Source of the DNA: Actinomycetota bacterium | GTDB lineage: Bacteria > Actinomycetota > Actinomycetes > Mycobacteriales > JACQDL01 | Assembly: GCA_016201065.1 (NCBI GenBank) | Contig: JACQDL010000055.1 | Location: 1 to 64,000, forward strand | DNA length: 64,000 bases | Reading direction: 5' to 3' | Shown: positions 1-64,000 of the stretch, piece after piece | How the letters are laid out: each line of letters opens with the position of its first letter | How positions within the stretch are numbered: the stretch's first letter is position 1 | Program-made: the position numbers and the translations under genes | The notes under the pieces: model-generated | Told to the model about the DNA's origin: nothing | The model's database searches: none | What the model saw: only the letters and a program-made list of their open reading frames with translations

Positions 1-1
1 C

Positions 2-127
2 GCGAACATCCAGCGAGAGACCGCCGACCACACCTTCAGCGCCTTCGAATTGTTCATCAAGAATGGGACGTTCAGATACGACTTCGAGCACCTCTCAATC
101 CCGATGGGCGAGGCCGATTTTGTTTAA
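2..127 (+). CDS. 3' end of an unidentified protein (5' end outside window)
   Basis: An open frame enters from the left edge and gives 41 codons ending at TAA 125-127; the C-terminus reads IPMGEADFV. The product is not recognised. Base composition is clearly more AT-rich than the rest of the window, with codons such as ttt, gtt, aat and ttg that are rare elsewhere here. It lies beside a tRNA 3' half and a broken integrase, so cargo of an integrated element is the natural reading (inference). No start is visible, so whether it is a real gene rests on the open frame and composition only. Confidence 0.4.
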   Translation, partial: ANIQRETADHTFSAFELFIKNGTFRYDFEHLSIPMGEADFV

Positions 128-251
128 TTGCGGCCATACGCATCGAAAACGACCCGCACCGATGAGCATCGACGCTGACCGTCGCGGCACCTGCGCCATC
201 CGTCGTCGCAGGTGAGAGGCAACGTTGGGTAGCGTCGGGGAACAACCAGAA

Positions 252-303
252 CAGCCGATCTTGAATCGGCAGGTTCCCGGTTCGAGTCCGGGCGTCGGCT
301 CCA
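252..303 (+). other. 3' half of a tRNA (probable attachment-site copy)
   Basis: The segment folds as an anticodon stem (gccga/tcggc), a perfect T arm (cccgg-TTCGAGT-ccggg), a 3' acceptor strand cgtcggc, discriminator T and an encoded CCA. No matching 5' acceptor gccgacg or D arm lies upstream, so this is not a whole tRNA. Acceptor end and discriminator resemble actinobacterial tRNA-Thr; the anticodon loop (tcttgaa) lacks the usual U33, as expected for a non-functional copy. A tRNA 3' half 82 bases before an integrase start is the usual form of an att site left by a tRNA-integrating element. Confidence 0.65.
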
Positions 304-385
304 CTCATGACCTGCGGTTTCGGATTTGGGCACACTACCGAAGACGATCATTGTCCACGTACTTGTCCACGGGTACCGTCAGAGG

Positions 386-1297
386 ATGACCAGCAGCCGG
401 CGCTCACGGGGCAGCATCCGGCGCCGCGGGGACGCCCTACAGGTCCGTGTGCATGCCGGGACCGACCCGCTGACCGGCCAGCGGATCGACCTGACCGGCT
501 CCGTACCGATTCCGGTCGGCAAGGATGGTCTGCGCGCGGCTCAGCGCGACGCGGAGGTCATCCGGACCCGGCTACTGGCCCAGGTTGATCAGCAGCGCGC
601 CACCAGCACGAAGGTCCCGTTCGGTCGTGCCCTCGACGCCTGGCTGCGGGTGCATGAGGCTGCGGCAAGCACCATGCGGGACTACGAGATGTATGTACGG
701 CTGTATGTGAAGCCGGCATTGGGGACCACGCCGATCTCGAAGGTGACCACCCGAGACCTGGAGGAGTTCTACGCCGACCTTCGTCGCTGCCGGGCTCGGT
801 GTACGGGTCGCCCCTATGTCGTGCACCGCACCGACCGGCCACACGTGTGCGAGGACGAGGACCGGTCGACACGGAAGCTCTGCCGTCCGCACGAGTGCCG
901 CCCGCTGTCGACGTCGATGGTCCGGCAGATCCACTTCACGATCAGCTCGACGATGGCGGCAGCGCTGCGGTGGGAGTGGATCACGAACAATCCGGCGGAG
1001 CTGGCGAAGAAGCCTCGCCAGACGAGCCCACAGCCCGACCCACCCAGCTTCGAGCAGGCCGCCCGCATCGTCGGCGCTGCGTGGGAGCAGGACGATGACT
1101 GGGGAACGTTCGTGTGGTTGGCGATGGTCACCGGCATGCGCCGTGGGGAGCTGCTCGCGCTGCACTGGCATGACGTCGACCTGGTCGCCGGGATGTTGGA
1201 GATCCGGCGCAACTACGTCTGGGTCGGCGGCCGAGGGATCGAGAAGGACACGAAGACCCACCAGATGCGGCGGAAGGGGTTGATCGACTCGCACTGA
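386..1297 (+). pseudogene. Truncated tyrosine-recombinase integrase
   Basis: Phage/ICE-type tyrosine integrase, 303 codons from ATG 386; in-frame ATG 326 is also possible. Seen: an N-terminal AP2-like arm-binding region, a SAM-like core-binding domain, a Cys/His-rich insert at about residues 152-185 common in actinobacterial integrases, and the start of the catalytic domain with the first catalytic Arg in TGMRRGELLALHW. After KTHQMRR the family sequence stops, and the frame ends a few codons later. The H-x-x-R box and nucleophilic Tyr are missing, so it cannot recombine. Its place next to a tRNA 3' half makes it the remnant of an element integrated there. Confidence 0.85.
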
Positions 1298-1357
1298 TCC
1301 GGCTACGCCAAGATGCCGGCCTGCGACTGGACGAGATCGCCAGCGTTGTCCGCACAC
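1279..1357 (+). pseudogene. Fragment of a MerR-like regulator fused to the integrase remnant
   Basis: In the frame starting at 1279, one frame off the integrase, the sequence reads VDRLALIRLRQDAGLRLDEI, followed by ASVV. This resembles the second helical segment of MerR-family DNA-binding domains. Nothing before it belongs to a MerR gene; the integrase runs directly into it. I read this as a deletion junction near 1270-1282 joining two truncated genes. The assignment rests on about 25 residues and could be fortuitous. Confidence 0.35.
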
Positions 1358-1395
1358 CCGCTCTGCCGTCCAGCAGCGGGTGCGCGCCGCGAAGA

Positions 1396-2118
1396 TCACC
1401 GAGCCGACAGCCCGACCTTGAGGCCGAATCCGATCAGCACCGAGCCGGTACCGCCGTCCACCACCCGCTGTGCCGTCCGCCGACGTAGCACGCCGGCCAT
1501 TCGTGCCGCACCGAAGATGATCAGCGTGAACCACAACAGCCCCTCCAGATCGTGGACGAGGGCGAGGAGAAGCCCCACGGCCAGATGAGGTGCGTGTTCG
1601 GGGATGAACTGCGGGAGCACCGCCAGATAGAAGGCGCCGAGCTTGGGGTTGAGCAGGTTGGTCAACAGGCCACGCCGCCAGGACCGCCATGCGCTCCCTG
1701 CCGCCGCCTCGGTGCGATGGCCGGGGTGGTCGCCGACTGCCGCTGGGCGTCGGATGGCTCCTGTCCAGATCAGGCGCGCACCGAGCCACACCAGGTAGGC
1801 AGCGCCGGCCACCCGCAGCACGGTGTACGCCACGGTGGAGGCCGTCAGCAGCGCGGACACTCCCGCGGCGGCACCTGCGCCCCACAGCAGCGTGCCGGTG
1901 CTGATGCCCAGCGCGGTCGAGAACGCGTGCTTCCTGCCATTCGCGATCACCGACCGCAGCACCAGGGCGGTGTCCAACCCGGGCACGATCGTGAGCAGTC
2001 CCGCAACGAGCGAGAACGAGGCCACGGCCGACAACACGCTCACGAGCGTCCTCCGAATCCCCGCCGTTCTTGCCGTACGCCGCTCCCTGCCAGCTGCGGG
2101 TCCGGGCGTTGGCTCCAT
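1396..2118 (-). CDS. LysE/RhtB-family amino-acid exporter
   Basis: Membrane exporter of the LysE/RhtB/homoserine-lactone efflux family. Seen: hydrophobic segments from SVLSAVASFSLVAGLLTIVP onward, the family PGLDTALVLRS motif in the first loop, and the second conserved loop NLLNPKLGAFYLAVLPQFIP. ATG 2118 gives 240 residues; GTG 2043 gives 215, closer to the family's usual 200-215, and the segment between is Pro/Arg-rich, so the later start may be right. Transcribed away from the HelD gene. The substrate (a basic or small neutral amino acid is typical) cannot be told from the sequence. Confidence 0.85.
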   Translation of the reverse strand: MEPTPGPAAGRERRTARTAGIRRTLVSVLSAVASFSLVAGLLTIVPGLDTALVLRSVIANGRKHAFSTALGISTGTLLWGAGAAAGVSALLTASTVAYTVLRVAGAAYLVWLGARLIWTGAIRRPAAVGDHPGHRTEAAAGSAWRSWRRGLLTNLLNPKLGAFYLAVLPQFIPEHAPHLAVGLLLALVHDLEGLLWFTLIIFGAARMAGVLRRRTAQRVVDGGTGSVLIGFGLKVGLSAR

Positions 2119-2260
2119 TGTGACTGGGCGTGCTGGTGAATGGGCCCCTGGGTACGTCGGCGGTGGCGTGGGGTCCAGCGTCCGTGGGCAGGCGTCGAGC
2201 TGGCCAGTGGTAAGTTGGCCGGCCGGCAGTCCGGCGGCGTGTTGACTGGTACGGGGAGAC

Positions 2261-4375
2261 GTGGCGGCAGACAGCTCCATCCTCCAGGAGGAGATCGCGG
2301 CCGAGCAGCGTCACGTCGACCGCGTGTACCGCGAGCTGGTGGTGGCCGAGCGGGAGGCCAGGTCGCTGCTGGAGGAGGGGTACGGCCGGGGCACCCTGGG
2401 CCACGGCGGCGGCCTGGTGGAGCGGGACGCGATCGTCTTCCAGGCGGCGAGGCGGCTGCACAGCATCGGTCGCGAGCACGACGGTCTGGTGTTCGGCCGG
2501 CTGGACCTGGCCGGCGGGGAGATCCGCTACATCGGCCGGCTCGGGGTCCGCGACGCCGACCATGAGCCGCTCGTGCTCGACTGGCGCGCTCCGGCCGCCG
2601 CGCCGTTCTACCAGGCGACCGCGGAGCAGCCGATGGGCGTGGTGCGGCGCCGGGTCATCCGCTGCGTCGGGCAGCAGGTGGTGGGCGTGGAGGACGACCT
2701 GCTGGACCCGGACGGCGTGCCGGCCGGGCTGCGGGTGGTCGGCGACGGCGCGTTGCTCGCCGCGCTCACCGAGGCCCGGACCGGGCGGATGCGGGACATC
2801 GTGGCGACGATCCAGCACGAGCAGGATCGGGCGATCCGAGCGCCCGGTCGGGCGGCGACCCTGATCACCGGTGGGCCCGGCACCGGTAAGACCGTGGTTG
2901 CCTTGCACCGGGCCGCCTACCTCCTCTTCACCGACCGTCGCCGGTACGAGCGCGACGGCGTGCTGATCGTGGGTCCATCGGCGGTGTTCATGCGGTACGT
3001 CGAGCAGGTCCTCCCCTCCCTGGGCGAGCACAGCGCCATCCTGCGCGCGGTGGGTGATCTCGTCGACGGGCTGGTCGCTGGGCGTCGGGACGAGCCCGCC
3101 GTCGCCGCGATCAAGGGTTCGGACCGGATGCGCGGGGTGCTCGCCCGGGCGGTCCGGCTCGGCCCACCGGACGCGCCGACCGAGTTGCGCCTCCTCTACC
3201 GCGGCGACCTGCTCCGGTTGACGTCGGCGCGGCTCACCGAGGCCCGCCGGAGCGCGCTCACCCGCACCGCCAGCTACCACCGGGCCGCTGCTCGGGCCCG
3301 CACCGTGGTGGCCGGCATGCTGTGGCACCAGGCCACGACGCTCGGTCTGGTGACCGGGATCGACCGGCCCGAGTTCGTCGAGCAGATCCAGGACCGATCC
3401 GCCTACGCCGACTTCTGGCGGGCGTGGTGGCCGCCGCTGCAGCCGCGCGCCGTACTCGACTGGCTGGCCGATCCCGACTGGCTGGCCCGCTGCGCACGAG
3501 GCAGCCTGGACCGTGCCGAGATCCCCACCCTCGCCGCGGGGTGGCCCCGCCCCGGCGGGGTGTTGTCCGGCGATGACGTGGCGCTCGCCGATGAGATCGC
3601 GGGCCTGCTCGGACCACCGCCGCGACCGCCGGCCGCGCCGACCCTGGAGGAGCTGACCGGGGTGGCGGAACTGAGCACGCTCGCCGAGCGGTCACTCACC
3701 GGTCGTGCGCCGGCAGCTCGCGCCACCACGGACGGGGGGTTTGCGCACCTCATCGTCGATGAGGCGCAGGACATGTCGCCGATGCAGTGGCGGATGCTCG
3801 GCCGGCAGGGCCGGCGTGCGGGCTGGACCGTCGTGGGCGATGCCGCGCAGAGCCTCCGACCGGACCAGACCGATGCGGTGCGGGCACGTACCGCCGCGTT
3901 CGGCGGGCAACCGGAGCGCGCCTTCCGGCTGTCCACGAACTACCGCAACCCCGCTGAGATCTTCGCGCTCGCCGCGGCCGTGATCCGGGCAGCGGTCCCC
4001 GACGCCGATCTGCCGCAGGCGGTGCGGTTCACCGGGCACCCGCCACGACACGTCGGCTCCGGTGGCCCGGCGCGGCTGCGGGAGGTGGTGGGCGAGTTGC
4101 TCGCCGAGGTGGCCGGCACGGTCGGGGTGGTCGCCGGCACCGCCCGGCGGGCCGAGGTGGCAGACGCGCTGCGCGACCTTGGCGGCGGCCGGGTACAGGT
4201 GGTGGACGGCGTGGAGGCCAAGGGGCTGGAGTACGACGGAGTGTTGATCGTCGAGCCTGCCGAGATCATCGCTGGGTCACCGCGGGGAGTGTCGACGCTG
4301 TACGTCGCGTTGACCCGGGCTACCCAGCGACTGGTCACGATCGGTACCGATCGGTCCTGGTTGCCGGCCGGCTGA
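2261..4375 (+). CDS. helD: HelD-like superfamily 1 helicase (RNA polymerase recycling factor)
   Basis: 704 residues from GTG 2261, with GGGGAG just upstream. UvrD/Rep-like ATPase: N-terminal coiled coil (residues 5-40), Walker A GGPGTGKT at 204-211, Walker B IVDEAQDMSP near 497, motif IV STNYRNPAEI, and motif VI VALTRATQRL at the C-terminus. Length and the split 1A domain fit actinobacterial class II HelD, which binds core RNA polymerase and uses ATP to free stalled polymerase. Some actinobacterial relatives (HelR) protect polymerase from rifampicin. DNA-repair UvrD is less likely because the N-terminal region matches HelD (VLDWRAPAAAPFYQA). Confidence 0.88.
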   Translation: MAADSSILQEEIAAEQRHVDRVYRELVVAEREARSLLEEGYGRGTLGHGGGLVERDAIVFQAARRLHSIGREHDGLVFGRLDLAGGEIRYIGRLGVRDADHEPLVLDWRAPAAAPFYQATAEQPMGVVRRRVIRCVGQQVVGVEDDLLDPDGVPAGLRVVGDGALLAALTEARTGRMRDIVATIQHEQDRAIRAPGRAATLITGGPGTGKTVVALHRAAYLLFTDRRRYERDGVLIVGPSAVFMRYVEQVLPSLGEHSAILRAVGDLVDGLVAGRRDEPAVAAIKGSDRMRGVLARAVRLGPPDAPTELRLLYRGDLLRLTSARLTEARRSALTRTASYHRAAARARTVVAGMLWHQATTLGLVTGIDRPEFVEQIQDRSAYADFWRAWWPPLQPRAVLDWLADPDWLARCARGSLDRAEIPTLAAGWPRPGGVLSGDDVALADEIAGLLGPPPRPPAAPTLEELTGVAELSTLAERSLTGRAPAARATTDGGFAHLIVDEAQDMSPMQWRMLGRQGRRAGWTVVGDAAQSLRPDQTDAVRARTAAFGGQPERAFRLSTNYRNPAEIFALAAAVIRAAVPDADLPQAVRFTGHPPRHVGSGGPARLREVVGELLAEVAGTVGVVAGTARRAEVADALRDLGGGRVQVVDGVEAKGLEYDGVLIVEPAEIIAGSPRGVSTLYVALTRATQRLVTIGTDRSWLPAG

Positions 4376-4624
4376 CCGCACGTTGTCCACAGCTGTTGTC
4401 CCCAGCTGGGGATGAGTCGAACGGATGTTCGACAGGCAGTCTTTGCGGCCGCGTGCCGTGCCGTTCACCGGCAGGTCACCTGGCCGGGTAGGGCGCGCTC
4501 ATGGCGCGCGCGTCCGGTCCGCGCGCCAGCCGATGAGACGTCGGTGGCGCGTGCTCTAATGAGGCCCGGGTGACCACCGCAGGAAGGTCGCCCGTTCGAT
4601 CGCGGCGGAGGGATGAGGAGCGAG

Positions 4625-4933
4625 ATGGACGTCGTCGAAGCGCTGGTTCCGACCGAACCGGCCGGCCAGCCCGACGTCGAGGGCGGCCTGACCACGCGCG
4701 AGCGCGAGATCCTCGCGTTCGAGCGGCAGTGGTGGAAGTACGCAGGCGCGAAGGAGCAGGCCGTCCGCGACCTCTTCGCGATGTCGGGCACCCGCTACTA
4801 CCAGCTCCTCAACAGCCTGATCGACCGCCCCGAGGCGATGGCTCACGATCCGATGCTGGTGAAGCGGCTACGACGGCTGCGGAGCAGCCGGCAGCGCGCC
4901 CGCTCCGCCCGGCGTCTCGGCATCGAAGTCTGA
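4625..4933 (+). CDS. DUF3263 protein
   Basis: A 102-residue protein containing a DUF3263 domain, typified here by REREILAFERQWWKYAGAKE and the following RYYQLLNSLIDRPEA segment. It looks helical, and the second part resembles a DNA-binding helix-turn-helix; molecular function is unknown. ATG 4625 is preferred over ATG 4613 because GAGGAG ends four bases before it. The LytR_C gene starts nine bases after its stop, so the two are probably co-transcribed. The same DUF3263-LytR_C pairing is known from mycobacteria. Confidence 0.85.
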   Translation: MDVVEALVPTEPAGQPDVEGGLTTREREILAFERQWWKYAGAKEQAVRDLFAMSGTRYYQLLNSLIDRPEAMAHDPMLVKRLRRLRSSRQRARSARRLGIEV

Positions 4934-4942
4934 CCCGCAGCC

Positions 4943-5608
4943 GTGACGGAGGACGCTGACGCCCGTCCCGACGGCACGCCGCCCGGACCGACTCCCGCAC
5001 AACTCTCGGCCGCGTCGGCCGCGTCGGCCGCGTCGGCGGCCCGGCAGGCGCTGGCCTACCGGATCCTTGGTGCTGCTTGTGCCCTGGTTGGTGTGCTGCT
5101 CGTGGTCGGTGGCCTGATCGCGGTGCGCGGCAAGCCGACGCCGCCCTCAGCGGAGGCGGCCAAACCCGCCGGCGGCACGGCGGTGACGACCGCCGCCACA
5201 GCGGTCGGCGGGTCACCCCCGCCGACGTCCGCCGGCCCCGACTTGGCTACCGCAACGCCGCAACCGCCGGCCCCGAGCGGTACGCCCGCGTCACCCGCCG
5301 CTCCGCCCGCCACCGTGCCGGCGCGTGCGCTGCTCACCGTTCTGAACAACACCACGACGGCGCACCTGGCTGAGCGCGCGGCGACCACCTTCCGTGCCGG
5401 TGGCTGGGTCGTCGACCGGGTCGGCAACTACACCGGCAAGATCCCTGAGACGACGGTCTACTACACCCCGGGCAGCGCCACCGAAGAGGCGGCCGCGCGG
5501 GCGTTCGGCGCCCAGTTCGCGATCGCCAGGGTGCTGCCTCGGTACGCCGGCCTACCCGACTCCGTGCATGGTGTGATCGTCGTGCTGGCGCCCGACTGGA
5601 CGCCCTGA
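4943..5608 (+). CDS. VirR-like membrane protein with LytR_C domain
   Basis: 221 residues from GTG 4943. An Ala/Ser repeat SAASAASAASAA (from repeated gccgcgtcg) precedes one transmembrane helix (ALAYRILGAACALVGVLLVV, residues about 34-55). A Pro/Ala/Thr-rich wall-spanning linker and a C-terminal LytR_C domain (LLTVLNNTTTAHLAERAATT to the end) follow. Topology predicts an extracytoplasmic LytR_C domain. In Mycobacterium the homologue next to DUF3263 (VirR) affects vesicle release and the envelope. It lacks the LCP catalytic domain, so it is not a wall-polymer ligase. Confidence 0.85.
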   Translation: MTEDADARPDGTPPGPTPAQLSAASAASAASAARQALAYRILGAACALVGVLLVVGGLIAVRGKPTPPSAEAAKPAGGTAVTTAATAVGGSPPPTSAGPDLATATPQPPAPSGTPASPAAPPATVPARALLTVLNNTTTAHLAERAATTFRAGGWVVDRVGNYTGKIPETTVYYTPGSATEEAAARAFGAQFAIARVLPRYAGLPDSVHGVIVVLAPDWTP

Positions 5609-5615
5609 CCGGGGC

Positions 5616-5649
5616 GGGTCAGCCGGGACCGCGGGTCAGCCGGGACCGC
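5616..5649 (+). repeat. Two tandem 17-bp copies at a convergent gene junction
   Basis: gggtcagccgggaccgc occurs twice without a gap (5616-5632 and 5633-5649). The duplication lies between the convergent LytR_C and AAA ATPase genes, and the second copy supplies the stop codon of the ATPase gene. It looks like a recent slippage duplication. Confidence 0.8.
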
Positions 5650-7864
5650 GGGGCCCGCCGAACCCGGCCAGCAGGGCGACCTGGGCCGGGTCGAGGGAGG
5701 GGCGGACGGCGTCCCGAGCTGCCTCGACGTCCGCGGCCGTGACCTCGGGTGCGTCCAGCGAGCGGCGCATTGCGGCCAGCGCCGCCTCCCGGAGCACAGC
5801 GGCGCAGTCGGCCGAGCTGTACCCGTTGAGCGCCGCTCCGAGCACGGCCAGGTCGACGTCTCCCGCCAGCGGTATCTGCCGGGACGCCACCCGCAGGATC
5901 GCGGTGCGTGCCTCGGCGTCCGGCGGCGGCACCGAGATCAGCCGCTCCAGCCGGCCGGGTCGGAGTAGCGCGGAGTCGATCAGGTCCGGGCGGTTGGTGG
6001 CGCCGATCACCACCACGTCACGAAGCTCCTGTACCCCGTCCAGCTCGGTGAGCAGCGCCGCCACCACCCGATCGGTGACCCCACCGTCGGTGGCCTGCCC
6101 CCGGGCCGCCGCCAGGGCGTCCACCTCGTCGAAGAAGATCAGTGTCGGTGCTGCCTCGCGGGCTCGCCGGAACAGCTCGCGCACCGCCCGCTCGCTCTCG
6201 CCGACCCACTTGTTCAGCAGCTCCGCACCCTTGACGGTGAGCACGTTGAGCTGGCCGGAGCCGGCGATCGCCTTGACCAGGAACGTCTTGCCGCAACCCG
6301 GCGGGCCGTAGAGCAGCACGCCGCGTGGCGGGCGCACTCCCAGCCGGGTGAACGTGTCCGGGTACTGCAACGGCCACAGCACCGTCTCGGTGAGCGCCTG
6401 TTTGATCTCTGCCATGTCGCCGACGTCGTCGAGCGAGGAGCGGGGGATGTCCAGGGTGGACTCGCCCATCGCGGTCGGCCGGATCACCTCGGCGGCCCCG
6501 AGCAGGTCGGTGGCCGAGATCGTCGGGTTCGGTTCGTCCCGTTGCCGGACCGCGGCCCGCACCGCCGCCTCCCGGCGAAGCGCCTGGAGGTCGGCGGCCA
6601 CGAAGCCCGGCGTCTGCCCGGCGACCTCGTCGAGCCGTACGTCGGCGGCGAGCGGGCTGGCGCGCAGCAGCACCTCGAGCAGAGCCCGCCGGCCGGCCCG
6701 GTCGGGTAGCGGGATCGCGAGCTCGTGGTCGAGGGTGCCCGGGAGACGCAGCTCGGGGGTCACCTCCTCGGGACGCGATGTGGTGCACACGACCGCCACG
6801 CCGGTCGTGGTGACCGCACGGCGGATGATCTCCAGCAGCACGCTGCCGGGTGCCCCGGCGCCGGTCCTGGGGGTCAGCGCCTCGACATCCTCGATCAGCA
6901 GCACACACGGGGCCTGTCCGGCCGCCTCGGCCAGCGCATCGCGGAGCTGGTCGGCTGCCTCGCCGCCCGGCGCGGCGAGGCCGGGTGCCCACCGCCGCAC
7001 CACCCGTGCGCGCACCGCGGCGGCCACAGCGCGGACCAGGGTGGTCTTCCCGGACCCGGCCGCACCGGTCAGCAGGATGCCGAGCTGCGGGGTCGTGCCG
7101 AGCCTGGTCAGCACATCCCGATGGTGGAAGCCGAGGTCCAGCCACTCCCGCAGCTGGTGAGCCTGGGCGGTGACACCCGGCAGGTCCTGCAGATCGGGCG
7201 GCTCCCGCAGTTCCAGCGATGGCGTGGCCTCCGCAGCCGGCCCGCCGCCCATCCCGACCGGGCTGGGGGAGGCGCTGCTGGCGGTCGCGGCGCCACCTCG
7301 CCAGGACACCACGGTGCTCATGGTGACCAGCGCGGGTCCGGCCGGATCGCAGCCAACGACCGACAGCAGCGCCGTCGTCCACGCATACCCCATCGTGGCG
7401 GCGAGACTGTGCCGCGCCGATGCCAGCTCGGCCCGCCGGTCGGCCACGTGCGGCTGTACATCCTGCGGCATCAGCGAGACGTTGTCGCCTCCGGTCACGA
7501 CCTTGCCGAGCAGCGCCAGCCGCGCCATCTCGGGGGTCACCAGCTGCATGACGTCGGCGCTGGCGGCGATCTCCACTGCACCTGCGTGAAGCAGTTCCGC
7601 CGATGCGACCAACACCGGGCCGCCCGCGACGACCCGCAGGTTACCCAGGGTGAGGTCGTCGCACAGCACCGTGCTCCGCGGCACGCCCGTGGGGGCGATC
7701 GCGGCCAGCGCCCCGGTGCGCCGTCCGCCGGTGAGCAGCACCGGATCCCACGGGCGCAGCTCAAGCGCGGCAAGCACATCGCGGTGCAGCCGGACGATGC
7801 CGCGGCGCTGGTCGAGCGGTGCCGTGGTCAGCCTGGTGTTCAGGGTCAGCCGCGTGGACTCCAC
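5636..7864 (-). CDS. Tandem AAA+ ATPase (CDC48/p97-like)
   Basis: 742 residues from GTG 7864. An N-terminal domain of about 200 residues (double-psi-barrel-like start STRLTLNTRLTTAPLDQRRG) precedes two AAA+ modules. D1: Walker A TGAAGSGKTTLV near 268, Walker B VLLIEDVEAL. D2: Walker A GPPGCGKTFLV near 520, Walker B LIFFDEVDAL, arginine-finger region TNRPDLIDSALLRPGRLE. This is the CDC48/p97 layout, implying an ATP-driven unfoldase ring; D2 looks fully canonical. Mycobacteria carry a similar ATPase (Rv0435c, from memory) near groEL2. Client and partner protease are unknown. Confidence 0.88.
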   Translation of the reverse strand: MESTRLTLNTRLTTAPLDQRRGIVRLHRDVLAALELRPWDPVLLTGGRRTGALAAIAPTGVPRSTVLCDDLTLGNLRVVAGGPVLVASAELLHAGAVEIAASADVMQLVTPEMARLALLGKVVTGGDNVSLMPQDVQPHVADRRAELASARHSLAATMGYAWTTALLSVVGCDPAGPALVTMSTVVSWRGGAATASSASPSPVGMGGGPAAEATPSLELREPPDLQDLPGVTAQAHQLREWLDLGFHHRDVLTRLGTTPQLGILLTGAAGSGKTTLVRAVAAAVRARVVRRWAPGLAAPGGEAADQLRDALAEAAGQAPCVLLIEDVEALTPRTGAGAPGSVLLEIIRRAVTTTGVAVVCTTSRPEEVTPELRLPGTLDHELAIPLPDRAGRRALLEVLLRASPLAADVRLDEVAGQTPGFVAADLQALRREAAVRAAVRQRDEPNPTISATDLLGAAEVIRPTAMGESTLDIPRSSLDDVGDMAEIKQALTETVLWPLQYPDTFTRLGVRPPRGVLLYGPPGCGKTFLVKAIAGSGQLNVLTVKGAELLNKWVGESERAVRELFRRAREAAPTLIFFDEVDALAAARGQATDGGVTDRVVAALLTELDGVQELRDVVVIGATNRPDLIDSALLRPGRLERLISVPPPDAEARTAILRVASRQIPLAGDVDLAVLGAALNGYSSADCAAVLREAALAAMRRSLDAPEVTAADVEAARDAVRPSLDPAQVALLAGFGGPRGPG

Positions 7865-7890
7865 GACTGGCGAGCCTAGCGACCTGCCAC

Positions 7891-8730
7891 TCAGCGCCAG
7901 GCGCCGTACACGGTGACCGTGTGCGTGCGGTGGGCGGTGAGCTGCCACAACTCGGCGGCGTCCTCGACGTACATGTTGATGCAGCCGTGGGAATGGCCGG
8001 ACAGCGGATCCATCATGGTGCCGCTGCCGTGGATCGCCTCGCCGCCGTAGAAGAACTGCGAGTAGGGCATCGGCGCGCCGTTGAACAGGGTCGACCGGTG
8101 GGTGGCGTCCTGCCAGTAGACCCGGCGGGTGCCGGGCACCGTCTCCAGGCCGGCGGCCCCACCCCGCACCAGCCAGGTGTTCCACAGGGTGCCGCTGTAG
8201 AAGGCGAACAGCTCGTTGGTCGAGCGGGAGTAGCAGGAGTGCCAGCCCGCGGAGCGGCACACCGACGGGAGCTGGAACCACCCGGGTGAGCGCAGGATCG
8301 AGAAGCCGATCAGGTGCTGCCAGGTGGGCTGGTCGACCACCCCGGTGCGCGGAAGTCGCTGCTGACCCTGGAACGCGCGCACTGCGGCGAGCGTGGCGGA
8401 GCCGAAGTAGCCGGTGATCGGACCGTGGTACACCCCGCTGCGGGTGAGCCGGATCTGGACCTCGAAGACGTGGCTGATGTCGTACGGACTGGTGTCCCGG
8501 GCCCCGAAGCGGACGGTCTCCCGGTAGAACCGGGGCCTGGTCGTTGGCGCGGCCGGTGTCGGGGCCGCCAGCACGGTCTGGGCCGTCCGCACCGGCGCCA
8601 TGTACGCCGGCGCCATGTGCAGAGGTGCCGCAGAGGCAGCACTGGTCGTCGGTGTGGTGACCCCGATCATCGCCGCCGTGGCAAGCACGGATCCCACCAA
8701 GGACCCCACCGTGAACCGCTGACGTCGCAT
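7891..8730 (-). CDS. Secreted L,D-transpeptidase with peptidoglycan-binding domain
   Basis: 279 residues from ATG 8730, chosen because GAGGGGG lies six bases upstream; ATG 8736 sits on top of that site. A signal peptide (MRRQRFTVGSLVGSVLATAA) and Ala/Pro linker lead to a PG_binding_1 helical repeat (residues about 85-140: ISHVFEVQIRLTRSGVYHGP) and a YkuD catalytic domain. The active site SHGCINMYVEDAAELW places the nucleophilic Cys near residue 248, with an upstream His in EAIHGSGT. It should act outside the membrane on peptidoglycan cross-links. Extra Cys residues (VCRSAGWHSCYSRS) may form a disulfide. Confidence 0.9.
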   Translation of the reverse strand: MRRQRFTVGSLVGSVLATAAMIGVTTPTTSAASAAPLHMAPAYMAPVRTAQTVLAAPTPAAPTTRPRFYRETVRFGARDTSPYDISHVFEVQIRLTRSGVYHGPITGYFGSATLAAVRAFQGQQRLPRTGVVDQPTWQHLIGFSILRSPGWFQLPSVCRSAGWHSCYSRSTNELFAFYSGTLWNTWLVRGGAAGLETVPGTRRVYWQDATHRSTLFNGAPMPYSQFFYGGEAIHGSGTMMDPLSGHSHGCINMYVEDAAELWQLTAHRTHTVTVYGAWR

Positions 8731-8802
8731 CGCCATCCCCCTCGCCGAGGACACCAGACCGCCCGGCGTCGGAGCGCCCGGGCCGGATCATTGCTGAGGA
8801 AG

Positions 8803-9825
8803 TTACCCCGAATCGGACGAGGATCTCCGCAATGTGCCGGCGGCGGGCGATCGTGACCGAATCGTGGCCCTGATCGGGTGAGTCCGCACCATCTCGCGCA
8901 TGGGCGGCCTCTCGACCGGAGCGACCGTCACCGTGCGGGCCTGGTACCCGTCGCCGGACCGGGCAAAGCCCACCAGACCCGCGGACGGCTCGGGCAGCCA
9001 CGCCCGCCCCTCCCGGGTCAGCCGGTGCAGCACTGCCTGGACGATCTCGCTGGACATCGCACCAAGCGCGGCATCGGGCTGGTGGCGGTGGCTGCGCCGC
9101 CCCAGGTCGACCTGGGCGAGGCCGTCCAGGCCGACCTCACCCAGGGCATCGATCAGCAGCCCGATGTCCACGCCGTACCCGGTGGGGAACGGTAGCCGCT
9201 CCAGCAGCTCCCGGCGCGCGGCGTACTCCCCGGCGAGCGGCTGGACGAAGCCGGCCAGGAGCGGCCAGTAGAGGTTCAGCAACGGCCGGGCCACCAGCTC
9301 GGTGACCCGGCCGCCACCGGCCGGTAGCATCCGCCGCCCGACCGACAGCGGGCGGTCGTAGGCGGCCTTGACCAGGTGCACACCACGGTCAGTGAGCAAC
9401 GGTCCGAGCAGGCCGACCAGGAAGCCCGGATCGAAGTCGGTGAGGTCCGCGTCGCAGAAGACCACCAGCTGCCCGGTGGTCGCGGCCAGCGAACGCCACA
9501 GCACCTCGCCCTTGCCGGGAACCGGGGGGATCTCGGGCAGCACGTCGGCCCGACTGACCACGCGCGCCCCGGCGGCCGCCGCCACCCGGGCGGTGCGGTC
9601 GGTGGAGCCGGAGTCCATGACGACGAGCTCGTCGACGAGCGGATGCCGGTGCATGAGCCGGTCCCTGATCGCGGCCACGATCCCGCCGACCGTCCGCTGC
9701 TCGTCACGGGCCGGCAGCACGACGCTGACCCGGGTGCTGCCCTTCGCGGCCAGCAGGTCGGGCAGCGGCCAGTCCGAGCTGCGGCTGTGGCGCCGTTCGT
9801 ACCAGCTCCGCGCCTGATCATGCAC
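8803..9825 (-). CDS. gpgS: Glucosyl-3-phosphoglycerate synthase (GT81)
   Basis: 340 residues from GTG 9825. A GT-A glycosyltransferase that transfers glucose from a nucleotide sugar to 3-phosphoglycerate, the first step toward glucosylglycerate and methylglucose lipopolysaccharides. Seen: nucleotide-binding start RVSVVLPARDEQRTVGGIVA, MDSGSTDRTA, metal-binding FCDADLTDFDP (DxD), PGKGEVLWRS and acceptor-site GEYAARRELLERLPFPTGYG. The whole set matches GpgS rather than a generic dolichyl-phosphate sugar synthase. It diverges from thrC. No clear Shine-Dalgarno precedes GTG 9825. Confidence 0.9.
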   Translation of the reverse strand: MHDQARSWYERRHSRSSDWPLPDLLAAKGSTRVSVVLPARDEQRTVGGIVAAIRDRLMHRHPLVDELVVMDSGSTDRTARVAAAAGARVVSRADVLPEIPPVPGKGEVLWRSLAATTGQLVVFCDADLTDFDPGFLVGLLGPLLTDRGVHLVKAAYDRPLSVGRRMLPAGGGRVTELVARPLLNLYWPLLAGFVQPLAGEYAARRELLERLPFPTGYGVDIGLLIDALGEVGLDGLAQVDLGRRSHRHQPDAALGAMSSEIVQAVLHRLTREGRAWLPEPSAGLVGFARSGDGYQARTVTVAPVERPPMREMVRTHPIRATIRSRSPAAGTLRRSSSDSG

Positions 9826-9877
9826 TGGGTGATTGTCCCGGACGGGCCACCGCGGTTTGGCAGCGGTCGTGTTTCAA

Positions 9878-9906
9878 TGTTGTGGTCCGGCTTTCGGACC
9901 ACAACA
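9878..9906. promoter_or_regulatory. Perfect 12-bp inverted repeat upstream of the SAM riboswitch
   Basis: tgttgtggtccg, loop gcttt, cggaccacaaca: a perfect 12-bp stem between the divergent gpgS and thrC genes, seven bases before the riboswitch. It is not followed by a T run on either strand, so it is not a standard terminator. It may be an operator or a hairpin at the transcript 5' end. Confidence 0.6.
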
Positions 9907-9912
9907 GAACAG

Positions 9913-10046
9913 CGAGCTCATCCAGAGGGGCAGAGGGAACGGCCCTGTGAAGCCCCGGCAACCACCGTGCGTTACCTCTACGAGCAGACGAGGCCGTCGC
10001 CCGGCAGGTGCCAAGTCCGTCCCGCAGGCGCGGGAAAGATGAGGAG
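9913..10046 (+). promoter_or_regulatory. SAM riboswitch (SAM-I/SAM-IV clan) upstream of thrC
   Basis: Seen directly: P1 strands ctcatc (9917-9922) and gatgag (10038-10043), the conserved cores agaggggcagaggga, ggccctgtgaagccccggca and acc, the downstream core ggtgccaagtcc, and a P4-like hairpin cccg...cggg before the final P1 strand. This order matches the S-box/SAM-IV aptamer clan. The 3' P1 strand runs into the gaggag ribosome-binding site (10041-10046) of thrC, so ligand binding would be expected to hide it and lower translation (inference). Class I versus IV cannot be settled by eye. Confidence 0.88.
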
Positions 10047-10057
10047 AAAGGCCTCGT

Positions 10058-11326
10058 ATGACGCTGCTTCACGACACCTCCAGGATCGTTCCGGCGCCGG
10101 CTGACCGGTTGGTCTGCCGCAACTGTGGGGCGCAGTTCCCACTGGGCCCACAGCACGCCTGCCACGACTGCTTCGGGCCGCTCGAGGTGGGGTACGACCG
10201 GGATGCGCTCGCTAGCGTGACCCGTGCGCAGATCGAGTCGGGACCGGCCAGCATCTGGCGGTACGCCGGCCTGCTGCCGGCCGGCCAGGACCCGGCGACC
10301 CGGGTCACCCTCGATCCGGGGATGACACCGTTGGTCCGCGCCGACCGGCTCGCCGCCGAGCTCGGCATGAGGGCGCTGTGGGTCAAGGACGACTCGGCGA
10401 ACCCGACGCACTCGTTCAAGGACCGGGTCGTGTCGGTCGCGCTGAGCGCCGCCCGCGCACTCGGGTTCGCCCGGGTGGCCTGTGCCTCCACCGGGAACCT
10501 CGCCAACTCGGTGGCCGCCCATGCGGCCCGGGCGGGGTTGCCGTCGTTGGTGTTGGTTCCGGCCGACCTCGAGCCCAGCAAGATCGTCACGACCGCCGTG
10601 TACGGCGGCGCGCTCGTCGCCGTGGACGGCTCGTATGACGAGGTGAACCGGCTGTGCTCGGAGCTGCTGGAGTCCGACGGTTTCGAGGACACGGCGTTCG
10701 TGAACATCAACGTCCGGCCCTACTACGCGGAGGGGTCCAAGACCCTGGGGTACGAGGTGGCGGAGCAGCTGGGCTGGCGGTTGCCCGCCCAGGTGGTCGT
10801 GCCGATGGCCTCCGGGTCGTTGCTGACCAAGGTGGACAAGGCATTCCGCGAGCTGGCCTCGATCGGGCTCGTCGAGGACACGCCGTACGCGGTCTTCGGG
10901 GCGCAGTCCGCGGGGTGCAACCCGATCTCGGCGGCGTTCGCCGCGGGCACCGATGTGGTGCGGCCGGTCCGGCCGACCGGCATCGCGAAGTCGCTGAACA
11001 TCGGCAACCCGGCCGACGGTCCCTACGCGCTGGACGTGGTGCGTCGCAGCAGCGGCGCGATCGCCGACGTCACCGATGAGGAGATCCGGGACGGGATCGC
11101 TCTGCTGGCCCGGACGACCGGGATCTTCGCCGAGACCGCCGGTGGTGTCACCGTCGCGGTGCTGCGGAAGTTGTTGGCCGCGGGCGCGCTCGACCCGGCG
11201 GCGGAGACGGTCATCCTCAATACCGGTGAGGGTCTCAAGACCGTGGACGCGGTGTCCGGCCGGGCGGTGCCGACACACACCATCGCGCCGTCGCTGCGCG
11301 CCGCTGAGCAGGCCGGACTGTGCTGA
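10058..11326 (+). CDS. thrC: Threonine synthase with N-terminal zinc ribbon
   Basis: 422 residues from ATG 10058. A PLP enzyme converting O-phosphohomoserine to threonine. An N-terminal zinc-ribbon-like segment has two Cys pairs (CRNCG and CHDC, residues about 22-36). The fold-type II core follows, with PLP lysine in NPTHSFKDRV near residue 120, phosphate-binding CASTGNLANS, and a C-terminal ILNTGEGLKT. The zinc-ribbon form is common among actinobacterial and plant-like threonine synthases. It is the only gene directly behind the SAM riboswitch, tying the threonine/methionine branch point to SAM level. Confidence 0.9.
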   Translation: MTLLHDTSRIVPAPADRLVCRNCGAQFPLGPQHACHDCFGPLEVGYDRDALASVTRAQIESGPASIWRYAGLLPAGQDPATRVTLDPGMTPLVRADRLAAELGMRALWVKDDSANPTHSFKDRVVSVALSAARALGFARVACASTGNLANSVAAHAARAGLPSLVLVPADLEPSKIVTTAVYGGALVAVDGSYDEVNRLCSELLESDGFEDTAFVNINVRPYYAEGSKTLGYEVAEQLGWRLPAQVVVPMASGSLLTKVDKAFRELASIGLVEDTPYAVFGAQSAGCNPISAAFAAGTDVVRPVRPTGIAKSLNIGNPADGPYALDVVRRSSGAIADVTDEEIRDGIALLARTTGIFAETAGGVTVAVLRKLLAAGALDPAAETVILNTGEGLKTVDAVSGRAVPTHTIAPSLRAAEQAGLC

Positions 11327-11509
11327 TCGGGGGCCGTCGGGGAGCTCCGTGATCACGCTCGTTTCTGGTGCCGACCTGGCACAAAGGGTGTAGCGTCGGC
11401 TCCGGTCGTAGTTCTGTGTTCGTCTGCAGTACCACGTAGTGCGGGAGCCGGACGAAGACCCGGGTTGCGCGCGGTGCGGGACCCGAGGGCAAGTGAACAG
11501 GGAGTGCAC

Positions 11510-11713
11510 GTGGCACAAGGCACCGTCAAGTGGTTCAACGCAGAGAAGGGCTACGGCTTTATCGCCGTTGACGACGGCCCGGACGTTTTCGTCCACTTCT
11601 CCGCCATTCAGATGGATGGCTTCAAGGCTCTCGACGAGGGCCAGCGGGTGGAGTTCGATGTCGCCCAGGGCGCCAAGGGTCCGCAGGCTGACGCCGTTCG
11701 TCCCATCGTCTGA
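11510..11713 (+). CDS. Cold-shock domain protein (CspA family)
   Basis: 67 residues from GTG 11510, with GGGAG seven bases upstream. A single OB-fold cold-shock domain with both RNA-binding motifs: KGYGFIAVD (RNP1) and VFVHFSAIQ (RNP2), ending AVRPIV. An RNA chaperone binding single-stranded nucleic acids in the cytoplasm. An earlier in-frame ATG (11465) only adds non-family residues. The long upstream region (11327-11509) probably includes a structured leader, as for many csp genes, but I cannot place a promoter there with confidence. Confidence 0.95.
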
Positions 11714-11728
11714 CTCGTCGTCCAGCAG

Positions 11729-11759
11729 ACGGCCCAGCTCCTCCACGGAGCTGGGCCGT
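11729..11759 (+). terminator. Intrinsic terminator of the cold-shock gene
   Basis: A perfect 13-bp stem acggcccagctcc/ggagctgggccgt with loop tccac, starting 15 bases after the csp stop. Only a short T stretch follows, as is usual in high-GC genomes. Confidence 0.85.
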
Positions 11760-11807
11760 TCATCGTATCCGCGCCGGACCGCCCGGTCGACGGCCGTGGC
11801 CGGGTCG

Positions 11808-11834
11808 CTTGCACTCACCGACTTCGAGTGCTAA
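11808..11834. promoter_or_regulatory. CIRCE operator 1 (HrcA site) upstream of groEL
   Basis: cttGCACTC, nine bases, GAGTGCTAA. The right arm matches the CIRCE consensus exactly; the left arm keeps GCACTC. It overlaps the putative -35 and -10 elements, so bound HrcA would block RNA polymerase. Confidence 0.85.
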
Positions 11835-11837
11835 ACC
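11809..11837 (+). promoter_or_regulatory. Probable groEL promoter embedded in CIRCE 1
   Basis: TTGCAC (11809-11814), a 17-base spacer, then TAAACC (11832-11837) fits a housekeeping promoter. A start near 11844 would put the second CIRCE at the beginning of the transcript. Confidence 0.5.
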
Positions 11838-11842
11838 TAGCG

Positions 11843-13603
<1,761 letters not shown>

Positions 13604-13622
13604 TCCGGTCACCTTCCCTCTG

Positions 13623-13656
13623 GCGGGGGCGGCTCCCGAGCGGGAGCCGCCCCCGC
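13623..13656 (+). terminator. Intrinsic terminator of groEL
   Basis: A perfect 15-bp stem gcgggggcggctccc/gggagccgcccccgc with loop gagc, 19 bases after the groEL stop and followed by tgttgttgg. It also separates groEL from the convergent WXG-like operon. Confidence 0.9.
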
Positions 13657-13688
13657 TGTTGTTGGTGTGCGTGCCGACGCCGGTCCGA

Positions 13689-14450
13689 TCAGGAGGTGCG
13701 CTCCCATTCCGGGCGCTCCGGCAGGGGCTTGAGGTCGCCGATGTCTGCCCCGGCGGGCGTCTGCGCCGGGGCGGCGTTCGCCTCGCGGGCGGTCCGCTCG
13801 ACGCTTGCCGTGACGGAGTCGGCCAGCCGGGCGTCGTGGCCGGCTACCTCGGCGACCGCTGTGGTGATGCTCGCGATCACGCTTCCTGCGGCCACCCGGC
13901 CGGCCAGATCGGGCAGGTCGTAGGCGATCTCGTCCGGAACCCGGCGCCAGGCCCGCCGGTACCCGTCATGGGCGAGGCCCAGGCCGCGCCGGAACCCTTC
14001 ATCGATCTCCGAACCGGACGACCTGTCGACGTCGCCCCGCTGCTCGTCGGACAGCAGCCGGCCGTCGTCGGCGCGGAACTCGGCCAGGTACGTCCTGGCC
14101 TGCGCATGGCCGTCGGCCGCGCTCCACAGTGCGTCGTGGATGGCCGTCATGGAACCGGCGAGGTCCGCCGCGGAGCCGGCGATCCGGCGCAGCGTGTCCT
14201 GGCACGCGGCGGCGGCCTCACCGTCCCAGTCGTCGGCGAGCACCTCCGCCTTCCGGCGGAGATCCCGGCACAGCCCCTCCAGGAGGTTCGCCACCGCCCC
14301 CCACCGTGCGGAGGCGTCGAACAGCGCGGTCGGATCGGCCGCGTCGAGCATCCGGACGATCTCGCGCCGACCGTACCCAGACGGGTCTTCGCCGCCGATG
14401 TCCTCCTTGTAGATCGGGATCCGCCGGCTCCCCGCATTGGAACTGGTCAT
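13689..14450 (-). CDS. WXG100-like (ESX/T7SS-type) protein with charged C-terminus
   Basis: 253 residues, no signal peptide or membrane segment. Residues about 45-110 form a helical hairpin like WXG100/PPE-type T7SS substrates: LEGLCRDLRRKAEVLADDWD, then GEAA, with W-D-G-E at the turn instead of W-x-G. Helices continue to about 215, and the C-terminus is Pro/Glu-rich. Start ATG 14450 overlaps the stop of the upstream gene by four bases (ATGA). No T7SS core component (EccC, EccB, MycP) is in the window. Secretion by a distant ESX locus, or an intracellular partner role, are both possible. Confidence 0.55.
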   Translation of the reverse strand: MTSSNAGSRRIPIYKEDIGGEDPSGYGRREIVRMLDAADPTALFDASARWGAVANLLEGLCRDLRRKAEVLADDWDGEAAAACQDTLRRIAGSAADLAGSMTAIHDALWSAADGHAQARTYLAEFRADDGRLLSDEQRGDVDRSSGSEIDEGFRRGLGLAHDGYRRAWRRVPDEIAYDLPDLAGRVAAGSVIASITTAVAEVAGHDARLADSVTASVERTAREANAAPAQTPAGADIGDLKPLPERPEWERTS

Positions 14451-14791
14451 CGCCGTGGCTCAGATTTCTGGTACGTCTGCGCGGTGCGCAGGAGGAGCTG
14501 CCCGGCCGCCCGGTATTCCCGAACGAGCTGGTCATACGCCGAGACCAGGCACCGCATCGCCTCCTCGCAGGCGGCCCGGGTCCGGGACGCGCTGTCCCAG
14601 CTCCCCCAGGCAGCCGGCGGTGGCGCCACCAGGGTGCGGCCGGCCGCCGCCGCGCTCGCGGCGGTATTCTGCAGCGCCCGGCCAACCTGGCGAAGCGTCG
14701 CGTGGTCGACCGTGAACGTGTGGGTCGAGGCGGTCAGCCCCGGCCAGCCGTCCAGCGGGCCCTTGATCGTCTGGGTGGGTGGTGGCGGCAC
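14447..14791 (-). CDS. Small helical WXG100-like protein
   Basis: 114 residues from ATG 14791, about the size of an EsxA/EsxB partner. A predicted first helix (TLRQVGRALQNTAASAAAAG) and second helix (EEAMRCLVSAYDQLVREYRA) flank AAWGSWDSA, a W-x-x-W turn in place of strict W-x-G. Translationally coupled to the next gene by an ATGA overlap, so the two products are probably partners. I do not recognise a closer family. Confidence 0.5.
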   Translation of the reverse strand: MPPPPTQTIKGPLDGWPGLTASTHTFTVDHATLRQVGRALQNTAASAAAAGRTLVAPPPAAWGSWDSASRTRAACEEAMRCLVSAYDQLVREYRAAGQLLLRTAQTYQKSEPRR

Positions 14792-14885
14792 CGGCGGTCC
14801 CTCTCTCCGTGAGTCCTTCGCACCGGGAGCTCATCTTGCCCCGGCGTGGCGCTGTCCGCTGGCCGGCGCCCGGTCCGGCGCCCGG

Positions 14886-16547
14886 TCAGCCCGCGCCGGG
14901 CAGGGCTGGGCCGAGGAGGTCGTCGGCGTCAGCGATCGTGTAGGCGTACCCCTGCTCGGCGAGGAACCGCTGCCGGTGCGCCGCGTAGTCGGCGTCCACG
15001 GTGTCCCTCGCGACGATCGTGTAGAAGTGCGCGGTCTTGCCGTCGGCCTTCGGCCGCAGGATCCGGCCGAGGCGCTGCGCCTCCTCCTGCCGCGACCCGA
15101 AGGTGCCGGACACCTGGATGGCGACCGCCGCCTCCGGCAGGTCGATGGAGAAGTTCGCCACCTTCGAGACCACCAGCACCCGGACCTGTCCGGCCCGGAA
15201 CTCGTCAAAGAGCCGCTCCCGGGTGCGGGTCGTGGTCGAGCCCTGGATCACCGGGGCGCCGAGCACGGCGCCGAGCTCCTCGAGCTGCTCCAGGTACGCC
15301 CCGATCACCAGGACCTGCTCGGTTGGGTGCCGGCCGACGAGCCGGCTGACGACCGCCAGCTTGCTCCAGGCCGTGGCGCACTTCTGGTACCGCTCCTCCG
15401 GCTGCGCGGTCGCGTACTCCATCCGTTCCGCGTCGGTCAGCGTCACCCGCACCTCGGTGCAGTCGGCCGGCGCGATCCAGCCCTGGGCCTCGATGTCCTT
15501 CCACGGCGCGTCATACCGTTTCGGTCCGATCAGGCTGAACACGTCGCCCTCCCGGCCGTCCTCGCGGACCAGGGTCGCGGTGAGCCCGAGCCGGCGCCGG
15601 GACTGCAGGTCGGCGGTGAGCCGGAAGATCGGCGCCGGAAGCAGGTGCACCTCGTCGTAGACGATCATGCCCCAGTCCCGCGAGTCGAGAAGCTCAAGGT
15701 GCCGGTACTCGCCGTTGCGGCGGGTCGTCATCACCTGGTACGTCGCGATGGTGACCGGGCGGACCTCCTTGCGCTCGCCGGAGTACTCGCCGATCTCGTC
15801 GGCCGTCAGGCTGGTCCGGGCGACCAGCTCGCGTTTCCACTGCCGGCCGGCGACCGTGTTGGTGACCAGGATCAGCGTCGTGGCCTGTGCCCGTGCCATC
15901 ACCGCGGCGCCCACCAGCGTCTTGCCGCTGCCGCAGGGCAGCACCACCACGCCGGAGCCGCCGGCCCAGAAGTTCTCGACGGCCTGCAGCTGGTAGCCGC
16001 GCAGCAGCCACCCGTCCTGGCGCAGCGCGATGGGGTGGGCCTCGCCGTCGACGTACCCGGCCAGGTCCTCAGCGGGCCAGCCGATCCGCAGCAGCGCCTG
16101 CTTCAGCCGCCCACGCTCGCTGGCGTGCACGATGACGCTGTCCGCGCCGATCCGCGCGCCGAGCATCGGGGCGATCTTCTTGTTGCGCAGGACCTCCTCG
16201 AGAACGGCACGATCCTGCGCGGACAGGACCAGCCCGTACGCCGGCGAGCTCAGCAAGCTGAGCCGGCCGTACCGGGCCATCGTCTCGGCCACGTCGATGA
16301 GCAGCGCGTGCGGCACCGCGTACCGGGAGTACCGGACGAGGGCGTCGACCACCTGCTCCGCGTCATGCCCGGCCGCCCTGGCGTTCCACAGGCCGAGCGG
16401 GGTCAGCCGGTAGGTGTGCACGTGCTCGGGGGAGCGTTCCAGCTCGGCGAACGGCGCGATGGCGGCCCGCGCCTCGGGCGAGGCCGGGTGGTCGACCTCC
16501 AGCAGCAGGGTCTTGTCGGACTGGACGATGAGCGGGCCGTCGGTCAT
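14886..16547 (-). CDS. XPB-type DNA repair helicase
   Basis: 553 residues from ATG 16547. Superfamily 2 helicase of the XPB/Ssl2 type. N-terminal damage-recognition-like region (residues 1-180); Walker A VVLPCGSGKTLVG near 206; Walker B box DEVH (IVYDEVHLLP) near 297, a variant of DEAH; motif III LGLTATLVRED; motif VI EEAQRLGRILRPK. Bacterial XPB unwinds DNA 3'-5' and is thought to act in repair. The WYL-containing gene just upstream on the same strand is its usual partner, and mycobacteria share this pair (Rv0861c/Rv0862c, from memory). Confidence 0.9.
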   Translation of the reverse strand: MTDGPLIVQSDKTLLLEVDHPASPEARAAIAPFAELERSPEHVHTYRLTPLGLWNARAAGHDAEQVVDALVRYSRYAVPHALLIDVAETMARYGRLSLLSSPAYGLVLSAQDRAVLEEVLRNKKIAPMLGARIGADSVIVHASERGRLKQALLRIGWPAEDLAGYVDGEAHPIALRQDGWLLRGYQLQAVENFWAGGSGVVVLPCGSGKTLVGAAVMARAQATTLILVTNTVAGRQWKRELVARTSLTADEIGEYSGERKEVRPVTIATYQVMTTRRNGEYRHLELLDSRDWGMIVYDEVHLLPAPIFRLTADLQSRRRLGLTATLVREDGREGDVFSLIGPKRYDAPWKDIEAQGWIAPADCTEVRVTLTDAERMEYATAQPEERYQKCATAWSKLAVVSRLVGRHPTEQVLVIGAYLEQLEELGAVLGAPVIQGSTTTRTRERLFDEFRAGQVRVLVVSKVANFSIDLPEAAVAIQVSGTFGSRQEEAQRLGRILRPKADGKTAHFYTIVARDTVDADYAAHRQRFLAEQGYAYTIADADDLLGPALPGAG

Positions 16548-16602
16548 CGGACGACGGTACCCGGCGGGTCGCGGCCGAGGTCCCGGCCGGGCTTGGCCGC
16601 GG

Positions 16603-18981
16603 TCACCCGCCGCCGCTCCCGCCGCCGCCGCTCACGCCGCGGTCGTCGTCGCCCACGACAGCGGCGGAGGTGATCCGGTGCACCGAGAAGGTGCGCATCT
16701 CGGCGCGGAGGTGATCGAAACCGCGGAAGTACCCGCCCGCCAGGCTCTCCGGGTCGACGATGCGTTCCGATCCGGCGCCCTGTGCGTTGACGTAGCTCAA
16801 CCAGACCGCCTGTCCGTCGCGGACCGCGCGGCCGAGCAGCTCCAGGATGTCGGCGGCGGGCGTGCCCGGCTGGTCCGAGACCGCCCGCTGGTGGCGTTGC
16901 GTGGCGCGCTCGGTCGCGCGGAGCATCCGCACCACCTCGACCAGCCGGTCCTGGTCCGGCTCGGCGGGCGGGCCGGGGAGTGCTGGCGCCTCGGGCGCCG
17001 GGGCGCGCGGAGCCGAAGGTGCCGCGACGAGCGCCACGCCGTCGGCCGCCTCGGGCATCGGCGCGTAACCGGCCTCCCGCAGCTCGGCGACCAGGGTATG
17101 CCACGGCAGCGGGCTGACCGCCACGGTCGGGGCGAGCCGCCGCAACCGCAGGTGCGGCAGCCGCCGATCGGCCGTCACCTCGGCCAGCAGGCCGTCGTCG
17201 TCACAGCGGAGGTACGACCCGGCGGCACCGGCCCGCAGCACGCCATGCCGCCGCGCGACGTCGTCCACCAGGTAGCTCAGCGCCTGCGGAACCGGTGTCC
17301 GCGACCGGCCGGCGAGCAGCGCGTGCAGCTCACCGGCGGAGCGACCGGAATCCAGCGCACGCCGGACCGAGGTCTCGCTGAACCGGTACACCGTGGCGCC
17401 GCCGGCCGACTCCACGTCGGCGACCAGGCTCAGCTCGCCTGCCAGGTCGGCCGACAGCGGGCCCGGTGCGATCGCGGTGAGATCGGCCTGGATGAGCACG
17501 TGCTCCACCGGCTCGGGCAGCAGCCGGCGGAGCACCGGGCGGGGGTCCGCCCCCGCCCGCAGGGCACGTCCCGGCGCGCTCAACGCTCCCCGGCCCGTCA
17601 CGCCGAGTTCCTCGGCCTCGATCAGGGTCCACTCGACGGTCCGGGTCCGGTCCGCGCCGCCGTGCCGGGGCGCCTGCCAGGCGAGGATCGCGGCCGCGTC
17701 GGTGCTTGTGGCGGCCTGACCTGCTGGCAGCCCGGCCAGCACAGCCAGCAGCCGGACGCGCAGGTCAGCAGCGGTGGGGCGGGCGGTGCCCGGACCGAGC
17801 GCCGCGGCAACCCGGCCCCGGTCGTCCCGCTGGCCGACCAGGCCCGGTTGCCGGGGAAGGTTCAGCCATGAGCTGACCAGCACCCACCAGCGTTGCTCCA
17901 CCGGTTGCCGACGCCACTCGTCGGCCGCCCCGGTCGGCAGCCAGACCGGGTGGGACTGCTCGCTCACCGCGAGCAGGCCGCAACCGTGGGCGACCTCCAG
18001 GAACATCGCGCCGAGGTGTTCGGTGACACCGAGGCACCGGGCCGTGCGCCGGAGGTCCCGCAGTCCGATGCCGCCAGCGCGCAGCCGTGGCGCCGGGTTC
18101 TCCTGGTAGTCACCGAGCAACTGCTCGACGAGTCGGACCGCGGTGATGGCCTGGCTGGCCGCCGTGGCATCCACCACGGCTTCGTCCACGGCGCGCGTCT
18201 CGGCGACGGGTGGTTCGTGCCGGGGCGATCCGATCGGACGGTCGCCGCGGATCGCCAGCCCGACCTCGCGGGGAAGCTCCACCGTGCCATCGTCGATGGC
18301 GACCAGCAGGGCGTGCGCGAGCAGCCACCGGATCGGGTGCCGGTCCGGGTCGGCCGGACCCGGCCGGCGGGCATCCGAGAGCGTGCCGACCGGGGGACCG
18401 GCGGCCAGCCGAGCGAGCACCTGGTGCGCGGCATCCCCGCCGTGGGCCAGCAGCACCGGCAGCTGCCGCTCGACGTGCTCGGCCACGACCGCCGCGGCGC
18501 CGGGTTGGCCGACCGGCCGCAGCCCGAGCGTCGCCAGGATCGGCTGGATGAGCGGGTCCGGGAGGTCGGCCAGCAGCACTCCGAGGGGTCGGCCGAGCCC
18601 GGCGGGCCGGGTCGCGGCGACCTCGCGTGCCACCCGCACGAGCCGGAGCGCGTCGTCGTCGCCGAGGACCAGCGCCCGCTCCCGGAGCCGGTTCACCGCC
18701 CGACGGATCGCCTGCTCCGGCACGCCCGGCCCGAGCAGTCCACGCAGCTCCGCGATCGACATCGGCCGGTCCCCGGGCAGGGTGAGCCCGTCGAGGATCT
18801 GGAGCGTGAACGCGTCCAGCCGCTCCAGCGCGCGGAGCACCGATGTCCGGATCGACGCCCGGGTGGCCAGCGCGCTGAGGTTGGCGGGCGGCGGCACCGT
18901 CAGGTCAGGGCGGGCGCGCAACAGTTCCACCAACACGTCGTCGGGCTGCTCGCGTAGCCAGTCAGCCAGTCCCGCAGTCAT
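16603..18981 (-). CDS. Helicase-associated protein with WYL domain (XPB partner)
   Basis: 792 residues from ATG 18981 (MTAGLADWLREQPDDVLVEL); earlier in-frame codons would run under the divergent gene and lack family sequence. A long helical N-terminal half, with winged-helix-like repeats, matches helicase C-terminal (Helicase_C_3-type) proteins found beside bacterial XPB. Near residue 720 a WYL module (VRDGQAVWLSYVNAQGAGSE, then RTFSVHRITSA) suggests ligand or nucleic-acid sensing. It ends in a Gly/Ser-rich tail. The xpb gene starts 55 bases after its stop. Biochemical role is not established. Confidence 0.8.
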   Translation of the reverse strand: MTAGLADWLREQPDDVLVELLRARPDLTVPPPANLSALATRASIRTSVLRALERLDAFTLQILDGLTLPGDRPMSIAELRGLLGPGVPEQAIRRAVNRLRERALVLGDDDALRLVRVAREVAATRPAGLGRPLGVLLADLPDPLIQPILATLGLRPVGQPGAAAVVAEHVERQLPVLLAHGGDAAHQVLARLAAGPPVGTLSDARRPGPADPDRHPIRWLLAHALLVAIDDGTVELPREVGLAIRGDRPIGSPRHEPPVAETRAVDEAVVDATAASQAITAVRLVEQLLGDYQENPAPRLRAGGIGLRDLRRTARCLGVTEHLGAMFLEVAHGCGLLAVSEQSHPVWLPTGAADEWRRQPVEQRWWVLVSSWLNLPRQPGLVGQRDDRGRVAAALGPGTARPTAADLRVRLLAVLAGLPAGQAATSTDAAAILAWQAPRHGGADRTRTVEWTLIEAEELGVTGRGALSAPGRALRAGADPRPVLRRLLPEPVEHVLIQADLTAIAPGPLSADLAGELSLVADVESAGGATVYRFSETSVRRALDSGRSAGELHALLAGRSRTPVPQALSYLVDDVARRHGVLRAGAAGSYLRCDDDGLLAEVTADRRLPHLRLRRLAPTVAVSPLPWHTLVAELREAGYAPMPEAADGVALVAAPSAPRAPAPEAPALPGPPAEPDQDRLVEVVRMLRATERATQRHQRAVSDQPGTPAADILELLGRAVRDGQAVWLSYVNAQGAGSERIVDPESLAGGYFRGFDHLRAEMRTFSVHRITSAAVVGDDDRGVSGGGGSGGG

Positions 18982-19120
18982 TGACTGCGAGCGTACGTCG
19001 GGTACGACGACCGGTGGTGCACCCGGCCAGCATATGGCGGCCGCGACCGGGGACCTTCGGTACCTGACATCCGGCCGACGACGGCTCACACTGCGGGGAG
19101 AGAACGAGTCGGAGGTATCC

Positions 19121-19360
19121 ATGGCTGGCAAGTCCGTCAACGCGAAGACACACGAGACCTCGATGCTGGTCAGCGAGCTGGCCAGCGATCATCAGGGATC
19201 GCTGTCACCGTTCGGGGACGTCACGTTCCCGCTGCCGGCGGACCGCGTGCGCTACGAGCATCCGCGCGAGCAGGACCGGCCGCACCTGGCGGCCCTCGAC
19301 GCTGCTGGCGAGGCCGAGGGACACCCGGGCGGGCCCGGGGGTAGGTCGGACCGGGATTGA
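19121..19360 (+). CDS. Small conserved actinobacterial protein
   Basis: 79 residues from ATG 19121, with GGAGG five bases upstream. Hydrophilic, no membrane segment; core segment ETSMLVSELASDHQGSLSPF. It diverges from the helicase-associated gene and its stop overlaps the TTG start of larE. A similar-sized gene sits beside the XPB pair in mycobacteria (from memory, Rv0863). Function unknown. Confidence 0.7.
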   Translation: MAGKSVNAKTHETSMLVSELASDHQGSLSPFGDVTFPLPADRVRYEHPREQDRPHLAALDAAGEAEGHPGGPGGRSDRD

Positions 19361-20199
19361 CCGGTCGCACCGAGGCGCGGCTCGCCGCTCTCGACGGGCA
19401 GCTCACGCGCCTCGGCAGCGTGCTCGTCGCCTTCTCCGGTGGTGCCGACTCGGCGTTCCTGCTCGCTGCAGCCGTGCGGGCGCTGGGAACGGAACGGGTC
19501 GTGGCCGGCACCGCCGTCTCGCCGGCACTCCCGGCGGCGGAACGCGCCGCGGCGGTGCGTTTCGCCGCCGGGCTCGGCGTTCCCCATGAGCTGGTCCGCA
19601 GCGACGAGCTGGCCCGGCCGGGCTACGCGGCGAATGGTGGCGACCGGTGCTACTTCTGCAAGGCCGAGCTGCTCGATGTGCTGTGGCCGCTGGCGGAGCG
19701 GCGTGGTGTCCGGTCCGTGGCGACCGGCACCAACGCCGACGACGGGGTTGCCGGGTTCCGTCCCGGGATCCGCGCCGCCGCCGAACGCGGGGCGGTCTCG
19801 CCGCTGCGCGACGCCGGGCTGACGAAGGCCGAGATCCGGGAGATCTCCCGGAGGTGGGGGCTGTCGACCTGGGACAAGCCGGCGGCGGCGTGCCTGTCCA
19901 GCCGGGTCGGGTACGGGCTGCGGATCACGCCGTCCCGGCTGGCGGCGGTGGAGCGGGCCGAGGAGGAGCTGCGGGCGGAGTTGCTCGGCGCCGGACATGC
20001 CGTGCGGGACCTACGGGTCCGTGACCTGGGTCCGGCCGGCGTACGGGTGGAGGTCGACCGCGAGCTGGTACCGGTGCTTGCCGGCCGGCCGGAGCTGCTC
20101 GCCGCACTCGGCGGCTTCCCCCGGGTGCTGGTGGACCCCCGCGGATTCCGGTCGGGGTCGATGAACGAGCTGCTCACCGACCCCGACCGGTACCGGTAG
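19357..20199 (+). CDS. larE: LarE-like ATP-dependent sacrificial sulfur transferase
   Basis: 280 residues from TTG 19357, overlapping the previous stop. PP-loop ATP pyrophosphatase (SGGADS, residues 27-32) of the LarE family, which adenylates a carboxyl group and donates sulfur while building the nickel-pincer cofactor of lactate racemase. A Cys in AACLSSRVGYG near residue 178 aligns with the sacrificial cysteine; CYFC near 95-98 is a further Cys pair. No larA, larB or larC is in the window, so the acceptor may differ. Other PP-loop enzymes (NadE, MnmA) fit less well. Confidence 0.82.
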   Translation: MTGRTEARLAALDGQLTRLGSVLVAFSGGADSAFLLAAAVRALGTERVVAGTAVSPALPAAERAAAVRFAAGLGVPHELVRSDELARPGYAANGGDRCYFCKAELLDVLWPLAERRGVRSVATGTNADDGVAGFRPGIRAAAERGAVSPLRDAGLTKAEIREISRRWGLSTWDKPAAACLSSRVGYGLRITPSRLAAVERAEEELRAELLGAGHAVRDLRVRDLGPAGVRVEVDRELVPVLAGRPELLAALGGFPRVLVDPRGFRSGSMNELLTDPDRYR

Positions 20200-20205
20200 C
20201 GCGGA

Positions 20206-21795
20206 CTACCCGACGACCACCCGAAGGTGCATGGTGGCGACGTTGCCGGCGGCCGACATCGTGACGCCGACGGCCTGGACCGGCTCCGCGCCCGGTGGCA
20301 GCGCCTCGCCGACGAGCGTGGTGAGCTTCGGGACGTCGACGAACGCGGCGAACTGCGCTGACGAGAGGTCCGGTAGCGCCGAGCGGAACCGCTCGGTGCC
20401 GCCCAACCCACCGTTGCCGGTGAGCTTCGTCGCGTACTCCGGCGAGCTGGCCAGCACGATCCCGTCGGCCGTCTTGAGCAGCCCGATCTCGCTCGGCAGG
20501 CCGATCTGGCTCGCCAGCTTCTGGGCGACCGCGTGGGCCCGGGTCACCTCGCTGGTCTTGGTGACCATGCCGAAGGCGGGCTGGGCGGCCGTACCACCCA
20601 TCGCCACCGCCGTCTCCGATCCCACCAACGCGGCCAGGTCATCGGGGAGCGCCAGGCCGAGGCCGTCCTGGGCCTGGGCCAGGATCGAGTCCAGACCGGC
20701 CGTGTGGAGCTGCTCGATCGCGGTCCGGACCATCTCGTCGCCGCCGGTGAGGCCCACTGCCAGGGCGGTGTCGTCGGGGAGGTTGGCCAGCCGAGAGCCG
20801 ACCGGCGCGGCCGGCTTGGCCACCCCCTCACCGAAGACCTTGAGGACCAGGTCCACGGTGGTGTCGGTGAACCGGAGGCTGGCGGCGAGCCGGCCGTGAG
20901 CCAGCGCCGGGATCTTGGTGTCGCTGGGTACCGGAAGGTACTTCGCTGCCTTGGCGATGTCGGCCCACGCCGTGACGATGCCGCCGTCACCACCGACCGC
21001 CTGGACGTCATCGTGGTAGGCCTTGCTGTCGGCCAGCGAGCCCGCCGCGGCGTCGTCGACCGTCCGCTGCGCGATCTGCTGCGTTTCCGCGATCACCGCC
21101 GTCTTGCCGCTGATGACGAAACCGAAGTCCTCGTCCTTCGCGAGAGTGGACAGCCCGGTCTTGGCCTTGCCGGCGTCGGTCGCCTCGATCAGGACCACCG
21201 GCCGCACCTTGCCGTCCTGCGGGTCGCCGATCACGGCCGCGTGATCGCCCAGCCACGGCCGGACGTTCTCGACGAAGCGCTGCCGGTCCTTGGGGTCGCT
21301 GAACAGCGGTTCGATCAGGCCGTCGACGATGTTCTTGGCGTTCGTGTCGACCTTCAGGTCAGGGAAGTGCTTGAGGTAGCGGAGCGCCGCGACCTTCTGG
21401 CCGGCCGGCGGGTCGAGGTTCACCTCGGCGTAGGCCACCGCGTCCACCGGGGCCAGCTTGTCCAGCGTGGTACCGCTCCCCGACAGCAGCGAGTACGCCG
21501 TGACACCGCCGGCGGCCAGGACGACGACCGTCCCGACCGCAACACCGGCCCACACCATGCGCCGGCGCCGCCGGCGGGGCGTGGCGTCGGGCGGGAAGCC
21601 AGGTCCGGCGCCGAGGTACTCGCCACCCGCGCCGTACTGGGGTGCCCCGCCGTACTGGGGTGCGCCGCCGTACTGGGGTGCGCCGCCGTACTGGGGTGGT
21701 GGGCCGCCGTACTGGGGTGGGCCGCCGTACGGCGGTGTGCCGGGGCCGGGGCCGCCCGCGAACGGCGGTGGGTCCGCTGGTCGATCCTCTGACAT
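20206..21795 (-). CDS. DUF3352 membrane-anchored protein with PQYGGA repeats
   Basis: 529 residues from ATG 21795. The N-terminus is Pro/Gly/Tyr-rich and disordered, with tandem GGAPQY units; one transmembrane helix follows (MVWAGVAVGTVVVLAAGGVT). The large extracytoplasmic part is a DUF3352 domain (LAPVDAVAYAEVNLDPPAGQ onward). Function unknown. Repeat-rich tails before a single helix are common in actinobacterial envelope proteins. It diverges from the extended cold-shock gene, sharing a 186-bp upstream region. Confidence 0.8.
   Translation of the reverse strand: MSEDRPADPPPFAGGPGPGTPPYGGPPQYGGPPPQYGGAPQYGGAPQYGGAPQYGAGGEYLGAGPGFPPDATPRRRRRRMVWAGVAVGTVVVLAAGGVTAYSLLSGSGTTLDKLAPVDAVAYAEVNLDPPAGQKVAALRYLKHFPDLKVDTNAKNIVDGLIEPLFSDPKDRQRFVENVRPWLGDHAAVIGDPQDGKVRPVVLIEATDAGKAKTGLSTLAKDEDFGFVISGKTAVIAETQQIAQRTVDDAAAGSLADSKAYHDDVQAVGGDGGIVTAWADIAKAAKYLPVPSDTKIPALAHGRLAASLRFTDTTVDLVLKVFGEGVAKPAAPVGSRLANLPDDTALAVGLTGGDEMVRTAIEQLHTAGLDSILAQAQDGLGLALPDDLAALVGSETAVAMGGTAAQPAFGMVTKTSEVTRAHAVAQKLASQIGLPSEIGLLKTADGIVLASSPEYATKLTGNGGLGGTERFRSALPDLSSAQFAAFVDVPKLTTLVGEALPPGAEPVQAVGVTMSAAGNVATMHLRVVVG
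21631..21729 (-). repeat. 18-bp tandem repeats encoding a GGAPQY hexapeptide
   Basis: Copies of gccgtactggggtgc plus three bases start at 21631, 21649, 21667 and 21685, with a slightly longer unit at 21706. The repeat is coding, in frame, and belongs to the N-terminal tail of the DUF3352 protein; copy number may vary between strains. Confidence 0.85.
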
Positions 21796-21864
21796 GACTC
21801 TCTCGTTTCTCAGCCGGCCGTGGCTGTCGTGGTGATCATTGCTTGGCCGGCCGTAGTAGTGTCT

Positions 21865-21875
21865 ATCGTGACGAT
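21865..21875. promoter_or_regulatory. Small dyad between DUF3352 and csp genes
   Basis: ATCGTgACGAT is a perfect 5+1+5 dyad in a locally AT-richer stretch 69 bases upstream of the DUF3352 start. It could be an operator; no regulator can be assigned. Confidence 0.3.
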
Positions 21876-21981
21876 TGGGCCGCCTCATGAGTGCCTTTTT
21901 GCCCCGGTACTTACGTGACGGTCGGGCGCTAACCTTAACGACTGGTGCCGTCAACCGCAGCGACAGCTTTCAAGGAGTCAC

Positions 21982-22365
21982 GTGCCCACCGGCAAGGTCA
22001 AGTGGTTCAGCGCGGAAAAGGGGTTCGGCTTCCTGGCCCGGGACGGCGGTGACGATGTCTTCGTCCACCGGGATGCGCTGCCGGATGGCGTCGGAGAGCT
22101 CAAGCCGGGGCAGCGGGTGGAGTTCGGCATCGTCGCCGGGCGGCGCGGCGACCAGGCCCTGAGCGTCCGGGTCTTGGAACCGTTGCCCAGCGTGGCCAAG
22201 GCGCTGCGCAAGAAGCCCGACGAGATGGTGCCGATCGTCGAGGATCTGATCAAGTTGCTTGACGGGCTGGAGGCGATGTACCGCCGTGGCCGCCACCCGG
22301 ACACCAGGATGGTCCGGCAGGTCGCGACCGTGCTCCGCCGGATGGCCGACGACCTGGAAGGTTAG
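21982..22365 (+). CDS. Cold-shock domain protein with helical C-terminal extension
   Basis: 127 residues from GTG 21982, with AAGGAG four bases upstream. Residues 1-65 are a cold-shock OB fold (KGFGFLARD and DVFVHRDAL). A C-terminal extension of about 60 residues ([20 protein letters not shown], ending [12 protein letters not shown]) looks alpha-helical and is typical of the larger actinobacterial CspB type. Probably an RNA-binding regulator in the cytoplasm; the role of the extension is unknown. Confidence 0.9.
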
Positions 22366-22414
22366 GCCGTCCCGGGCGACGCCGTGCGGCGCGCTGCCGG
22401 CCAACCCGTCCGGA

Positions 22415-23125
22415 TCACCGTTCCGGCCGGGTGAGCGCGCGTGCCAGCTCGGCCGGATCGAGGGCGAGGTAGGTCGGTGACTCCGCGGTGAGCGTGGCTC
22501 TGTCGTGGTGCCCCCACACCACGCCACAGGTGTCCGTGCCGGCGGCTCGCCCCATCGCCAGGTCGTAGCTGGTGTCACCGACCATGACCAGGTCCCGCGG
22601 GATGACCCCGCACCGCTGCGCGATGTGCCACAACATCGCCGGGTCCGGCTTCGTCGGCAGCCCGTCGTCATGGCAGACCACGACCTCGAACATCCCGGCC
22701 AGGCCGAGCCGGCCCAGGATGGCCGCGGTACCCTCCCGCCCCTTGCTGGTGGCGATGGCCAGCCGGGTGCCGGAGCCGGCCAGCTGGGCGAGCAGCTCCC
22801 GCAGCCCGGGAAACAGAGCGATGCCCTCCCAGCCGTCGGCCCGGGACGCGGCGAGGTACTCCGCCCGCAGCCGGCCGAGCAGCTCCGGCGCCGGGGCATG
22901 GCCGCTGACCGCGGCGTACCCGGCGACGAGGCAGTCGGCCAGCGGGAGGCCGACCCGGGACAGCAGCGCGGCCGGGTCAGGCGGGGGAAGACCGCAGGCC
23001 GTGAAGGCGGCCCGTGAGTTGGCGAGGATGTGCGCGCGGCTATCGATCAGCGTGCCATCCAGGTCGAAGACGGTCATCCGGTAGCGGGCCGTCATCGCAG
23101 CTCCGGTCGTCGCAGTGCCGGTCAT
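22415..23125 (-). CDS. HAD-family phosphatase (phosphoglycolate phosphatase-like)
   Basis: 236 residues from ATG 23125, chosen because it overlaps the mqnD stop by four bases (ATGA); ATG 23095 and 23077 are alternatives. HAD motifs: I FDLDGTLIDS, II ATSKGREGT, III KPDPAML, IV MVGDTSYDLAMGRAAG. The C1 cap places it with Gph/PGP-like small-molecule phosphatases. Coupling to mqnD suggests co-expression with the menaquinone genes, but a role in that pathway is not shown. A housekeeping phosphoglycolate phosphatase is equally likely. Confidence 0.85.
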   Translation of the reverse strand: MTGTATTGAAMTARYRMTVFDLDGTLIDSRAHILANSRAAFTACGLPPPDPAALLSRVGLPLADCLVAGYAAVSGHAPAPELLGRLRAEYLAASRADGWEGIALFPGLRELLAQLAGSGTRLAIATSKGREGTAAILGRLGLAGMFEVVVCHDDGLPTKPDPAMLWHIAQRCGVIPRDLVMVGDTSYDLAMGRAAGTDTCGVVWGHHDRATLTAESPTYLALDPAELARALTRPER

Positions 23126-23943
23126 CGCAGTGCCGGGCAGGTCGGGGTGAGCCCGGCGTCGGCGGCCCGACGCAGCAGCGTCTCGGCGGCGGCGTATCCG
23201 GTCGGTCCGAGGTCCCGGGTGAACTCGTTGACGTACAACGCGATGTGCGAGTGCTGGACGTCCGGCGACATCTCCTGGGCGTGCTCGCCGACATACGCGC
23301 CACTGGCCTCCGGGTGCGCCCAGGCGTGTTCCACCGACTGCCGAACCACCGCGCCGAGCCGTTCCACGTCCAGCGACCGGCGGGCCAGGATCGCGCCGAG
23401 CGGGATCGGCAGACCGGTCTCCTCCTCCCACCACCCGCCAAGGTCGGCGACGCAGGTCAGGCCGTACTGCGGGTAGGTGAAGCGGGCTTCATGGATCACC
23501 AGGCCGGCCTCGTACCGGCCGGCGGCGACCGCTGGCATGATCGCGTGGAACGGCACGACCTCGACCTGCTCCGGCTGGAGCTCGCCGGCCCAGAGCCGGA
23601 GCAGCAGGTACGCGGTGGTCCGCTCGCCCGGCACGGCGATCCGCCCTCCGCGCAGGGCGGCCGGGCTGGTGCTGCCCGCGGTCAGCACCAGCGGGCCGCA
23701 GCCGTGGCCGAGCGCCCCACCCGCCGGCAGCAGCGCGTAGTCGTCGAGCAACCACGGCAGTGCCGCGTAGGAGACCTTGACGACATCGAAGTCCCCGCGC
23801 TCGGCCGCGACGTTGGTCTCGTCCACGTCGGCGAAGGTCACCGCGACCGGTGGTGCGGCCGACAGCAGGCCATGTGACCAGGCATGGAACACGAACGTGT
23901 CGTTCGGGCACGGCGAATGCGCCAGTGACAGGGGCGCGGTCAC
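23122..23943 (-). CDS. mqnD: 1,4-dihydroxy-6-naphthoate synthase (futalosine pathway)
   Basis: 273 residues from ATG 23943. MqnA/MqnD-type periplasmic-binding-protein fold. N-terminal SPCPNDTFVFHAWSHGLL matches MqnD, which turns cyclic de-hypoxanthine futalosine into 1,4-dihydroxy-6-naphthoate on the way to menaquinone. Further family segments: DVVKVSYAALP, IAVPGERTTAYLLLRLW and VIHEARFTYPQYGL. MqnA is related but lacks the SPCPND start. It overlaps mqnB upstream and the HAD gene downstream by four bases each. Confidence 0.9.
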   Translation of the reverse strand: MTAPLSLAHSPCPNDTFVFHAWSHGLLSAAPPVAVTFADVDETNVAAERGDFDVVKVSYAALPWLLDDYALLPAGGALGHGCGPLVLTAGSTSPAALRGGRIAVPGERTTAYLLLRLWAGELQPEQVEVVPFHAIMPAVAAGRYEAGLVIHEARFTYPQYGLTCVADLGGWWEEETGLPIPLGAILARRSLDVERLGAVVRQSVEHAWAHPEASGAYVGEHAQEMSPDVQHSHIALYVNEFTRDLGPTGYAAAETLLRRAADAGLTPTCPALR

Positions 23944-24635
23944 GGCAGGACCTCCTCGGGAAAGGGATCGGCCAGCAGGTCGGCGAACGCGACGGACAGC
24001 GCCCGCAGCGCGACCGGGACGTCCCAGCGAGCGGGATCGCGCGGGCCGACCAGGTTCGAGACTCCCCGCACCTCCAGCACCGGCACACCGTAGGCGTCGC
24101 CGGCCGCGTAGACCCCGGCGCCTTCCATCGCCTCCGCCATCGCGTGGTGCCGGGCCGCCAGCGCCGCGGCACGTTCGGCGGTGCCGGTCGCCGTGCTCAC
24201 GGTCAGGACCGGACCCACGGCTCCGCCGGTGCGCGCGGCGGCCATCGCGACGAGGTCCGCCGGGAGCGGGTGTTCCGATCGGCCGAAGCCGAGCTCGGAG
24301 AGTCCCAGGAACCCGTTCGGTGAGTCCGCGCCGAGGTCGGCCGAGATGATCTGGTCGGCGATCACGATCCGGCCGACCTCGGCCCGTCCGGGGAACCCAC
24401 CCGCGATGCCGGCACTGATGATCAGGTCGTGGTTGCCTGCGGCGCTCAGGACCGCGGTGCCCGCGGCAGCCGCCGCCGGTCCCACACCGCAGCGGGCGAC
24501 GGTGACCTCCCCGGCGGCGGTGCCGCAGACCCGGGTGCCGTACCGCCCGGGTCCAGCCGGCCGGGACGGGCCGAGCCGCGCGAGCACCGCGTCCCGCTCC
24601 GCGTCGACCGCCGTGATCACCAGCACCCGGGTCAC
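23940..24635 (-). CDS. mqnB: Futalosine hydrolase
   Basis: 231 residues from ATG 24635. Nucleoside phosphorylase/hydrolase fold (PNP_UDP_1): start VLVITAVDAERDAVL, IISAGIAGGFPGRAEVGRIV, catalytic MEGAGVYAA, and VRGVSNLVGPRD. Adjacency to mqnD identifies it as futalosine hydrolase, which releases hypoxanthine from futalosine, rather than MTA/SAH nucleosidase. It starts ten bases after the MFS stop and overlaps mqnD by ATGA. Confidence 0.9.
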   Translation of the reverse strand: MTRVLVITAVDAERDAVLARLGPSRPAGPGRYGTRVCGTAAGEVTVARCGVGPAAAAAGTAVLSAAGNHDLIISAGIAGGFPGRAEVGRIVIADQIISADLGADSPNGFLGLSELGFGRSEHPLPADLVAMAAARTGGAVGPVLTVSTATGTAERAAALAARHHAMAEAMEGAGVYAAGDAYGVPVLEVRGVSNLVGPRDPARWDVPVALRALSVAFADLLADPFPEEVLP

Positions 24636-24645
24636 GGTGCGCCGC

Positions 24646-25974
24646 TCACGCCGGCCCGCCGCTGACCTGGGGCACCGGCCGGCGACCCGCCCGGCGGGAC
24701 ACGACCGTCAGCGCCAGCGCGGCCACCAGCAACGTGGCCGCGACGGAGAACCCGATCGTCCCGTTGGAGGGCAGCGCGATGCCGAGCCCGCCGCCGAAGA
24801 CCCAGCTCAGCTGCAGCACGGTCTCCGAGCGGGCGAACGCCGAGGCGGCGATCGGCTCCGGTGCCGCGCGCTGGATGATCGCGTCGAGCGCCAGCTTGGC
24901 GAGGCTGTTCGCGGCGCCCACGACGAGGGCGACCAGCACCGCCGTCTGCACGCTGTAGGCGACCGCGGCGAGCACGCAGGCGCAGGCCGAGGCGCCGATC
25001 GCGGTCAGCACCACGGCGTCCGGGCGGCTCAGCGGCAGCCGGGCGCCGGCGGCGGTGCCGACCAGGCTGCCCATGCCGGCCGCGGTGACCACCGCTCCGA
25101 CCTCGAACGCCGCGGTGCCGCCGGTCAACCGCGACTGGATCAGGAACGCCATGAACAGGGTGAGGAAGCCGGACAGGCCGCGGACCGCGGCGGTGGCCCG
25201 CAGCGCGACCACCGCGGGCCGGCCGAGAAGCTGCCGGCCCGCCCGGCCGAAGCGGGGCAGCGGCTCCGCCGCGTGAGCCGTCGAGGTGGGGGAGTCCACG
25301 TGCCGTGGCAGCCGGGCCGCGACCACCGCACCCGCGACGAACGCGAGCCCGGTGACCCGCAGTGCCCACGGATAGCTTCCGGTGAGCGTGAGCAGCCCGC
25401 CCACCAGGCTGGCCGCGAGCGCCGCGCCCACCAGCCCGAAGATGGACATCCGGGCGTTCGCCGAGACGAGGGTCAGCTGCGCGGGCATCACCCGCGGCAG
25501 CGCGGCGGCACGTAGCACGCCGTACCCCTTGGCCAGGACCAGCGCACCGAAGGCGGCCGGGTACAACGCGACGCTGTGGAAGTTCTGCGCCATCACGAAG
25601 GCCAGTACCGCGCGGCCGAGCATCGTGCCGGCGAGGGCGAGCCGCCGGCCGTGCCGCAGCCGGTCCAGCAACGGCCCGAGCACCGGGGCGACCAGGACGA
25701 ACGGCGCCATCGTGATCAGCAGGTAGAGCGCCACGTTGCTGCGCTGCTGGCTGGAGGCGGCGGAGAAGAAGATCGTGCCGGCGAGGCAGACGGCGAGCAT
25801 CGCGTCGGCGGCCATGTTCGCGACGTTCAACCAGATCATCCGGTGCAGGCCGGTGTCACCCGCGCCGTCCGCGCGGCTCGCCGCACCGATCCTCCGGACC
25901 AGCTGTCCGGACAGGTAGACGGTGCGGGCGGCAGCGACCCGGGTCACCGTGAGCTTCTTCGGCACCCGAGTCAC
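24646..25974 (-). CDS. MFS-type membrane transporter
   Basis: 442 residues from GTG 25974. About twelve hydrophobic segments with the MFS loop LLDRLRHGRRLAL, a central loop near residue 220 (RLPRHVDSPTSTAHAAEPLP), and a basic C-terminus. Substrate unknown. It heads the operon MFS-mqnB-mqnD-HAD, an arrangement I recall from other actinomycetes; whether it moves a quinone-pathway compound is speculation. Confidence 0.85.
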   Translation of the reverse strand: MTRVPKKLTVTRVAAARTVYLSGQLVRRIGAASRADGAGDTGLHRMIWLNVANMAADAMLAVCLAGTIFFSAASSQQRSNVALYLLITMAPFVLVAPVLGPLLDRLRHGRRLALAGTMLGRAVLAFVMAQNFHSVALYPAAFGALVLAKGYGVLRAAALPRVMPAQLTLVSANARMSIFGLVGAALAASLVGGLLTLTGSYPWALRVTGLAFVAGAVVAARLPRHVDSPTSTAHAAEPLPRFGRAGRQLLGRPAVVALRATAAVRGLSGFLTLFMAFLIQSRLTGGTAAFEVGAVVTAAGMGSLVGTAAGARLPLSRPDAVVLTAIGASACACVLAAVAYSVQTAVLVALVVGAANSLAKLALDAIIQRAAPEPIAASAFARSETVLQLSWVFGGGLGIALPSNGTIGFSVAATLLVAALALTVVSRRAGRRPVPQVSGGPA

Positions 25975-26044
25975 CCGTCCATCCTGCCCTAGCAGGGGGT
26001 GGGCGGCGCCGGGAGTTCCGCGATGGTGGTGCGATGATGTGACC

Positions 26045-26803
26045 GTGAGTACAGCCGTCTCCTCGGGAGCCCTCCGGACCCCGTCAGCGCGCGCCGCCCG
26101 TCCCGACTCCGTCTGCTCGGCTGCGGTCGAGCTGGCCCGGGCCACCGCCGTCGACGTCGCCGGTGACGTGGTCGGCGAGCACGTCGGGGTGCTCGCCGAG
26201 GGTGAGCGGCTGGTGACCCATCTGTTCGAGTCGCGGCAGGCCGGATACCGCGGCTGGCGCTGGGCGGTCACCGTGGCGAGGGTGCCGCGGGCCAAGGTGG
26301 TGACGGTCTGCGAGGTGTGCCTGCTGCCAGGTCCCGACGCCCTGCTCGCGCCCGAATGGGTGCCGTGGAGCGAGCGGCTGCGCCCCGGTGACCTCGGGGT
26401 GGGTGACCTCCTGCCGGCTGCCGCGGATGACGAGCGCCTGGTCCCGGCGTACGTCCTGGCCGACGACCCGGCGGTGGAGCAGGTCGCCGGTGAGATCGGT
26501 CTGGGCCGGCCGAGGGTCATGTCCCGGGTGGGCCGTCTCGATCTTGCCGAGCGGTGGTACGTCGGTGATGGCGGCCCGGACACCCCGATGGCCCGGCAGG
26601 CCCCGGGCGTGTGTGGTGGCTGCGCGTTCTGGCTCCCGCTGGCTGGGGCGCTGGCTGCGATGTTCGGCGTGTGCGGGAACGAGTTCGCGCCGCGGGACGG
26701 GATGGTCGTGGCGGCGGACTACGGCTGCGGTGCACACTCCGAGGGCGTGGCGGCTGAGTTGCTCGCGGTGGCAGGGGCGGAGCCGGCAGCCGACCGTGAC
26801 TGA
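26045..26803 (+). CDS. DUF3027 protein, Cys-rich C-terminus
   Basis: 252 residues from GTG 26045; no good ribosome-binding site, so translation may be nearly leaderless. DUF3027 core GYRGWRWAVTVARVPRAKVV plus EVCLLPGPDALLAPEWVPW. The C-terminal third holds CGGC, VCGNE and GCGAHSE, four Cys and one His that could bind a metal (inference). No signal peptide. Its last eight bases overlap the start of the sacsin-like gene, so the two are co-translated. Function unknown. Confidence 0.82.
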   Translation: MSTAVSSGALRTPSARAARPDSVCSAAVELARATAVDVAGDVVGEHVGVLAEGERLVTHLFESRQAGYRGWRWAVTVARVPRAKVVTVCEVCLLPGPDALLAPEWVPWSERLRPGDLGVGDLLPAAADDERLVPAYVLADDPAVEQVAGEIGLGRPRVMSRVGRLDLAERWYVGDGGPDTPMARQAPGVCGGCAFWLPLAGALAAMFGVCGNEFAPRDGMVVAADYGCGAHSEGVAAELLAVAGAEPAADRD

Positions 26804-29800
26804 CCCGGCGGACCCGTTCGGCACCGCCGGGATCAGGGAGCGGGTGCTGGCCACCTGGGCGGCCTCGCCAGCGAGGTTCCGGGAGGACGCGAACGCCGAG
26901 GAGGATCTCGCCCTGGGCGCCTACCGGGACCGTTTGGTCGTCGAGCTCGCTCAGAACGCCTCAGATGCCGCCGAGCGAGCCGGCGTCCCAGGGACCCTTC
27001 GGCTGTCCATCGCCGAGTCCGATGGTGGGCCCGGAAGGTTCGCGCTGGTGGCGGCGAACACGGGCGCGCCGCTGGACGCTACCGGTGTGCTCGCCCTCGC
27101 CACGCTGCGCGCCTCGGCCAAGCGGGACGGCTCGTCGGTGGGCCGGTTCGGGATCGGGTTCGCCGCGGTGCTGGCCGTCAGCGAGGAGCCGGAGGTGGTC
27201 TCCGCCGGTGGTGGTGTGCGGTTCTCCCGGGCCGGTACCGCCCTGGTGGTGGCCGCCGTGCCGGCACTCGCTGAGGAGGTTGCCCGGCGGGATGGTCGGG
27301 TGCCGGTGCTCCGGATGCCGTGGCCGACCGGCAGCCCGCCGCCCGCGGGTTTCGACACGGCCGTGCGGCTACCGCTGTCTGCCGAGACCCTGCCGGTCGT
27401 CCGGGCAGCCCTGGAGCAGGTCACGCCTGAGCTGCTGCTCGCGCTGCCCGGACTGGCCCGGATCGAGGTCGGGCACCGGGTGCTCACCCGGCTTGACGTC
27501 GGTCGCGACGTCTTGCTCCGGGAGGACACCGGACCGGCTCCGCTGGTAGTTCGTTGGCGCCGGGTGACCCGGTCCGGCCAGATCCCCCCGGCCCTGCTGC
27601 GGGACCGACCGGTGGAGGAGCGGTCGCGGTCGCGGTGGACGGTTACCTGGGCGGTGCCGGTGGCCGCCGACGGCACGCCCCGCCCGCTGGCCGGCCGGCA
27701 GGTCGTGCACGCCCCGACCCCGTCGGACGAGCCGCTGTCGCTGCCGGCCCGGCTGATCGCGAGCTTCCCGCTGGACCCGGCACGCCGGCATGTCGCCGCC
27801 GGTCCGCTGGCCGACTTCCTGATCGAACAGGCGGCCGCCGGGTATGTCGAGCTGCTCGCCGAGCTCCGCCCGACCCCCACCGTGCTCGCGCTGGTGCCCA
27901 GGCCCGGGCTGGTCATGGCGGTGCTGGACGCCACGCTGTGCCAGGTCGTGGTGCGCGCGCTGCGGGAGCGACCATGGCTGCCGGGCGGCAGGCCGCCGCA
28001 CGGTCTCGTGCCGACCAGCGCCACCGTGCTGGACGCGGCCGGAGCCGAACTTGTGACCGCGGTCGACGACGTGCTCCCCGGCCTGCTACCGGCCGACTGG
28101 TCGGGCCGCGCGCTGGCTGGCCCGCTCGGCGTGCTCGGCGTACGCCGGCTGTCCACGGCTGACCTCATCGGCGCGGTGTCCGGGGTGCACCGGACACCGT
28201 CCTGGTGGCGCCGGCTCTACCAGGCGCTGGACCGGCAGCCGGAGCTCGCCGCCGATCGGGACGCTCTTGCCGGCTTACCGGTGCCGCTCGCCGACGGCCA
28301 GCTGGTCACCGGGCCGCGCGGTTTGTTGCTGCCCGCCGAGGGTCTGCCGGTCGACGGGCTGGACGTGCTCGGCCTGCGGTTGGTGCACCCCGACGCGGCG
28401 CATCCGTTGCTGGAGCGGCTGTCCGCCGCGCCGGCAACCCCGCGTGGAGTGCTGGCCGACGGTCGGGTCCGGGCCGCGGTGGAGGCATCGTTTGAGGACT
28501 CTGACCCGGAGCCGGTGGCGGCGGCCGTGCTCTCGCTGGTGGCGGCGGCCGGGCTCGGCCCGGATGAGGTGCCATGGCTGGCTGAGCTCGCACTCCCCAC
28601 CTCGGGCGGTGAGTGGGCGCCCGCGGGCGAGCTGCTGCTGCCCGGCAGCCCGTTGGCGGTCGTCGTCGACCCGGACTCGCCGTTGGGTGAGCTCGATCCC
28701 GGCTGGGTGGAGCGCTACGGGCCGGCGGCGTTGCGGGCGGTGGGCGTGCTGGACTCCTTCGCGGTGCTCCGGGCCGCCGACGTGGACCTGGCCGACGGTG
28801 ACCATGAGCTGGACGCTGAGCCGGAGTACTACGACGCGATCATGGATCGGGCGCCCGACCAGGAGGTGCCACCCAGGCTGGAAGAGCTGGTGGCGGTCCG
28901 TGACCTGGAGCTCGTCCGCTCCTCGGCGTGGCCCGACGCGCTGGCGATGCTCGCCCGCGAGCCGCTGCGGGACGCGGTGGAGCGGCCGGCGACCGTCCTG
29001 CTCTCCGGCGGCGGGAGCGTCCTGGTGCCCTCCTACACCCGGTGGTGGTTGTCCCACCATCCGGTGTTGGGCGGCCGGCGACCATGCCAGCTGCGGTTGC
29101 CCACGGCCAGCGATCTGACCGGGCTCTACGACGAGGCGGCCGGCGATCCCGAGGTGCTGAGCCTCGCCGGCTGCCTGTCCGGGGTGGATGAGGTGCTCGC
29201 CGACCCGGCGCTCGCCGCCGATCTGCTCGGCCTGCTGGGTGATCCGGATCGCCGGGCCGACCCGGTGCTGCTGCGCGACGTGTACGCGCGGCTGGCCGAC
29301 GCGCTCGGCACCGACCCGCCCGACTTCCCGGACGCAGTGCGGGTCGCGCCCGACCGGGTGGCCGGGCGCGAGGCGTGCGTCGTGCTCGACGCGCCGTACC
29401 TGTTACCGCTGCTGTCCGGGCTCCGGGTGGTCCCTGCCGGGGGGCGTCCGGGGCCGGTCGCCGACCTGCTGGGGGTGCCCTTCGCCTCCGATCGGGTGGC
29501 CGGGCATGTGGACTCGTCGCCGGTCCGGGTTGCGACCTGGTCGACCGTGCCGGGGGTGAGTCTGGCGGTCGAGCGGTGCGGCGCCGTCGTCCCGCCCGCC
29601 GAGGTGGCCTGGCACGAGGAGCTGCGGGTGGATGGCCGGCCGGTCGGCTGGTGGCCCAGTGGCGGGGTGGATCACGTGGATACCGGCGCCGGGTCCGCCG
29701 GGCTCGGGCGGGCGCTGGCCTGGCGGCTGGACCGGTGGGCGCTGCGGGCCGCCGTCGCGGAGGCGCTGGCCGAACCCGAGGCATCCGGCGCGTTGCGGGC

Positions 29801-29819
29801 CGAGGACGGCGCCGGCTGA
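26796..29819 (+). CDS. Sacsin/Hsp90-like GHKL ATPase, 1,007 residues
   Basis: Starts at GTG 26796 inside the DUF3027 gene. N-terminal GHKL ATP-binding domain: N-box ELAQNASDA (residues 49-57, E..N..D), a degenerate G1 loop VAANTGAPLD, and G2 box SVGRFGIGFAAVL near 113-125. This is the sacsin N-terminal domain type, allied to Hsp90/MutL. The remaining 800 residues are Leu/Val/Asp-rich with no Hsp90 middle or C-terminal domain, no membrane segment and no motif I recognise. Likely an ATP-driven chaperone-like protein acting with DUF3027; clients unknown. Confidence 0.8.
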   Translation: MTDPADPFGTAGIRERVLATWAASPARFREDANAEEDLALGAYRDRLVVELAQNASDAAERAGVPGTLRLSIAESDGGPGRFALVAANTGAPLDATGVLALATLRASAKRDGSSVGRFGIGFAAVLAVSEEPEVVSAGGGVRFSRAGTALVVAAVPALAEEVARRDGRVPVLRMPWPTGSPPPAGFDTAVRLPLSAETLPVVRAALEQVTPELLLALPGLARIEVGHRVLTRLDVGRDVLLREDTGPAPLVVRWRRVTRSGQIPPALLRDRPVEERSRSRWTVTWAVPVAADGTPRPLAGRQVVHAPTPSDEPLSLPARLIASFPLDPARRHVAAGPLADFLIEQAAAGYVELLAELRPTPTVLALVPRPGLVMAVLDATLCQVVVRALRERPWLPGGRPPHGLVPTSATVLDAAGAELVTAVDDVLPGLLPADWSGRALAGPLGVLGVRRLSTADLIGAVSGVHRTPSWWRRLYQALDRQPELAADRDALAGLPVPLADGQLVTGPRGLLLPAEGLPVDGLDVLGLRLVHPDAAHPLLERLSAAPATPRGVLADGRVRAAVEASFEDSDPEPVAAAVLSLVAAAGLGPDEVPWLAELALPTSGGEWAPAGELLLPGSPLAVVVDPDSPLGELDPGWVERYGPAALRAVGVLDSFAVLRAADVDLADGDHELDAEPEYYDAIMDRAPDQEVPPRLEELVAVRDLELVRSSAWPDALAMLAREPLRDAVERPATVLLSGGGSVLVPSYTRWWLSHHPVLGGRRPCQLRLPTASDLTGLYDEAAGDPEVLSLAGCLSGVDEVLADPALAADLLGLLGDPDRRADPVLLRDVYARLADALGTDPPDFPDAVRVAPDRVAGREACVVLDAPYLLPLLSGLRVVPAGGRPGPVADLLGVPFASDRVAGHVDSSPVRVATWSTVPGVSLAVERCGAVVPPAEVAWHEELRVDGRPVGWWPSGGVDHVDTGAGSAGLGRALAWRLDRWALRAAVAEALAEPEASGALRAEDGAG

Positions 29820-29877
29820 CGTGCCGGCCGGCCCGCGCGGCGACCAGCATCGCGGGTTCGTCCGGACGCGCGGTCCG

Positions 29878-30108
29878 TCAGCCGCGGTGCCGGGCCCGGG
29901 CGGCCATGAAGATTCCGAGTAACCCGAGGGTCCAGCCGGCCAGGCTGGTCCACAACCACGACCGATGCCCGGCCTCGGCCGCAGGCCCCCGGACGAGCAG
30001 CAAGGCCACCAGTACGCCGAAGGCCAGGAACCAGGCCACCGTCCCGATCAGCACCACACGCACGGCGTTGACCTGGAGCGGTTCGGGTGTGGGGTGGCGG
30101 CGCGGCAC
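29878..30108 (-). CDS. DUF2530 small membrane protein
   Basis: 76 residues from GTG 30108. Two transmembrane helices (VLIGTVAWFLAFGVLVALLL and SWLWTSLAGWTLGLLGIFMA) match DUF2530. Basic ends suggest both termini are cytoplasmic. It follows the ABC exporter gene by 34 bases. Because of the frameshift in that gene, the exporter's reading frame runs unbroken into this one. Confidence 0.8.
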   Translation of the reverse strand: MPRRHPTPEPLQVNAVRVVLIGTVAWFLAFGVLVALLLVRGPAAEAGHRSWLWTSLAGWTLGLLGIFMAARARHRG

Positions 30109-30142
30109 GCCGGCCAGGCTACCGGCCGGCCGGCGGACCGGT

Positions 30143-32007
30143 CTATCCGAGTGAGTCCCGCCATGCCTGGTGCAGCTCCGCGAACCGCCCGGTCCCGCTG
30201 AGCAGTACCGACGGCCGTCCTCCAGGACGAGCACCCGGTCGGCGATCTCGACGGTGGACAGCCGATGCGCGATGATCACTGCGGTCCGGCTGGCCAGGAC
30301 GGTGCGAAGCGCCCGCTGCACCAGCCGCTCGCTGGGCACGTCGAGCGAGCTGGTGGCCTCGTCGAGGATCAGCACCGCCGGGTCGGCGAGGAACGCCCGG
30401 GCGAACGCGACGAGCTGTCGCTGCCCCGCCGAGAGTCGGGCACCCCGCCTGCGCACGTCGGTGTCGTAGCCGTCGGGCAGGGCACGGATGAACTCGTCGG
30501 CGCCGATCGCCCGGGCCGCCCGCTCGATGGCCGCGCGGGGGGCGTCCGGTCGGCCGAAGCCGATGTTGTCGGCGATGGTGCCGGCGAACAGGAAGTTCTC
30601 CTGGGTGACCACGACCACCGCCCGCCGCAGGTCGGCATCGGACAGCTCGCGCAGATCCACCCCGTCGATCCGGACGCTGCCATGCTGCGGGTCGTAGAAG
30701 CGGGCCAGCAGCCGCGCCACGGTCGACTTGCCCGCGCCGGTCGCGCCGACCAGGGCGAGAGTCTGCCCGGCCGGGACGGTGAGATCCAACCCGGGTAGCA
30801 CCACCGTGCCGTCCCGGTAGCAGAAGGAGACGTTGCTGAGCTGCACGGCGCCGCAGGGTTCCCGAAGGGGAGTGGCGGTCACCGGTTCGGGCACCGCGGG
30901 CACCTCCTGCAACACGCCGGAGAGCTTCTCCAGGGCCGCCGTGGCGGACTGGTAGGAGTTGTAGAACATCGAGAGGTCCTGCAGCGGTTCGAAGAACCGC
31001 CTCAGGTACAGCAGGAACGCGGCGAGCACGCCGAGCGGGATCGCGCCGTCCATCACCCGGTAGGCGCCGTAGACCAGCACGACGGCGGTCGTGAGGTTGC
31101 CGAGCAGCTTCACCGCCGGCACGAAGAGCGCGATGAGCCGCCACGCCCGCTCGTTGGCCCGCCGATAGTTGGTGTTGAGCTCGGCGAAGAGCTCGTCGTT
31201 CCGCTGCTCGCGGCGAAACGCCTGCACGGCCCGGAGACCGCCGAGGGTCTCGACGAGCTGCACGATCACCAGGGCGACCGCCTCCCGGGTCCATCGGTAC
31301 GCCGACGTCGACTCGCGCCGGAACCACCGCGACAACCACAGCAGCGGCGGCAGGCTCAGCAGGGTCACGGCGGCGAGCGGCAGGTCCAGCCACAGCAGGA
31401 TCGCGCCGATGGTGACCACCGAGAGCAATGCGGTGATCAAGCCGTCCAGGCCGGCTTCGAGGAGCTCGTGCAGGGAGTCCAGGTCGGAGGTCAGTCGGGA
31501 GATCACCCGCCCTGAGGTGTAGGTCTCGTGGAAGGCCAGCGACAGCCGCTGGAAGTGCGCGAACATCCGTCGCCGCAGCTCCAGGAGGACGTCCTGGCCG
31601 ATCGTTCCGACGCGGACGAGGAACTGCTGGCGCAGCACGCCGTCGAGCAGCGCGCTGACCGCCATCGCGGCCACCACGAGGAGCAGCGGCACGGCGTCGT
31701 GCCGGACGAGCGCCGGGACGGCCCGGTCGATGCCGACCCCGACCAGCAGCGGCCCGGCCAACGAGGTCACGTTCTGGGCGAGCACCAGCACGACGGCCAG
31801 CCAGAGCTGGCGGCGATAGGGTCGGAGCAGCTGTCGCAGCAGCGCCCGGGACCGGGCTCGCAGCAGCAGGCCGACTCGGCCGGGTACGTCGTCCAGCTGC
31901 TCGGCGGCAACCCCGCGCCATCCCGCAGTGACCGGCGTGCCCCCCGGGCCGGAAGGGCCGGCCGAGGTGCCGGCCGGGGCCGGGGCGCTGGGCCGGGGCG
32001 TGGTCAT
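30143..32007 (-). pseudogene. ABC exporter half-transporter, frameshifted near its 3' end
   Basis: Type IV (MDR-like) half-transporter starting at ATG 32007, four bases overlapping the partner gene. Six transmembrane segments; NBD with Walker A GATGAGKST, Q-loop VVVTQENFLF, signature LSAGQRQL, Walker B AVLILDEATSSLD and H-loop IIAHRLST. After VLVLEDGR (about 30,215) the normal tail PSVLLSGTGRFAELHQAWRD continues one frame over, ending at 30143; about six residues of the usual VVEDG-type segment are missing. All ATPase motifs precede the shift, so activity could survive. A real deletion or an assembly error fits. Confidence 0.8.
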
Positions 32008-33785
32008 GATGCCGCCCCCAGCTCCGCCTCCGCCGAGAGGAGATTGCGGTACACCGGATCGCCGGCGAGCAGATCGTGGTGGCTGCCCACCGCCGCGATC
32101 GTGCCGTCCACCAGCAGCGCGACCCGGTCCGCCAGCAGCACGGTGGACGCGCGGTGCGCCACGACCAGTCCGGTCGTGCCGGCGAGCACCGCACGCAGGG
32201 CGCGCTCCACCCGAGCCTCGGTGTGCACGTCCAGGGCGGAGAGCGGGTCGTCCAGCACCACGAGCGGTGGCCTGCCGAGCACCGCGCGAGCCAGCGCGAG
32301 CCGCTGCCGCTGCCCGCCGGAGAGGGTCAGCCCCTGCTCGCCCACCCGGGTGGCCAGGCCCCACGGCAGTTCGTGCACGAACCCCGCCTGGGCCACCTCC
32401 AGCGCCTCTGCCACCTGGTCGTCGGTTGCCCCGGCGAGCCCGAAGGTCAGGTTTTCCCGGACGCTCGCGGAGAACAGCGTGGGCTCCTCGAAGGCCATCC
32501 CGACCTGCCGGCGCAGGTCGGTGAGGCGGATGTCGCGGATGTCGTGCCGATCCAGTGTGATGCGGCCGCTCGTCACGTCGTACAGCCGAGGCACCAGCAT
32601 GGCGAGGCTGGTCTTGCCCGCCCCGGTCGAGCCCACCAGGGCGAGTGTCTCGCCCGGCTCGATGGTGAGGTTGATCCCGTGCAGCACCGGTCGAGCGGCA
32701 CCCGGGTAGGTGAACCCGACGTTGTGGAACCGCAGCAGACCGGTGCTGCGCACGAGTGGCATGGGGTGCGGTCGGTCGACGATCGCCGGCTCGGCGTCGA
32801 GCACCTCGAAGACCCGGTCCGTGGCCGTGCTGGCCTCCTGGGCGGTGGCGAGCAGCCAGCCCATGGACTCGATCGGCCAGACCAGCAGCAGGAAGAGCGC
32901 CACGAACGCGACGAGCGTGCCCAGCGTGATCGTCCCGTGCACGACCGGGTAGGACCCGGCCAGCATGATCGCGGCGAGCAACAGCTGTGGCTGGCTCTCG
33001 ACGATGGCCCAGATCATCGCGAGCAGCCGGACCTTGCCCAGCTCAAGGTCGCGGAGCCGGGTCGCCTGGTCATGGAACCGGTCCTGGACGAGATCGCGAC
33101 GCCCGAACGCCTTGATCGTGCGCATCCCCCCGCTGGACTCCTCGACGAGCGTGGCGAGGTCTCCCTGCTTCTCCTGCACCCGCCGGGAGCGGCTCCGGTA
33201 GCCTGTCTCGAATCGGTACATTATCCAGGCGAGTGGTGCCGAGCAGGCCAGCACCAGCAGGCCGAGTGGTGGATCGGTGATGATCAGCATTGTGCCGACA
33301 ATGACGAATGTCGCCGAGTTCACCACCATGAAGATCAGTCCAAACCCGATGAAGCGCCGGATCTGGGAAAGATCGCTGATCGTGCGGGCCACGACCTGAC
33401 CGGATTGCCAGTGGTCGTGAAAGGAGATCGGCATCCGCTGGAGGTGCCGGTACAGCGCCTGGCGCAGGTCCGACTCGAGCCGGAGCGCCGAGGCGGACAT
33501 CGTCCAGCGGCGGAGGAAGACCAGCACCGCCTCGACCAGGCCGAAGCCCAGCGCGAGCAGGCCGAGCGGGATCACGGCACCGCGATCGTGGTGCCGGATC
33601 GGACCGTCGATCACCTGTCTGGTGACCAGTGGCAGCACGGCGCCGGCGAGTGTGGCGAGCAGCGCCGCCGTGGTCATCAAGGTCAGATGCCCGAGGTACG
33701 GCTGGACGAAGGGACGCAGGCGCCACAGCGAGAGCGCCCGGTGAGCCGGAGCGAGCCCCGCTGGTGATGAGTCGGCGCTATTCAT
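32004..33785 (-). CDS. ABC exporter half-transporter with atypical ATPase site
   Basis: 593 residues from ATG 33785. Six transmembrane segments, then an NBD: Walker A GSTGAGKTS, Q-loop position AFEEPTLFS (Glu for Gln), signature LSGGQRQR, Walker B VVLDDPLSALD (Asp replaces the catalytic Glu), H-loop VVAHRAST. Loss of catalytic Glu here, with a canonical site in the overlapping partner, is the asymmetric pattern of heterodimeric exporters such as BmrCD and TM287/288. Substrate unknown; drugs or lipids are typical. Confidence 0.9.
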   Translation of the reverse strand: MNSADSSPAGLAPAHRALSLWRLRPFVQPYLGHLTLMTTAALLATLAGAVLPLVTRQVIDGPIRHHDRGAVIPLGLLALGFGLVEAVLVFLRRWTMSASALRLESDLRQALYRHLQRMPISFHDHWQSGQVVARTISDLSQIRRFIGFGLIFMVVNSATFVIVGTMLIITDPPLGLLVLACSAPLAWIMYRFETGYRSRSRRVQEKQGDLATLVEESSGGMRTIKAFGRRDLVQDRFHDQATRLRDLELGKVRLLAMIWAIVESQPQLLLAAIMLAGSYPVVHGTITLGTLVAFVALFLLLVWPIESMGWLLATAQEASTATDRVFEVLDAEPAIVDRPHPMPLVRSTGLLRFHNVGFTYPGAARPVLHGINLTIEPGETLALVGSTGAGKTSLAMLVPRLYDVTSGRITLDRHDIRDIRLTDLRRQVGMAFEEPTLFSASVRENLTFGLAGATDDQVAEALEVAQAGFVHELPWGLATRVGEQGLTLSGGQRQRLALARAVLGRPPLVVLDDPLSALDVHTEARVERALRAVLAGTTGLVVAHRASTVLLADRVALLVDGTIAAVGSHHDLLAGDPVYRNLLSAEAELGAAS

Positions 33786-33858
33786 TGCTCGCCAGGCTAA
33801 CCGGAGCGAAGGACGTTTTTCACCCCAATTTCGCTTTGAGGTGCATCGCGGCGTGGAG

Positions 33859-34674
33859 TCAGTCCCGTACCCGGCGCGGTCCGCCCAGCAAGATCTCATC
33901 CCAGGACGGCACCCGGACCCGGCGATGGTCGGAGTCGCCCTCGTCGTCGCGGTCCACCCGGGCCGGCTTGGGCAGCGACGCCGCGGCGCCCCGCCCGGGC
34001 GCAAGTTCGGCGAGGGACGGGATCGGCTCGGTGGCGTGCTCGCCGTTCGCGGCGGCCTGTGCCGCCGCCGCCAAGGGGGTCACCGGTGTGAGCCGTCCGG
34101 CGAAGGGCCGGTCGTCCTCGACGGACAGGTGCATGGCCATGTCGTCCTCGGCGGCCGGGATCTTGCCGGCGAGGTCGAACATCCAGGTCGCGTGCCGATC
34201 GGCGTCCGCCGACCGCCAGCGCGCGATCACCATCCAGGTGCCGTCGTCCCGCCGCCACGAGTCCCAGCTCACCGACTCCGGGTCCACTCCGCGGGCGGTC
34301 AGTCGGGCATCCACCACCTCGCCGAGAGGGGGCGCGGAGGACTCCCGCCGTACCGGCGCGCGTCGGGCCTCGGCCACCACGCGTCCGCGCTCGGCCAGCA
34401 CGGGGTAGGCGAACCGCATCACCCGTTCCACGGACTGACCGGATTCGGCGGCCACCTGCTCCGGGCTCTGCCCCGCCCGGATCCGGGCCTGGATGTCCTT
34501 CGGGCGCAGCGGCGCGTCAAGCGACAGCGTGAGCTGTCCCTGCGTGCGTTCACCGCGAAGCGCGGCGCGCACTCTGTCATCGATCGGGAGCAGGAAGCAG
34601 TCGCCGCCGCCCTCGATCTGGGTGACCAAGTGCGCGCCGTCCTCGGTTAGTCCTACGAACCGGAGCCGGCGCAT
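33859..34674 (-). CDS. sepH: SepH cell-division regulator (DUF3071)
   Basis: 271 residues from ATG 34674. N-terminal DUF3071 (MRRLRFVGLTEDGAHLVTQI) with a helix-turn-helix-like stretch SPEQVAAESGQSVERVMRFA, a long low-complexity middle, and the conserved C-terminal motif VPSWDEILLGGPRR. In Streptomyces and mycobacteria SepH binds FtsZ and promotes Z-ring assembly. SerC lies nearby as in mycobacteria. ABC exporter genes follow 73 bases downstream on the same strand. Confidence 0.92.
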   Translation of the reverse strand: MRRLRFVGLTEDGAHLVTQIEGGGDCFLLPIDDRVRAALRGERTQGQLTLSLDAPLRPKDIQARIRAGQSPEQVAAESGQSVERVMRFAYPVLAERGRVVAEARRAPVRRESSAPPLGEVVDARLTARGVDPESVSWDSWRRDDGTWMVIARWRSADADRHATWMFDLAGKIPAAEDDMAMHLSVEDDRPFAGRLTPVTPLAAAAQAAANGEHATEPIPSLAELAPGRGAAASLPKPARVDRDDEGDSDHRRVRVPSWDEILLGGPRRVRD

Positions 34675-34999
34675 CCGCCCTCCCGCGAGCAGCCTGATGG
34701 GCCCAGCCTACGTGGGCTGCCGGCTGCCATGCCCCAGGACACGCCCGCCAGATGGGTCGCCCCGAGCGAGGTGACGTCGAGCGAGGTGACGCTCCGGTAC
34801 CAGACGATGCCCGGTGTCATCCAACATGTTGTTTCCAATGCTCTGAACGGGTGAATCGGCCGTTTTGGGCGACTTCTCGATGGCGGACGTGGCGCGGTCC
34901 GGCCAGGATTGCCTCGTCGAGGTGTGGTGAGGCGGTGGCCGGCTGCCACCGCCGAGCGAGGACCGGATTTCGGAAGCCGGTGTCCGGAGAGGATGGCCG
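34675..34999. other. 325-base intergenic region, no gene found
   Basis: Divergent spacer between sepH and the HD-like gene. It holds two copies of gagcgaggtgacg (near 34766 and 34780) and a more AT-rich stretch around 34820-34880 (catgttgtttccaatgctct) that probably contains promoters. I found no convincing open frame, terminator or RNA motif. Confidence 0.5.
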
Positions 35000-35458
35000 A
35001 TGGGCTGGACCGTCGCTGAGGCGGAATCTTTCGTCCGGTTCCTGCACGGCGGAACGGTGGATGACGTGGGGCACCGTCTGGTGGAGCACCTGGAGGCGGT
35101 GCGGGAACGGGTCGAGGAGATGGGCGGCGAGGAGGTCGACCAGGTCGCCGCGCTCCTGCATCACATCGTCGAGGACGGGCAGGTATCGCCCGCGCGGTTG
35201 GCGTCGCTGGGGGTGCCGAGCCGGGCGACCGCGATCGTCGACGCGCTGACCCGCCGATGCGGGGAGGCCGAGCGGGACCAGCTGCGCAGGGTCATGGCGA
35301 CTCCCGGCGCCGTGCGCGTGCTGCGCGCCGACCTCGCCCATCAGCTGCATCCGGACCAGCTGCTCCGCGTCCCGGGCGACGAGCGCGAGAGGACGCTCCA
35401 CCGGTGCTGCCGCATCCTCGATGAGCTGGACAAGGAGCCGGAACTCACCTTCTGGTAG
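35000..35458 (+). CDS. Degenerate HD-domain protein (ppGpp-hydrolase-like)
   Basis: 152 residues from ATG 35000; no strong ribosome-binding site. The layout recalls short HD hydrolases related to RelA/SpoT: HLEAVRERVEEMGG, VAALLHHIVEDGQVSPARLA and ATAIVDALTRR. The key HD pair is HH here (LLHHIVEDG in place of LLHDIVED), which should impair metal binding. It may be inactive or a sensor. Soluble and acidic; convergent with serC. Family assignment is by pattern only. Confidence 0.6.
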   Translation: MGWTVAEAESFVRFLHGGTVDDVGHRLVEHLEAVRERVEEMGGEEVDQVAALLHHIVEDGQVSPARLASLGVPSRATAIVDALTRRCGEAERDQLRRVMATPGAVRVLRADLAHQLHPDQLLRVPGDERERTLHRCCRILDELDKEPELTFW

Positions 35459-35506
35459 TCCTCCGGCGCAATCGGGCCCTTGCCAGCGCGACCGGCGCCG
35501 AGGGGG

Positions 35507-37898
<2,392 letters not shown>

Positions 37899-38074
37899 CG
37901 ATACTCCGATCTCGATCATGTTGGGATCTCCCGCCATTCTGCCTCCGCGGGTCCCCGCTCTGCTGCGGCCAGTGGTCCCGACTCGGCATGGGACTTCTCC
38001 GCGTGTGAAACGATCGTGTCACGGTGTGGTGATCCCGGTTGCCCTACACCGGGTGGTCGATGACAGGAGGTGTG

Positions 38075-38731
38075 GTGGATCACAGTGACGCTGACCTCGC
38101 CTCGATGCGGAGGCGGTACGGCGGGCCACCGCTCACCGAGGACGTCGTCGCTGGGGACTGGTTCACCCAGTTCGAGCACTGGTTCGCGGATGCGGCCAGG
38201 TCGCCCGTGGTGCGCGAGCCGAACGCGATGCTGCTGGCCACCGCGACGCCGGATGGCCGCCCGTCCGCCCGCACCGTCCTGCTGAAGGGGTACAGCGAGC
38301 GTGGACTCGTCTTCTTCACCAACTACGGGTCGCGCAAGGGGCGGGAGTTGGCCGCCAACCCGGTCGCGTGCTGCGTGCTGCCGTGGATCGAGCTGGAGCG
38401 TCAGGTCGTCGTCGACGGTGTCGCGGAGCGGCTGCCCAGGGAGGAGTCGGCGGCCTACTTCGTCAGCCGTCCGAGGGGGGCCCAGCTCGGCGCGTGGGCG
38501 AGCCGGCAGTCCAGCGTGATCCCGTCCCGGGAGCCGCTGGAGGCGGCCGTCGCCGAGGTCCGGGAACGGTTCGGTGACGGGCCGGTGCCGGTCCCGGAGC
38601 ACTGGGGCGGGTTCCGGATCGTGCCGGAGACGGTCGAGTTCTGGCAGGGCCGGCCGGACCGGTTGCATGATCGGTTGCGTTTCCGCAGGACCGCCGAGGG
38701 GACCTGGGTGGTCGAGCGGCTCGCGCCGTGA
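38075..38731 (+). CDS. pdxH: Pyridoxamine/pyridoxine 5'-phosphate oxidase
   Basis: 218 residues from GTG 38075, with AGGAGG four bases upstream; ATG 38060 would start before that site. FMN-dependent enzyme making pyridoxal 5'-phosphate. Seen: FMN-binding RPSARTVLLKGYSERGLVFF, TNYGSRKGREL, PWIELERQVVVDG, and the C-terminal dimer/FMN motif FWQGRPDRLHDRLRFRR. It neighbours SerC, a PLP enzyme. The last four bases overlap the MFS gene. Confidence 0.94.
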   Translation: MDHSDADLASMRRRYGGPPLTEDVVAGDWFTQFEHWFADAARSPVVREPNAMLLATATPDGRPSARTVLLKGYSERGLVFFTNYGSRKGRELAANPVACCVLPWIELERQVVVDGVAERLPREESAAYFVSRPRGAQLGAWASRQSSVIPSREPLEAAVAEVRERFGDGPVPVPEHWGGFRIVPETVEFWQGRPDRLHDRLRFRRTAEGTWVVERLAP

Positions 38732-40020
38732 CGGTGGGCCGGCCTGTCCGGGGGCCGGCTCGGTGGCGGCGGATGACCGTGGACGCGGCGCCGTTGCGGA
38801 TCCCGGCGTTCCGCCGGCTCTTCCTCGGCTACGGGTTGTCCTTCGTCGGGTTCCAGCTGACCGCCGTGGCGGTCCCGGTGCAGCTGTTCGCCATCACCGG
38901 TTCATCGGTGTATGTCGGCCTCCTCGGGCTGGTCCAGATCGGCCCGCTCGTTGGCTTCGGGTTGTGGGGCGGTGCGATCGCCGATGCGGCCGACCGGCGG
39001 GTCGTGGCACTCGTCGCCTCGGGGGTGGCGTGGGCGACGACCGTCGGGCTGCTGATCCAGGCCGTGCTCGCGGTGGCGAGCGTCGGGCTGATCATGGTGT
39101 TGATGGCGGTGCAGGCGGCGGCGTTCGCGATCATCCAGCCCACCCGCGGCGCGATCATCCCGCGGCTGGTCCCGACCTCGCTGGTACCGGCCGCGAACAC
39201 GCTCACCTTCACGATGGGCAATGTCGCCACGGTGGCTGGTCCGCTGCTCGCCGGTGTCCTGCTCGGACGGTCGTCCGGGTACGTCTGGGCGTACGCGCTG
39301 GACGCCACGCTCTTCGCCGTCTCCATGTACGCGACGGTGCGGCTGCCGAAACTGCCACCGCAGGGCCCGGTTGCCCGCCCCGGGCCCCGGTCGGTGGTGG
39401 TCGGGTTGCGGTTCATCGCCGGCCGACCGGTCCTGCTGCTGTCGTTCGTCGTGGACATCATCGCGATGGTGCTGGCTGCTCCCCGGGCGCTGTTTCCCGA
39501 GGTGGCGGCGAGGCGGTTCGGCGGCGCGGAGGCCGCTGGCGCCCTCTACGCCGCCGTCGCCGTGGGCGCGGTCCTCGGCGGGGTGTCGTCGGGGTGGATC
39601 GGGCGGGTCCACCGGCAGGGCCTTGCCCTGATCGGGGCGGTCTTCGGCTGGGGGCTCGCCGTGGCCGCGGCCGGCCTGACCCATGCGCGCTGGCAGGCCC
39701 TGCTGCTGCTCGCGCTCGCCGGCGGCTTCGACCTGGTCTCGGCGGTCTTCCGGCAGACGATCATGCAGGTGTACGCGCCCGACGAGCTGCGTGGCCGACT
39801 CCAGGGTGTCTTCATCGTCGTCGTGACCGGCGGCCCGCGCCTGGGTGACCTGCGGGCTGGTCTGGTGGCCGGAACGACCGGCGCCACGGTGTCCTGGGTG
39901 TCCGGCGGCCTGGCCTGCGCCGTCGCCGTGCTCGCGCTCGGCGTGGCGTTCCCGGCGCTGCGCCGCTACGACGGCCGTACCACCACCCCGACCCGGCCAG
40001 CCGACGACCGCGCCGCGTAG
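38728..40020 (+). CDS. MFS exporter (EntS-like)
   Basis: 430 residues from GTG 38728, overlapping pdxH by GTGA; ATG 38773 (MTVDAAPLRIPAF) could be the real start and drops an Arg/Pro-rich N-terminus. Twelve predicted helices with loop motif AIADAADRRVVALV and mid-protein PTRGAIIPRLVPTSLVPAAN, as in enterobactin/multidrug exporters of the EntS type. Substrate unknown; overlap with pdxH suggests co-transcription. Confidence 0.88.
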   Translation: MTVGRPVRGPARWRRMTVDAAPLRIPAFRRLFLGYGLSFVGFQLTAVAVPVQLFAITGSSVYVGLLGLVQIGPLVGFGLWGGAIADAADRRVVALVASGVAWATTVGLLIQAVLAVASVGLIMVLMAVQAAAFAIIQPTRGAIIPRLVPTSLVPAANTLTFTMGNVATVAGPLLAGVLLGRSSGYVWAYALDATLFAVSMYATVRLPKLPPQGPVARPGPRSVVVGLRFIAGRPVLLLSFVVDIIAMVLAAPRALFPEVAARRFGGAEAAGALYAAVAVGAVLGGVSSGWIGRVHRQGLALIGAVFGWGLAVAAAGLTHARWQALLLLALAGGFDLVSAVFRQTIMQVYAPDELRGRLQGVFIVVVTGGPRLGDLRAGLVAGTTGATVSWVSGGLACAVAVLALGVAFPALRRYDGRTTTPTRPADDRAA

Positions 40021-40065
40021 CCGGGCTGCCGGGGCACCCGCGTCGTCACCCGATCGGCGGCGTAC

Positions 40066-40728
40066 TCACTCCGGGACGCGCTCCGGCCCCCACGCCCATT
40101 CCAGGCTCCGGGCAATCGCGTCGAACAGCTCGTCCAGCGCGGGCCGTACCGAGAGGTTCGGGGTGGAGAACGTCATCGCCAGCACCTTGTCGGTGCCCGG
40201 CACGGGCACGAAGTACTGCGACTCCGCGGTCGCCACGCTGGTCCCGTCGGTACCGGTGAACCCCGAGTTCGTCGTCCTCCGCACCCGCGCGGCGCGGCCG
40301 GCAAGGGTGTCGATGGCGCCCGGCTCCGGGGGCTCGCCGGTCTCGGCGGGATCGTCCTCCGTGACCATCGCGCGGCCGAGCAGCGCGGCGTCGAGGATGG
40401 GCTCGCCGTCGTCACCCCGCGGTGCATCGCCGACGGCGATGACCAGGGACGCGGACAGCGCGATCCCCTGCACCACCTGGTCCATCAGCGCCGCGTAGAT
40501 CGCGCCATGGCTGGCCGCCTGCCGGGCGTAGCTGCGCAGCATGCCGGTCAGGTCCCGCCGGAGCTGACGTAGCTGCGGCGAGTCGTCGGTGCCGATCCGG
40601 TCCTCGACCAGGCGCGCGATCGTGCTGGTGCGGGTTCGCGGATCCAGATCGAGGGCGTACCAGTTCTTGGGGACCGTGATGGTGAACTCCGGCAAGGTTG
40701 TGCCGGGTGCCTCTGTGGCGTTGGGCAT
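40066..40728 (-). CDS. Conserved hypothetical protein at a T7SS-like locus
   Basis: 220 residues from ATG 40728. Soluble, no signal peptide. N-terminus ITVPKNWYALDLDPRTRTST, a helical segment QLRRDLTGMLRSYARQAASH, and C-terminal PNLSVRPALDELFDAIARSL. Its place as third gene after two WXG-like genes, same strand, recalls cytosolic ESX accessory proteins, but I do not see a clear EspG signature. Function unknown. Confidence 0.6.
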   Translation of the reverse strand: MPNATEAPGTTLPEFTITVPKNWYALDLDPRTRTSTIARLVEDRIGTDDSPQLRQLRRDLTGMLRSYARQAASHGAIYAALMDQVVQGIALSASLVIAVGDAPRGDDGEPILDAALLGRAMVTEDDPAETGEPPEPGAIDTLAGRAARVRRTTNSGFTGTDGTSVATAESQYFVPVPGTDKVLAMTFSTPNLSVRPALDELFDAIARSLEWAWGPERVPE

Positions 40729-40799
40729 GGAACCTCGAACTGTTGGCAGGTCGGTGGGTCCGTCCGACCTTAGTCCATTTGTCGAGTCGGACCGCACCC

Positions 40800-41702
40800 T
40801 TACGCGTCGCTCGGCGCGACCGGGAGGGTGATCCGGCGTACCGCGGCGGCAAGCTCCGGGTCCTGGGTCGCGAAGCCCCCGGTGGCGCGTGCCCGCGCGG
40901 CGGCGACCGCGGCCAGGACGGGAACGCCGACCGCCGCCGTGACCGCCCCCGGCGAGCTGGGTGTCCGGCTCGCCGGCCCGCCCCCCGGAACCCCGGCAAG
41001 AGCGAGCGCCAGGAGACTCAACCAGCCGCTCACAGCCCGGAGCAGGGGAGCCAGCCGGGTCAGGGCGCCGACCAGCGGAGCGGTGAGAGCGGGGATCGCC
41101 TGCCGCAGCCAGACGTCGTTGGCCAGGTCGTCGTGCACGGCCTGGTGGATCCGGACCGCCGCGACGTGGGCGGCCCGGTCGCGGTTCTCGATGGCGGTGG
41201 CCATCAGCCGCACCGCGGCCTGTACCTGCTCGCTTGCCAACGCCTGCTGCTGGACGGGGTCCGGCCCGGTCCAGTGGACGTGCCGCGCCCCGAGGTGGAC
41301 CCGACTCTCAGCCTCGACGCGGCGCCGGGCGTGGTCGTCGGCGATCCGGAGCTGATGGGTCGCCATCCGGTAGTCAGCCAGCGCCTTGGCGGCGAGGTGC
41401 CTGGCCTCGCGGAGCTGCGGATGGTAGGTCGCCAACGTCCTGCCGACCGCGGTGTAGCGCTCGATGACCTGGTCGAGCATCGGTGGCAGCGCCGCCTTCG
41501 TCGTGGTGAACCTCGTGGCCGCGGCGCCCTGCCAGAACTGGTCGGCGGTGATGCCACGCAGGCGCTGGTTCTGGGTACGCAGGGTTTCTGCGGTGCTGGA
41601 CAGCTGCGCGGCCAGTGCCGCGATCCGGTCCGGGTCGCCGACGATGGGATTCTGGTCGCGCTCCAGCGCCTGCTGTGCGAGCAGCCTCTCGAACCAGTAC
41701 AC
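40800..41702 (-). CDS. T7SS-like protein with WXG hairpin and hydrophobic C-terminal segments
   Basis: 300 residues from GTG 41702, with GGGAGG five bases upstream. Residues about 20-110 form a WXG-like helical hairpin (DPDRIAALAAQLSSTAETLR, then the turn FWQGAAATRF with W-Q-G). A long helical stretch follows, then hydrophobic segments near 225-270 (LLRAVSGWLSLLALALAG, VGVPVLAAVAAA) and a short tail. Resembles ESX-linked membrane-tethered substrates. Flanked by another WXG-like gene (56 bases upstream) and a hypothetical (71 bases downstream). Confidence 0.6.
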   Translation of the reverse strand: MYWFERLLAQQALERDQNPIVGDPDRIAALAAQLSSTAETLRTQNQRLRGITADQFWQGAAATRFTTTKAALPPMLDQVIERYTAVGRTLATYHPQLREARHLAAKALADYRMATHQLRIADDHARRRVEAESRVHLGARHVHWTGPDPVQQQALASEQVQAAVRLMATAIENRDRAAHVAAVRIHQAVHDDLANDVWLRQAIPALTAPLVGALTRLAPLLRAVSGWLSLLALALAGVPGGGPASRTPSSPGAVTAAVGVPVLAAVAAARARATGGFATQDPELAAAVRRITLPVAPSDA

Positions 41703-41758
41703 CGTGCCTCCCAGCCAGACGAGATGATTCCGCCATCCACCCGTGCCGCCCGATCGGC

Positions 41759-42463
41759 CTACTCGCCGTCGTCGGGCAACTCGGGCTCGACGTCCTGCTT
41801 CCGTCGCGTGATGGCCCATGCCGTGGCACCGGCCGCACCGAGCACCCCAACCGGGGCGGCCATGGCCGCCACACCCAGCGTGGAGTGACCGCCCGCCGCG
41901 CCGGCGGCGGCCGGCTGCGCCGTCGCCGTGCCGCCCACCCCGACCGATCCGCCGCCGGAGATCGCCCCGTGGCCGCCGGAACCGGAGGCACCGCTGCCGA
42001 GCCCACCTCCGGCATCAGCGAGCCCACCTCCGGCATCGGACGGGCCGACCTGCGTGGCCGAGCCCGGGTCGGACCCGCCAGCCGGCGATCCGCCACCCGT
42101 CCCCGTACCGGGATCGCCGTCACCGGGGAGCAGGCCGTCCGGGACGAACGGCCCGCCGTCACCCCCCGCGGACGGCGTCCCGAGCCCTTGCCCGGCGTTC
42201 GCGATACCTTCCTCGATCCGCTGGTATTCCAGTGCCGCCAACCCGGCGGAGTCGGCCACCTGCTGCAGGAGCAGGGAGATCTGCTGCCGGGCGAGGGACC
42301 AGTTGGTGCCGAACACCTCAACGCCCGTCGAGACCTCGGCCGAGCCCAGATACTCCCCCGCCGCCTTGGTCACGCCCGCGATCCCGTCGAAGCCGGCCTT
42401 CACATCCAGCAGCGCCCGGGACAGGTCGGTGAGCGCGGTGTAGTCGACGATGATCTGGCTCAT
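41759..42463 (-). CDS. WXG-like N-terminus, Gly-rich linker and C-terminal membrane helix
   Basis: 234 residues from ATG 42463, with GAAGGA upstream. An N-terminal helical hairpin of about 95 residues (IIVDYTALTDLSRALLDVKA, ending with conserved-looking GTNWSLARQQISLLLQQV) has no exact W-x-G. A 100-residue Gly/Ser/Asp-rich region and a helix STLGVAAMAAPVGVLGAAGA follow, then a charged tail. Heads the three-gene cluster. Probably an envelope-anchored T7SS-type protein (inference). Confidence 0.55.
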   Translation of the reverse strand: MSQIIVDYTALTDLSRALLDVKAGFDGIAGVTKAAGEYLGSAEVSTGVEVFGTNWSLARQQISLLLQQVADSAGLAALEYQRIEEGIANAGQGLGTPSAGGDGGPFVPDGLLPGDGDPGTGTGGGSPAGGSDPGSATQVGPSDAGGGLADAGGGLGSGASGSGGHGAISGGGSVGVGGTATAQPAAAGAAGGHSTLGVAAMAAPVGVLGAAGATAWAITRRKQDVEPELPDDGE

Positions 42464-42500
42464 CGCACGCGTCCTTCGTCGGAGGCAGGGACCGCGGACT

Positions 42501-42530
42501 ACTCTACGTTGATGCGACCTGATTTGTCCA
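42501..42530 (-). promoter_or_regulatory. Candidate promoter of the T7SS-like cluster
   Basis: On the minus strand: TGGACA, 18 bases, TAGAGT, placing a start about 30 bases before ATG 42463. It fits a housekeeping promoter and would make the cluster independent of the upstream tachylectin-type gene. Confidence 0.4.
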
Positions 42531-42595
42531 GCAAGCGCATATTGAGACGAGTGTCTGTTTCTCTGGGCGCGTCGATCCGGCGCGATGATCGGTGG

Positions 42596-44635
42596 TCAGG
42601 TCTGGCCGATCAGCTGGCCGCTGCCGGGCGCCCACCGGGGCGACCCGCCGGCGGGGTCGGCGTGCCGGTACCACCGGAGCTGGCCGGCTGCGGTGGTCAC
42701 GTAGACCACGCCGTCTCCGGCGGCCACGATCTGCCGGAACGATCCCCACCCGGTCGCGATGACCCGGCCGGCTGACGACCCCCAGATCGCAGCGCCACCC
42801 GTCGGGTCGTCGTGCCGGTACCACCGGAGCTGGCCGGCGGTGGTGGTCGCGTAGATCACCCCGTCCCGACCCGAGGTGACCTGGGCCACGGAGCCCCATC
42901 CGGACGTGACGACCTGACCTGCCCCGCCGCCCCACCACGGTGCACCGCCGGCCGGGTCCAGGTGCCGGTACCAGTGCAGGTCGCCCTTGGCGTCGAGCCC
43001 GTAGATCGCGCCGGCCGCGCCGGCGAAGATCTGGCGGTAGCCGCTCCAGCCGGAGCCGATGACCGCACCGGAGCCGGGCGCCCAGGTCGCCGAGCCGCCG
43101 GCCGGGTCCAGGTGCCGGTACCAGTGCAGGTTGCCGCCCGCGTCGACGGCGTACAGCACGCCGTCGCCGGCCGCGGCGACCCTGGTGTAGGCGTTCCAGC
43201 CCGAGCCGATGGGCAGGTTGGTCGCGGCGGCCCAGGTGGCCGCCCCACTCGCGGGGTCGAGCTGACGGTTCCAGCTCAGCGTCCCGTCAGCGAGGGCGCG
43301 GTAGACCACCCCGGACCCGGCGGAGAGCAGCCGGGTGCCGGACGCCGCCGGCTGGTCCCTGGCCCCACCGACGTCGAGGTAGTCGCTGTCGATGTTGATC
43401 GTGACGTTGCCGTACCGCTCGTCGTGCCCGCCGAGGTACTGCTTGATCCGCTGGTGGCTGGACCACATCGAGTCCGGTAGCACCGGCTCAACCGTCGACG
43501 CGACACCGTTCCAGCGGGCGAAGAAGATGTGGTCCGGTCCCTGGTAGGCGGCCGACGCGGTGACCGCGGCGAGTACGGCGACGCCCGAGCTCGCGCTGCT
43601 GTAGGCCCCGGAGAGGTAGCCGCGCTCATGCAGCCGCGCGGTCCAGCCGGACAGGTACTGCAGCACCGCCGTGGAGCATTCCGGCGCGCTGGTCGGGAAG
43701 GCTTCCATGTCGTCGTAGACCGTGCTTCCGGGTGCCAGCCCGAGAGCCGCCGCCTTGTTCGCCGCGTCGTCGGCCGCCAGCCGGCCCTGGGCGGTCGCCG
43801 TGGGTGGGTTGATCCGGTAGGAGTACGCCGTGCACGGCGCCTGGAGACCCACGTAGATCGGCACCAGGTGCCAGCCGCGGGACGACTGCCGGCTGACCCA
43901 GGCTGCGGTGAGGTTGGGTTGCGCGCAGGCCCGGGCGCCGCCACCGAGATAGACCCCGACGGCCCGGTACGGTGCGCCGAGCCAGGCGTCCATCGCACCG
44001 GACGACGGTGCCGCGCAGGCATCGAAGCCGCCACCGGTGAAGGTCCCTGGCGCGATCACCGTCTGCCCGGCCGGCGGCGGCGCCAGCAGCGGGGCGGCGG
44101 TGCTGACCTCGGCCGTCTTGCCGGCGGGAGCCGCCGTCGAGGTCACGCTCGCACCAGCCACGATCCGCCCGACCAGGGAGGGGTCGGCGCCGTAGGTCAC
44201 GTGCACCAGCACCGAGGCGCCCTGCACCGCGATCGTCGCCTCGCGGTCCATCGTGACCGGCACCGAGGCCGGCATCCTTCCGCCAGCGGGCACCGTGATG
44301 GTGCCGGCCCGTGCCTGCGGCCCGGACCCCGCCCGGAGCGGCTCGATCAGCACCGTGTCGGTCCTGCCGACCAGCCCGGCCGGGCAGTCCTGGTCCGGGC
44401 CGGGCTGGCCGAGGTACACCGCGGCGCGGTCGAGGCGGACGCACGCCGTCGGGTTGGCCGTCAGGTCGATGACCGGCCATGAGGCGGGCACCGTGAGGCG
44501 TACGCCGTGGTAGGTCACCGTCCGGGTCGGCTCGCCCGACCGCCCCGGACTGGCTCCCGCGGCCACGCCGAGGCCCGCGACCAGGACGGTGGCCACTCCG
44601 GTGCCGATCAGACGTTGGACCGAGCTCCTGCGCAC
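42596..44635 (-). CDS. Secreted DUF1906 (Rv2525c-like) protein with five-bladed tachylectin propeller
   Basis: 679 residues from GTG 44635 (AAGGGG upstream). Signal peptide (LIGTGVATVLVAGLGVAAGA), then an N-terminal region of about 170 residues with no known domain. A DUF1906 glycoside-hydrolase-like domain follows at about 203-420 (GFDACAAPSSGAMDAWLGAP, VYDDMEAFPTSAPECS, DSDYLDVGGA). Residues 435-679 are five repeats of about 47 residues with core LHWYRHLDPAGG, the tachylectin-2 beta-propeller pattern known to bind amino sugars. Likely a secreted wall- or glycan-targeting protein; cleavage activity is unproven. Confidence 0.85.
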   Translation of the reverse strand: MRRSSVQRLIGTGVATVLVAGLGVAAGASPGRSGEPTRTVTYHGVRLTVPASWPVIDLTANPTACVRLDRAAVYLGQPGPDQDCPAGLVGRTDTVLIEPLRAGSGPQARAGTITVPAGGRMPASVPVTMDREATIAVQGASVLVHVTYGADPSLVGRIVAGASVTSTAAPAGKTAEVSTAAPLLAPPPAGQTVIAPGTFTGGGFDACAAPSSGAMDAWLGAPYRAVGVYLGGGARACAQPNLTAAWVSRQSSRGWHLVPIYVGLQAPCTAYSYRINPPTATAQGRLAADDAANKAAALGLAPGSTVYDDMEAFPTSAPECSTAVLQYLSGWTARLHERGYLSGAYSSASSGVAVLAAVTASAAYQGPDHIFFARWNGVASTVEPVLPDSMWSSHQRIKQYLGGHDERYGNVTINIDSDYLDVGGARDQPAASGTRLLSAGSGVVYRALADGTLSWNRQLDPASGAATWAAATNLPIGSGWNAYTRVAAAGDGVLYAVDAGGNLHWYRHLDPAGGSATWAPGSGAVIGSGWSGYRQIFAGAAGAIYGLDAKGDLHWYRHLDPAGGAPWWGGGAGQVVTSGWGSVAQVTSGRDGVIYATTTAGQLRWYRHDDPTGGAAIWGSSAGRVIATGWGSFRQIVAAGDGVVYVTTAAGQLRWYRHADPAGGSPRWAPGSGQLIGQT

Positions 44636-44794
44636 GCCGTGCCCCTTCCGGTCTGCTGGAACCGCGCCCGTCGGCGCGGGCGGAGACCTCCCCTGTGATG
44701 GAAACGATCGGCGGGAGCTGGAGTCGCATCTGCCGGGGACCGGCGGAAGTCGCACCTGCCGGAACCGGCTGGGCGGGTGAGGCGTCGAAGCGGC

Positions 44795-45232
44795 ATGGCC
44801 GCCGTTCAGCGAAGGTTGAAGACCGCCCTCCGGGTTTTCCGGCTCGGGTTCGTCCTGCCGGGGTTCGTCGTGGCGCTTGCCGCCATGGGTTGCGCCCCGC
44901 AGGGGAGCACCGGCTCGGGTGACAGCGGCGGGAGCGCGTCGACCGGACCGACCACGCCGGTCCCGGCCCAGACGTCGGAGCCGTCCGGCGGGACCGGGTC
45001 GGCCGTTCCGCCGGCCGGGCGGGCAGTGATCGTGAACGGCGTGATCGAGCGGGGCGTCGAGCCTGGATGCTTCATCCTCACGCCGGACCGCGGCGGACCT
45101 GTCTACCTCGTGCTCGGCGTGCGCGGGCTCCCGGTGGGGGTGCCGGTGACCGTGCGGGGCACCATCTCGTCGGTGCTGTCCTACTGCCAGCAGGGGATCC
45201 CGTTGCAGGCCAGCTCGGTCCAGCAACGGTGA
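44795..45232 (+). CDS. Putative lipoprotein
   Basis: 145 residues from ATG 44795; GTG 44777 in frame is also possible. A basic and hydrophobic leader ends in lipobox VALAAMGC, so the Cys should be lipidated. A Ser/Thr/Gly/Pro-rich linker precedes a small domain of about 70 residues (AVIVNGVIERGVEPGCFILT ... ISSVLSYCQQGIP), with two Cys that may pair, and an OB-like strand pattern. No assigned family. Divergent from the tachylectin-type gene. Confidence 0.65.
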   Translation: MAAVQRRLKTALRVFRLGFVLPGFVVALAAMGCAPQGSTGSGDSGGSASTGPTTPVPAQTSEPSGGTGSAVPPAGRAVIVNGVIERGVEPGCFILTPDRGGPVYLVLGVRGLPVGVPVTVRGTISSVLSYCQQGIPLQASSVQQR

Positions 45233-45394
45233 GCTGCGGCCGTCATCGCCGGTCGGGAGATGCCCCGTCTGGGTGACAGGCGGCCCGTCCCGTGGTGCCA
45301 CCGACCGGGTAGGCACGCCCCTGGCGCGGCGGTGGATCTCCTGGACCGAGCCCGTGCGGCCGCCGAGAACGCACAGGTCGCACTGCGCCAGGGA

Positions 45395-46780
45395 TCACGG
45401 CCCGGCGGGGAGCCGTGGCAGCTCCACGCGGAGCACCGCGCCGCCACCGGCCCGGTTGGCCGCCGTCGCCTCGCCGCCGTGGGTGCGTGCCACCGATCGG
45501 ACGATGGCCAGACCCAGGCCGGTCCCGCCATCACCCCGGGCACGCGCCGGGTCGCCGCGCCGGAACCGCTCGAACGCATGCGGAAGGAAGTCGGGCCGGA
45601 AGCCGGGGCCCTGGTCCCGGACCTCGATGCTGAGCCACCCGGTCGGGCCGGACGCCGCGACGACGACGTCGACCACCGCACCGTCCGGGCTGTACCGGAG
45701 CGCATTGTCAAGGAGGTTGTCGAGGGCCTGCCGGAGCCGGTCCGGGTCGACATCGATCAGGGTGCTCACCACGCCGGCCACATGGACGCTCACCCCGCGC
45801 GGTGCGCCGCGCAGCCCGGCGGCGCGCACGGCCGGATCCACGACGTCCCCCACCGGCATGACCACCCGGCGCAGGGACGCTGCGCTGTGGTCGGACTTCG
45901 CCAGCAGCAACAGGTCCTCGGCGAGCCTGATCAGCCGGTCGGTCTCCTCGCCAGCGGCGGCGATCGCGGCGGTCAGCTCCTCGCGGGACCGGCCGGGCCG
46001 GGCCGCCAGCTCCAACTCGGTGCGGAGGATCGTCAGGGGGGTGCGCAGCTCGTGCCCGGCGTCGGCGACGAAGCCACGCTCCCTGGTCAACGCCTCCTGC
46101 AACCTGCTCAGCAGCGCGTTCATCGTTCCGGCGAGTGCGGCCACCTCGTCATGGGTGTTCGGTACGGCGAGCCGGGCGCTCGGGTCGCGGCCGCCGATGG
46201 CGTCGGCCTGGCGGCGCATCCGTTCCACCGGTCGCAGCGCGGCGCGGGCCAGCGTCCATGCGCCGAGGCCGGCCAGCACCGCCGCGAGCGGGCCGCCGAC
46301 CAGAGCGGCCAGCCGCACGCGGTGCTCCGCCGCATCCACCAGCGAGGTGGTGGAGCCCACCACAATGATCATCGATTTACTCGGGTCCTCCCCCTGTGGG
46401 GCGCTGCGCACGGCGACCAGCCTGGTCTCCTGGCCGCCGAGCACGACGGTGGTGGCCAGCGGACCCGACTCGACGCGGAGGATCTGGCCGGCCGACAGCA
46501 GGGGGCGCGCACCGGCCGCGGGCGAGGACTCCAGCACCCGCCCGTCGGCGGTGAGAACCTGCGCGACGTCCTCCGACTCGGTGATCACCGTCGGCCGGGC
46601 GTTCTCGTCCGACTCGCCGTCGAGCCGGGTCGCGAGCGAGTCGGCGCGCAGGTGCAGCGCGGAGTCGAGGCTGCCGATCAGGCCATCCTGGAACTGCTGG
46701 TAGAAGACGAAAGCCACGCCGGCCACCAGAGCCGACGTCACGACCGCGACCAGCAGGGCGAGCCGCAGCCGCAGCGACAC
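45395..46780 (-). CDS. Sensor histidine kinase
   Basis: 461 residues from GTG 46780, five bases after the regulator's stop. TM1 at residues 7-28, extracytoplasmic domain of about 120 residues, TM2 near 155-175, HAMP, dimerisation/phosphoacceptor DAGHELRTPLTI (His near 241), N-box LRQALDNLLDNALRY, G1 VRDQGPGFRPD and G2 GDGGTGLGLAIVR. An OmpR-linked HPK of the MprB/TrcS kind. The signal is unknown. Confidence 0.93.
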   Translation of the reverse strand: MSLRLRLALLVAVVTSALVAGVAFVFYQQFQDGLIGSLDSALHLRADSLATRLDGESDENARPTVITESEDVAQVLTADGRVLESSPAAGARPLLSAGQILRVESGPLATTVVLGGQETRLVAVRSAPQGEDPSKSMIIVVGSTTSLVDAAEHRVRLAALVGGPLAAVLAGLGAWTLARAALRPVERMRRQADAIGGRDPSARLAVPNTHDEVAALAGTMNALLSRLQEALTRERGFVADAGHELRTPLTILRTELELAARPGRSREELTAAIAAAGEETDRLIRLAEDLLLLAKSDHSAASLRRVVMPVGDVVDPAVRAAGLRGAPRGVSVHVAGVVSTLIDVDPDRLRQALDNLLDNALRYSPDGAVVDVVVAASGPTGWLSIEVRDQGPGFRPDFLPHAFERFRRGDPARARGDGGTGLGLAIVRSVARTHGGEATAANRAGGGAVLRVELPRLPAGP

Positions 46781-46785
46781 CGGGC

Positions 46786-47469
46786 TCAGCCGCCGGTTGC
46801 GGCGTCACGCAGCCGGTAGCCCGCGCCGCGGACGGTTTCCAGGTACCGGGTCCCGAACCGGCGGTCGATCTTCATCCGCAGGTACCGGATGTACTGGTCG
46901 ACCACGTTGGAGTCGCCGTCGTAGGCGGTGTCCCAGACGTGCTGCAAGATCCGGGTGCGGGTGAGCAACTCGCCCGGGTGCCGCAGGAAGAGCTCGAGCA
47001 GCGCGAACTCCTTGGGGGAGAGTGCCAGCTCGGCCTCGTCATGCCAGGCGCGGCGGGTTGCCGGGTCCAGGCTGAGCCCGTCCACCACCAGCCTGCTGGG
47101 GCGCTCACGGGTGCCGCGCCGGATCAGCGCCCGCAGCCGCGCGGCGAGCTCGGCGAAACTGAACGGCTTGGCCAGGTAGTCGTCGGCCCCCGCGTCGAGG
47201 CCGCGCACCCGGTCGTCCACGTCGTCGCGGGCCGTCAGGATCAGCACCGGGGCCCACCGGTCGACGGACCGCAGGCTGTGGCACAGCTCGATGCCGTCCA
47301 TGCCCGGGAGCATCACGTCGAGCACCAGCGCGTCGAAGTCCTCCTCGGTGGCCAGCCAGAGCGCCTCCCGCCCGTCATGCAGCACATCGACGACGTACCC
47401 CTCCTCCTCCAGGCCACGGCGGAGCAGCGCGGCCATTCGCGGCTCATCCTCGACGACCAGGATCCTCAT
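46786..47469 (-). CDS. OmpR-family response regulator
   Basis: 227 residues from ATG 47469. Receiver domain: acidic pair in VVEDEPRM, phosphoacceptor in DALVLDVMLPGMDGIELC, Lys in DYLAKPFSFAEL. Winged-helix DNA-binding domain with PKEFALLELFLRHPGELLTR and YIRYLRMKIDRRFGTRYLET. No Shine-Dalgarno is evident before the ATG, so translation may be leaderless. Paired with the kinase downstream. Confidence 0.93.
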   Translation of the reverse strand: MRILVVEDEPRMAALLRRGLEEEGYVVDVLHDGREALWLATEEDFDALVLDVMLPGMDGIELCHSLRSVDRWAPVLILTARDDVDDRVRGLDAGADDYLAKPFSFAELAARLRALIRRGTRERPSRLVVDGLSLDPATRRAWHDEAELALSPKEFALLELFLRHPGELLTRTRILQHVWDTAYDGDSNVVDQYIRYLRMKIDRRFGTRYLETVRGAGYRLRDAATGG

Positions 47470-47540
47470 GGGGCCATTGTCGGCGCTCTTGATGTGAAAG
47501 TGATGAGAACGGCGGGTCACCCGGCGGGCCGCCGTCGGCA

Positions 47541-47577
47541 GGTCCGGGCGACCGCGGGGGGCGCGGTCGCCCGGACC
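47541..47577 (-). terminator. Strong terminator after the acidic exported-protein gene
   Basis: A perfect 16-bp stem (ggtccgggcgaccgcg/cgcggtcgcccggacc) with a five-base loop, 29 bases beyond the stop of the 47607-47939 gene. It separates that gene from the two-component operon. Confidence 0.85.
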
Positions 47578-47606
47578 TCGTCGTAGCCGAGCCGGTTGCC
47601 CGGGCG

Positions 47607-47939
47607 TCAGCTCTTCGTGGAGTCGTCCGGACCCGGGTGCCGCTCGGCGGCATCGTCGGAGTCCGAACCCGAGCGGTGTTCGGTGGCCTCGTCAGAGTCG
47701 TCCCCGGTGGCATCGTCCGAGCGGGACCCGGTGCTCGGTGCGGAAGTGGTGGGGGAGCGGTCGCTGGCAGAGTCATCGGAGCGGTTGCTGTCGGCGTCGT
47801 TGGTCACCTGGGTGACCTTGTCCTGCGAGGGCCGCGAGCCGCCCGAGGCAAGTGAGCTGGCGGCACCGACGACGCCGGCGGTGAGCAGTGCGGCGGTCAC
47901 GATCGCCCCGGCGGTAACGGCCACGGTGCGAATGTTCAT
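47607..47939 (-). CDS. Small exported Asp/Ser-rich acidic protein
   Basis: 110 residues from ATG 47939, with GGAAGGA nine bases upstream. A signal peptide or membrane anchor (VAVTAGAIVTAALLTAGVVG) precedes an extracellular tail made mostly of Asp, Ser, Glu and Thr (for example SDDATGDDSDEATEHRSGSD). No domain. Such tails can bind cations. Its place directly upstream of a two-component system, on the same strand but cut off by a terminator, makes it a possible target of that system. Confidence 0.7.
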   Translation of the reverse strand: MNIRTVAVTAGAIVTAALLTAGVVGAASSLASGGSRPSQDKVTQVTNDADSNRSDDSASDRSPTTSAPSTGSRSDDATGDDSDEATEHRSGSDSDDAAERHPGPDDSTKS

Positions 47940-48181
47940 CAAGGGTCCTTCCGACTTGGCGGAGCGTGCTGGTTCGAGAATCACCGCCGGGCGCTGAGGT
48001 GATCGTGTGTGTTCGGTGTGGATGTTCACATCTGCCGGGGCCGGGCCGGGCCGGGCCGGCGTCTACGGAGTCGTGCGGCCGGAGGAGGAGTCGCGCGATA
48101 GGTCAGGGATTCGGCGCCGCGGTGCCGAAGTGGAGGGGGCGCCGTGGCGGTCCGAGCCGGCACGAGGCGCGGGGAGGCGAC
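47940..48181. other. 242-base divergent intergenic region
   Basis: Contains a run of ggccggg repeats (48040-48058) and no convincing open frame. It should carry the divergent promoters of the acidic protein and PilZ-like genes, but I could not pick elements with confidence. Confidence 0.35.
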
Positions 48182-48787
48182 ATGACAGTGGTTCCGCTCG
48201 GCACCATCCTGGTGTTCAAGGGAGACGACGGCAGCCGGATCGACCTGCTGAGCATGTCGACGGTGACCGTCGAGCCGGAGTTCGTGGTCGACGTCCTGGT
48301 GCCGCCGGATGCGGGGAAGCTCGAACGGGGCACCGTCGAGGTGCCCACGGCGGCGGGCCTGCTGCACCTTCCCGCCCGGCTACACCGCGAGGACGGCCGG
48401 CTGCACGTCCGGCTCCCGCACTCGATCCAGGCCATCCAGCGGCGCCTCACGCCGCGCTACGGGTTGAGCCTGCCGCTGCGCGGTTCGGCGACGTTCGGAT
48501 CGTCGCCGGGTGGCGTGCCGGACGCCGCCAACCGGATCACCTTCCAGGGCTACACCGTCGATGTCGGGGCCGGCGGCCTGCAGGCACGCCTGACCGGCGA
48601 CGTCGGGATCCGGCTGCCGCAACACCTGCACGGGGTCTTCGTGGAGCTCGACCCGGGCGACCCGCATTCGGTCGCCGTCGTGCTGACCGTGGTCACCCTC
48701 CGGTCGGACATGCTCCGGGCGCAGTTCTCCTTCATCTCCATGGCCGACTGGGTCCGGCTGCGGGATCGGGTCCGCAACCAGGCGTGA
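48182..48787 (+). CDS. PilZ-like protein (possible c-di-GMP receptor)
   Basis: 201 residues from ATG 48182, with GGGGAGG upstream. N-terminal beta-rich region resembling the YcgR N domain (residues 1-95). The second half has a PilZ-like layout: IQRRLTPRYGLSLPL supplies an RxxxR-type motif, and YTVDVGAGGLQARL stands where PilZ has D-x-S-x-x-G, but with Gly for Ser. Cytoplasmic, no membrane segment. If genuine it would link c-di-GMP to an unknown output; altered residues make binding uncertain. Confidence 0.6.
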   Translation: MTVVPLGTILVFKGDDGSRIDLLSMSTVTVEPEFVVDVLVPPDAGKLERGTVEVPTAAGLLHLPARLHREDGRLHVRLPHSIQAIQRRLTPRYGLSLPLRGSATFGSSPGGVPDAANRITFQGYTVDVGAGGLQARLTGDVGIRLPQHLHGVFVELDPGDPHSVAVVLTVVTLRSDMLRAQFSFISMADWVRLRDRVRNQA

Positions 48788-48810
48788 CCAGCCGCCTGCC
48801 GGACACCCGG

Positions 48811-48842
48811 TTGTGACCAGCCCATGTACCTACTAGTCTGTA
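48811..48842 (+). promoter_or_regulatory. Promoter with overlapping TetR-type operator
   Basis: TTGTGA (48811-48816), 17-base spacer and TAGTCT (48834-48839) form a good promoter for the TetR gene. The near-palindrome TACCTACTAGTCTGTA (48827-48842), centred on ACTAGT, covers the -10 element and resembles TetR-family operators, suggesting autorepression. Confidence 0.6.
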
Positions 48843-48916
48843 CGGTGCTCGTGTGGCGCTGGGCGTGCCCACCCTCGCGGGCACCGTCGGGCAGGGACAA
48901 GGGACAAGGGGACATC

Positions 48917-49528
48917 GTGGGCGCGCGGGAGGCACTGATCGAGGCCACGAAGCGGCTGCTGGCAACGAAGGGCTACGAGGCGACCAGCCCGCGCCAGATC
49001 CAGGCCGCGAGCGGGGCCGGGCAGGGCAGCTTCTACCACCATTTCGCCGGCAAGGCGGACCTCGCCTCAGTGGCCCTGGACGAGCTGAGCCGGGAGATGC
49101 GGGGTGATTTCGATCGTCTCGCCACCGGTGCCGCGCTGGACCCGGTCCGCCGCTACCTGGGTGCCGAGCGGAACCCGCTTGCCGGCTGCCGGATCGGGCG
49201 GATCGCGATGGAGCAGTCGATCGAGATGCCCGAGCTGCGCCGGCCGGTGTCGGCGTACTTCCGGCACGCGCACGACGAGCTGTCCACCGCCTTCAACCAG
49301 GCCGGCGTGGCCGGTGACCCCGAGGCGCTCGCCGACCTCGCCATCGCCGCGGTGCAGGGCGGCTACGTGCTGGCCCGTGCCACCGGTGACGCCGGCGCCA
49401 TGCACCGGGCGCTCGCCGCCCTCACGGCATTGATCGACGCCCTCGGTACCGGCGCCGCAGGACCAGCCACGACCGGCGCCGATGACACGACCAGCGGCGA
49501 CAACACCACCGATCGGGGAGACGGATGA
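48917..49528 (+). CDS. TetR-family transcriptional regulator
   Basis: 203 residues from GTG 48917, with AAGGGGA upstream; the longer in-frame start (48824) adds non-family residues. N-terminal HTH: EALIEATKRLLATKGYEATS, then IQAASGAGQGSFYHHFAGKA. The C-terminal ligand domain contains CRIGRIAMEQSIEMPELRRP, as in TetR_C proteins such as the YxaF/LmrA type. It overlaps the next gene by ATGA, so regulator and SnoaL-like protein are co-translated. Confidence 0.92.
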   Translation: MGAREALIEATKRLLATKGYEATSPRQIQAASGAGQGSFYHHFAGKADLASVALDELSREMRGDFDRLATGAALDPVRRYLGAERNPLAGCRIGRIAMEQSIEMPELRRPVSAYFRHAHDELSTAFNQAGVAGDPEALADLAIAAVQGGYVLARATGDAGAMHRALAALTALIDALGTGAAGPATTGADDTTSGDNTTDRGDG

Positions 49529-50019
49529 CGCTCGCCACACGCCCGGCTGCGACGTACGGTCGCCAGGCCCGCAACCGGCTCGCCGAGGCGACCGATCCCG
49601 GGCCAGCCGGCGCCCACGCTGCGTTGGAAACCTTCTACCACGCCTTCAACACCCGCTCCGCCGACGTGCTGACCAAGGTCTGGCTGCCCGACGACCTGAT
49701 CCGGTTGAGCAACCCCTTGGGTGGCATCGTTGAGGGGATCGCCGGGATCGTCCGCCTCTACGACGGCATCTTCACCGGGCCGGCGCGGGTCTGGGTCGAG
49801 TTCTACGACATCGTGGCGTACGGGCTCGGCCCGACCGGGGTGGTGTTCGCCGGTCGGGAGCGCGGTGAGTTCCGCAAGGCGGACGCGACCGTCGAGCTGG
49901 AGATCCGGACCTCACGGGTCTTCGCCTACCACGACGGGCGCTGGGGCCAGCTGCACCACCACGGCTCGATCACCGACCCGGCCCTGCTGGAGCGGTACCG
50001 GGCTGCCGTCGCCGGCTGA
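49525..50019 (+). CDS. SnoaL-like / NTF2-fold protein
   Basis: 164 residues from ATG 49525 (ATGA overlap with the TetR gene). An NTF2-like cone fold is suggested by LETFYHAFNTRSADVLTKVW, GGIVEGIAGIVRLYDGIFTG and FAYHDGRWGQLHHHGSITDP. Family members include ketosteroid isomerase-like enzymes and small-molecule binding proteins; no substrate can be inferred. Possibly the output controlled by the TetR protein. Confidence 0.82.
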   Translation: MTLATRPAATYGRQARNRLAEATDPGPAGAHAALETFYHAFNTRSADVLTKVWLPDDLIRLSNPLGGIVEGIAGIVRLYDGIFTGPARVWVEFYDIVAYGLGPTGVVFAGRERGEFRKADATVELEIRTSRVFAYHDGRWGQLHHHGSITDPALLERYRAAVAG

Positions 50020-50183
50020 TCTGCCGCGTACCACAGCGGGACCGGCGAGCTGCGGGTCGAGCGGGCGCTCGGGTGTTCCGGCAGGGGACTGCCCAGCGAT
50101 CACCACCAGATCAAATCACCCGTAGGGACATGGATCACGAGATCGGCGTATCGCTTGGGGCCGGCGGGATGGATGCTGGGGAC

Positions 50184-51290
50184 ATGTCGATCGCCGAACA
50201 CACAAACCTGCTCCCGCTCGCGGAGCTGCCGGACGACGCACGGCTGGCCGCTGCGCGGGCCGAGTTCGAGCCGCAGGTCGTCTACCTCAACACCGCCGCA
50301 CTCGGTCTGCCGCCCCGCCGTGCGCTGACCGCTTTGGAGGTCGCGCTGCGGGACTGGAGGACCGGCCGGGTGGACCCGCTGGAGTACGACGAGCCACTGA
50401 ACGCGGCGCGCGCCTCCTACGCCCGGCTGGTCGGGGTCGACCCGGCCACGGTGGCGGTCGGCAACCAGGTCAGCGTGTTCGTGGGCCTGGTCGCAGCGGC
50501 GCTGCCGGACGGGGCCGAAGTGCTCACCGCGCACGGGGAGTTCACCAGCGTCCTCTTCCCCTTCCTGGCCCAGGCCGGGCGCGGCGTGCGGGTCCGGGAG
50601 GTCCCGCTGGAGGGGATCGCCGCCGCGGTCACGCCCGAGACGACCCTGGTCGCCGTCGCGGCTGTGCAGTCCGCCGACGGGCGGCTGGCCGACCTCGACG
50701 CGATCGCCGAGGCGTGTGCCCTGACCGGCACCCGGGTGCTGGTGGACACCACCCAGGCGGTTGGCTGGCTGCCCGTTGACGCCAGCCGATACGCCTACAC
50801 GGTCACCGGCGGCTACAAGTGGCTGCTCGCGCCACGGGGCACCGCGTTCTTCACCGTGCGACCCGAGCTGACCGACGGGCTGGTGCCGCACGCGGCCGGC
50901 TGGTACGCCGGGTCCGAACCGTGGCAGAGCATCTACGGTGGGCCGCTGCGGCTGGCGGCGGACGCCCGCCGGTTCGACATCTCGCCCGCCTGGCATTCCT
51001 GGATCGCCCAGGCGCCCGCACTGGAGGTGCTCGCGGAGGTCGGCGTCGCGGCGCTGCACGCGCACGCGCTCGGCCTGGCCAACCGCTTCCGGGCCGGCGT
51101 CGACCTGTCACCCGGTGACTCGGCCATCGTCAGCCTCGACCCGGCCCCGGAGGCCGCCGGCCGCCTCGATCGGGCCGGCGTCGTGGGCAGCGTGCGGGCC
51201 GGGCGGCTCCGGCTCAGCTTCCACCTCAACAACGGGCCGACCGACGCGGACGCGGCAGCCGACGCACTCCGCGGCCACCTGCTCGGTTGA
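50184..51290 (+). CDS. Class V aminotransferase-fold PLP enzyme
   Basis: 368 residues from ATG 50184. Fold-type I, class V: YLNTAALGLPPRRALTALEV near the N-terminus, GNQVSVFVGLVAAAL, cofactor-binding VLVDTTQAVGWLPVD, and Schiff-base Lys in VTGGYKWLLAPRGTAFF near residue 210. Resembles cysteine desulfurase/isopenicillin-N epimerase-like enzymes. No Cys lies at the desulfurase catalytic loop, so another substrate is more likely. It stands alone between the TetR pair and the convergent CorA gene. Confidence 0.85.
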   Translation: MSIAEHTNLLPLAELPDDARLAAARAEFEPQVVYLNTAALGLPPRRALTALEVALRDWRTGRVDPLEYDEPLNAARASYARLVGVDPATVAVGNQVSVFVGLVAAALPDGAEVLTAHGEFTSVLFPFLAQAGRGVRVREVPLEGIAAAVTPETTLVAVAAVQSADGRLADLDAIAEACALTGTRVLVDTTQAVGWLPVDASRYAYTVTGGYKWLLAPRGTAFFTVRPELTDGLVPHAAGWYAGSEPWQSIYGGPLRLAADARRFDISPAWHSWIAQAPALEVLAEVGVAALHAHALGLANRFRAGVDLSPGDSAIVSLDPAPEAAGRLDRAGVVGSVRAGRLRLSFHLNNGPTDADAAADALRGHLLG

Positions 51291-51338
51291 ACGCCTCGGG
51301 CCACCAGCCACCCGCCACCGTTCGGTGCGGCGCCGCCG

Positions 51339-52310
51339 CTAGAGCCAGTTCCGGCGCCGGAACAGGAAGTACAGGATGACCGACAGGGCGAGGGTGATCT
51401 CGATGGAGGCCCAGAACCCGGCGCGCTCGCCGAAACCGGGGTAGGGCACGTTCTGGCCGTAGAAGCCGGTGACGGCGGTCGGTACGGCGATGATCGCCGC
51501 CCAGCTCGTGACCTGTTTCATGATCGTGTTGAGCCGGTTGCCCTGGATGGTGAGGTTGGTCTCCATGACCGTCGCGACGAGGTCGCGGAGGGACTCGGTC
51601 CACTCGCTGACCCGCAGGACGTGGTCGTAGACGTCCTGGAAGTAGGGGAGCATCGCCTCGTCGAGGACGTGCAGGTCGCGGCGCATCAACGCGTTGACGA
51701 CCTCGCGGGTGGGCAGCACCACGCGCCGCAGCAGGACCAGGCCACGGCGGAGCGTGAACGACCGTTCCTGGATCAGGCGGTCCGTGCGGCCGTCCGCGAA
51801 GAGCACCTCCTGAAGGTCCTCGATCTCCTCGTCCAGCGCGCTGACGGCAGTGAAGTGGCTGTCCACGACGTGGTCGAGCAGGCCGTGCAGGAGGAACGCC
51901 ACGCCGTGTTCGGCAAGGTCCGTCGAGGCGTCCCAGCGCGCGACGACCTCGTCGATCGCGAAGTCGGCCGACGCCCGCACCGTCACCAGAGCGTTGTGGG
52001 TGACGAACACGGCCACCTCCGCCGCGAGCGGTCGGTGCGTGCTCCGGTCCAGGGTCACCTCGTAGGCGGACAGGAACAGGTGGGTGTCGTAGCGATCGAG
52101 CTTGGGGCGCTGGTGCTTGTGGACGGCGTCCTCGACGGCCAGCTGGTGCAGGTCGAGCTCCTCGCTGATCGCGGCGAGGTCGTGCTCGTCGGGAGCGCAC
52201 ATGTCGAGCCAGACGGTCGCCGCCGGGTCGGTCAGGTACTCGGAGATGTCCTCGACCGGGAAGTTCTCCAGCTCCAGTACACCGTTCCGGTACAGCCGTG
52301 TGCGCGCCAT
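51339..52310 (-). CDS. CorA-like divalent-cation transporter with GQN motif
   Basis: 323 residues from ATG 52310. A long acidic cytoplasmic domain and stalk helix (MKQVTSWAAIIAVPTAVTGF), then two C-terminal transmembrane helices and a basic end RRRNWL. The loop between the helices reads FYGQNVPYPGFGE near residue 287, where Mg/Co CorA proteins have Y-G-M-N; ZntB has G-I-N. Selectivity therefore cannot be assumed. It lies 54 bases downstream of jetD on the same strand. Confidence 0.88.
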   Translation of the reverse strand: MARTRLYRNGVLELENFPVEDISEYLTDPAATVWLDMCAPDEHDLAAISEELDLHQLAVEDAVHKHQRPKLDRYDTHLFLSAYEVTLDRSTHRPLAAEVAVFVTHNALVTVRASADFAIDEVVARWDASTDLAEHGVAFLLHGLLDHVVDSHFTAVSALDEEIEDLQEVLFADGRTDRLIQERSFTLRRGLVLLRRVVLPTREVVNALMRRDLHVLDEAMLPYFQDVYDHVLRVSEWTESLRDLVATVMETNLTIQGNRLNTIMKQVTSWAAIIAVPTAVTGFYGQNVPYPGFGERAGFWASIEITLALSVILYFLFRRRNWL

Positions 52311-52364
52311 GCCCGACAGAGTAGGCAAAGGCACAGGTCCCGGCGGTCCGGGCCGCGCGGCAAC

Positions 52365-53549
52365 CTACCGCAGGTCGTCGATGAGCACGTCGAGCAGGCG
52401 TTCCTCCATCACCGCCCGGCCGGCCTCGCGCATCGCATCCGCCAGCGGCGGGTCCCACGGCGTGTCCGTCGGAGCACCGACCAGGGCGGGCCCGGACGCG
52501 GCCGCCGGCCGGTAGTGCGCGCCGGTCATCCGCCACGGCACGGCGTTCGGGTAGCGCCTCAGCGCCGCGGTGGTCAGCCGCACGCCGGTCCAGTCGAAGT
52601 CGTTGCGCCACCGGATCTCGGCCCCGGGCGCGCACCGGAGCAGCGCGTGGACGGCGGCGGAGGACACCCCTTCGGTGCAGACCAGCGGGCGTGAGCTCGC
52701 GCCCAGGATGGCGGCGGCGGCGCGGAGCACCGCGGGGTTCTCGCAGACGAAGACTGCCGGGCAGGACACCACCAGCGGCGCCAGCCGGAGCTGGTGCAGC
52801 GTGACCCGCATCGGTACGCCGGCCAGCCGGGCCTGATCGAGCCAGGAGCCGACCAGGCCGCCGGAGGCGGGTACGTTCAGCACGAGCACCTGGCTGGCGA
52901 GGTCGTCGGGCACGACGCCGACCGCCTCCCACAGGGCCCGCTCCTGCTCGGTGTTCGTTGGGGCCGGCGTGCCCTGCCAGACCGCGAGCGCCCGGAGCAC
53001 CAGCCCGCGCAGGGCTCCGTCGGTGAGCGCCTTCGTGTCGTGCAGCACCCGGTCGGCGAAGACCGGCATGGGCTCGTCGCCGGCGGGCAGTGCGTCCAGC
53101 ACCCGGACCACCGCGGCGAAGTCCAGCCCGGTGCGGACAACGCGGGTGAGCCCGCCGTCGCGGCGTAGCCCGTCGAGCCAGTCGGCGTACCAGGCGGCGC
53201 TGGCATGCCGGCACTCGCGGGCCACCGACACGACCGCGTCGCGGGCCACCGCCTCGCGCTTGGCCTCGCCGGGCCGGTCGCGCAGTGGCCCGCCGGTCGC
53301 GACGACCTCGGCCAGCCCGGCACCGAAGGCACCCCGGAGGTATGCGTCGAGGTCGCCCAACCGGACGGTGAGCCGGTCCGACGTGGCGGAACGGTGCGCT
53401 CCGGTGACCCCGATGACGACCAGCCGCTCGGCGTCCGTCGGTCCGGCGAGCGACACCGCGCCGTCGAGCGAACCACCGGTGCGTTCCAGGCTCCGGCGGG
53501 CCGCGGCCAGCAGCCGCGACCAGCCGGGGTCGTCCGCGCGCGGTGTCAC
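52365..53549 (-). CDS. jetD: Wadjet type II nuclease subunit JetD (TIGR02679: DUF3323 + DUF2399)
   Basis: 394 residues from GTG 53549, overlapping jetC by GTGA. The N-terminal two-thirds match TIGR02679/DUF3323; the C-terminal DUF2399 has a Toprim-like core: Glu in RPLVCTEGVSSAAVHALL near 290 and D-x-D in IRWRNDFDWTGVRL near 316. In studied Wadjet systems JetD nicks or cleaves DNA that the SMC complex has extruded, disabling circular plasmids. Both acidic motifs are intact, so it should be active. Confidence 0.92.
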   Translation of the reverse strand: MTPRADDPGWSRLLAAARRSLERTGGSLDGAVSLAGPTDAERLVVIGVTGAHRSATSDRLTVRLGDLDAYLRGAFGAGLAEVVATGGPLRDRPGEAKREAVARDAVVSVARECRHASAAWYADWLDGLRRDGGLTRVVRTGLDFAAVVRVLDALPAGDEPMPVFADRVLHDTKALTDGALRGLVLRALAVWQGTPAPTNTEQERALWEAVGVVPDDLASQVLVLNVPASGGLVGSWLDQARLAGVPMRVTLHQLRLAPLVVSCPAVFVCENPAVLRAAAAILGASSRPLVCTEGVSSAAVHALLRCAPGAEIRWRNDFDWTGVRLTTAALRRYPNAVPWRMTGAHYRPAAASGPALVGAPTDTPWDPPLADAMREAGRAVMEERLLDVLIDDLR

Positions 53550-56500
53550 TCGTCGGCCAGGTAGGGCGTGAGCTCGTCCTCCGCGAGCGTCACCGACCCG
53601 TTGCGCCCGGCCGTGGCGGCGGCGGTCGAGGTGCGGGGCACCCGCCGGGTCTCCGGGGAGCCGAGCGCTCGGGCGAGGGTGCCGTCGAAGTCGGCGACCG
53701 TGGCGGCGCCGTCCCAGACCAGCAGCACCGTGGAGACCGCGTGCTCCACCGCCGAGTGGCACAGGTCGTAGTGCGCGACCCCGCTGACCGACGGGTGGGT
53801 GGCCCACAGGTCGTAGCCGGTCATGAAGAGGTCGAGATCGAACTGCGTGGCCAGCGACATCAGCTCACCCCGACCGTTGTCGTCGACGCCGGCGAACGCC
53901 TCGTCCAGCCCGAGCAGTCGCGGCGCGTGCTGGCGGGCCGAGCTGAACAGGGCGTTCGCGGCCGCGAACAGCGGCAGGTGCAGGGAGACCGACTGTTCGC
54001 CGCCGGAGAGCTGGCTGTGCCGGGCGCGGGTCAGCGCCTCGGTCCCGCCACCGGGGCGGTGCAGCGTGAAGGCGAACACCCGCCACTGCCGGTAGTCCAG
54101 CACCTGGGCCAGCAGGTCCCGGTAGGGCAGTTCGGGGGCGCTGGCCCGAGCCGCCTTGATCCGTCCCGCGAAGTGCCGCCGCAGCGTGGTGAGCTGGCCC
54201 GGGCCGAGCCGCGCAGGGTCCCGCTCCAGCAGCTTGCACGCCTCGCGCTGGTCGGCGTCCAGGTCGTCGGACAACCGCCAGCCGACGCCCACGGTCAGCC
54301 CCGACGACATCCGTCGGGCCCGCATCTGGGTGTCCATGCTCTCGACCAGGTCCCGAGCCTCGATGGTGCGGTGGTGGATCTGCCGGGCGAGCTGTCCCAG
54401 CAGGGCGTCCTCCAGGACCCGCTGCTCGGCCTCGGTGAGTAGCTGTTCCTGGTCGCGGCGCTCCCGCCCGATCCGCTCGGCGAAGTGCGCCACCGGGGTG
54501 AGGCCCCCCTCGTCGGCCACCCGCACGACGATCACACCGTCGTCGGTGTCCCACTCGGGTCGATGATCGAGCCCGGCCGCGGGCAGTTGCGCCTGCAGGT
54601 CGGTCAGCGCGGTGGTCAGCCGGGTCGCGCTCTGCTTGAGCGAGACCTCGGTCGGGTTGAGCTCCCTGGTCGCCGCGAGGATCGCCTCGTGTACGGCGAC
54701 GACCTGCCGATCCAGGGTGCCGTCCGCGGCGACCCCGTCCTCTCCGGCTACCCCGGCGACCCCGGCGACCATGGGGTGCGCCGGCCAGCGCAGGTCGGTC
54801 GGGCAGCGCAGCAGGCTGAGCAGGTCCGGATGTGCGTACGGGCGCAGCCGCAGCGAGTCGTGGTGCGCCTCGGCGACCGCGCCGGCCAGCGCCCGTTCAC
54901 CCAGCTCGACGCGGGTCCTCGCCGAGGCGTGCGCCCGCTGCGCGGTGGACAGTGCGCCCCGCAAGCGGGTCAACGTCGACTCGGCGGCGGTGATCTGCTC
55001 CTGCACCCGGGCGGCCTCGGCCAGGACCTGGTCGGCCTCCGCGCCGATGGTGGACTTCAGGGTCTGGTATGCCTCGTCCTTCTCCTGGTGTCGCAGGGTG
55101 GCGTCGTGTGCGGCCGCCTCCGCGGCGGCGAGCCGGTCGACCGCCTCGTCGTGGCGGGCCTGAGCCGCCTCCCCTGCTTCGGCGGCCCGCGCCGCGGCCG
55201 TTCGGGCGCCATCGAGCCGTTCCCCCAGCCTCTCGAACCGCACCACCGCCTCGGCGACCTCATCAACGCGATCGGCCAGCAGCGCCCGCTCCGCCGCGAC
55301 CCGGCGCAGGGCCGCGCCAGCGGCCGCCTGCTCGGCCACCGCCTGGTCGAGTCGCTGGGCGGCGACCTCGGCGGACTCCCGGCGGGCGTGCAGCAGCGCG
55401 GCGGCGCGGTCCGCCTCCCGCAGCGTGGTGTGGATGGCGGCCAGCGTGGGTAGCGCCTCGGCACCGGCTGTCACATCAGCCAGCGCCTGGGTGAGTGCGG
55501 CCCGTCCGCGGTCGACCGCGTCGATCTCCGTGTCGAGCTGGTCCAGCAGCCGCTCGCACTCGGCGATCCGGGCCGCCCGGCGCGCGGACCGTGCGGTCGT
55601 GCCGATGTACTCCGGGGCAGGCTTGGCGTAGGCGCCCACACCCACGCCGTGGGCGTACTGGCCGCCCAGCCCGATCGTGGTCCGCGCCGCCACCTCCGGG
55701 GTCGCCGCCACCTCCGGGGTCACGACGTCCGCCAGCGCGATCGAGGCCAGCACGGCGGTGATCTGGTCCGCCGGCACGCACTCCTGCTGCTCGGGTTGGA
55801 GCACGTCGGCGAGGGTGCGCCCACCGGGTCGCCGTCCGACCGGCAGCGGCACGAGGTAGCCGTCCGCCGTACCGTCGGCCATGGCGGTCGTGGTGGCGGA
55901 GGCGTCCGGGTGCACCCAGGCGTCGAGCAGGCCGGCGGCGTGCAGCCCCGCCTCGATGCCGGCGGCGTCGGTCTCGGCGACGTCCTCGACGAAGCGGACC
56001 AGCTGCCACAGGGCGGCACCGGAGCGTCCCGCACGCGGTGCGGGGCGGGTGGCGGGCACCGGCGGGGCGTCGTCCTGCTCCGCCGCGATGCGGTCGCGTT
56101 CCTCCGCCACCTCCGCACGGCGGGCAACCAGCCCGGTGCGTCGCGCGCCCAGCGCGGCCAGCTCGTCCCGGCGGCTGGCGACGGCGGTCGCCGTCACCTC
56201 GGCGTACACCTCCCGCAGCGTGACCGCGCCGGCCTCGCCGGCCCGGTCCACGGCCTCGCCGAGCCGGGAGACGAGAGCCGGGACGCCGAGGTCGGTGATC
56301 AGCTCACTGCGGTGCTGTGACCACCGCCCGACCGCCTCGTGCGCCGCGTGGCGGGCGTCGCCGACCGCGGCCTCGGCCTGTTGGGTGGCCTGCTCGGCGT
56401 CGGTGACCGCGGTGACCGCGGCGGCCAGCTCATCGGTGGCCCGGGTGTGGTTCTGTTCGGCCTGGACGAGCCGGTTCGCGTGTTCGCGCACCACCCGGAC

Positions 56501-57772
56501 GTCGTCGCGGCGGGCGGTCACCCGCGCGCTGATCCGGGCGCCCAGCGCGTCGCCGTCGGTGTCGGCGGCGCTCCAGGGGATCCCCGCCACCTCGGCGTCG
56601 GCCGTGAGGTCGGCGGCCAGGCGGGCAACGGTCGCCCGCGCGGTGCGCCCCTCGGTGGCGGCCCGCTCCCACTCACCGCGCCGCCGGTCCGCGGTCTCCC
56701 GTTCGGTGACGACGGTCTCGCCGGACCTGGCCGACGCGGCGGCCAGGTCGTGCACGTGCCGCTCGAGGTCGGCCAGCTGCTCGTGCGACTGGTAGGCCGC
56801 CGAGCTCTTCAGGCTGTCGAGGTGCGCGCGCAGCCGGCCCGGTTCGCCGTCGGCGGCACGCAGCTCGGCGTCCGCGGCCGCTTCCGCGGTCCCCGCCGTG
56901 TCCAGCTCGCCCTGCGCGTCATGCACGGCGTTGCGCTGCTCCTCCACCACGGCGCGACGTTCGGTCAGCGCGTCGGCGGCCCACCTCGCGTGGGTGCGCA
57001 GATAGGTGGAGTAGACCGCGAGGAAGCTGGCCGTGGTCGTGTCCGCGACGATCAGCCCTTCGAGGGTGCGGGCCACCGCCTCCATGTCGTCGAACGAGCC
57101 GGCGGCCTCGACCAGCAGGTGGTCGTCGACCGGGCGCAGCCCCCGCTGCAGGGTGCGGGACAGCTCCACCGGGTTGAGGTCCTTGGCCAGCTGCGGCTTG
57201 CGCAGGGTCAGCACCAGGTCGAGGAGTTGCTCGTAGCGGGCGGCGCCGAGCCCGTACATGCGCGCGTCGACCAACCGGCGGTACTCCTCAGCGGAGTCGC
57301 GTACCGAGTCCACGCCGATCTCGGCCAGCAGATCCCGACGGTTGAGCGGCCGGTCATCGGCGTCGAGGAGGGAGAAGTCGACGCCGACCCGCCCGTCGAC
57401 GACGAAGTGCCAGCGGGTCACCCGGTCGACGTGCCGGTGCGCCCGCAGCCCGATGCCGATCGTCACCGACGTCTCGCCGTCGCTGAACTCCATCCACACA
57501 TACCCGTGGGACACCTCCTGCCCCCGGTAGAGCAGGTTGGACTTCATGGTCCGGTCCTCGCTGGCGAACGGGTTGAGCCGGCGCGGCTCGATCCGCCCGT
57601 CCAGCACGAACGGGAACAGCACCTCCAGCGCCTTGGTCTTGCCGGAACCGTTCGGCCCACGCAGCACGAGCCAGCCGTCGACGAAGGAGAACTCCTCGTC
57701 CCGGTAGTCCCACAGGTTGATGATCCCGGCCCGGGTGGGCGCGAACCGGCGGACCGCCCGCTGCTCGATCAT
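53546..57772 (-). CDS. jetC: Wadjet type II SMC-like ATPase JetC (TIGR02680)
   Basis: 1,408 residues from ATG 57772, with AGAGGGAA nine bases upstream. ABC-type SMC ATPase: Walker A RGPNGSGKTKALEVLFPF (residues 38-55), long Ala/Arg/Glu-rich coiled coils, and C-terminal head with signature QLSGGEQSVSLHLPL and Walker B LLGLDEAFAGVDDNGRGEL in the last 150 residues. TIGR02680 is the SMC/MukB-like subunit that, with JetA and JetB, forms a motor extruding DNA loops in studied Wadjet systems. No Rad50 zinc hook (CxxC) is seen. It starts 14 bases after jetB stops. Confidence 0.93.
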   Translation of the reverse strand: MIEQRAVRRFAPTRAGIINLWDYRDEEFSFVDGWLVLRGPNGSGKTKALEVLFPFVLDGRIEPRRLNPFASEDRTMKSNLLYRGQEVSHGYVWMEFSDGETSVTIGIGLRAHRHVDRVTRWHFVVDGRVGVDFSLLDADDRPLNRRDLLAEIGVDSVRDSAEEYRRLVDARMYGLGAARYEQLLDLVLTLRKPQLAKDLNPVELSRTLQRGLRPVDDHLLVEAAGSFDDMEAVARTLEGLIVADTTTASFLAVYSTYLRTHARWAADALTERRAVVEEQRNAVHDAQGELDTAGTAEAAADAELRAADGEPGRLRAHLDSLKSSAAYQSHEQLADLERHVHDLAAASARSGETVVTERETADRRRGEWERAATEGRTARATVARLAADLTADAEVAGIPWSAADTDGDALGARISARVTARRDDVRVVREHANRLVQAEQNHTRATDELAAAVTAVTDAEQATQQAEAAVGDARHAAHEAVGRWSQHRSELITDLGVPALVSRLGEAVDRAGEAGAVTLREVYAEVTATAVASRRDELAALGARRTGLVARRAEVAEERDRIAAEQDDAPPVPATRPAPRAGRSGAALWQLVRFVEDVAETDAAGIEAGLHAAGLLDAWVHPDASATTTAMADGTADGYLVPLPVGRRPGGRTLADVLQPEQQECVPADQITAVLASIALADVVTPEVAATPEVAARTTIGLGGQYAHGVGVGAYAKPAPEYIGTTARSARRAARIAECERLLDQLDTEIDAVDRGRAALTQALADVTAGAEALPTLAAIHTTLREADRAAALLHARRESAEVAAQRLDQAVAEQAAAGAALRRVAAERALLADRVDEVAEAVVRFERLGERLDGARTAAARAAEAGEAAQARHDEAVDRLAAAEAAAHDATLRHQEKDEAYQTLKSTIGAEADQVLAEAARVQEQITAAESTLTRLRGALSTAQRAHASARTRVELGERALAGAVAEAHHDSLRLRPYAHPDLLSLLRCPTDLRWPAHPMVAGVAGVAGEDGVAADGTLDRQVVAVHEAILAATRELNPTEVSLKQSATRLTTALTDLQAQLPAAGLDHRPEWDTDDGVIVVRVADEGGLTPVAHFAERIGRERRDQEQLLTEAEQRVLEDALLGQLARQIHHRTIEARDLVESMDTQMRARRMSSGLTVGVGWRLSDDLDADQREACKLLERDPARLGPGQLTTLRRHFAGRIKAARASAPELPYRDLLAQVLDYRQWRVFAFTLHRPGGGTEALTRARHSQLSGGEQSVSLHLPLFAAANALFSSARQHAPRLLGLDEAFAGVDDNGRGELMSLATQFDLDLFMTGYDLWATHPSVSGVAHYDLCHSAVEHAVSTVLLVWDGAATVADFDGTLARALGSPETRRVPRTSTAAATAGRNGSVTLAEDELTPYLADE

Positions 57773-57786
57773 GGGTTCCCTCTTCG

Positions 57787-59172
57787 TCAGAAAAGCGTCG
57801 ACGCCGCGCCGCGCTTCTTCACCGCGGCGACGGTGTTGCGGTAGCGGCCCGCCAGGGGGCGGACCAGCACGCCGCCCGGCACCCGGGTCACCGCGTCGAA
57901 CCGCTCCAGCAGGTCGACCGCCTCGACCCGTAGCCGGTCCGGGTCGGCGTGCCACTGCGCACCGAAGGTCGATGCGTAGCGTTGCAGGATCTCGCCCACG
58001 GCCGTGCGCAGGAAGCTCTCGGCGATGAACGGCAGTCGGGTCGGTCCGTCATCGTCCCCCTCGCCCGCCGCACCCGCGCCATACCTCGGGTCGGAACTCG
58101 GGTCGTCGTCCACCGCCGGGTCCCGGTACCCGGCGTCCGGAACGACCTGGGTCGCGGTCGGCAGCCCCGCATCGATCGCCGCGGTGAGCCGCTCCTGCCG
58201 CTCCCGGGGTTCCGGCGGGGTCATCCGCTTGACCCGGCGCCCGTCCGGGTCACTCACCCGGTCGGAGATCTCCACGACCAGCAGCACCGCCGCCTGGGCC
58301 ACCGACCCGGTGCCGGGGAACCGCTCGACGGAGAAGTGGGCGGTGTCGACCAGCAGCACACCCTCGGCGCGGCGCTCCAGCCGCAGCCCGGTCAGCCGCT
58401 GCACGTCCTCCGCCAGCGCCGAGCCGCGCAGGTGGTTGGCGACCGGGTCCTCGACGTCGACGAAGTACACCACCGGGCGCTCCACCACCGCCCGGCGGGC
58501 GGCCTGCGCGGCGGCCCGCCGTTCCGCGTTGCCGCTGCTGGCCATCGAGCGGTCCAGCAGCACGGACACCGACTCGACGGCCTGCAACACTCGCGTCGGG
58601 CGGTACAGCGCGAACACCACATCCCGGGCGACGTCGTAGAGCGCCTCGCCGGAGCCGGGGTCGGTCGCCCACGCCGCGCTGGAACCGTCGGCCACCCGCA
58701 GCGCACCGCGCTCCTCCAGCCAGCCGACGGCGTCGACGAAGGCCCGCCGGTCGCCGCCGCGATCCGGGTCGAGCCCCAGTCCGGTGATCCGGCTGGCGTC
58801 AGAGGCCACCGACTCGGCCAGCTCGCCGAGGGTGATCTGGACGCCGGCCCGGCCGAGCACGGCCAGGCACAGCGCCAGGTAGGCGTACCGCTGCCGGTCG
58901 AAGGTGCGGCCGGTGCGGGACACGGCCGGTGCCGTGGCGTCCAGGAGGTCCCTGGTGCGGACCAGCCTCGCCGTCGACCCGTTCATCTCCAGGCGGTAGC
59001 CGAACGCCTCGGTGAGGTCCTGGCGCAGCGCGGCGCCGAACCGGCGGACCCGCCGCAGCGCCCGGTCATCCGGCCAGGTCGCGGTGATCAGGGGATGCCG
59101 CAGCACCAGCCGGACCACCCGCTGGTAGTCGGCGAGCTCCAGGTCGGTGATGTCGCGGGCCACCCTGTTCAC
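57787..59172 (-). CDS. jetB: Wadjet type II subunit JetB (TIGR02678, DUF2398)
   Basis: 461 residues from GTG 59172. Winged-helix, kite-like subunit of the TIGR02678 family: start DLELADYQRVVRLVLRHPLI, YAYLALCLAVLGRAGVQITL, and C-terminal FGAQWHADPDRLRVEAVDLL. In Wadjet complexes JetB bridges kleisin-like JetA and the JetC heads. The middle holds an acidic Asp/Gly-rich stretch (DDDPSSDPRYGAGAAGEGDD) that looks disordered. Placed 22 bases after jetA. Confidence 0.9.
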   Translation of the reverse strand: MNRVARDITDLELADYQRVVRLVLRHPLITATWPDDRALRRVRRFGAALRQDLTEAFGYRLEMNGSTARLVRTRDLLDATAPAVSRTGRTFDRQRYAYLALCLAVLGRAGVQITLGELAESVASDASRITGLGLDPDRGGDRRAFVDAVGWLEERGALRVADGSSAAWATDPGSGEALYDVARDVVFALYRPTRVLQAVESVSVLLDRSMASSGNAERRAAAQAARRAVVERPVVYFVDVEDPVANHLRGSALAEDVQRLTGLRLERRAEGVLLVDTAHFSVERFPGTGSVAQAAVLLVVEISDRVSDPDGRRVKRMTPPEPRERQERLTAAIDAGLPTATQVVPDAGYRDPAVDDDPSSDPRYGAGAAGEGDDDGPTRLPFIAESFLRTAVGEILQRYASTFGAQWHADPDRLRVEAVDLLERFDAVTRVPGGVLVRPLAGRYRNTVAAVKKRGAASTLF

Positions 59173-59194
59173 GCGCTCACCCCGCTCGCCCCAC

Positions 59195-60760
59195 TCACAC
59201 CGACACCAGCTCCCGGCGGACCGCGGTGTGGCCGGAAACGGTCACCGACAGGGTGTAGCCGTCGATGTGCAGCCGCCCACCGGTGCTCTGTACGGTCGTG
59301 AACCGCCCCGGCGCGGGGGTCAGCGTCAGGCGAATCCCGTGCGCCCCCGCCACCAGCGGCACCCGACGGGCACCGGCGGTACGGGCGGCCAGGGCGATGT
59401 CCAGGAGCCGGCGCAGCACGCCCACCTGGACGTCGTCGAGCCGATGCGTGTCGAGATCCGCGACGACCAGACCGTCGGCCGCGTCGGTGAACCGCCGTTC
59501 CTGGGCGAGCTGGACCTCGCGCAGCCGGATCCGGCCACCGTCGGCCCGGTCGAGGCGGGCCGGCCGGCCCTTCCCCTGACCGGGCGCCCGGCCGGTCTCG
59601 ACCAGCGTGCGGGAGAGCTCGACCGCCGGCGCCTCCCACCACGACCGTCGGGTCGGGATCGCCTCCGGGTCGGCGTACCCGACGCCGACGTGACGCGGGC
59701 CGCTGAGCTGCAATGTGGCGTCGAAGAGGGCGTGCGCCGCGTCCAGCGTGCCGACCGCGGTGAACCAGGCGGCGAGGTGCCGGAGCTGGGACTCCCGGCT
59801 GACCCCGCCACGGCGGGCCTCGGTGACCCGGCGCAGCAGCGCCAGCACGTCCCCGATCGCGTCGATCGTGGCGTCGGCCAGCCGGTCGGCCTCGCTGAGC
59901 TGCTCGGCCCCCGGCGGCGCCAGCCACGAACGCAGCCCGCCCCAGCGGCGCCGCCAGTCCTCCAGCCGTTCGACCGGGGTGCGGAAGATCCGCTCGTCGG
60001 CCTCGGCGGCGGCCTCGACCATCCGTTCCAACCCGGTGTCCTCCACCGCGTGCACCGCCTCGCGGAGCCGCGGCGAGTAGCGCTGCAGCTCGTCGTGGAA
60101 GTCGCGCAGGTGGGTCAGCAGGGCATCCTTGTGCGCGAGGAAGGTCTCCGGGCGCAGGTCGTTGCCGCGGCTGAGATCGCCGAGCATGTGGTAGAAGCGG
60201 GCGGCACGCTCAGCGATGTCGGCCAGCGCGCGGTCGAGCCGGTTGAGCTTGCGGTAGACCTCCTCCGCGTCGCCCGCCGCGTTCGCGGCGGCCAGGGCCA
60301 CCAGGTCGGCCAGCAGATCGGCGAACACCAGCCGGGACAGCGTCGTGTCGTCCATCGTCGCCGAGAGCACGCTCTCCACCGCGCGGTGGGCGCGGTAGCC
60401 GGCCTCGGTGAACTGGTAGACCGAATGCCGGTTGCGGTACTCGGCCAGCGTCGTGGCCCGGGTGCCGTCCTGGCTGCGGTCGAGGACGCCCCAGTCGACC
60501 AGCGCGTCCAGCAGCCGGGGAAGCTCCAGCTCCGCCGGGTCCGGGCAGTCCCGCTGGTCGGCGTGCACCGCGGCCATTGCGGCCGACACCTCGGAGGTGT
60601 GCAGCAGCACCCGGTAGTCGGATCGGGCCGCGTCGAAGGCGCGCAGCACCCAGAGGTAGGCCAACCTGTTGTCTGCCGTGACGTAGCCGAAGAGCCGCAT
60701 CCGGTCGTCCAGGCCGAAGATGTCAAGACCGAACGTCGGCTTCAACCGCTGGCTCACCAT
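59195..60760 (-). CDS. jetA: Wadjet type II kleisin-like subunit JetA (TIGR02677, DUF2397)
   Basis: 521 residues from ATG 60760, with GGAGGGGA five bases upstream. TIGR02677 family: N-terminal RMRLFGYVTADNRLAYLWVL, a winged-helix region, a long helical middle (LFADVLADLVALAA-like stretch, REAVHAVEDTGLERMVEAAA), and a C-terminal beta-rich part (LTLTPAPGRFTTVQSTGGRL). In related systems JetA is the kleisin joining the two JetC heads. It heads the jetABCD operon. Confidence 0.9.
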   Translation of the reverse strand: MVSQRLKPTFGLDIFGLDDRMRLFGYVTADNRLAYLWVLRAFDAARSDYRVLLHTSEVSAAMAAVHADQRDCPDPAELELPRLLDALVDWGVLDRSQDGTRATTLAEYRNRHSVYQFTEAGYRAHRAVESVLSATMDDTTLSRLVFADLLADLVALAAANAAGDAEEVYRKLNRLDRALADIAERAARFYHMLGDLSRGNDLRPETFLAHKDALLTHLRDFHDELQRYSPRLREAVHAVEDTGLERMVEAAAEADERIFRTPVERLEDWRRRWGGLRSWLAPPGAEQLSEADRLADATIDAIGDVLALLRRVTEARRGGVSRESQLRHLAAWFTAVGTLDAAHALFDATLQLSGPRHVGVGYADPEAIPTRRSWWEAPAVELSRTLVETGRAPGQGKGRPARLDRADGGRIRLREVQLAQERRFTDAADGLVVADLDTHRLDDVQVGVLRRLLDIALAARTAGARRVPLVAGAHGIRLTLTPAPGRFTTVQSTGGRLHIDGYTLSVTVSGHTAVRRELVSV

Positions 60761-60786
60761 CCAATCCCCTCCGTGCCTAAGCGGCC

Positions 60787-60814
60787 ACCCTACCGAGCGT
60801 CCGCGTGGCGGCAA
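60787..60814 (-). promoter_or_regulatory. Candidate promoter of the jetABCD operon
   Basis: On the minus strand: TTGCCG, 16 bases, TAGGGT, giving a start about 20 bases before jetA ATG 60760. It lies in the 136-base gap after the SRPBCC gene and would give the operon its own promoter. Confidence 0.4.
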
Positions 60815-60896
60815 GTCGATACGTGGCCGCTCCGCTACGCGGCGGCGTGCGGGTGGGGCTCGGCGACGGAGGTGTCGGGTGGTACGGGCGGCCGGG

Positions 60897-61307
60897 TCAG
60901 GCGTTCTCGACGAGGCTCTGGAGGTTGGCCAGGACCATCGGCAGGTACGGCTCCCACATCTGCGCCAGCTGTGACTCCGTGGCGGGGTCGAGGGCGGTGA
61001 AGCTGGACTCCCACACCACCCGGGCCTGCCCGGCCCGGTCCTGGACGGCGAAGGTGCCGGTGTTGTCGCGGACGGGCAGCGGCGCGCCGTCGATGATGTA
61101 CCGGAAGGACCGGGTCTGTGGGGAGTAGTCGAGGATCTCCTCCTGTTGGGTGTGCCCGTCGTCGAAGGTGCAGGTCCGCCCGGTGTCGGTGCGTTCCACG
61201 GCGGTGACTCCGGGGATCCACCGCCCGACCGAGGTCAGGTCGCCCAGCACCTGCCAGACCTGGTCGGGGGTGGCGGAGATGTCGATCGTGTGGCGGAAGG
61301 ACGGCAT
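60897..61307 (-). CDS. SRPBCC-fold protein (polyketide cyclase/START-like)
   Basis: 136 residues from ATG 61307, with GGGAG six bases upstream. Helix-grip fold suggested by HTIDISATPDQVWQVLGDLT, SVGRWIPGVTAVERTDTG and VVWESSFTALDPATESQLAQ. The fold holds a hydrophobic ligand; the substrate is unknown. It diverges from the ArsR gene across a 110-base region with an inverted repeat, suggesting joint control. Confidence 0.85.
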   Translation of the reverse strand: MPSFRHTIDISATPDQVWQVLGDLTSVGRWIPGVTAVERTDTGRTCTFDDGHTQQEEILDYSPQTRSFRYIIDGAPLPVRDNTGTFAVQDRAGQARVVWESSFTALDPATESQLAQMWEPYLPMVLANLQSLVENA

Positions 61308-61343
61308 GCTGGCTCCCTGGGTGGTCGGGGTGTGGCACGGCGG

Positions 61344-61384
61344 AGCCTATATACAAGTGAACGATTGTGCAATGGATGACTTGT
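61344..61384. promoter_or_regulatory. Divergent promoter/operator region for SRPBCC and ArsR genes
   Basis: On the minus strand TTGCAC (61367-61372), 17 bases, TAGGCT (61344-61349) makes a good promoter for the SRPBCC gene. Overlapping it are the inverted repeats ACAA-N8-TTGT (61353-61368) and ACAAGT...ACTTGT (61353-61384) in an AT-rich stretch, likely ArsR binding sites. Confidence 0.55.
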
Positions 61385-61417
61385 TTAAGGACGGGCGGTG
61401 GGGGAGACTGGGCGGCG

Positions 61418-61750
61418 ATGTCGACGGACGCTGCGCTGAAGGCCCTCGCCGAACCCCACCGGCGGGCGATCCTGCGTCTGGTTCGTGACCGGCCGCGCTC
61501 GGTGAACGAGATCGCCGAGCATTTCGACATCACCCAGCAGGCGGTGTCCCTGCATCTGAAGGTGCTCCGCGAAGCCGGGCTGGTCGGGGTCAGCCGCGCC
61601 GGCCAGCGGCGCCTGTATCTCGTGAATCCGGACGGGATGGCGTCTCTTCAGGATTTCTTCGCGGGGTTGTGGCCAGCGGGGCTGGACCGGCTCAAGCACG
61701 TGGTCGAGTCGCAGCCTCCGGCCGGTCCGGACACGGCGACGCCATCGTGA
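61418..61750 (+). CDS. ArsR-family transcriptional regulator
   Basis: 110 residues from ATG 61418, with GGGGAG upstream. Winged helix: STDAALKALAEPHRRAILRL, recognition region EHFDITQQAVSLHLKVLREA, wing GVSRAGQRRLYLVNPD. The ELCVCDL metal-binding motif of ArsR/SmtB is absent (positions read RSVNEIAEHF), so it belongs to the non-metal group usually paired with SRPBCC/AHSA1 proteins. Its stop is followed in the same frame by SRPBCC coding sequence. Confidence 0.92.
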   Translation: MSTDAALKALAEPHRRAILRLVRDRPRSVNEIAEHFDITQQAVSLHLKVLREAGLVGVSRAGQRRLYLVNPDGMASLQDFFAGLWPAGLDRLKHVVESQPPAGPDTATPS

Positions 61751-62179
61751 GCGCCACCGCCGTACCGGACCTCGGTCGACATCGCCGCCGCACCCGAGGC
61801 CGTCTACCCCTACTTCACCCGGGCTGAGGTCATCGTGTCCTGGATGGGGGACTACGCGGTCCTGGACGCCGTACCGGGCGGGGTGTTTCACCTCGACATC
61901 AACGGCGTTCCCGTCCGCGGCTCCTACCTCGAGCTGGATCCGCCCCGGCGGCTGGTGATCTCCTGGGGACACGCCGGCTCCAGCCGGCTCCCGCCGGGCG
62001 TCAGCACGGTCGAGGTGATCCTCACCGCGATCCCGCAGGGGACCCGGGTCAGCCTCGAACACCGGGGTCTCCCACCCGAGGAGGCTGCCATGCATGCGGT
62101 CGGCTGGCCCCACTTCCTGGCCCGGCTCGCCGCGATCGCGGCCGGCCACGACCCGGGTCCGGATCCCTTCGCCCGGTAG
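61747..62179 (+). pseudogene. AHSA1/SRPBCC protein with a 5' frameshift (or split from ArsR)
   Basis: The SRPBCC fold starts SVDIAAAPEAVYPYFTRAEV and runs to DPFAR at 62179, but this frame has no start codon before GTG 61835, which would remove the first strand and helix. The likely original start GTG 61747 (GTGA overlap with arsR) is one frame off, implying a one-base-type indel between about 61755 and 61775. Alternatively only TGA 61748-61750 separates it from arsR in the same frame, so an ancestral ArsR-SRPBCC fusion is possible. From GTG 61835 a 114-residue remnant could be made. Confidence 0.65.
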
Positions 62180-62273
62180 AGCTCTAGGATGCGGGTCAGG
62201 TTCGCCCCAGCCGCGCCGGACGTCGCGGCGATGTGGCCGATGTGGTCGATGTGTGAGACGAGAGTCGCTGGTC

Positions 62274-63992
62274 ATGCGCTGGTCCCAGATGTACGTACCG
62301 ACCCTGCGGGACGATCCGGCGGAGGCGGACGCGCCGAGTCACCGGCTGCTGCTGCGGGCCGGATACGTCCGGCAGCTGATGGCCGGGCACTACAGCCTGC
62401 TGCCGTTGGCCGTCCGGGTGCGGGCGAAGGTCATGGGGATCATCCGGGAGGAGATGACCAGGATCGGCGCCCAGGAGTTCCTCCTGCCCGCGCTACATCC
62501 GGCCGAAATTTGGCAGCGGACGGGCCGCTGGGAGGCGATGGGTGCGGAGATGTTCCGGCTCCGGGACCGTAAGGGCGTTGATCTTGCCCTCGGGATGACC
62601 CACGAGGAGATCTTTACGACGCTGGGGACGGAGCTGAGCTCCTACCGGCAGCTGCCGCAGATGTGGTACCAGTTCCAGACGAAGTTCCGTGACGAGCCAC
62701 GGCCGAAGGCTGGGTTGATGCGGACCCGGGAGTTCACGATGAAGGACTCCTACAGCTTCGACCTCAGCGCTGAGGGATTGGACCGCTCCTACGACCTGCA
62801 CCATGAGGCGTATACCCGGATCTTCGCCCGGCTCGGGATTCCGGCGATCCCGGTCGAGGCGTCCAGCGGAAGCATGGGCGGGTCGGCATCGGTGGAGTTC
62901 ATGTGCCCGGCCCCGGCCGGTGAGGATGACGTGGTGCACTGCCCGGCCTGCGGGTGGGCAGCCAACGCGGAGAAGGCGACGTCCCGGCTGGCCGAGGTCA
63001 CCGACGGCCGGGGCCTGCCCACACCGCAGCGGTTCGACACGCCGGGTGCCCGCACCATCGACGACCTCGTGCGGCGGTTCGACGCGCCCGCGGACCGGCA
63101 GATCAAGACGCTGGTGTACCTGCTTGACGGTCAGGTCACCCTGGTGCTGCTGCGCGGCGATCACACCCTGGTCGAACAGAAGCTCGCCGACGTCACCGGG
63201 GCGGTGGCGCTGCGTCCGGCGCGCCCCGAGGAGATCCGTGCCGCGCTGGGTGCCTCGCCGGGCAGCCTCGGCGCGGTTGGCGTGCGCGAGCTGCCGATTG
63301 TCGCCGACGACGCGCTGCGTGGCCGCCGCGACATGGTCACCGGTGCCAACACCGACGACGTACACCTGCGTGGCGTCGACGTCGACCGCGACCTCGCCGT
63401 CGGCCATTGGGCCGACCTGCGGGAGGCCACCGCCGGGGAGCCGTGCGCCCGGTGCGACCAGCCGCTCCGGGTGCAGCGCGCGATCGAGGTGGGCCACATC
63501 TTCAAGCTGGGCCACAGGTACTCCGAGGCCCTCGGCGCCAGCGTGCTCGACGCCGGCGGCGCGCGCACCACCGTCATCATGGGCAGCTACGGCATCGGCG
63601 TGGAACGGGCCATCGCGGCGATCGTGGAGTGCCACCACGACGATCGGGGCATCGTCTGGCCGCTCGCCGTCGCCCCGTTCGAGGTCGCGGTGGTCGTCGC
63701 CCAGGCCGACCACGCGGAGTCCGCAGCCGCCGCCGAGGGGATCTACCAGCGGTTGTGCGCGGCTGGTGTGGAGACCGTCCTCGACGACCGGGCCGAGCGG
63801 GCCGGGGTGAAGTTTCGCGACGTCGAGCTGGTCGGCATCCCGCTGCGGGTCACCGTCGGGACGCGGGGTCTCACGGACGGGGTGGTCGAGCTGACCGACC
63901 GGGCCACCGGGCACACCGAGCGGGTACCGCTGGCGGAGATCGACGACCGGTTGACCACTACCTGCCGGGCATCGCCACCTCGATGGCGCTGA
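62274..63992 (+). CDS. proS: Prolyl-tRNA synthetase (bacterial type)
   Basis: 572 residues from ATG 62274; the ribosome-binding site is weak (gagag). Class II synthetase charging tRNA-Pro. Motif 1 region RKGVDLALGMTHEEIFTTLG, motif 2 FRDEPRPKAGLMRTREFTMK, an INS/YbaK-like editing insertion at about 230-390 (LVYLLDGQVTLVLLRGDHTL), motif 3 IMGSYGIGVERAIAAI, and a C-terminal anticodon-binding domain. Length matches the bacterial type with editing domain. It ends just inside the window. Confidence 0.95.
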   Translation: MRWSQMYVPTLRDDPAEADAPSHRLLLRAGYVRQLMAGHYSLLPLAVRVRAKVMGIIREEMTRIGAQEFLLPALHPAEIWQRTGRWEAMGAEMFRLRDRKGVDLALGMTHEEIFTTLGTELSSYRQLPQMWYQFQTKFRDEPRPKAGLMRTREFTMKDSYSFDLSAEGLDRSYDLHHEAYTRIFARLGIPAIPVEASSGSMGGSASVEFMCPAPAGEDDVVHCPACGWAANAEKATSRLAEVTDGRGLPTPQRFDTPGARTIDDLVRRFDAPADRQIKTLVYLLDGQVTLVLLRGDHTLVEQKLADVTGAVALRPARPEEIRAALGASPGSLGAVGVRELPIVADDALRGRRDMVTGANTDDVHLRGVDVDRDLAVGHWADLREATAGEPCARCDQPLRVQRAIEVGHIFKLGHRYSEALGASVLDAGGARTTVIMGSYGIGVERAIAAIVECHHDDRGIVWPLAVAPFEVAVVVAQADHAESAAAAEGIYQRLCAAGVETVLDDRAERAGVKFRDVELVGIPLRVTVGTRGLTDGVVELTDRATGHTERVPLAEIDDRLTTTCRASPPRWR

Positions 63993-64000
63993 GCGACCTG

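Follow-up and report, generated by a model that had tools for sequence, protein, structure and literature searches.

The window, by which we mean the whole stretch of 64,000 nucleotides analysed here, carries on its minus strand a gene in which a glycoside-hydrolase-like domain appeared to be joined to a lectin-type propeller. The question raised by this locus is what kind of protein such a fusion represents, and what the propeller contributes to it. The protein belongs to an ordinary kind, a secreted wall-enzyme-like core with an accessory module, in an unusual combination and with a conserved N-terminal domain that has no known family.

The same gene could also be read as a longer frame of 906 aa. 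The GTG start, which gives a protein of 679 aa, was preferred because homology begins near residue 36, residues 1-28 resemble a signal peptide and the Shine-Dalgarno-like GGAAGGGG is located 6 nt upstream. The start chosen in the initial annotation was the better one on these grounds. Judging from this N-terminus, the protein is probably exported. Its features are given below.

42596..44635, (-): gene of the fusion protein (679 aa, GTG start, stop codon counted in), an open frame
44642..44649, (-): Shine-Dalgarno-like GGAAGGGG, 6 nt ahead of the GTG, from the sequence
44552..44635, (-): signal-peptide-like start, residues 1-28, with RR, a hydrophobic stretch and AxA, by sequence inspection
44141..44530, (-): conserved N-terminal domain, residues about 36-165, with invariant P50, W53, C65 and C84, from alignments of relatives
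44045..44140, (-): Ala/Pro-rich linker, residues 166-197, from the sequence and poorly conserved among relatives
43364..44044, (-): Rv2525c-like glycoside-hydrolase-like domain, residues 198-424 (Pfam stretch 216-419)
44021..44023, (-): D205, conserved acidic residue close to the start of the hydrolase-like domain, from conservation in 71 domains
43703..43711, (-): DxE motif (D309, E311), putative active site, from conservation in 71 domains
43388..43390, (-): D416, invariant acidic residue close to the end of the hydrolase-like domain, from conservation in 71 domains
42599..43336, (-): five-repeat tachylectin-type propeller, residues 434-679, with a 50-residue period, from Pfam, repeat alignment and model

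Pfam searches were carried out on the 679-aa protein. PF08924 (Rv2525c-like) matched residues 216-419 at E 5.8e-48 (164.1 bits against a cut-off of 27.2; profile positions 1-197 of 198), and PF14517 (tachylectin) matched residues 450-677 at E 1.1e-44 (153.3 bits against a cut-off of 29.8). Both matches are far beyond chance, and the architecture first proposed for this gene is real. In its own genome the gene is the single match to PF08924 and also the single match to tachylectin.

The protein resembles the PF08924 family (formerly DUF1906; GH25-like fold) in matching the full profile, in its conserved acidic set and in being probably secreted, and differs from it in having an extra N-terminal domain and a fused propeller. 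To our knowledge, Rv2525c itself lacks a tachylectin tail. The active site of GH25 enzymes consists of a DxE motif and flanking Asp residues. Across 71 aligned PF08924 domains, D205 and D309 are conserved at 97% and E311 and D416 at 100%, and all four are present in the window protein. We take these residues to be the counterparts of the GH25 carboxylates, with a putative catalytic role. In the AlphaFold model the hydrolase-like part shows strands alternating with helices, at low confidence, and a profile of the core matched 1sfs in the PDB at E 1.6e-4 over part of the domain. Rv2525c-type proteins have been linked to the mycobacterial cell wall while their activity is unproven. A peptidoglycan hydrolase was proposed for Rv2525c from its structure (Bellinzoni 2014, as cited in PMC10480492).

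The propeller was analysed by aligning its repeats. There are five of them, with ten invariant columns, and the GW motif recurs at residues 479, 529, 579 and 629; at the DNA level this is a 150-bp tandem repeat. Five repeats of 47 residues had been proposed. The number of repeats stands, while the period is 50 residues, 47 being the value for tachylectin-2. The blade Trp is retained in all five blades and the GW motif in four of the five. The structure of tachylectin-2 (1tl2) matched the C-terminal part at E 2e-7, as did related lectins. A full-length AlphaFold model built on a four-row alignment was weak (mean pLDDT 51.5), with repeated C-terminal beta-strand blades at pLDDT of about 60-78. 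When this model was used in Foldseek, nearly all of the matches listed were beta-propellers, with PLL lectins at a target TM of about 0.5; 1tl2 was not among the best 50 matches listed. The propeller anticipated in the initial annotation was thus found in the prediction, and we have moderate confidence in it as a fold class, not in its blade detail. The likeness to tachylectin-2 and PF14517 lies in the five tandem repeats, the propeller-type model and the Trp in every blade; the window protein differs in its 50-residue repeats and in the fusion of the propeller to an enzyme domain. Highly repetitive tachylectin-like propellers have been reported only in Actinobacteria and Cnidaria (PMC9218822).

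Binding of GlcNAc/GalNAc had been carried over from tachylectin-2, and this part of the earlier proposal is not supported by the blades themselves. Six substituted binding positions of tachylectin-2 are named in PMC2880987. Its numbering was mapped onto 1tl2 at an offset of 53, where six of six letters agreed, and the comparison covers the positions given in that text. At the D71/D118 position, four residues before the blade Trp, the reported contact Asp is replaced by Gly in all five window blades. The residue following the blade Trp (M76/I123) is Ala or Gly in 5/5 blades instead of Met or Ile, and the V129 position holds Val or Leu in four blades and Pro in one. An Asp-Asn pair directly before the blade Trp, which PMC2880987 does not itself name in its text, is also absent from the window blades. 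Since the sugar-contact Asp is replaced in every blade and the adjoining dyad is lost, GlcNAc/GalNAc specificity should not be assumed. A different ligand is possible.

The tails carried by relatives of the protein were then compared. On relatives with the N-terminal domain and the hydrolase-like domain, the tail consists of FG-GAP repeats, golvesin with FG-GAP, Big_3_5, DUF4214 or fn3, or there is none; DUF346, Golvesin_C, CW_binding_2 and PG_binding_1 tails were also observed on this core, as were PLL-like repeats recognised by eye (L044, L089, L090). FG-GAP or Golvesin_C tails were seen as well on PF08924 relatives in which the N-terminal domain was not detected. A maximum-likelihood tree of 29 cores requires at least 12 tail changes, a bare count in which some tail labels were assigned by eye. 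Close relatives share a tail in this tree, yet one clade with 100/98 support contains both golvesin and PG_binding_1 tails. The window core is placed without starred support; measured along the branches, the row closest to it is L082, which has a DUF346 tail. Proteins on the Streptomyces plasmids NZ_CP108854 and NZ_CP109267 share the N-terminal domain and PF08924 (core about 38% identical) and likewise end in a propeller-type tail, although theirs is made of FG-GAP repeats and that of the window protein is tachylectin. Tachylectin-2 has been grouped with FG-GAP propellers in the VCBS group (PMC9218822), which fits the tails found on these relatives. The protein is not a new kind of system, because its relatives have this enzyme core too, with other tails that often bind the cell wall; it is a known kind of enzyme with an unusual tail.

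The pairing itself was rare in the genomes searched. Tachylectin matches above the cut-off were obtained in 9 of 395 genomes of the class and 4 of 397 of the phylum (the samples overlap), and the core was matched in 31 of 349 genomes of the order. Among the opened frames of the sampled genomes, PF08924 was combined with tachylectin in the window protein only; the other partners of the propeller were M23 (L047, L068), trypsin (L049), NlpC/P60 (L033) or no named domain. The tachylectin tail was absent from all core relatives whose tails were scanned, and no other genome came up when the family to which this genome belongs was searched. The M23 and NlpC/P60 proteins resemble the window protein in placing the propeller on a wall-hydrolase domain (the propeller of L033 is 46% identical), but their catalytic domains are different from PF08924 and unrelated to it. 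By inspection, tachylectin propellers fused to PLC-like and protease-like proteins were also observed in other actinobacteria (L112, L111). Viral contigs yielded one PF08924-type protein, which has neither N-terminal domain nor tail (L036); neither the propeller nor the N-terminal domain was found in them, and the phage records searched gave no match.

Downstream of the fusion gene, three consecutive genes lie on the same strand (40069-42463, (-)). The one at 40803-41819 has a T7SS signal domain and a weak WXG100 match, and the other two have no Pfam match. A link of the fusion gene to type VII secretion was considered and is not claimed, since 133 bp separate it from these T7SS-like genes, which have a promoter-like site of their own in front of them (42530-42501). 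The opposite flank carries a histidine kinase and a response regulator, with an MFS transporter farther off. The neighbouring genes give no functional tie to the fusion gene.

We consider it rather probable that the protein is a secreted GH25-type wall enzyme with a propeller as targeting tail and the N-terminal domain as partner. After export it would act at a cell surface, presumably that of the producer itself rather than of a competitor, where the Rv2525c-like barrel would most likely cleave, or at least bind, cell-wall glycan (peptidoglycan) through D205, D309, E311 and D416. The five-bladed propeller may serve as a multivalent tail that docks the enzyme on surface glycan, one of many such tails interchangeable on this core, and the Cys-pair domain at the N-terminus would be the constant partner of the core and may place or gate the catalytic domain. 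This reading is favoured by the two Pfam domains, the near-invariant acidic residues, the wall-binding and other accessory tails, the number of tail changes, the modelled propeller and the structure-based proposal for Rv2525c. The exchange of tails, together with the tachylectin propellers on wall peptidases, favours a GH25-like, probably muralytic enzyme whose targeting tail can be exchanged. Targeting by the propeller had already been suggested, and the PG_binding_1 and CW_binding_2 tails on the same core lend it support. That one core has taken up peptidoglycan-binding, wall-binding and lectin tails again and again is evidence, of a comparative kind, that its substrate lies in the wall; tail-bearing versions of Rv2525c-type proteins are now on offer for assay. 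The reading is weakened by the occurrence of tachylectin on non-wall enzymes (trypsin and, by inspection, the PLC-like and protease-like proteins); docking on glycan is also weakened by the loss of the reported sugar-contact residue. Nor does the reading gain from the neighbouring genes or from the hydrolase-like part of the model, which is too weak for the geometry of the active site to be judged.

The activity of Rv2525c has not been established (PMC10480492), which weighs against a wall enzyme and leaves room for a barrel that is a non-catalytic, wall-binding scaffold, the whole protein then serving as a multivalent adhesin at the surface or as a matrix protein. The tails are mostly propellers or binding modules, as such a role would have it, and the N-terminal domain also occurs without the hydrolase-like domain, in a 184-aa frame with a signal-peptide-like start from a large genome of the same order (L109:1498-2049, (-)). 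However, conservation of four acidic positions at 97-100% goes beyond the needs of a mere scaffold, and we regard this explanation as unlikely. An antibacterial or scavenging enzyme secreted against the walls of other organisms, with the propeller recognising a sugar on a foreign surface, would account for the patchy distribution, the relatives on Streptomyces plasmids and the exchange of tails between lineages, and the altered sugar-contact positions would permit a different ligand. This appears quite improbable: no immunity or toxin-type gene was found beside the fusion gene, and the literature discusses Rv2525c as belonging to the wall of the cell that makes it (PMC10480492, PMC13122829). 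Degradation of an extracellular polysaccharide other than peptidoglycan, in which the propeller would be the carbohydrate-binding module, is very improbable; tails of the FG-GAP, golvesin and PLL types have no specific tie to peptidoglycan and tachylectin occurs on other secreted enzymes too, but dedicated peptidoglycan- and wall-binding modules are found on relatives with the same core.

The constant partner of this presumed wall enzyme, the N-terminal domain, was examined by alignment. Eight residues (P, W, C, R, D, Y, G and C) do not vary in 16 aligned relatives, and P, W, C, G and C are still invariant in an alignment of 19 rows with more divergent relatives among them. The Cys pair surrounds a CVRFD....VYLG motif, and the P..W motif is invariant. 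The domain co-occurs with PF08924 in Kibdelosporangium, on Streptomyces plasmids and in several further actinobacterial families. The region gave no match in Pfam (residues 30-200), NCBIfam or the PDB, profile searches of Pfam and the PDB included. The suggestion that this region may be a new domain is in keeping with its conservation, its wide distribution in actinobacteria and the lack of a family match, and the unnamed domain is a concrete candidate to be entered as a family of its own. It is quite possible, though we would stop short of calling it probable, that this domain of about 130 aa is an undescribed family that goes with hydrolases of the Rv2525c type across Actinomycetota and serves to regulate or position them, such proteins forming a wall-enzyme platform with exchangeable tails that include lectin propellers. 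AlphaFold gave no interpretable shape for the domain, neither within the full-length model nor for the domain alone, where the pLDDT was 43 on a thin alignment. A PsbP/Mog1-like fold, which the VP..W motif resembles, was rejected, as hhalign gave probabilities of 28% and 19% over 12-25 columns at the motif; relatives of LpqN were looked for in the same genome and none was found. A distant copy of the motif (VPASW and two Cys) is present in a 405-aa frame with no Pfam match (L045:1255-2469, (+)). In genomes of the same order, PsbP-like domains were seen at the C-terminus of frames resembling serine/threonine kinases (L075, L077, L079, L080), and the genome of the window protein also has a PsbP match (L078).
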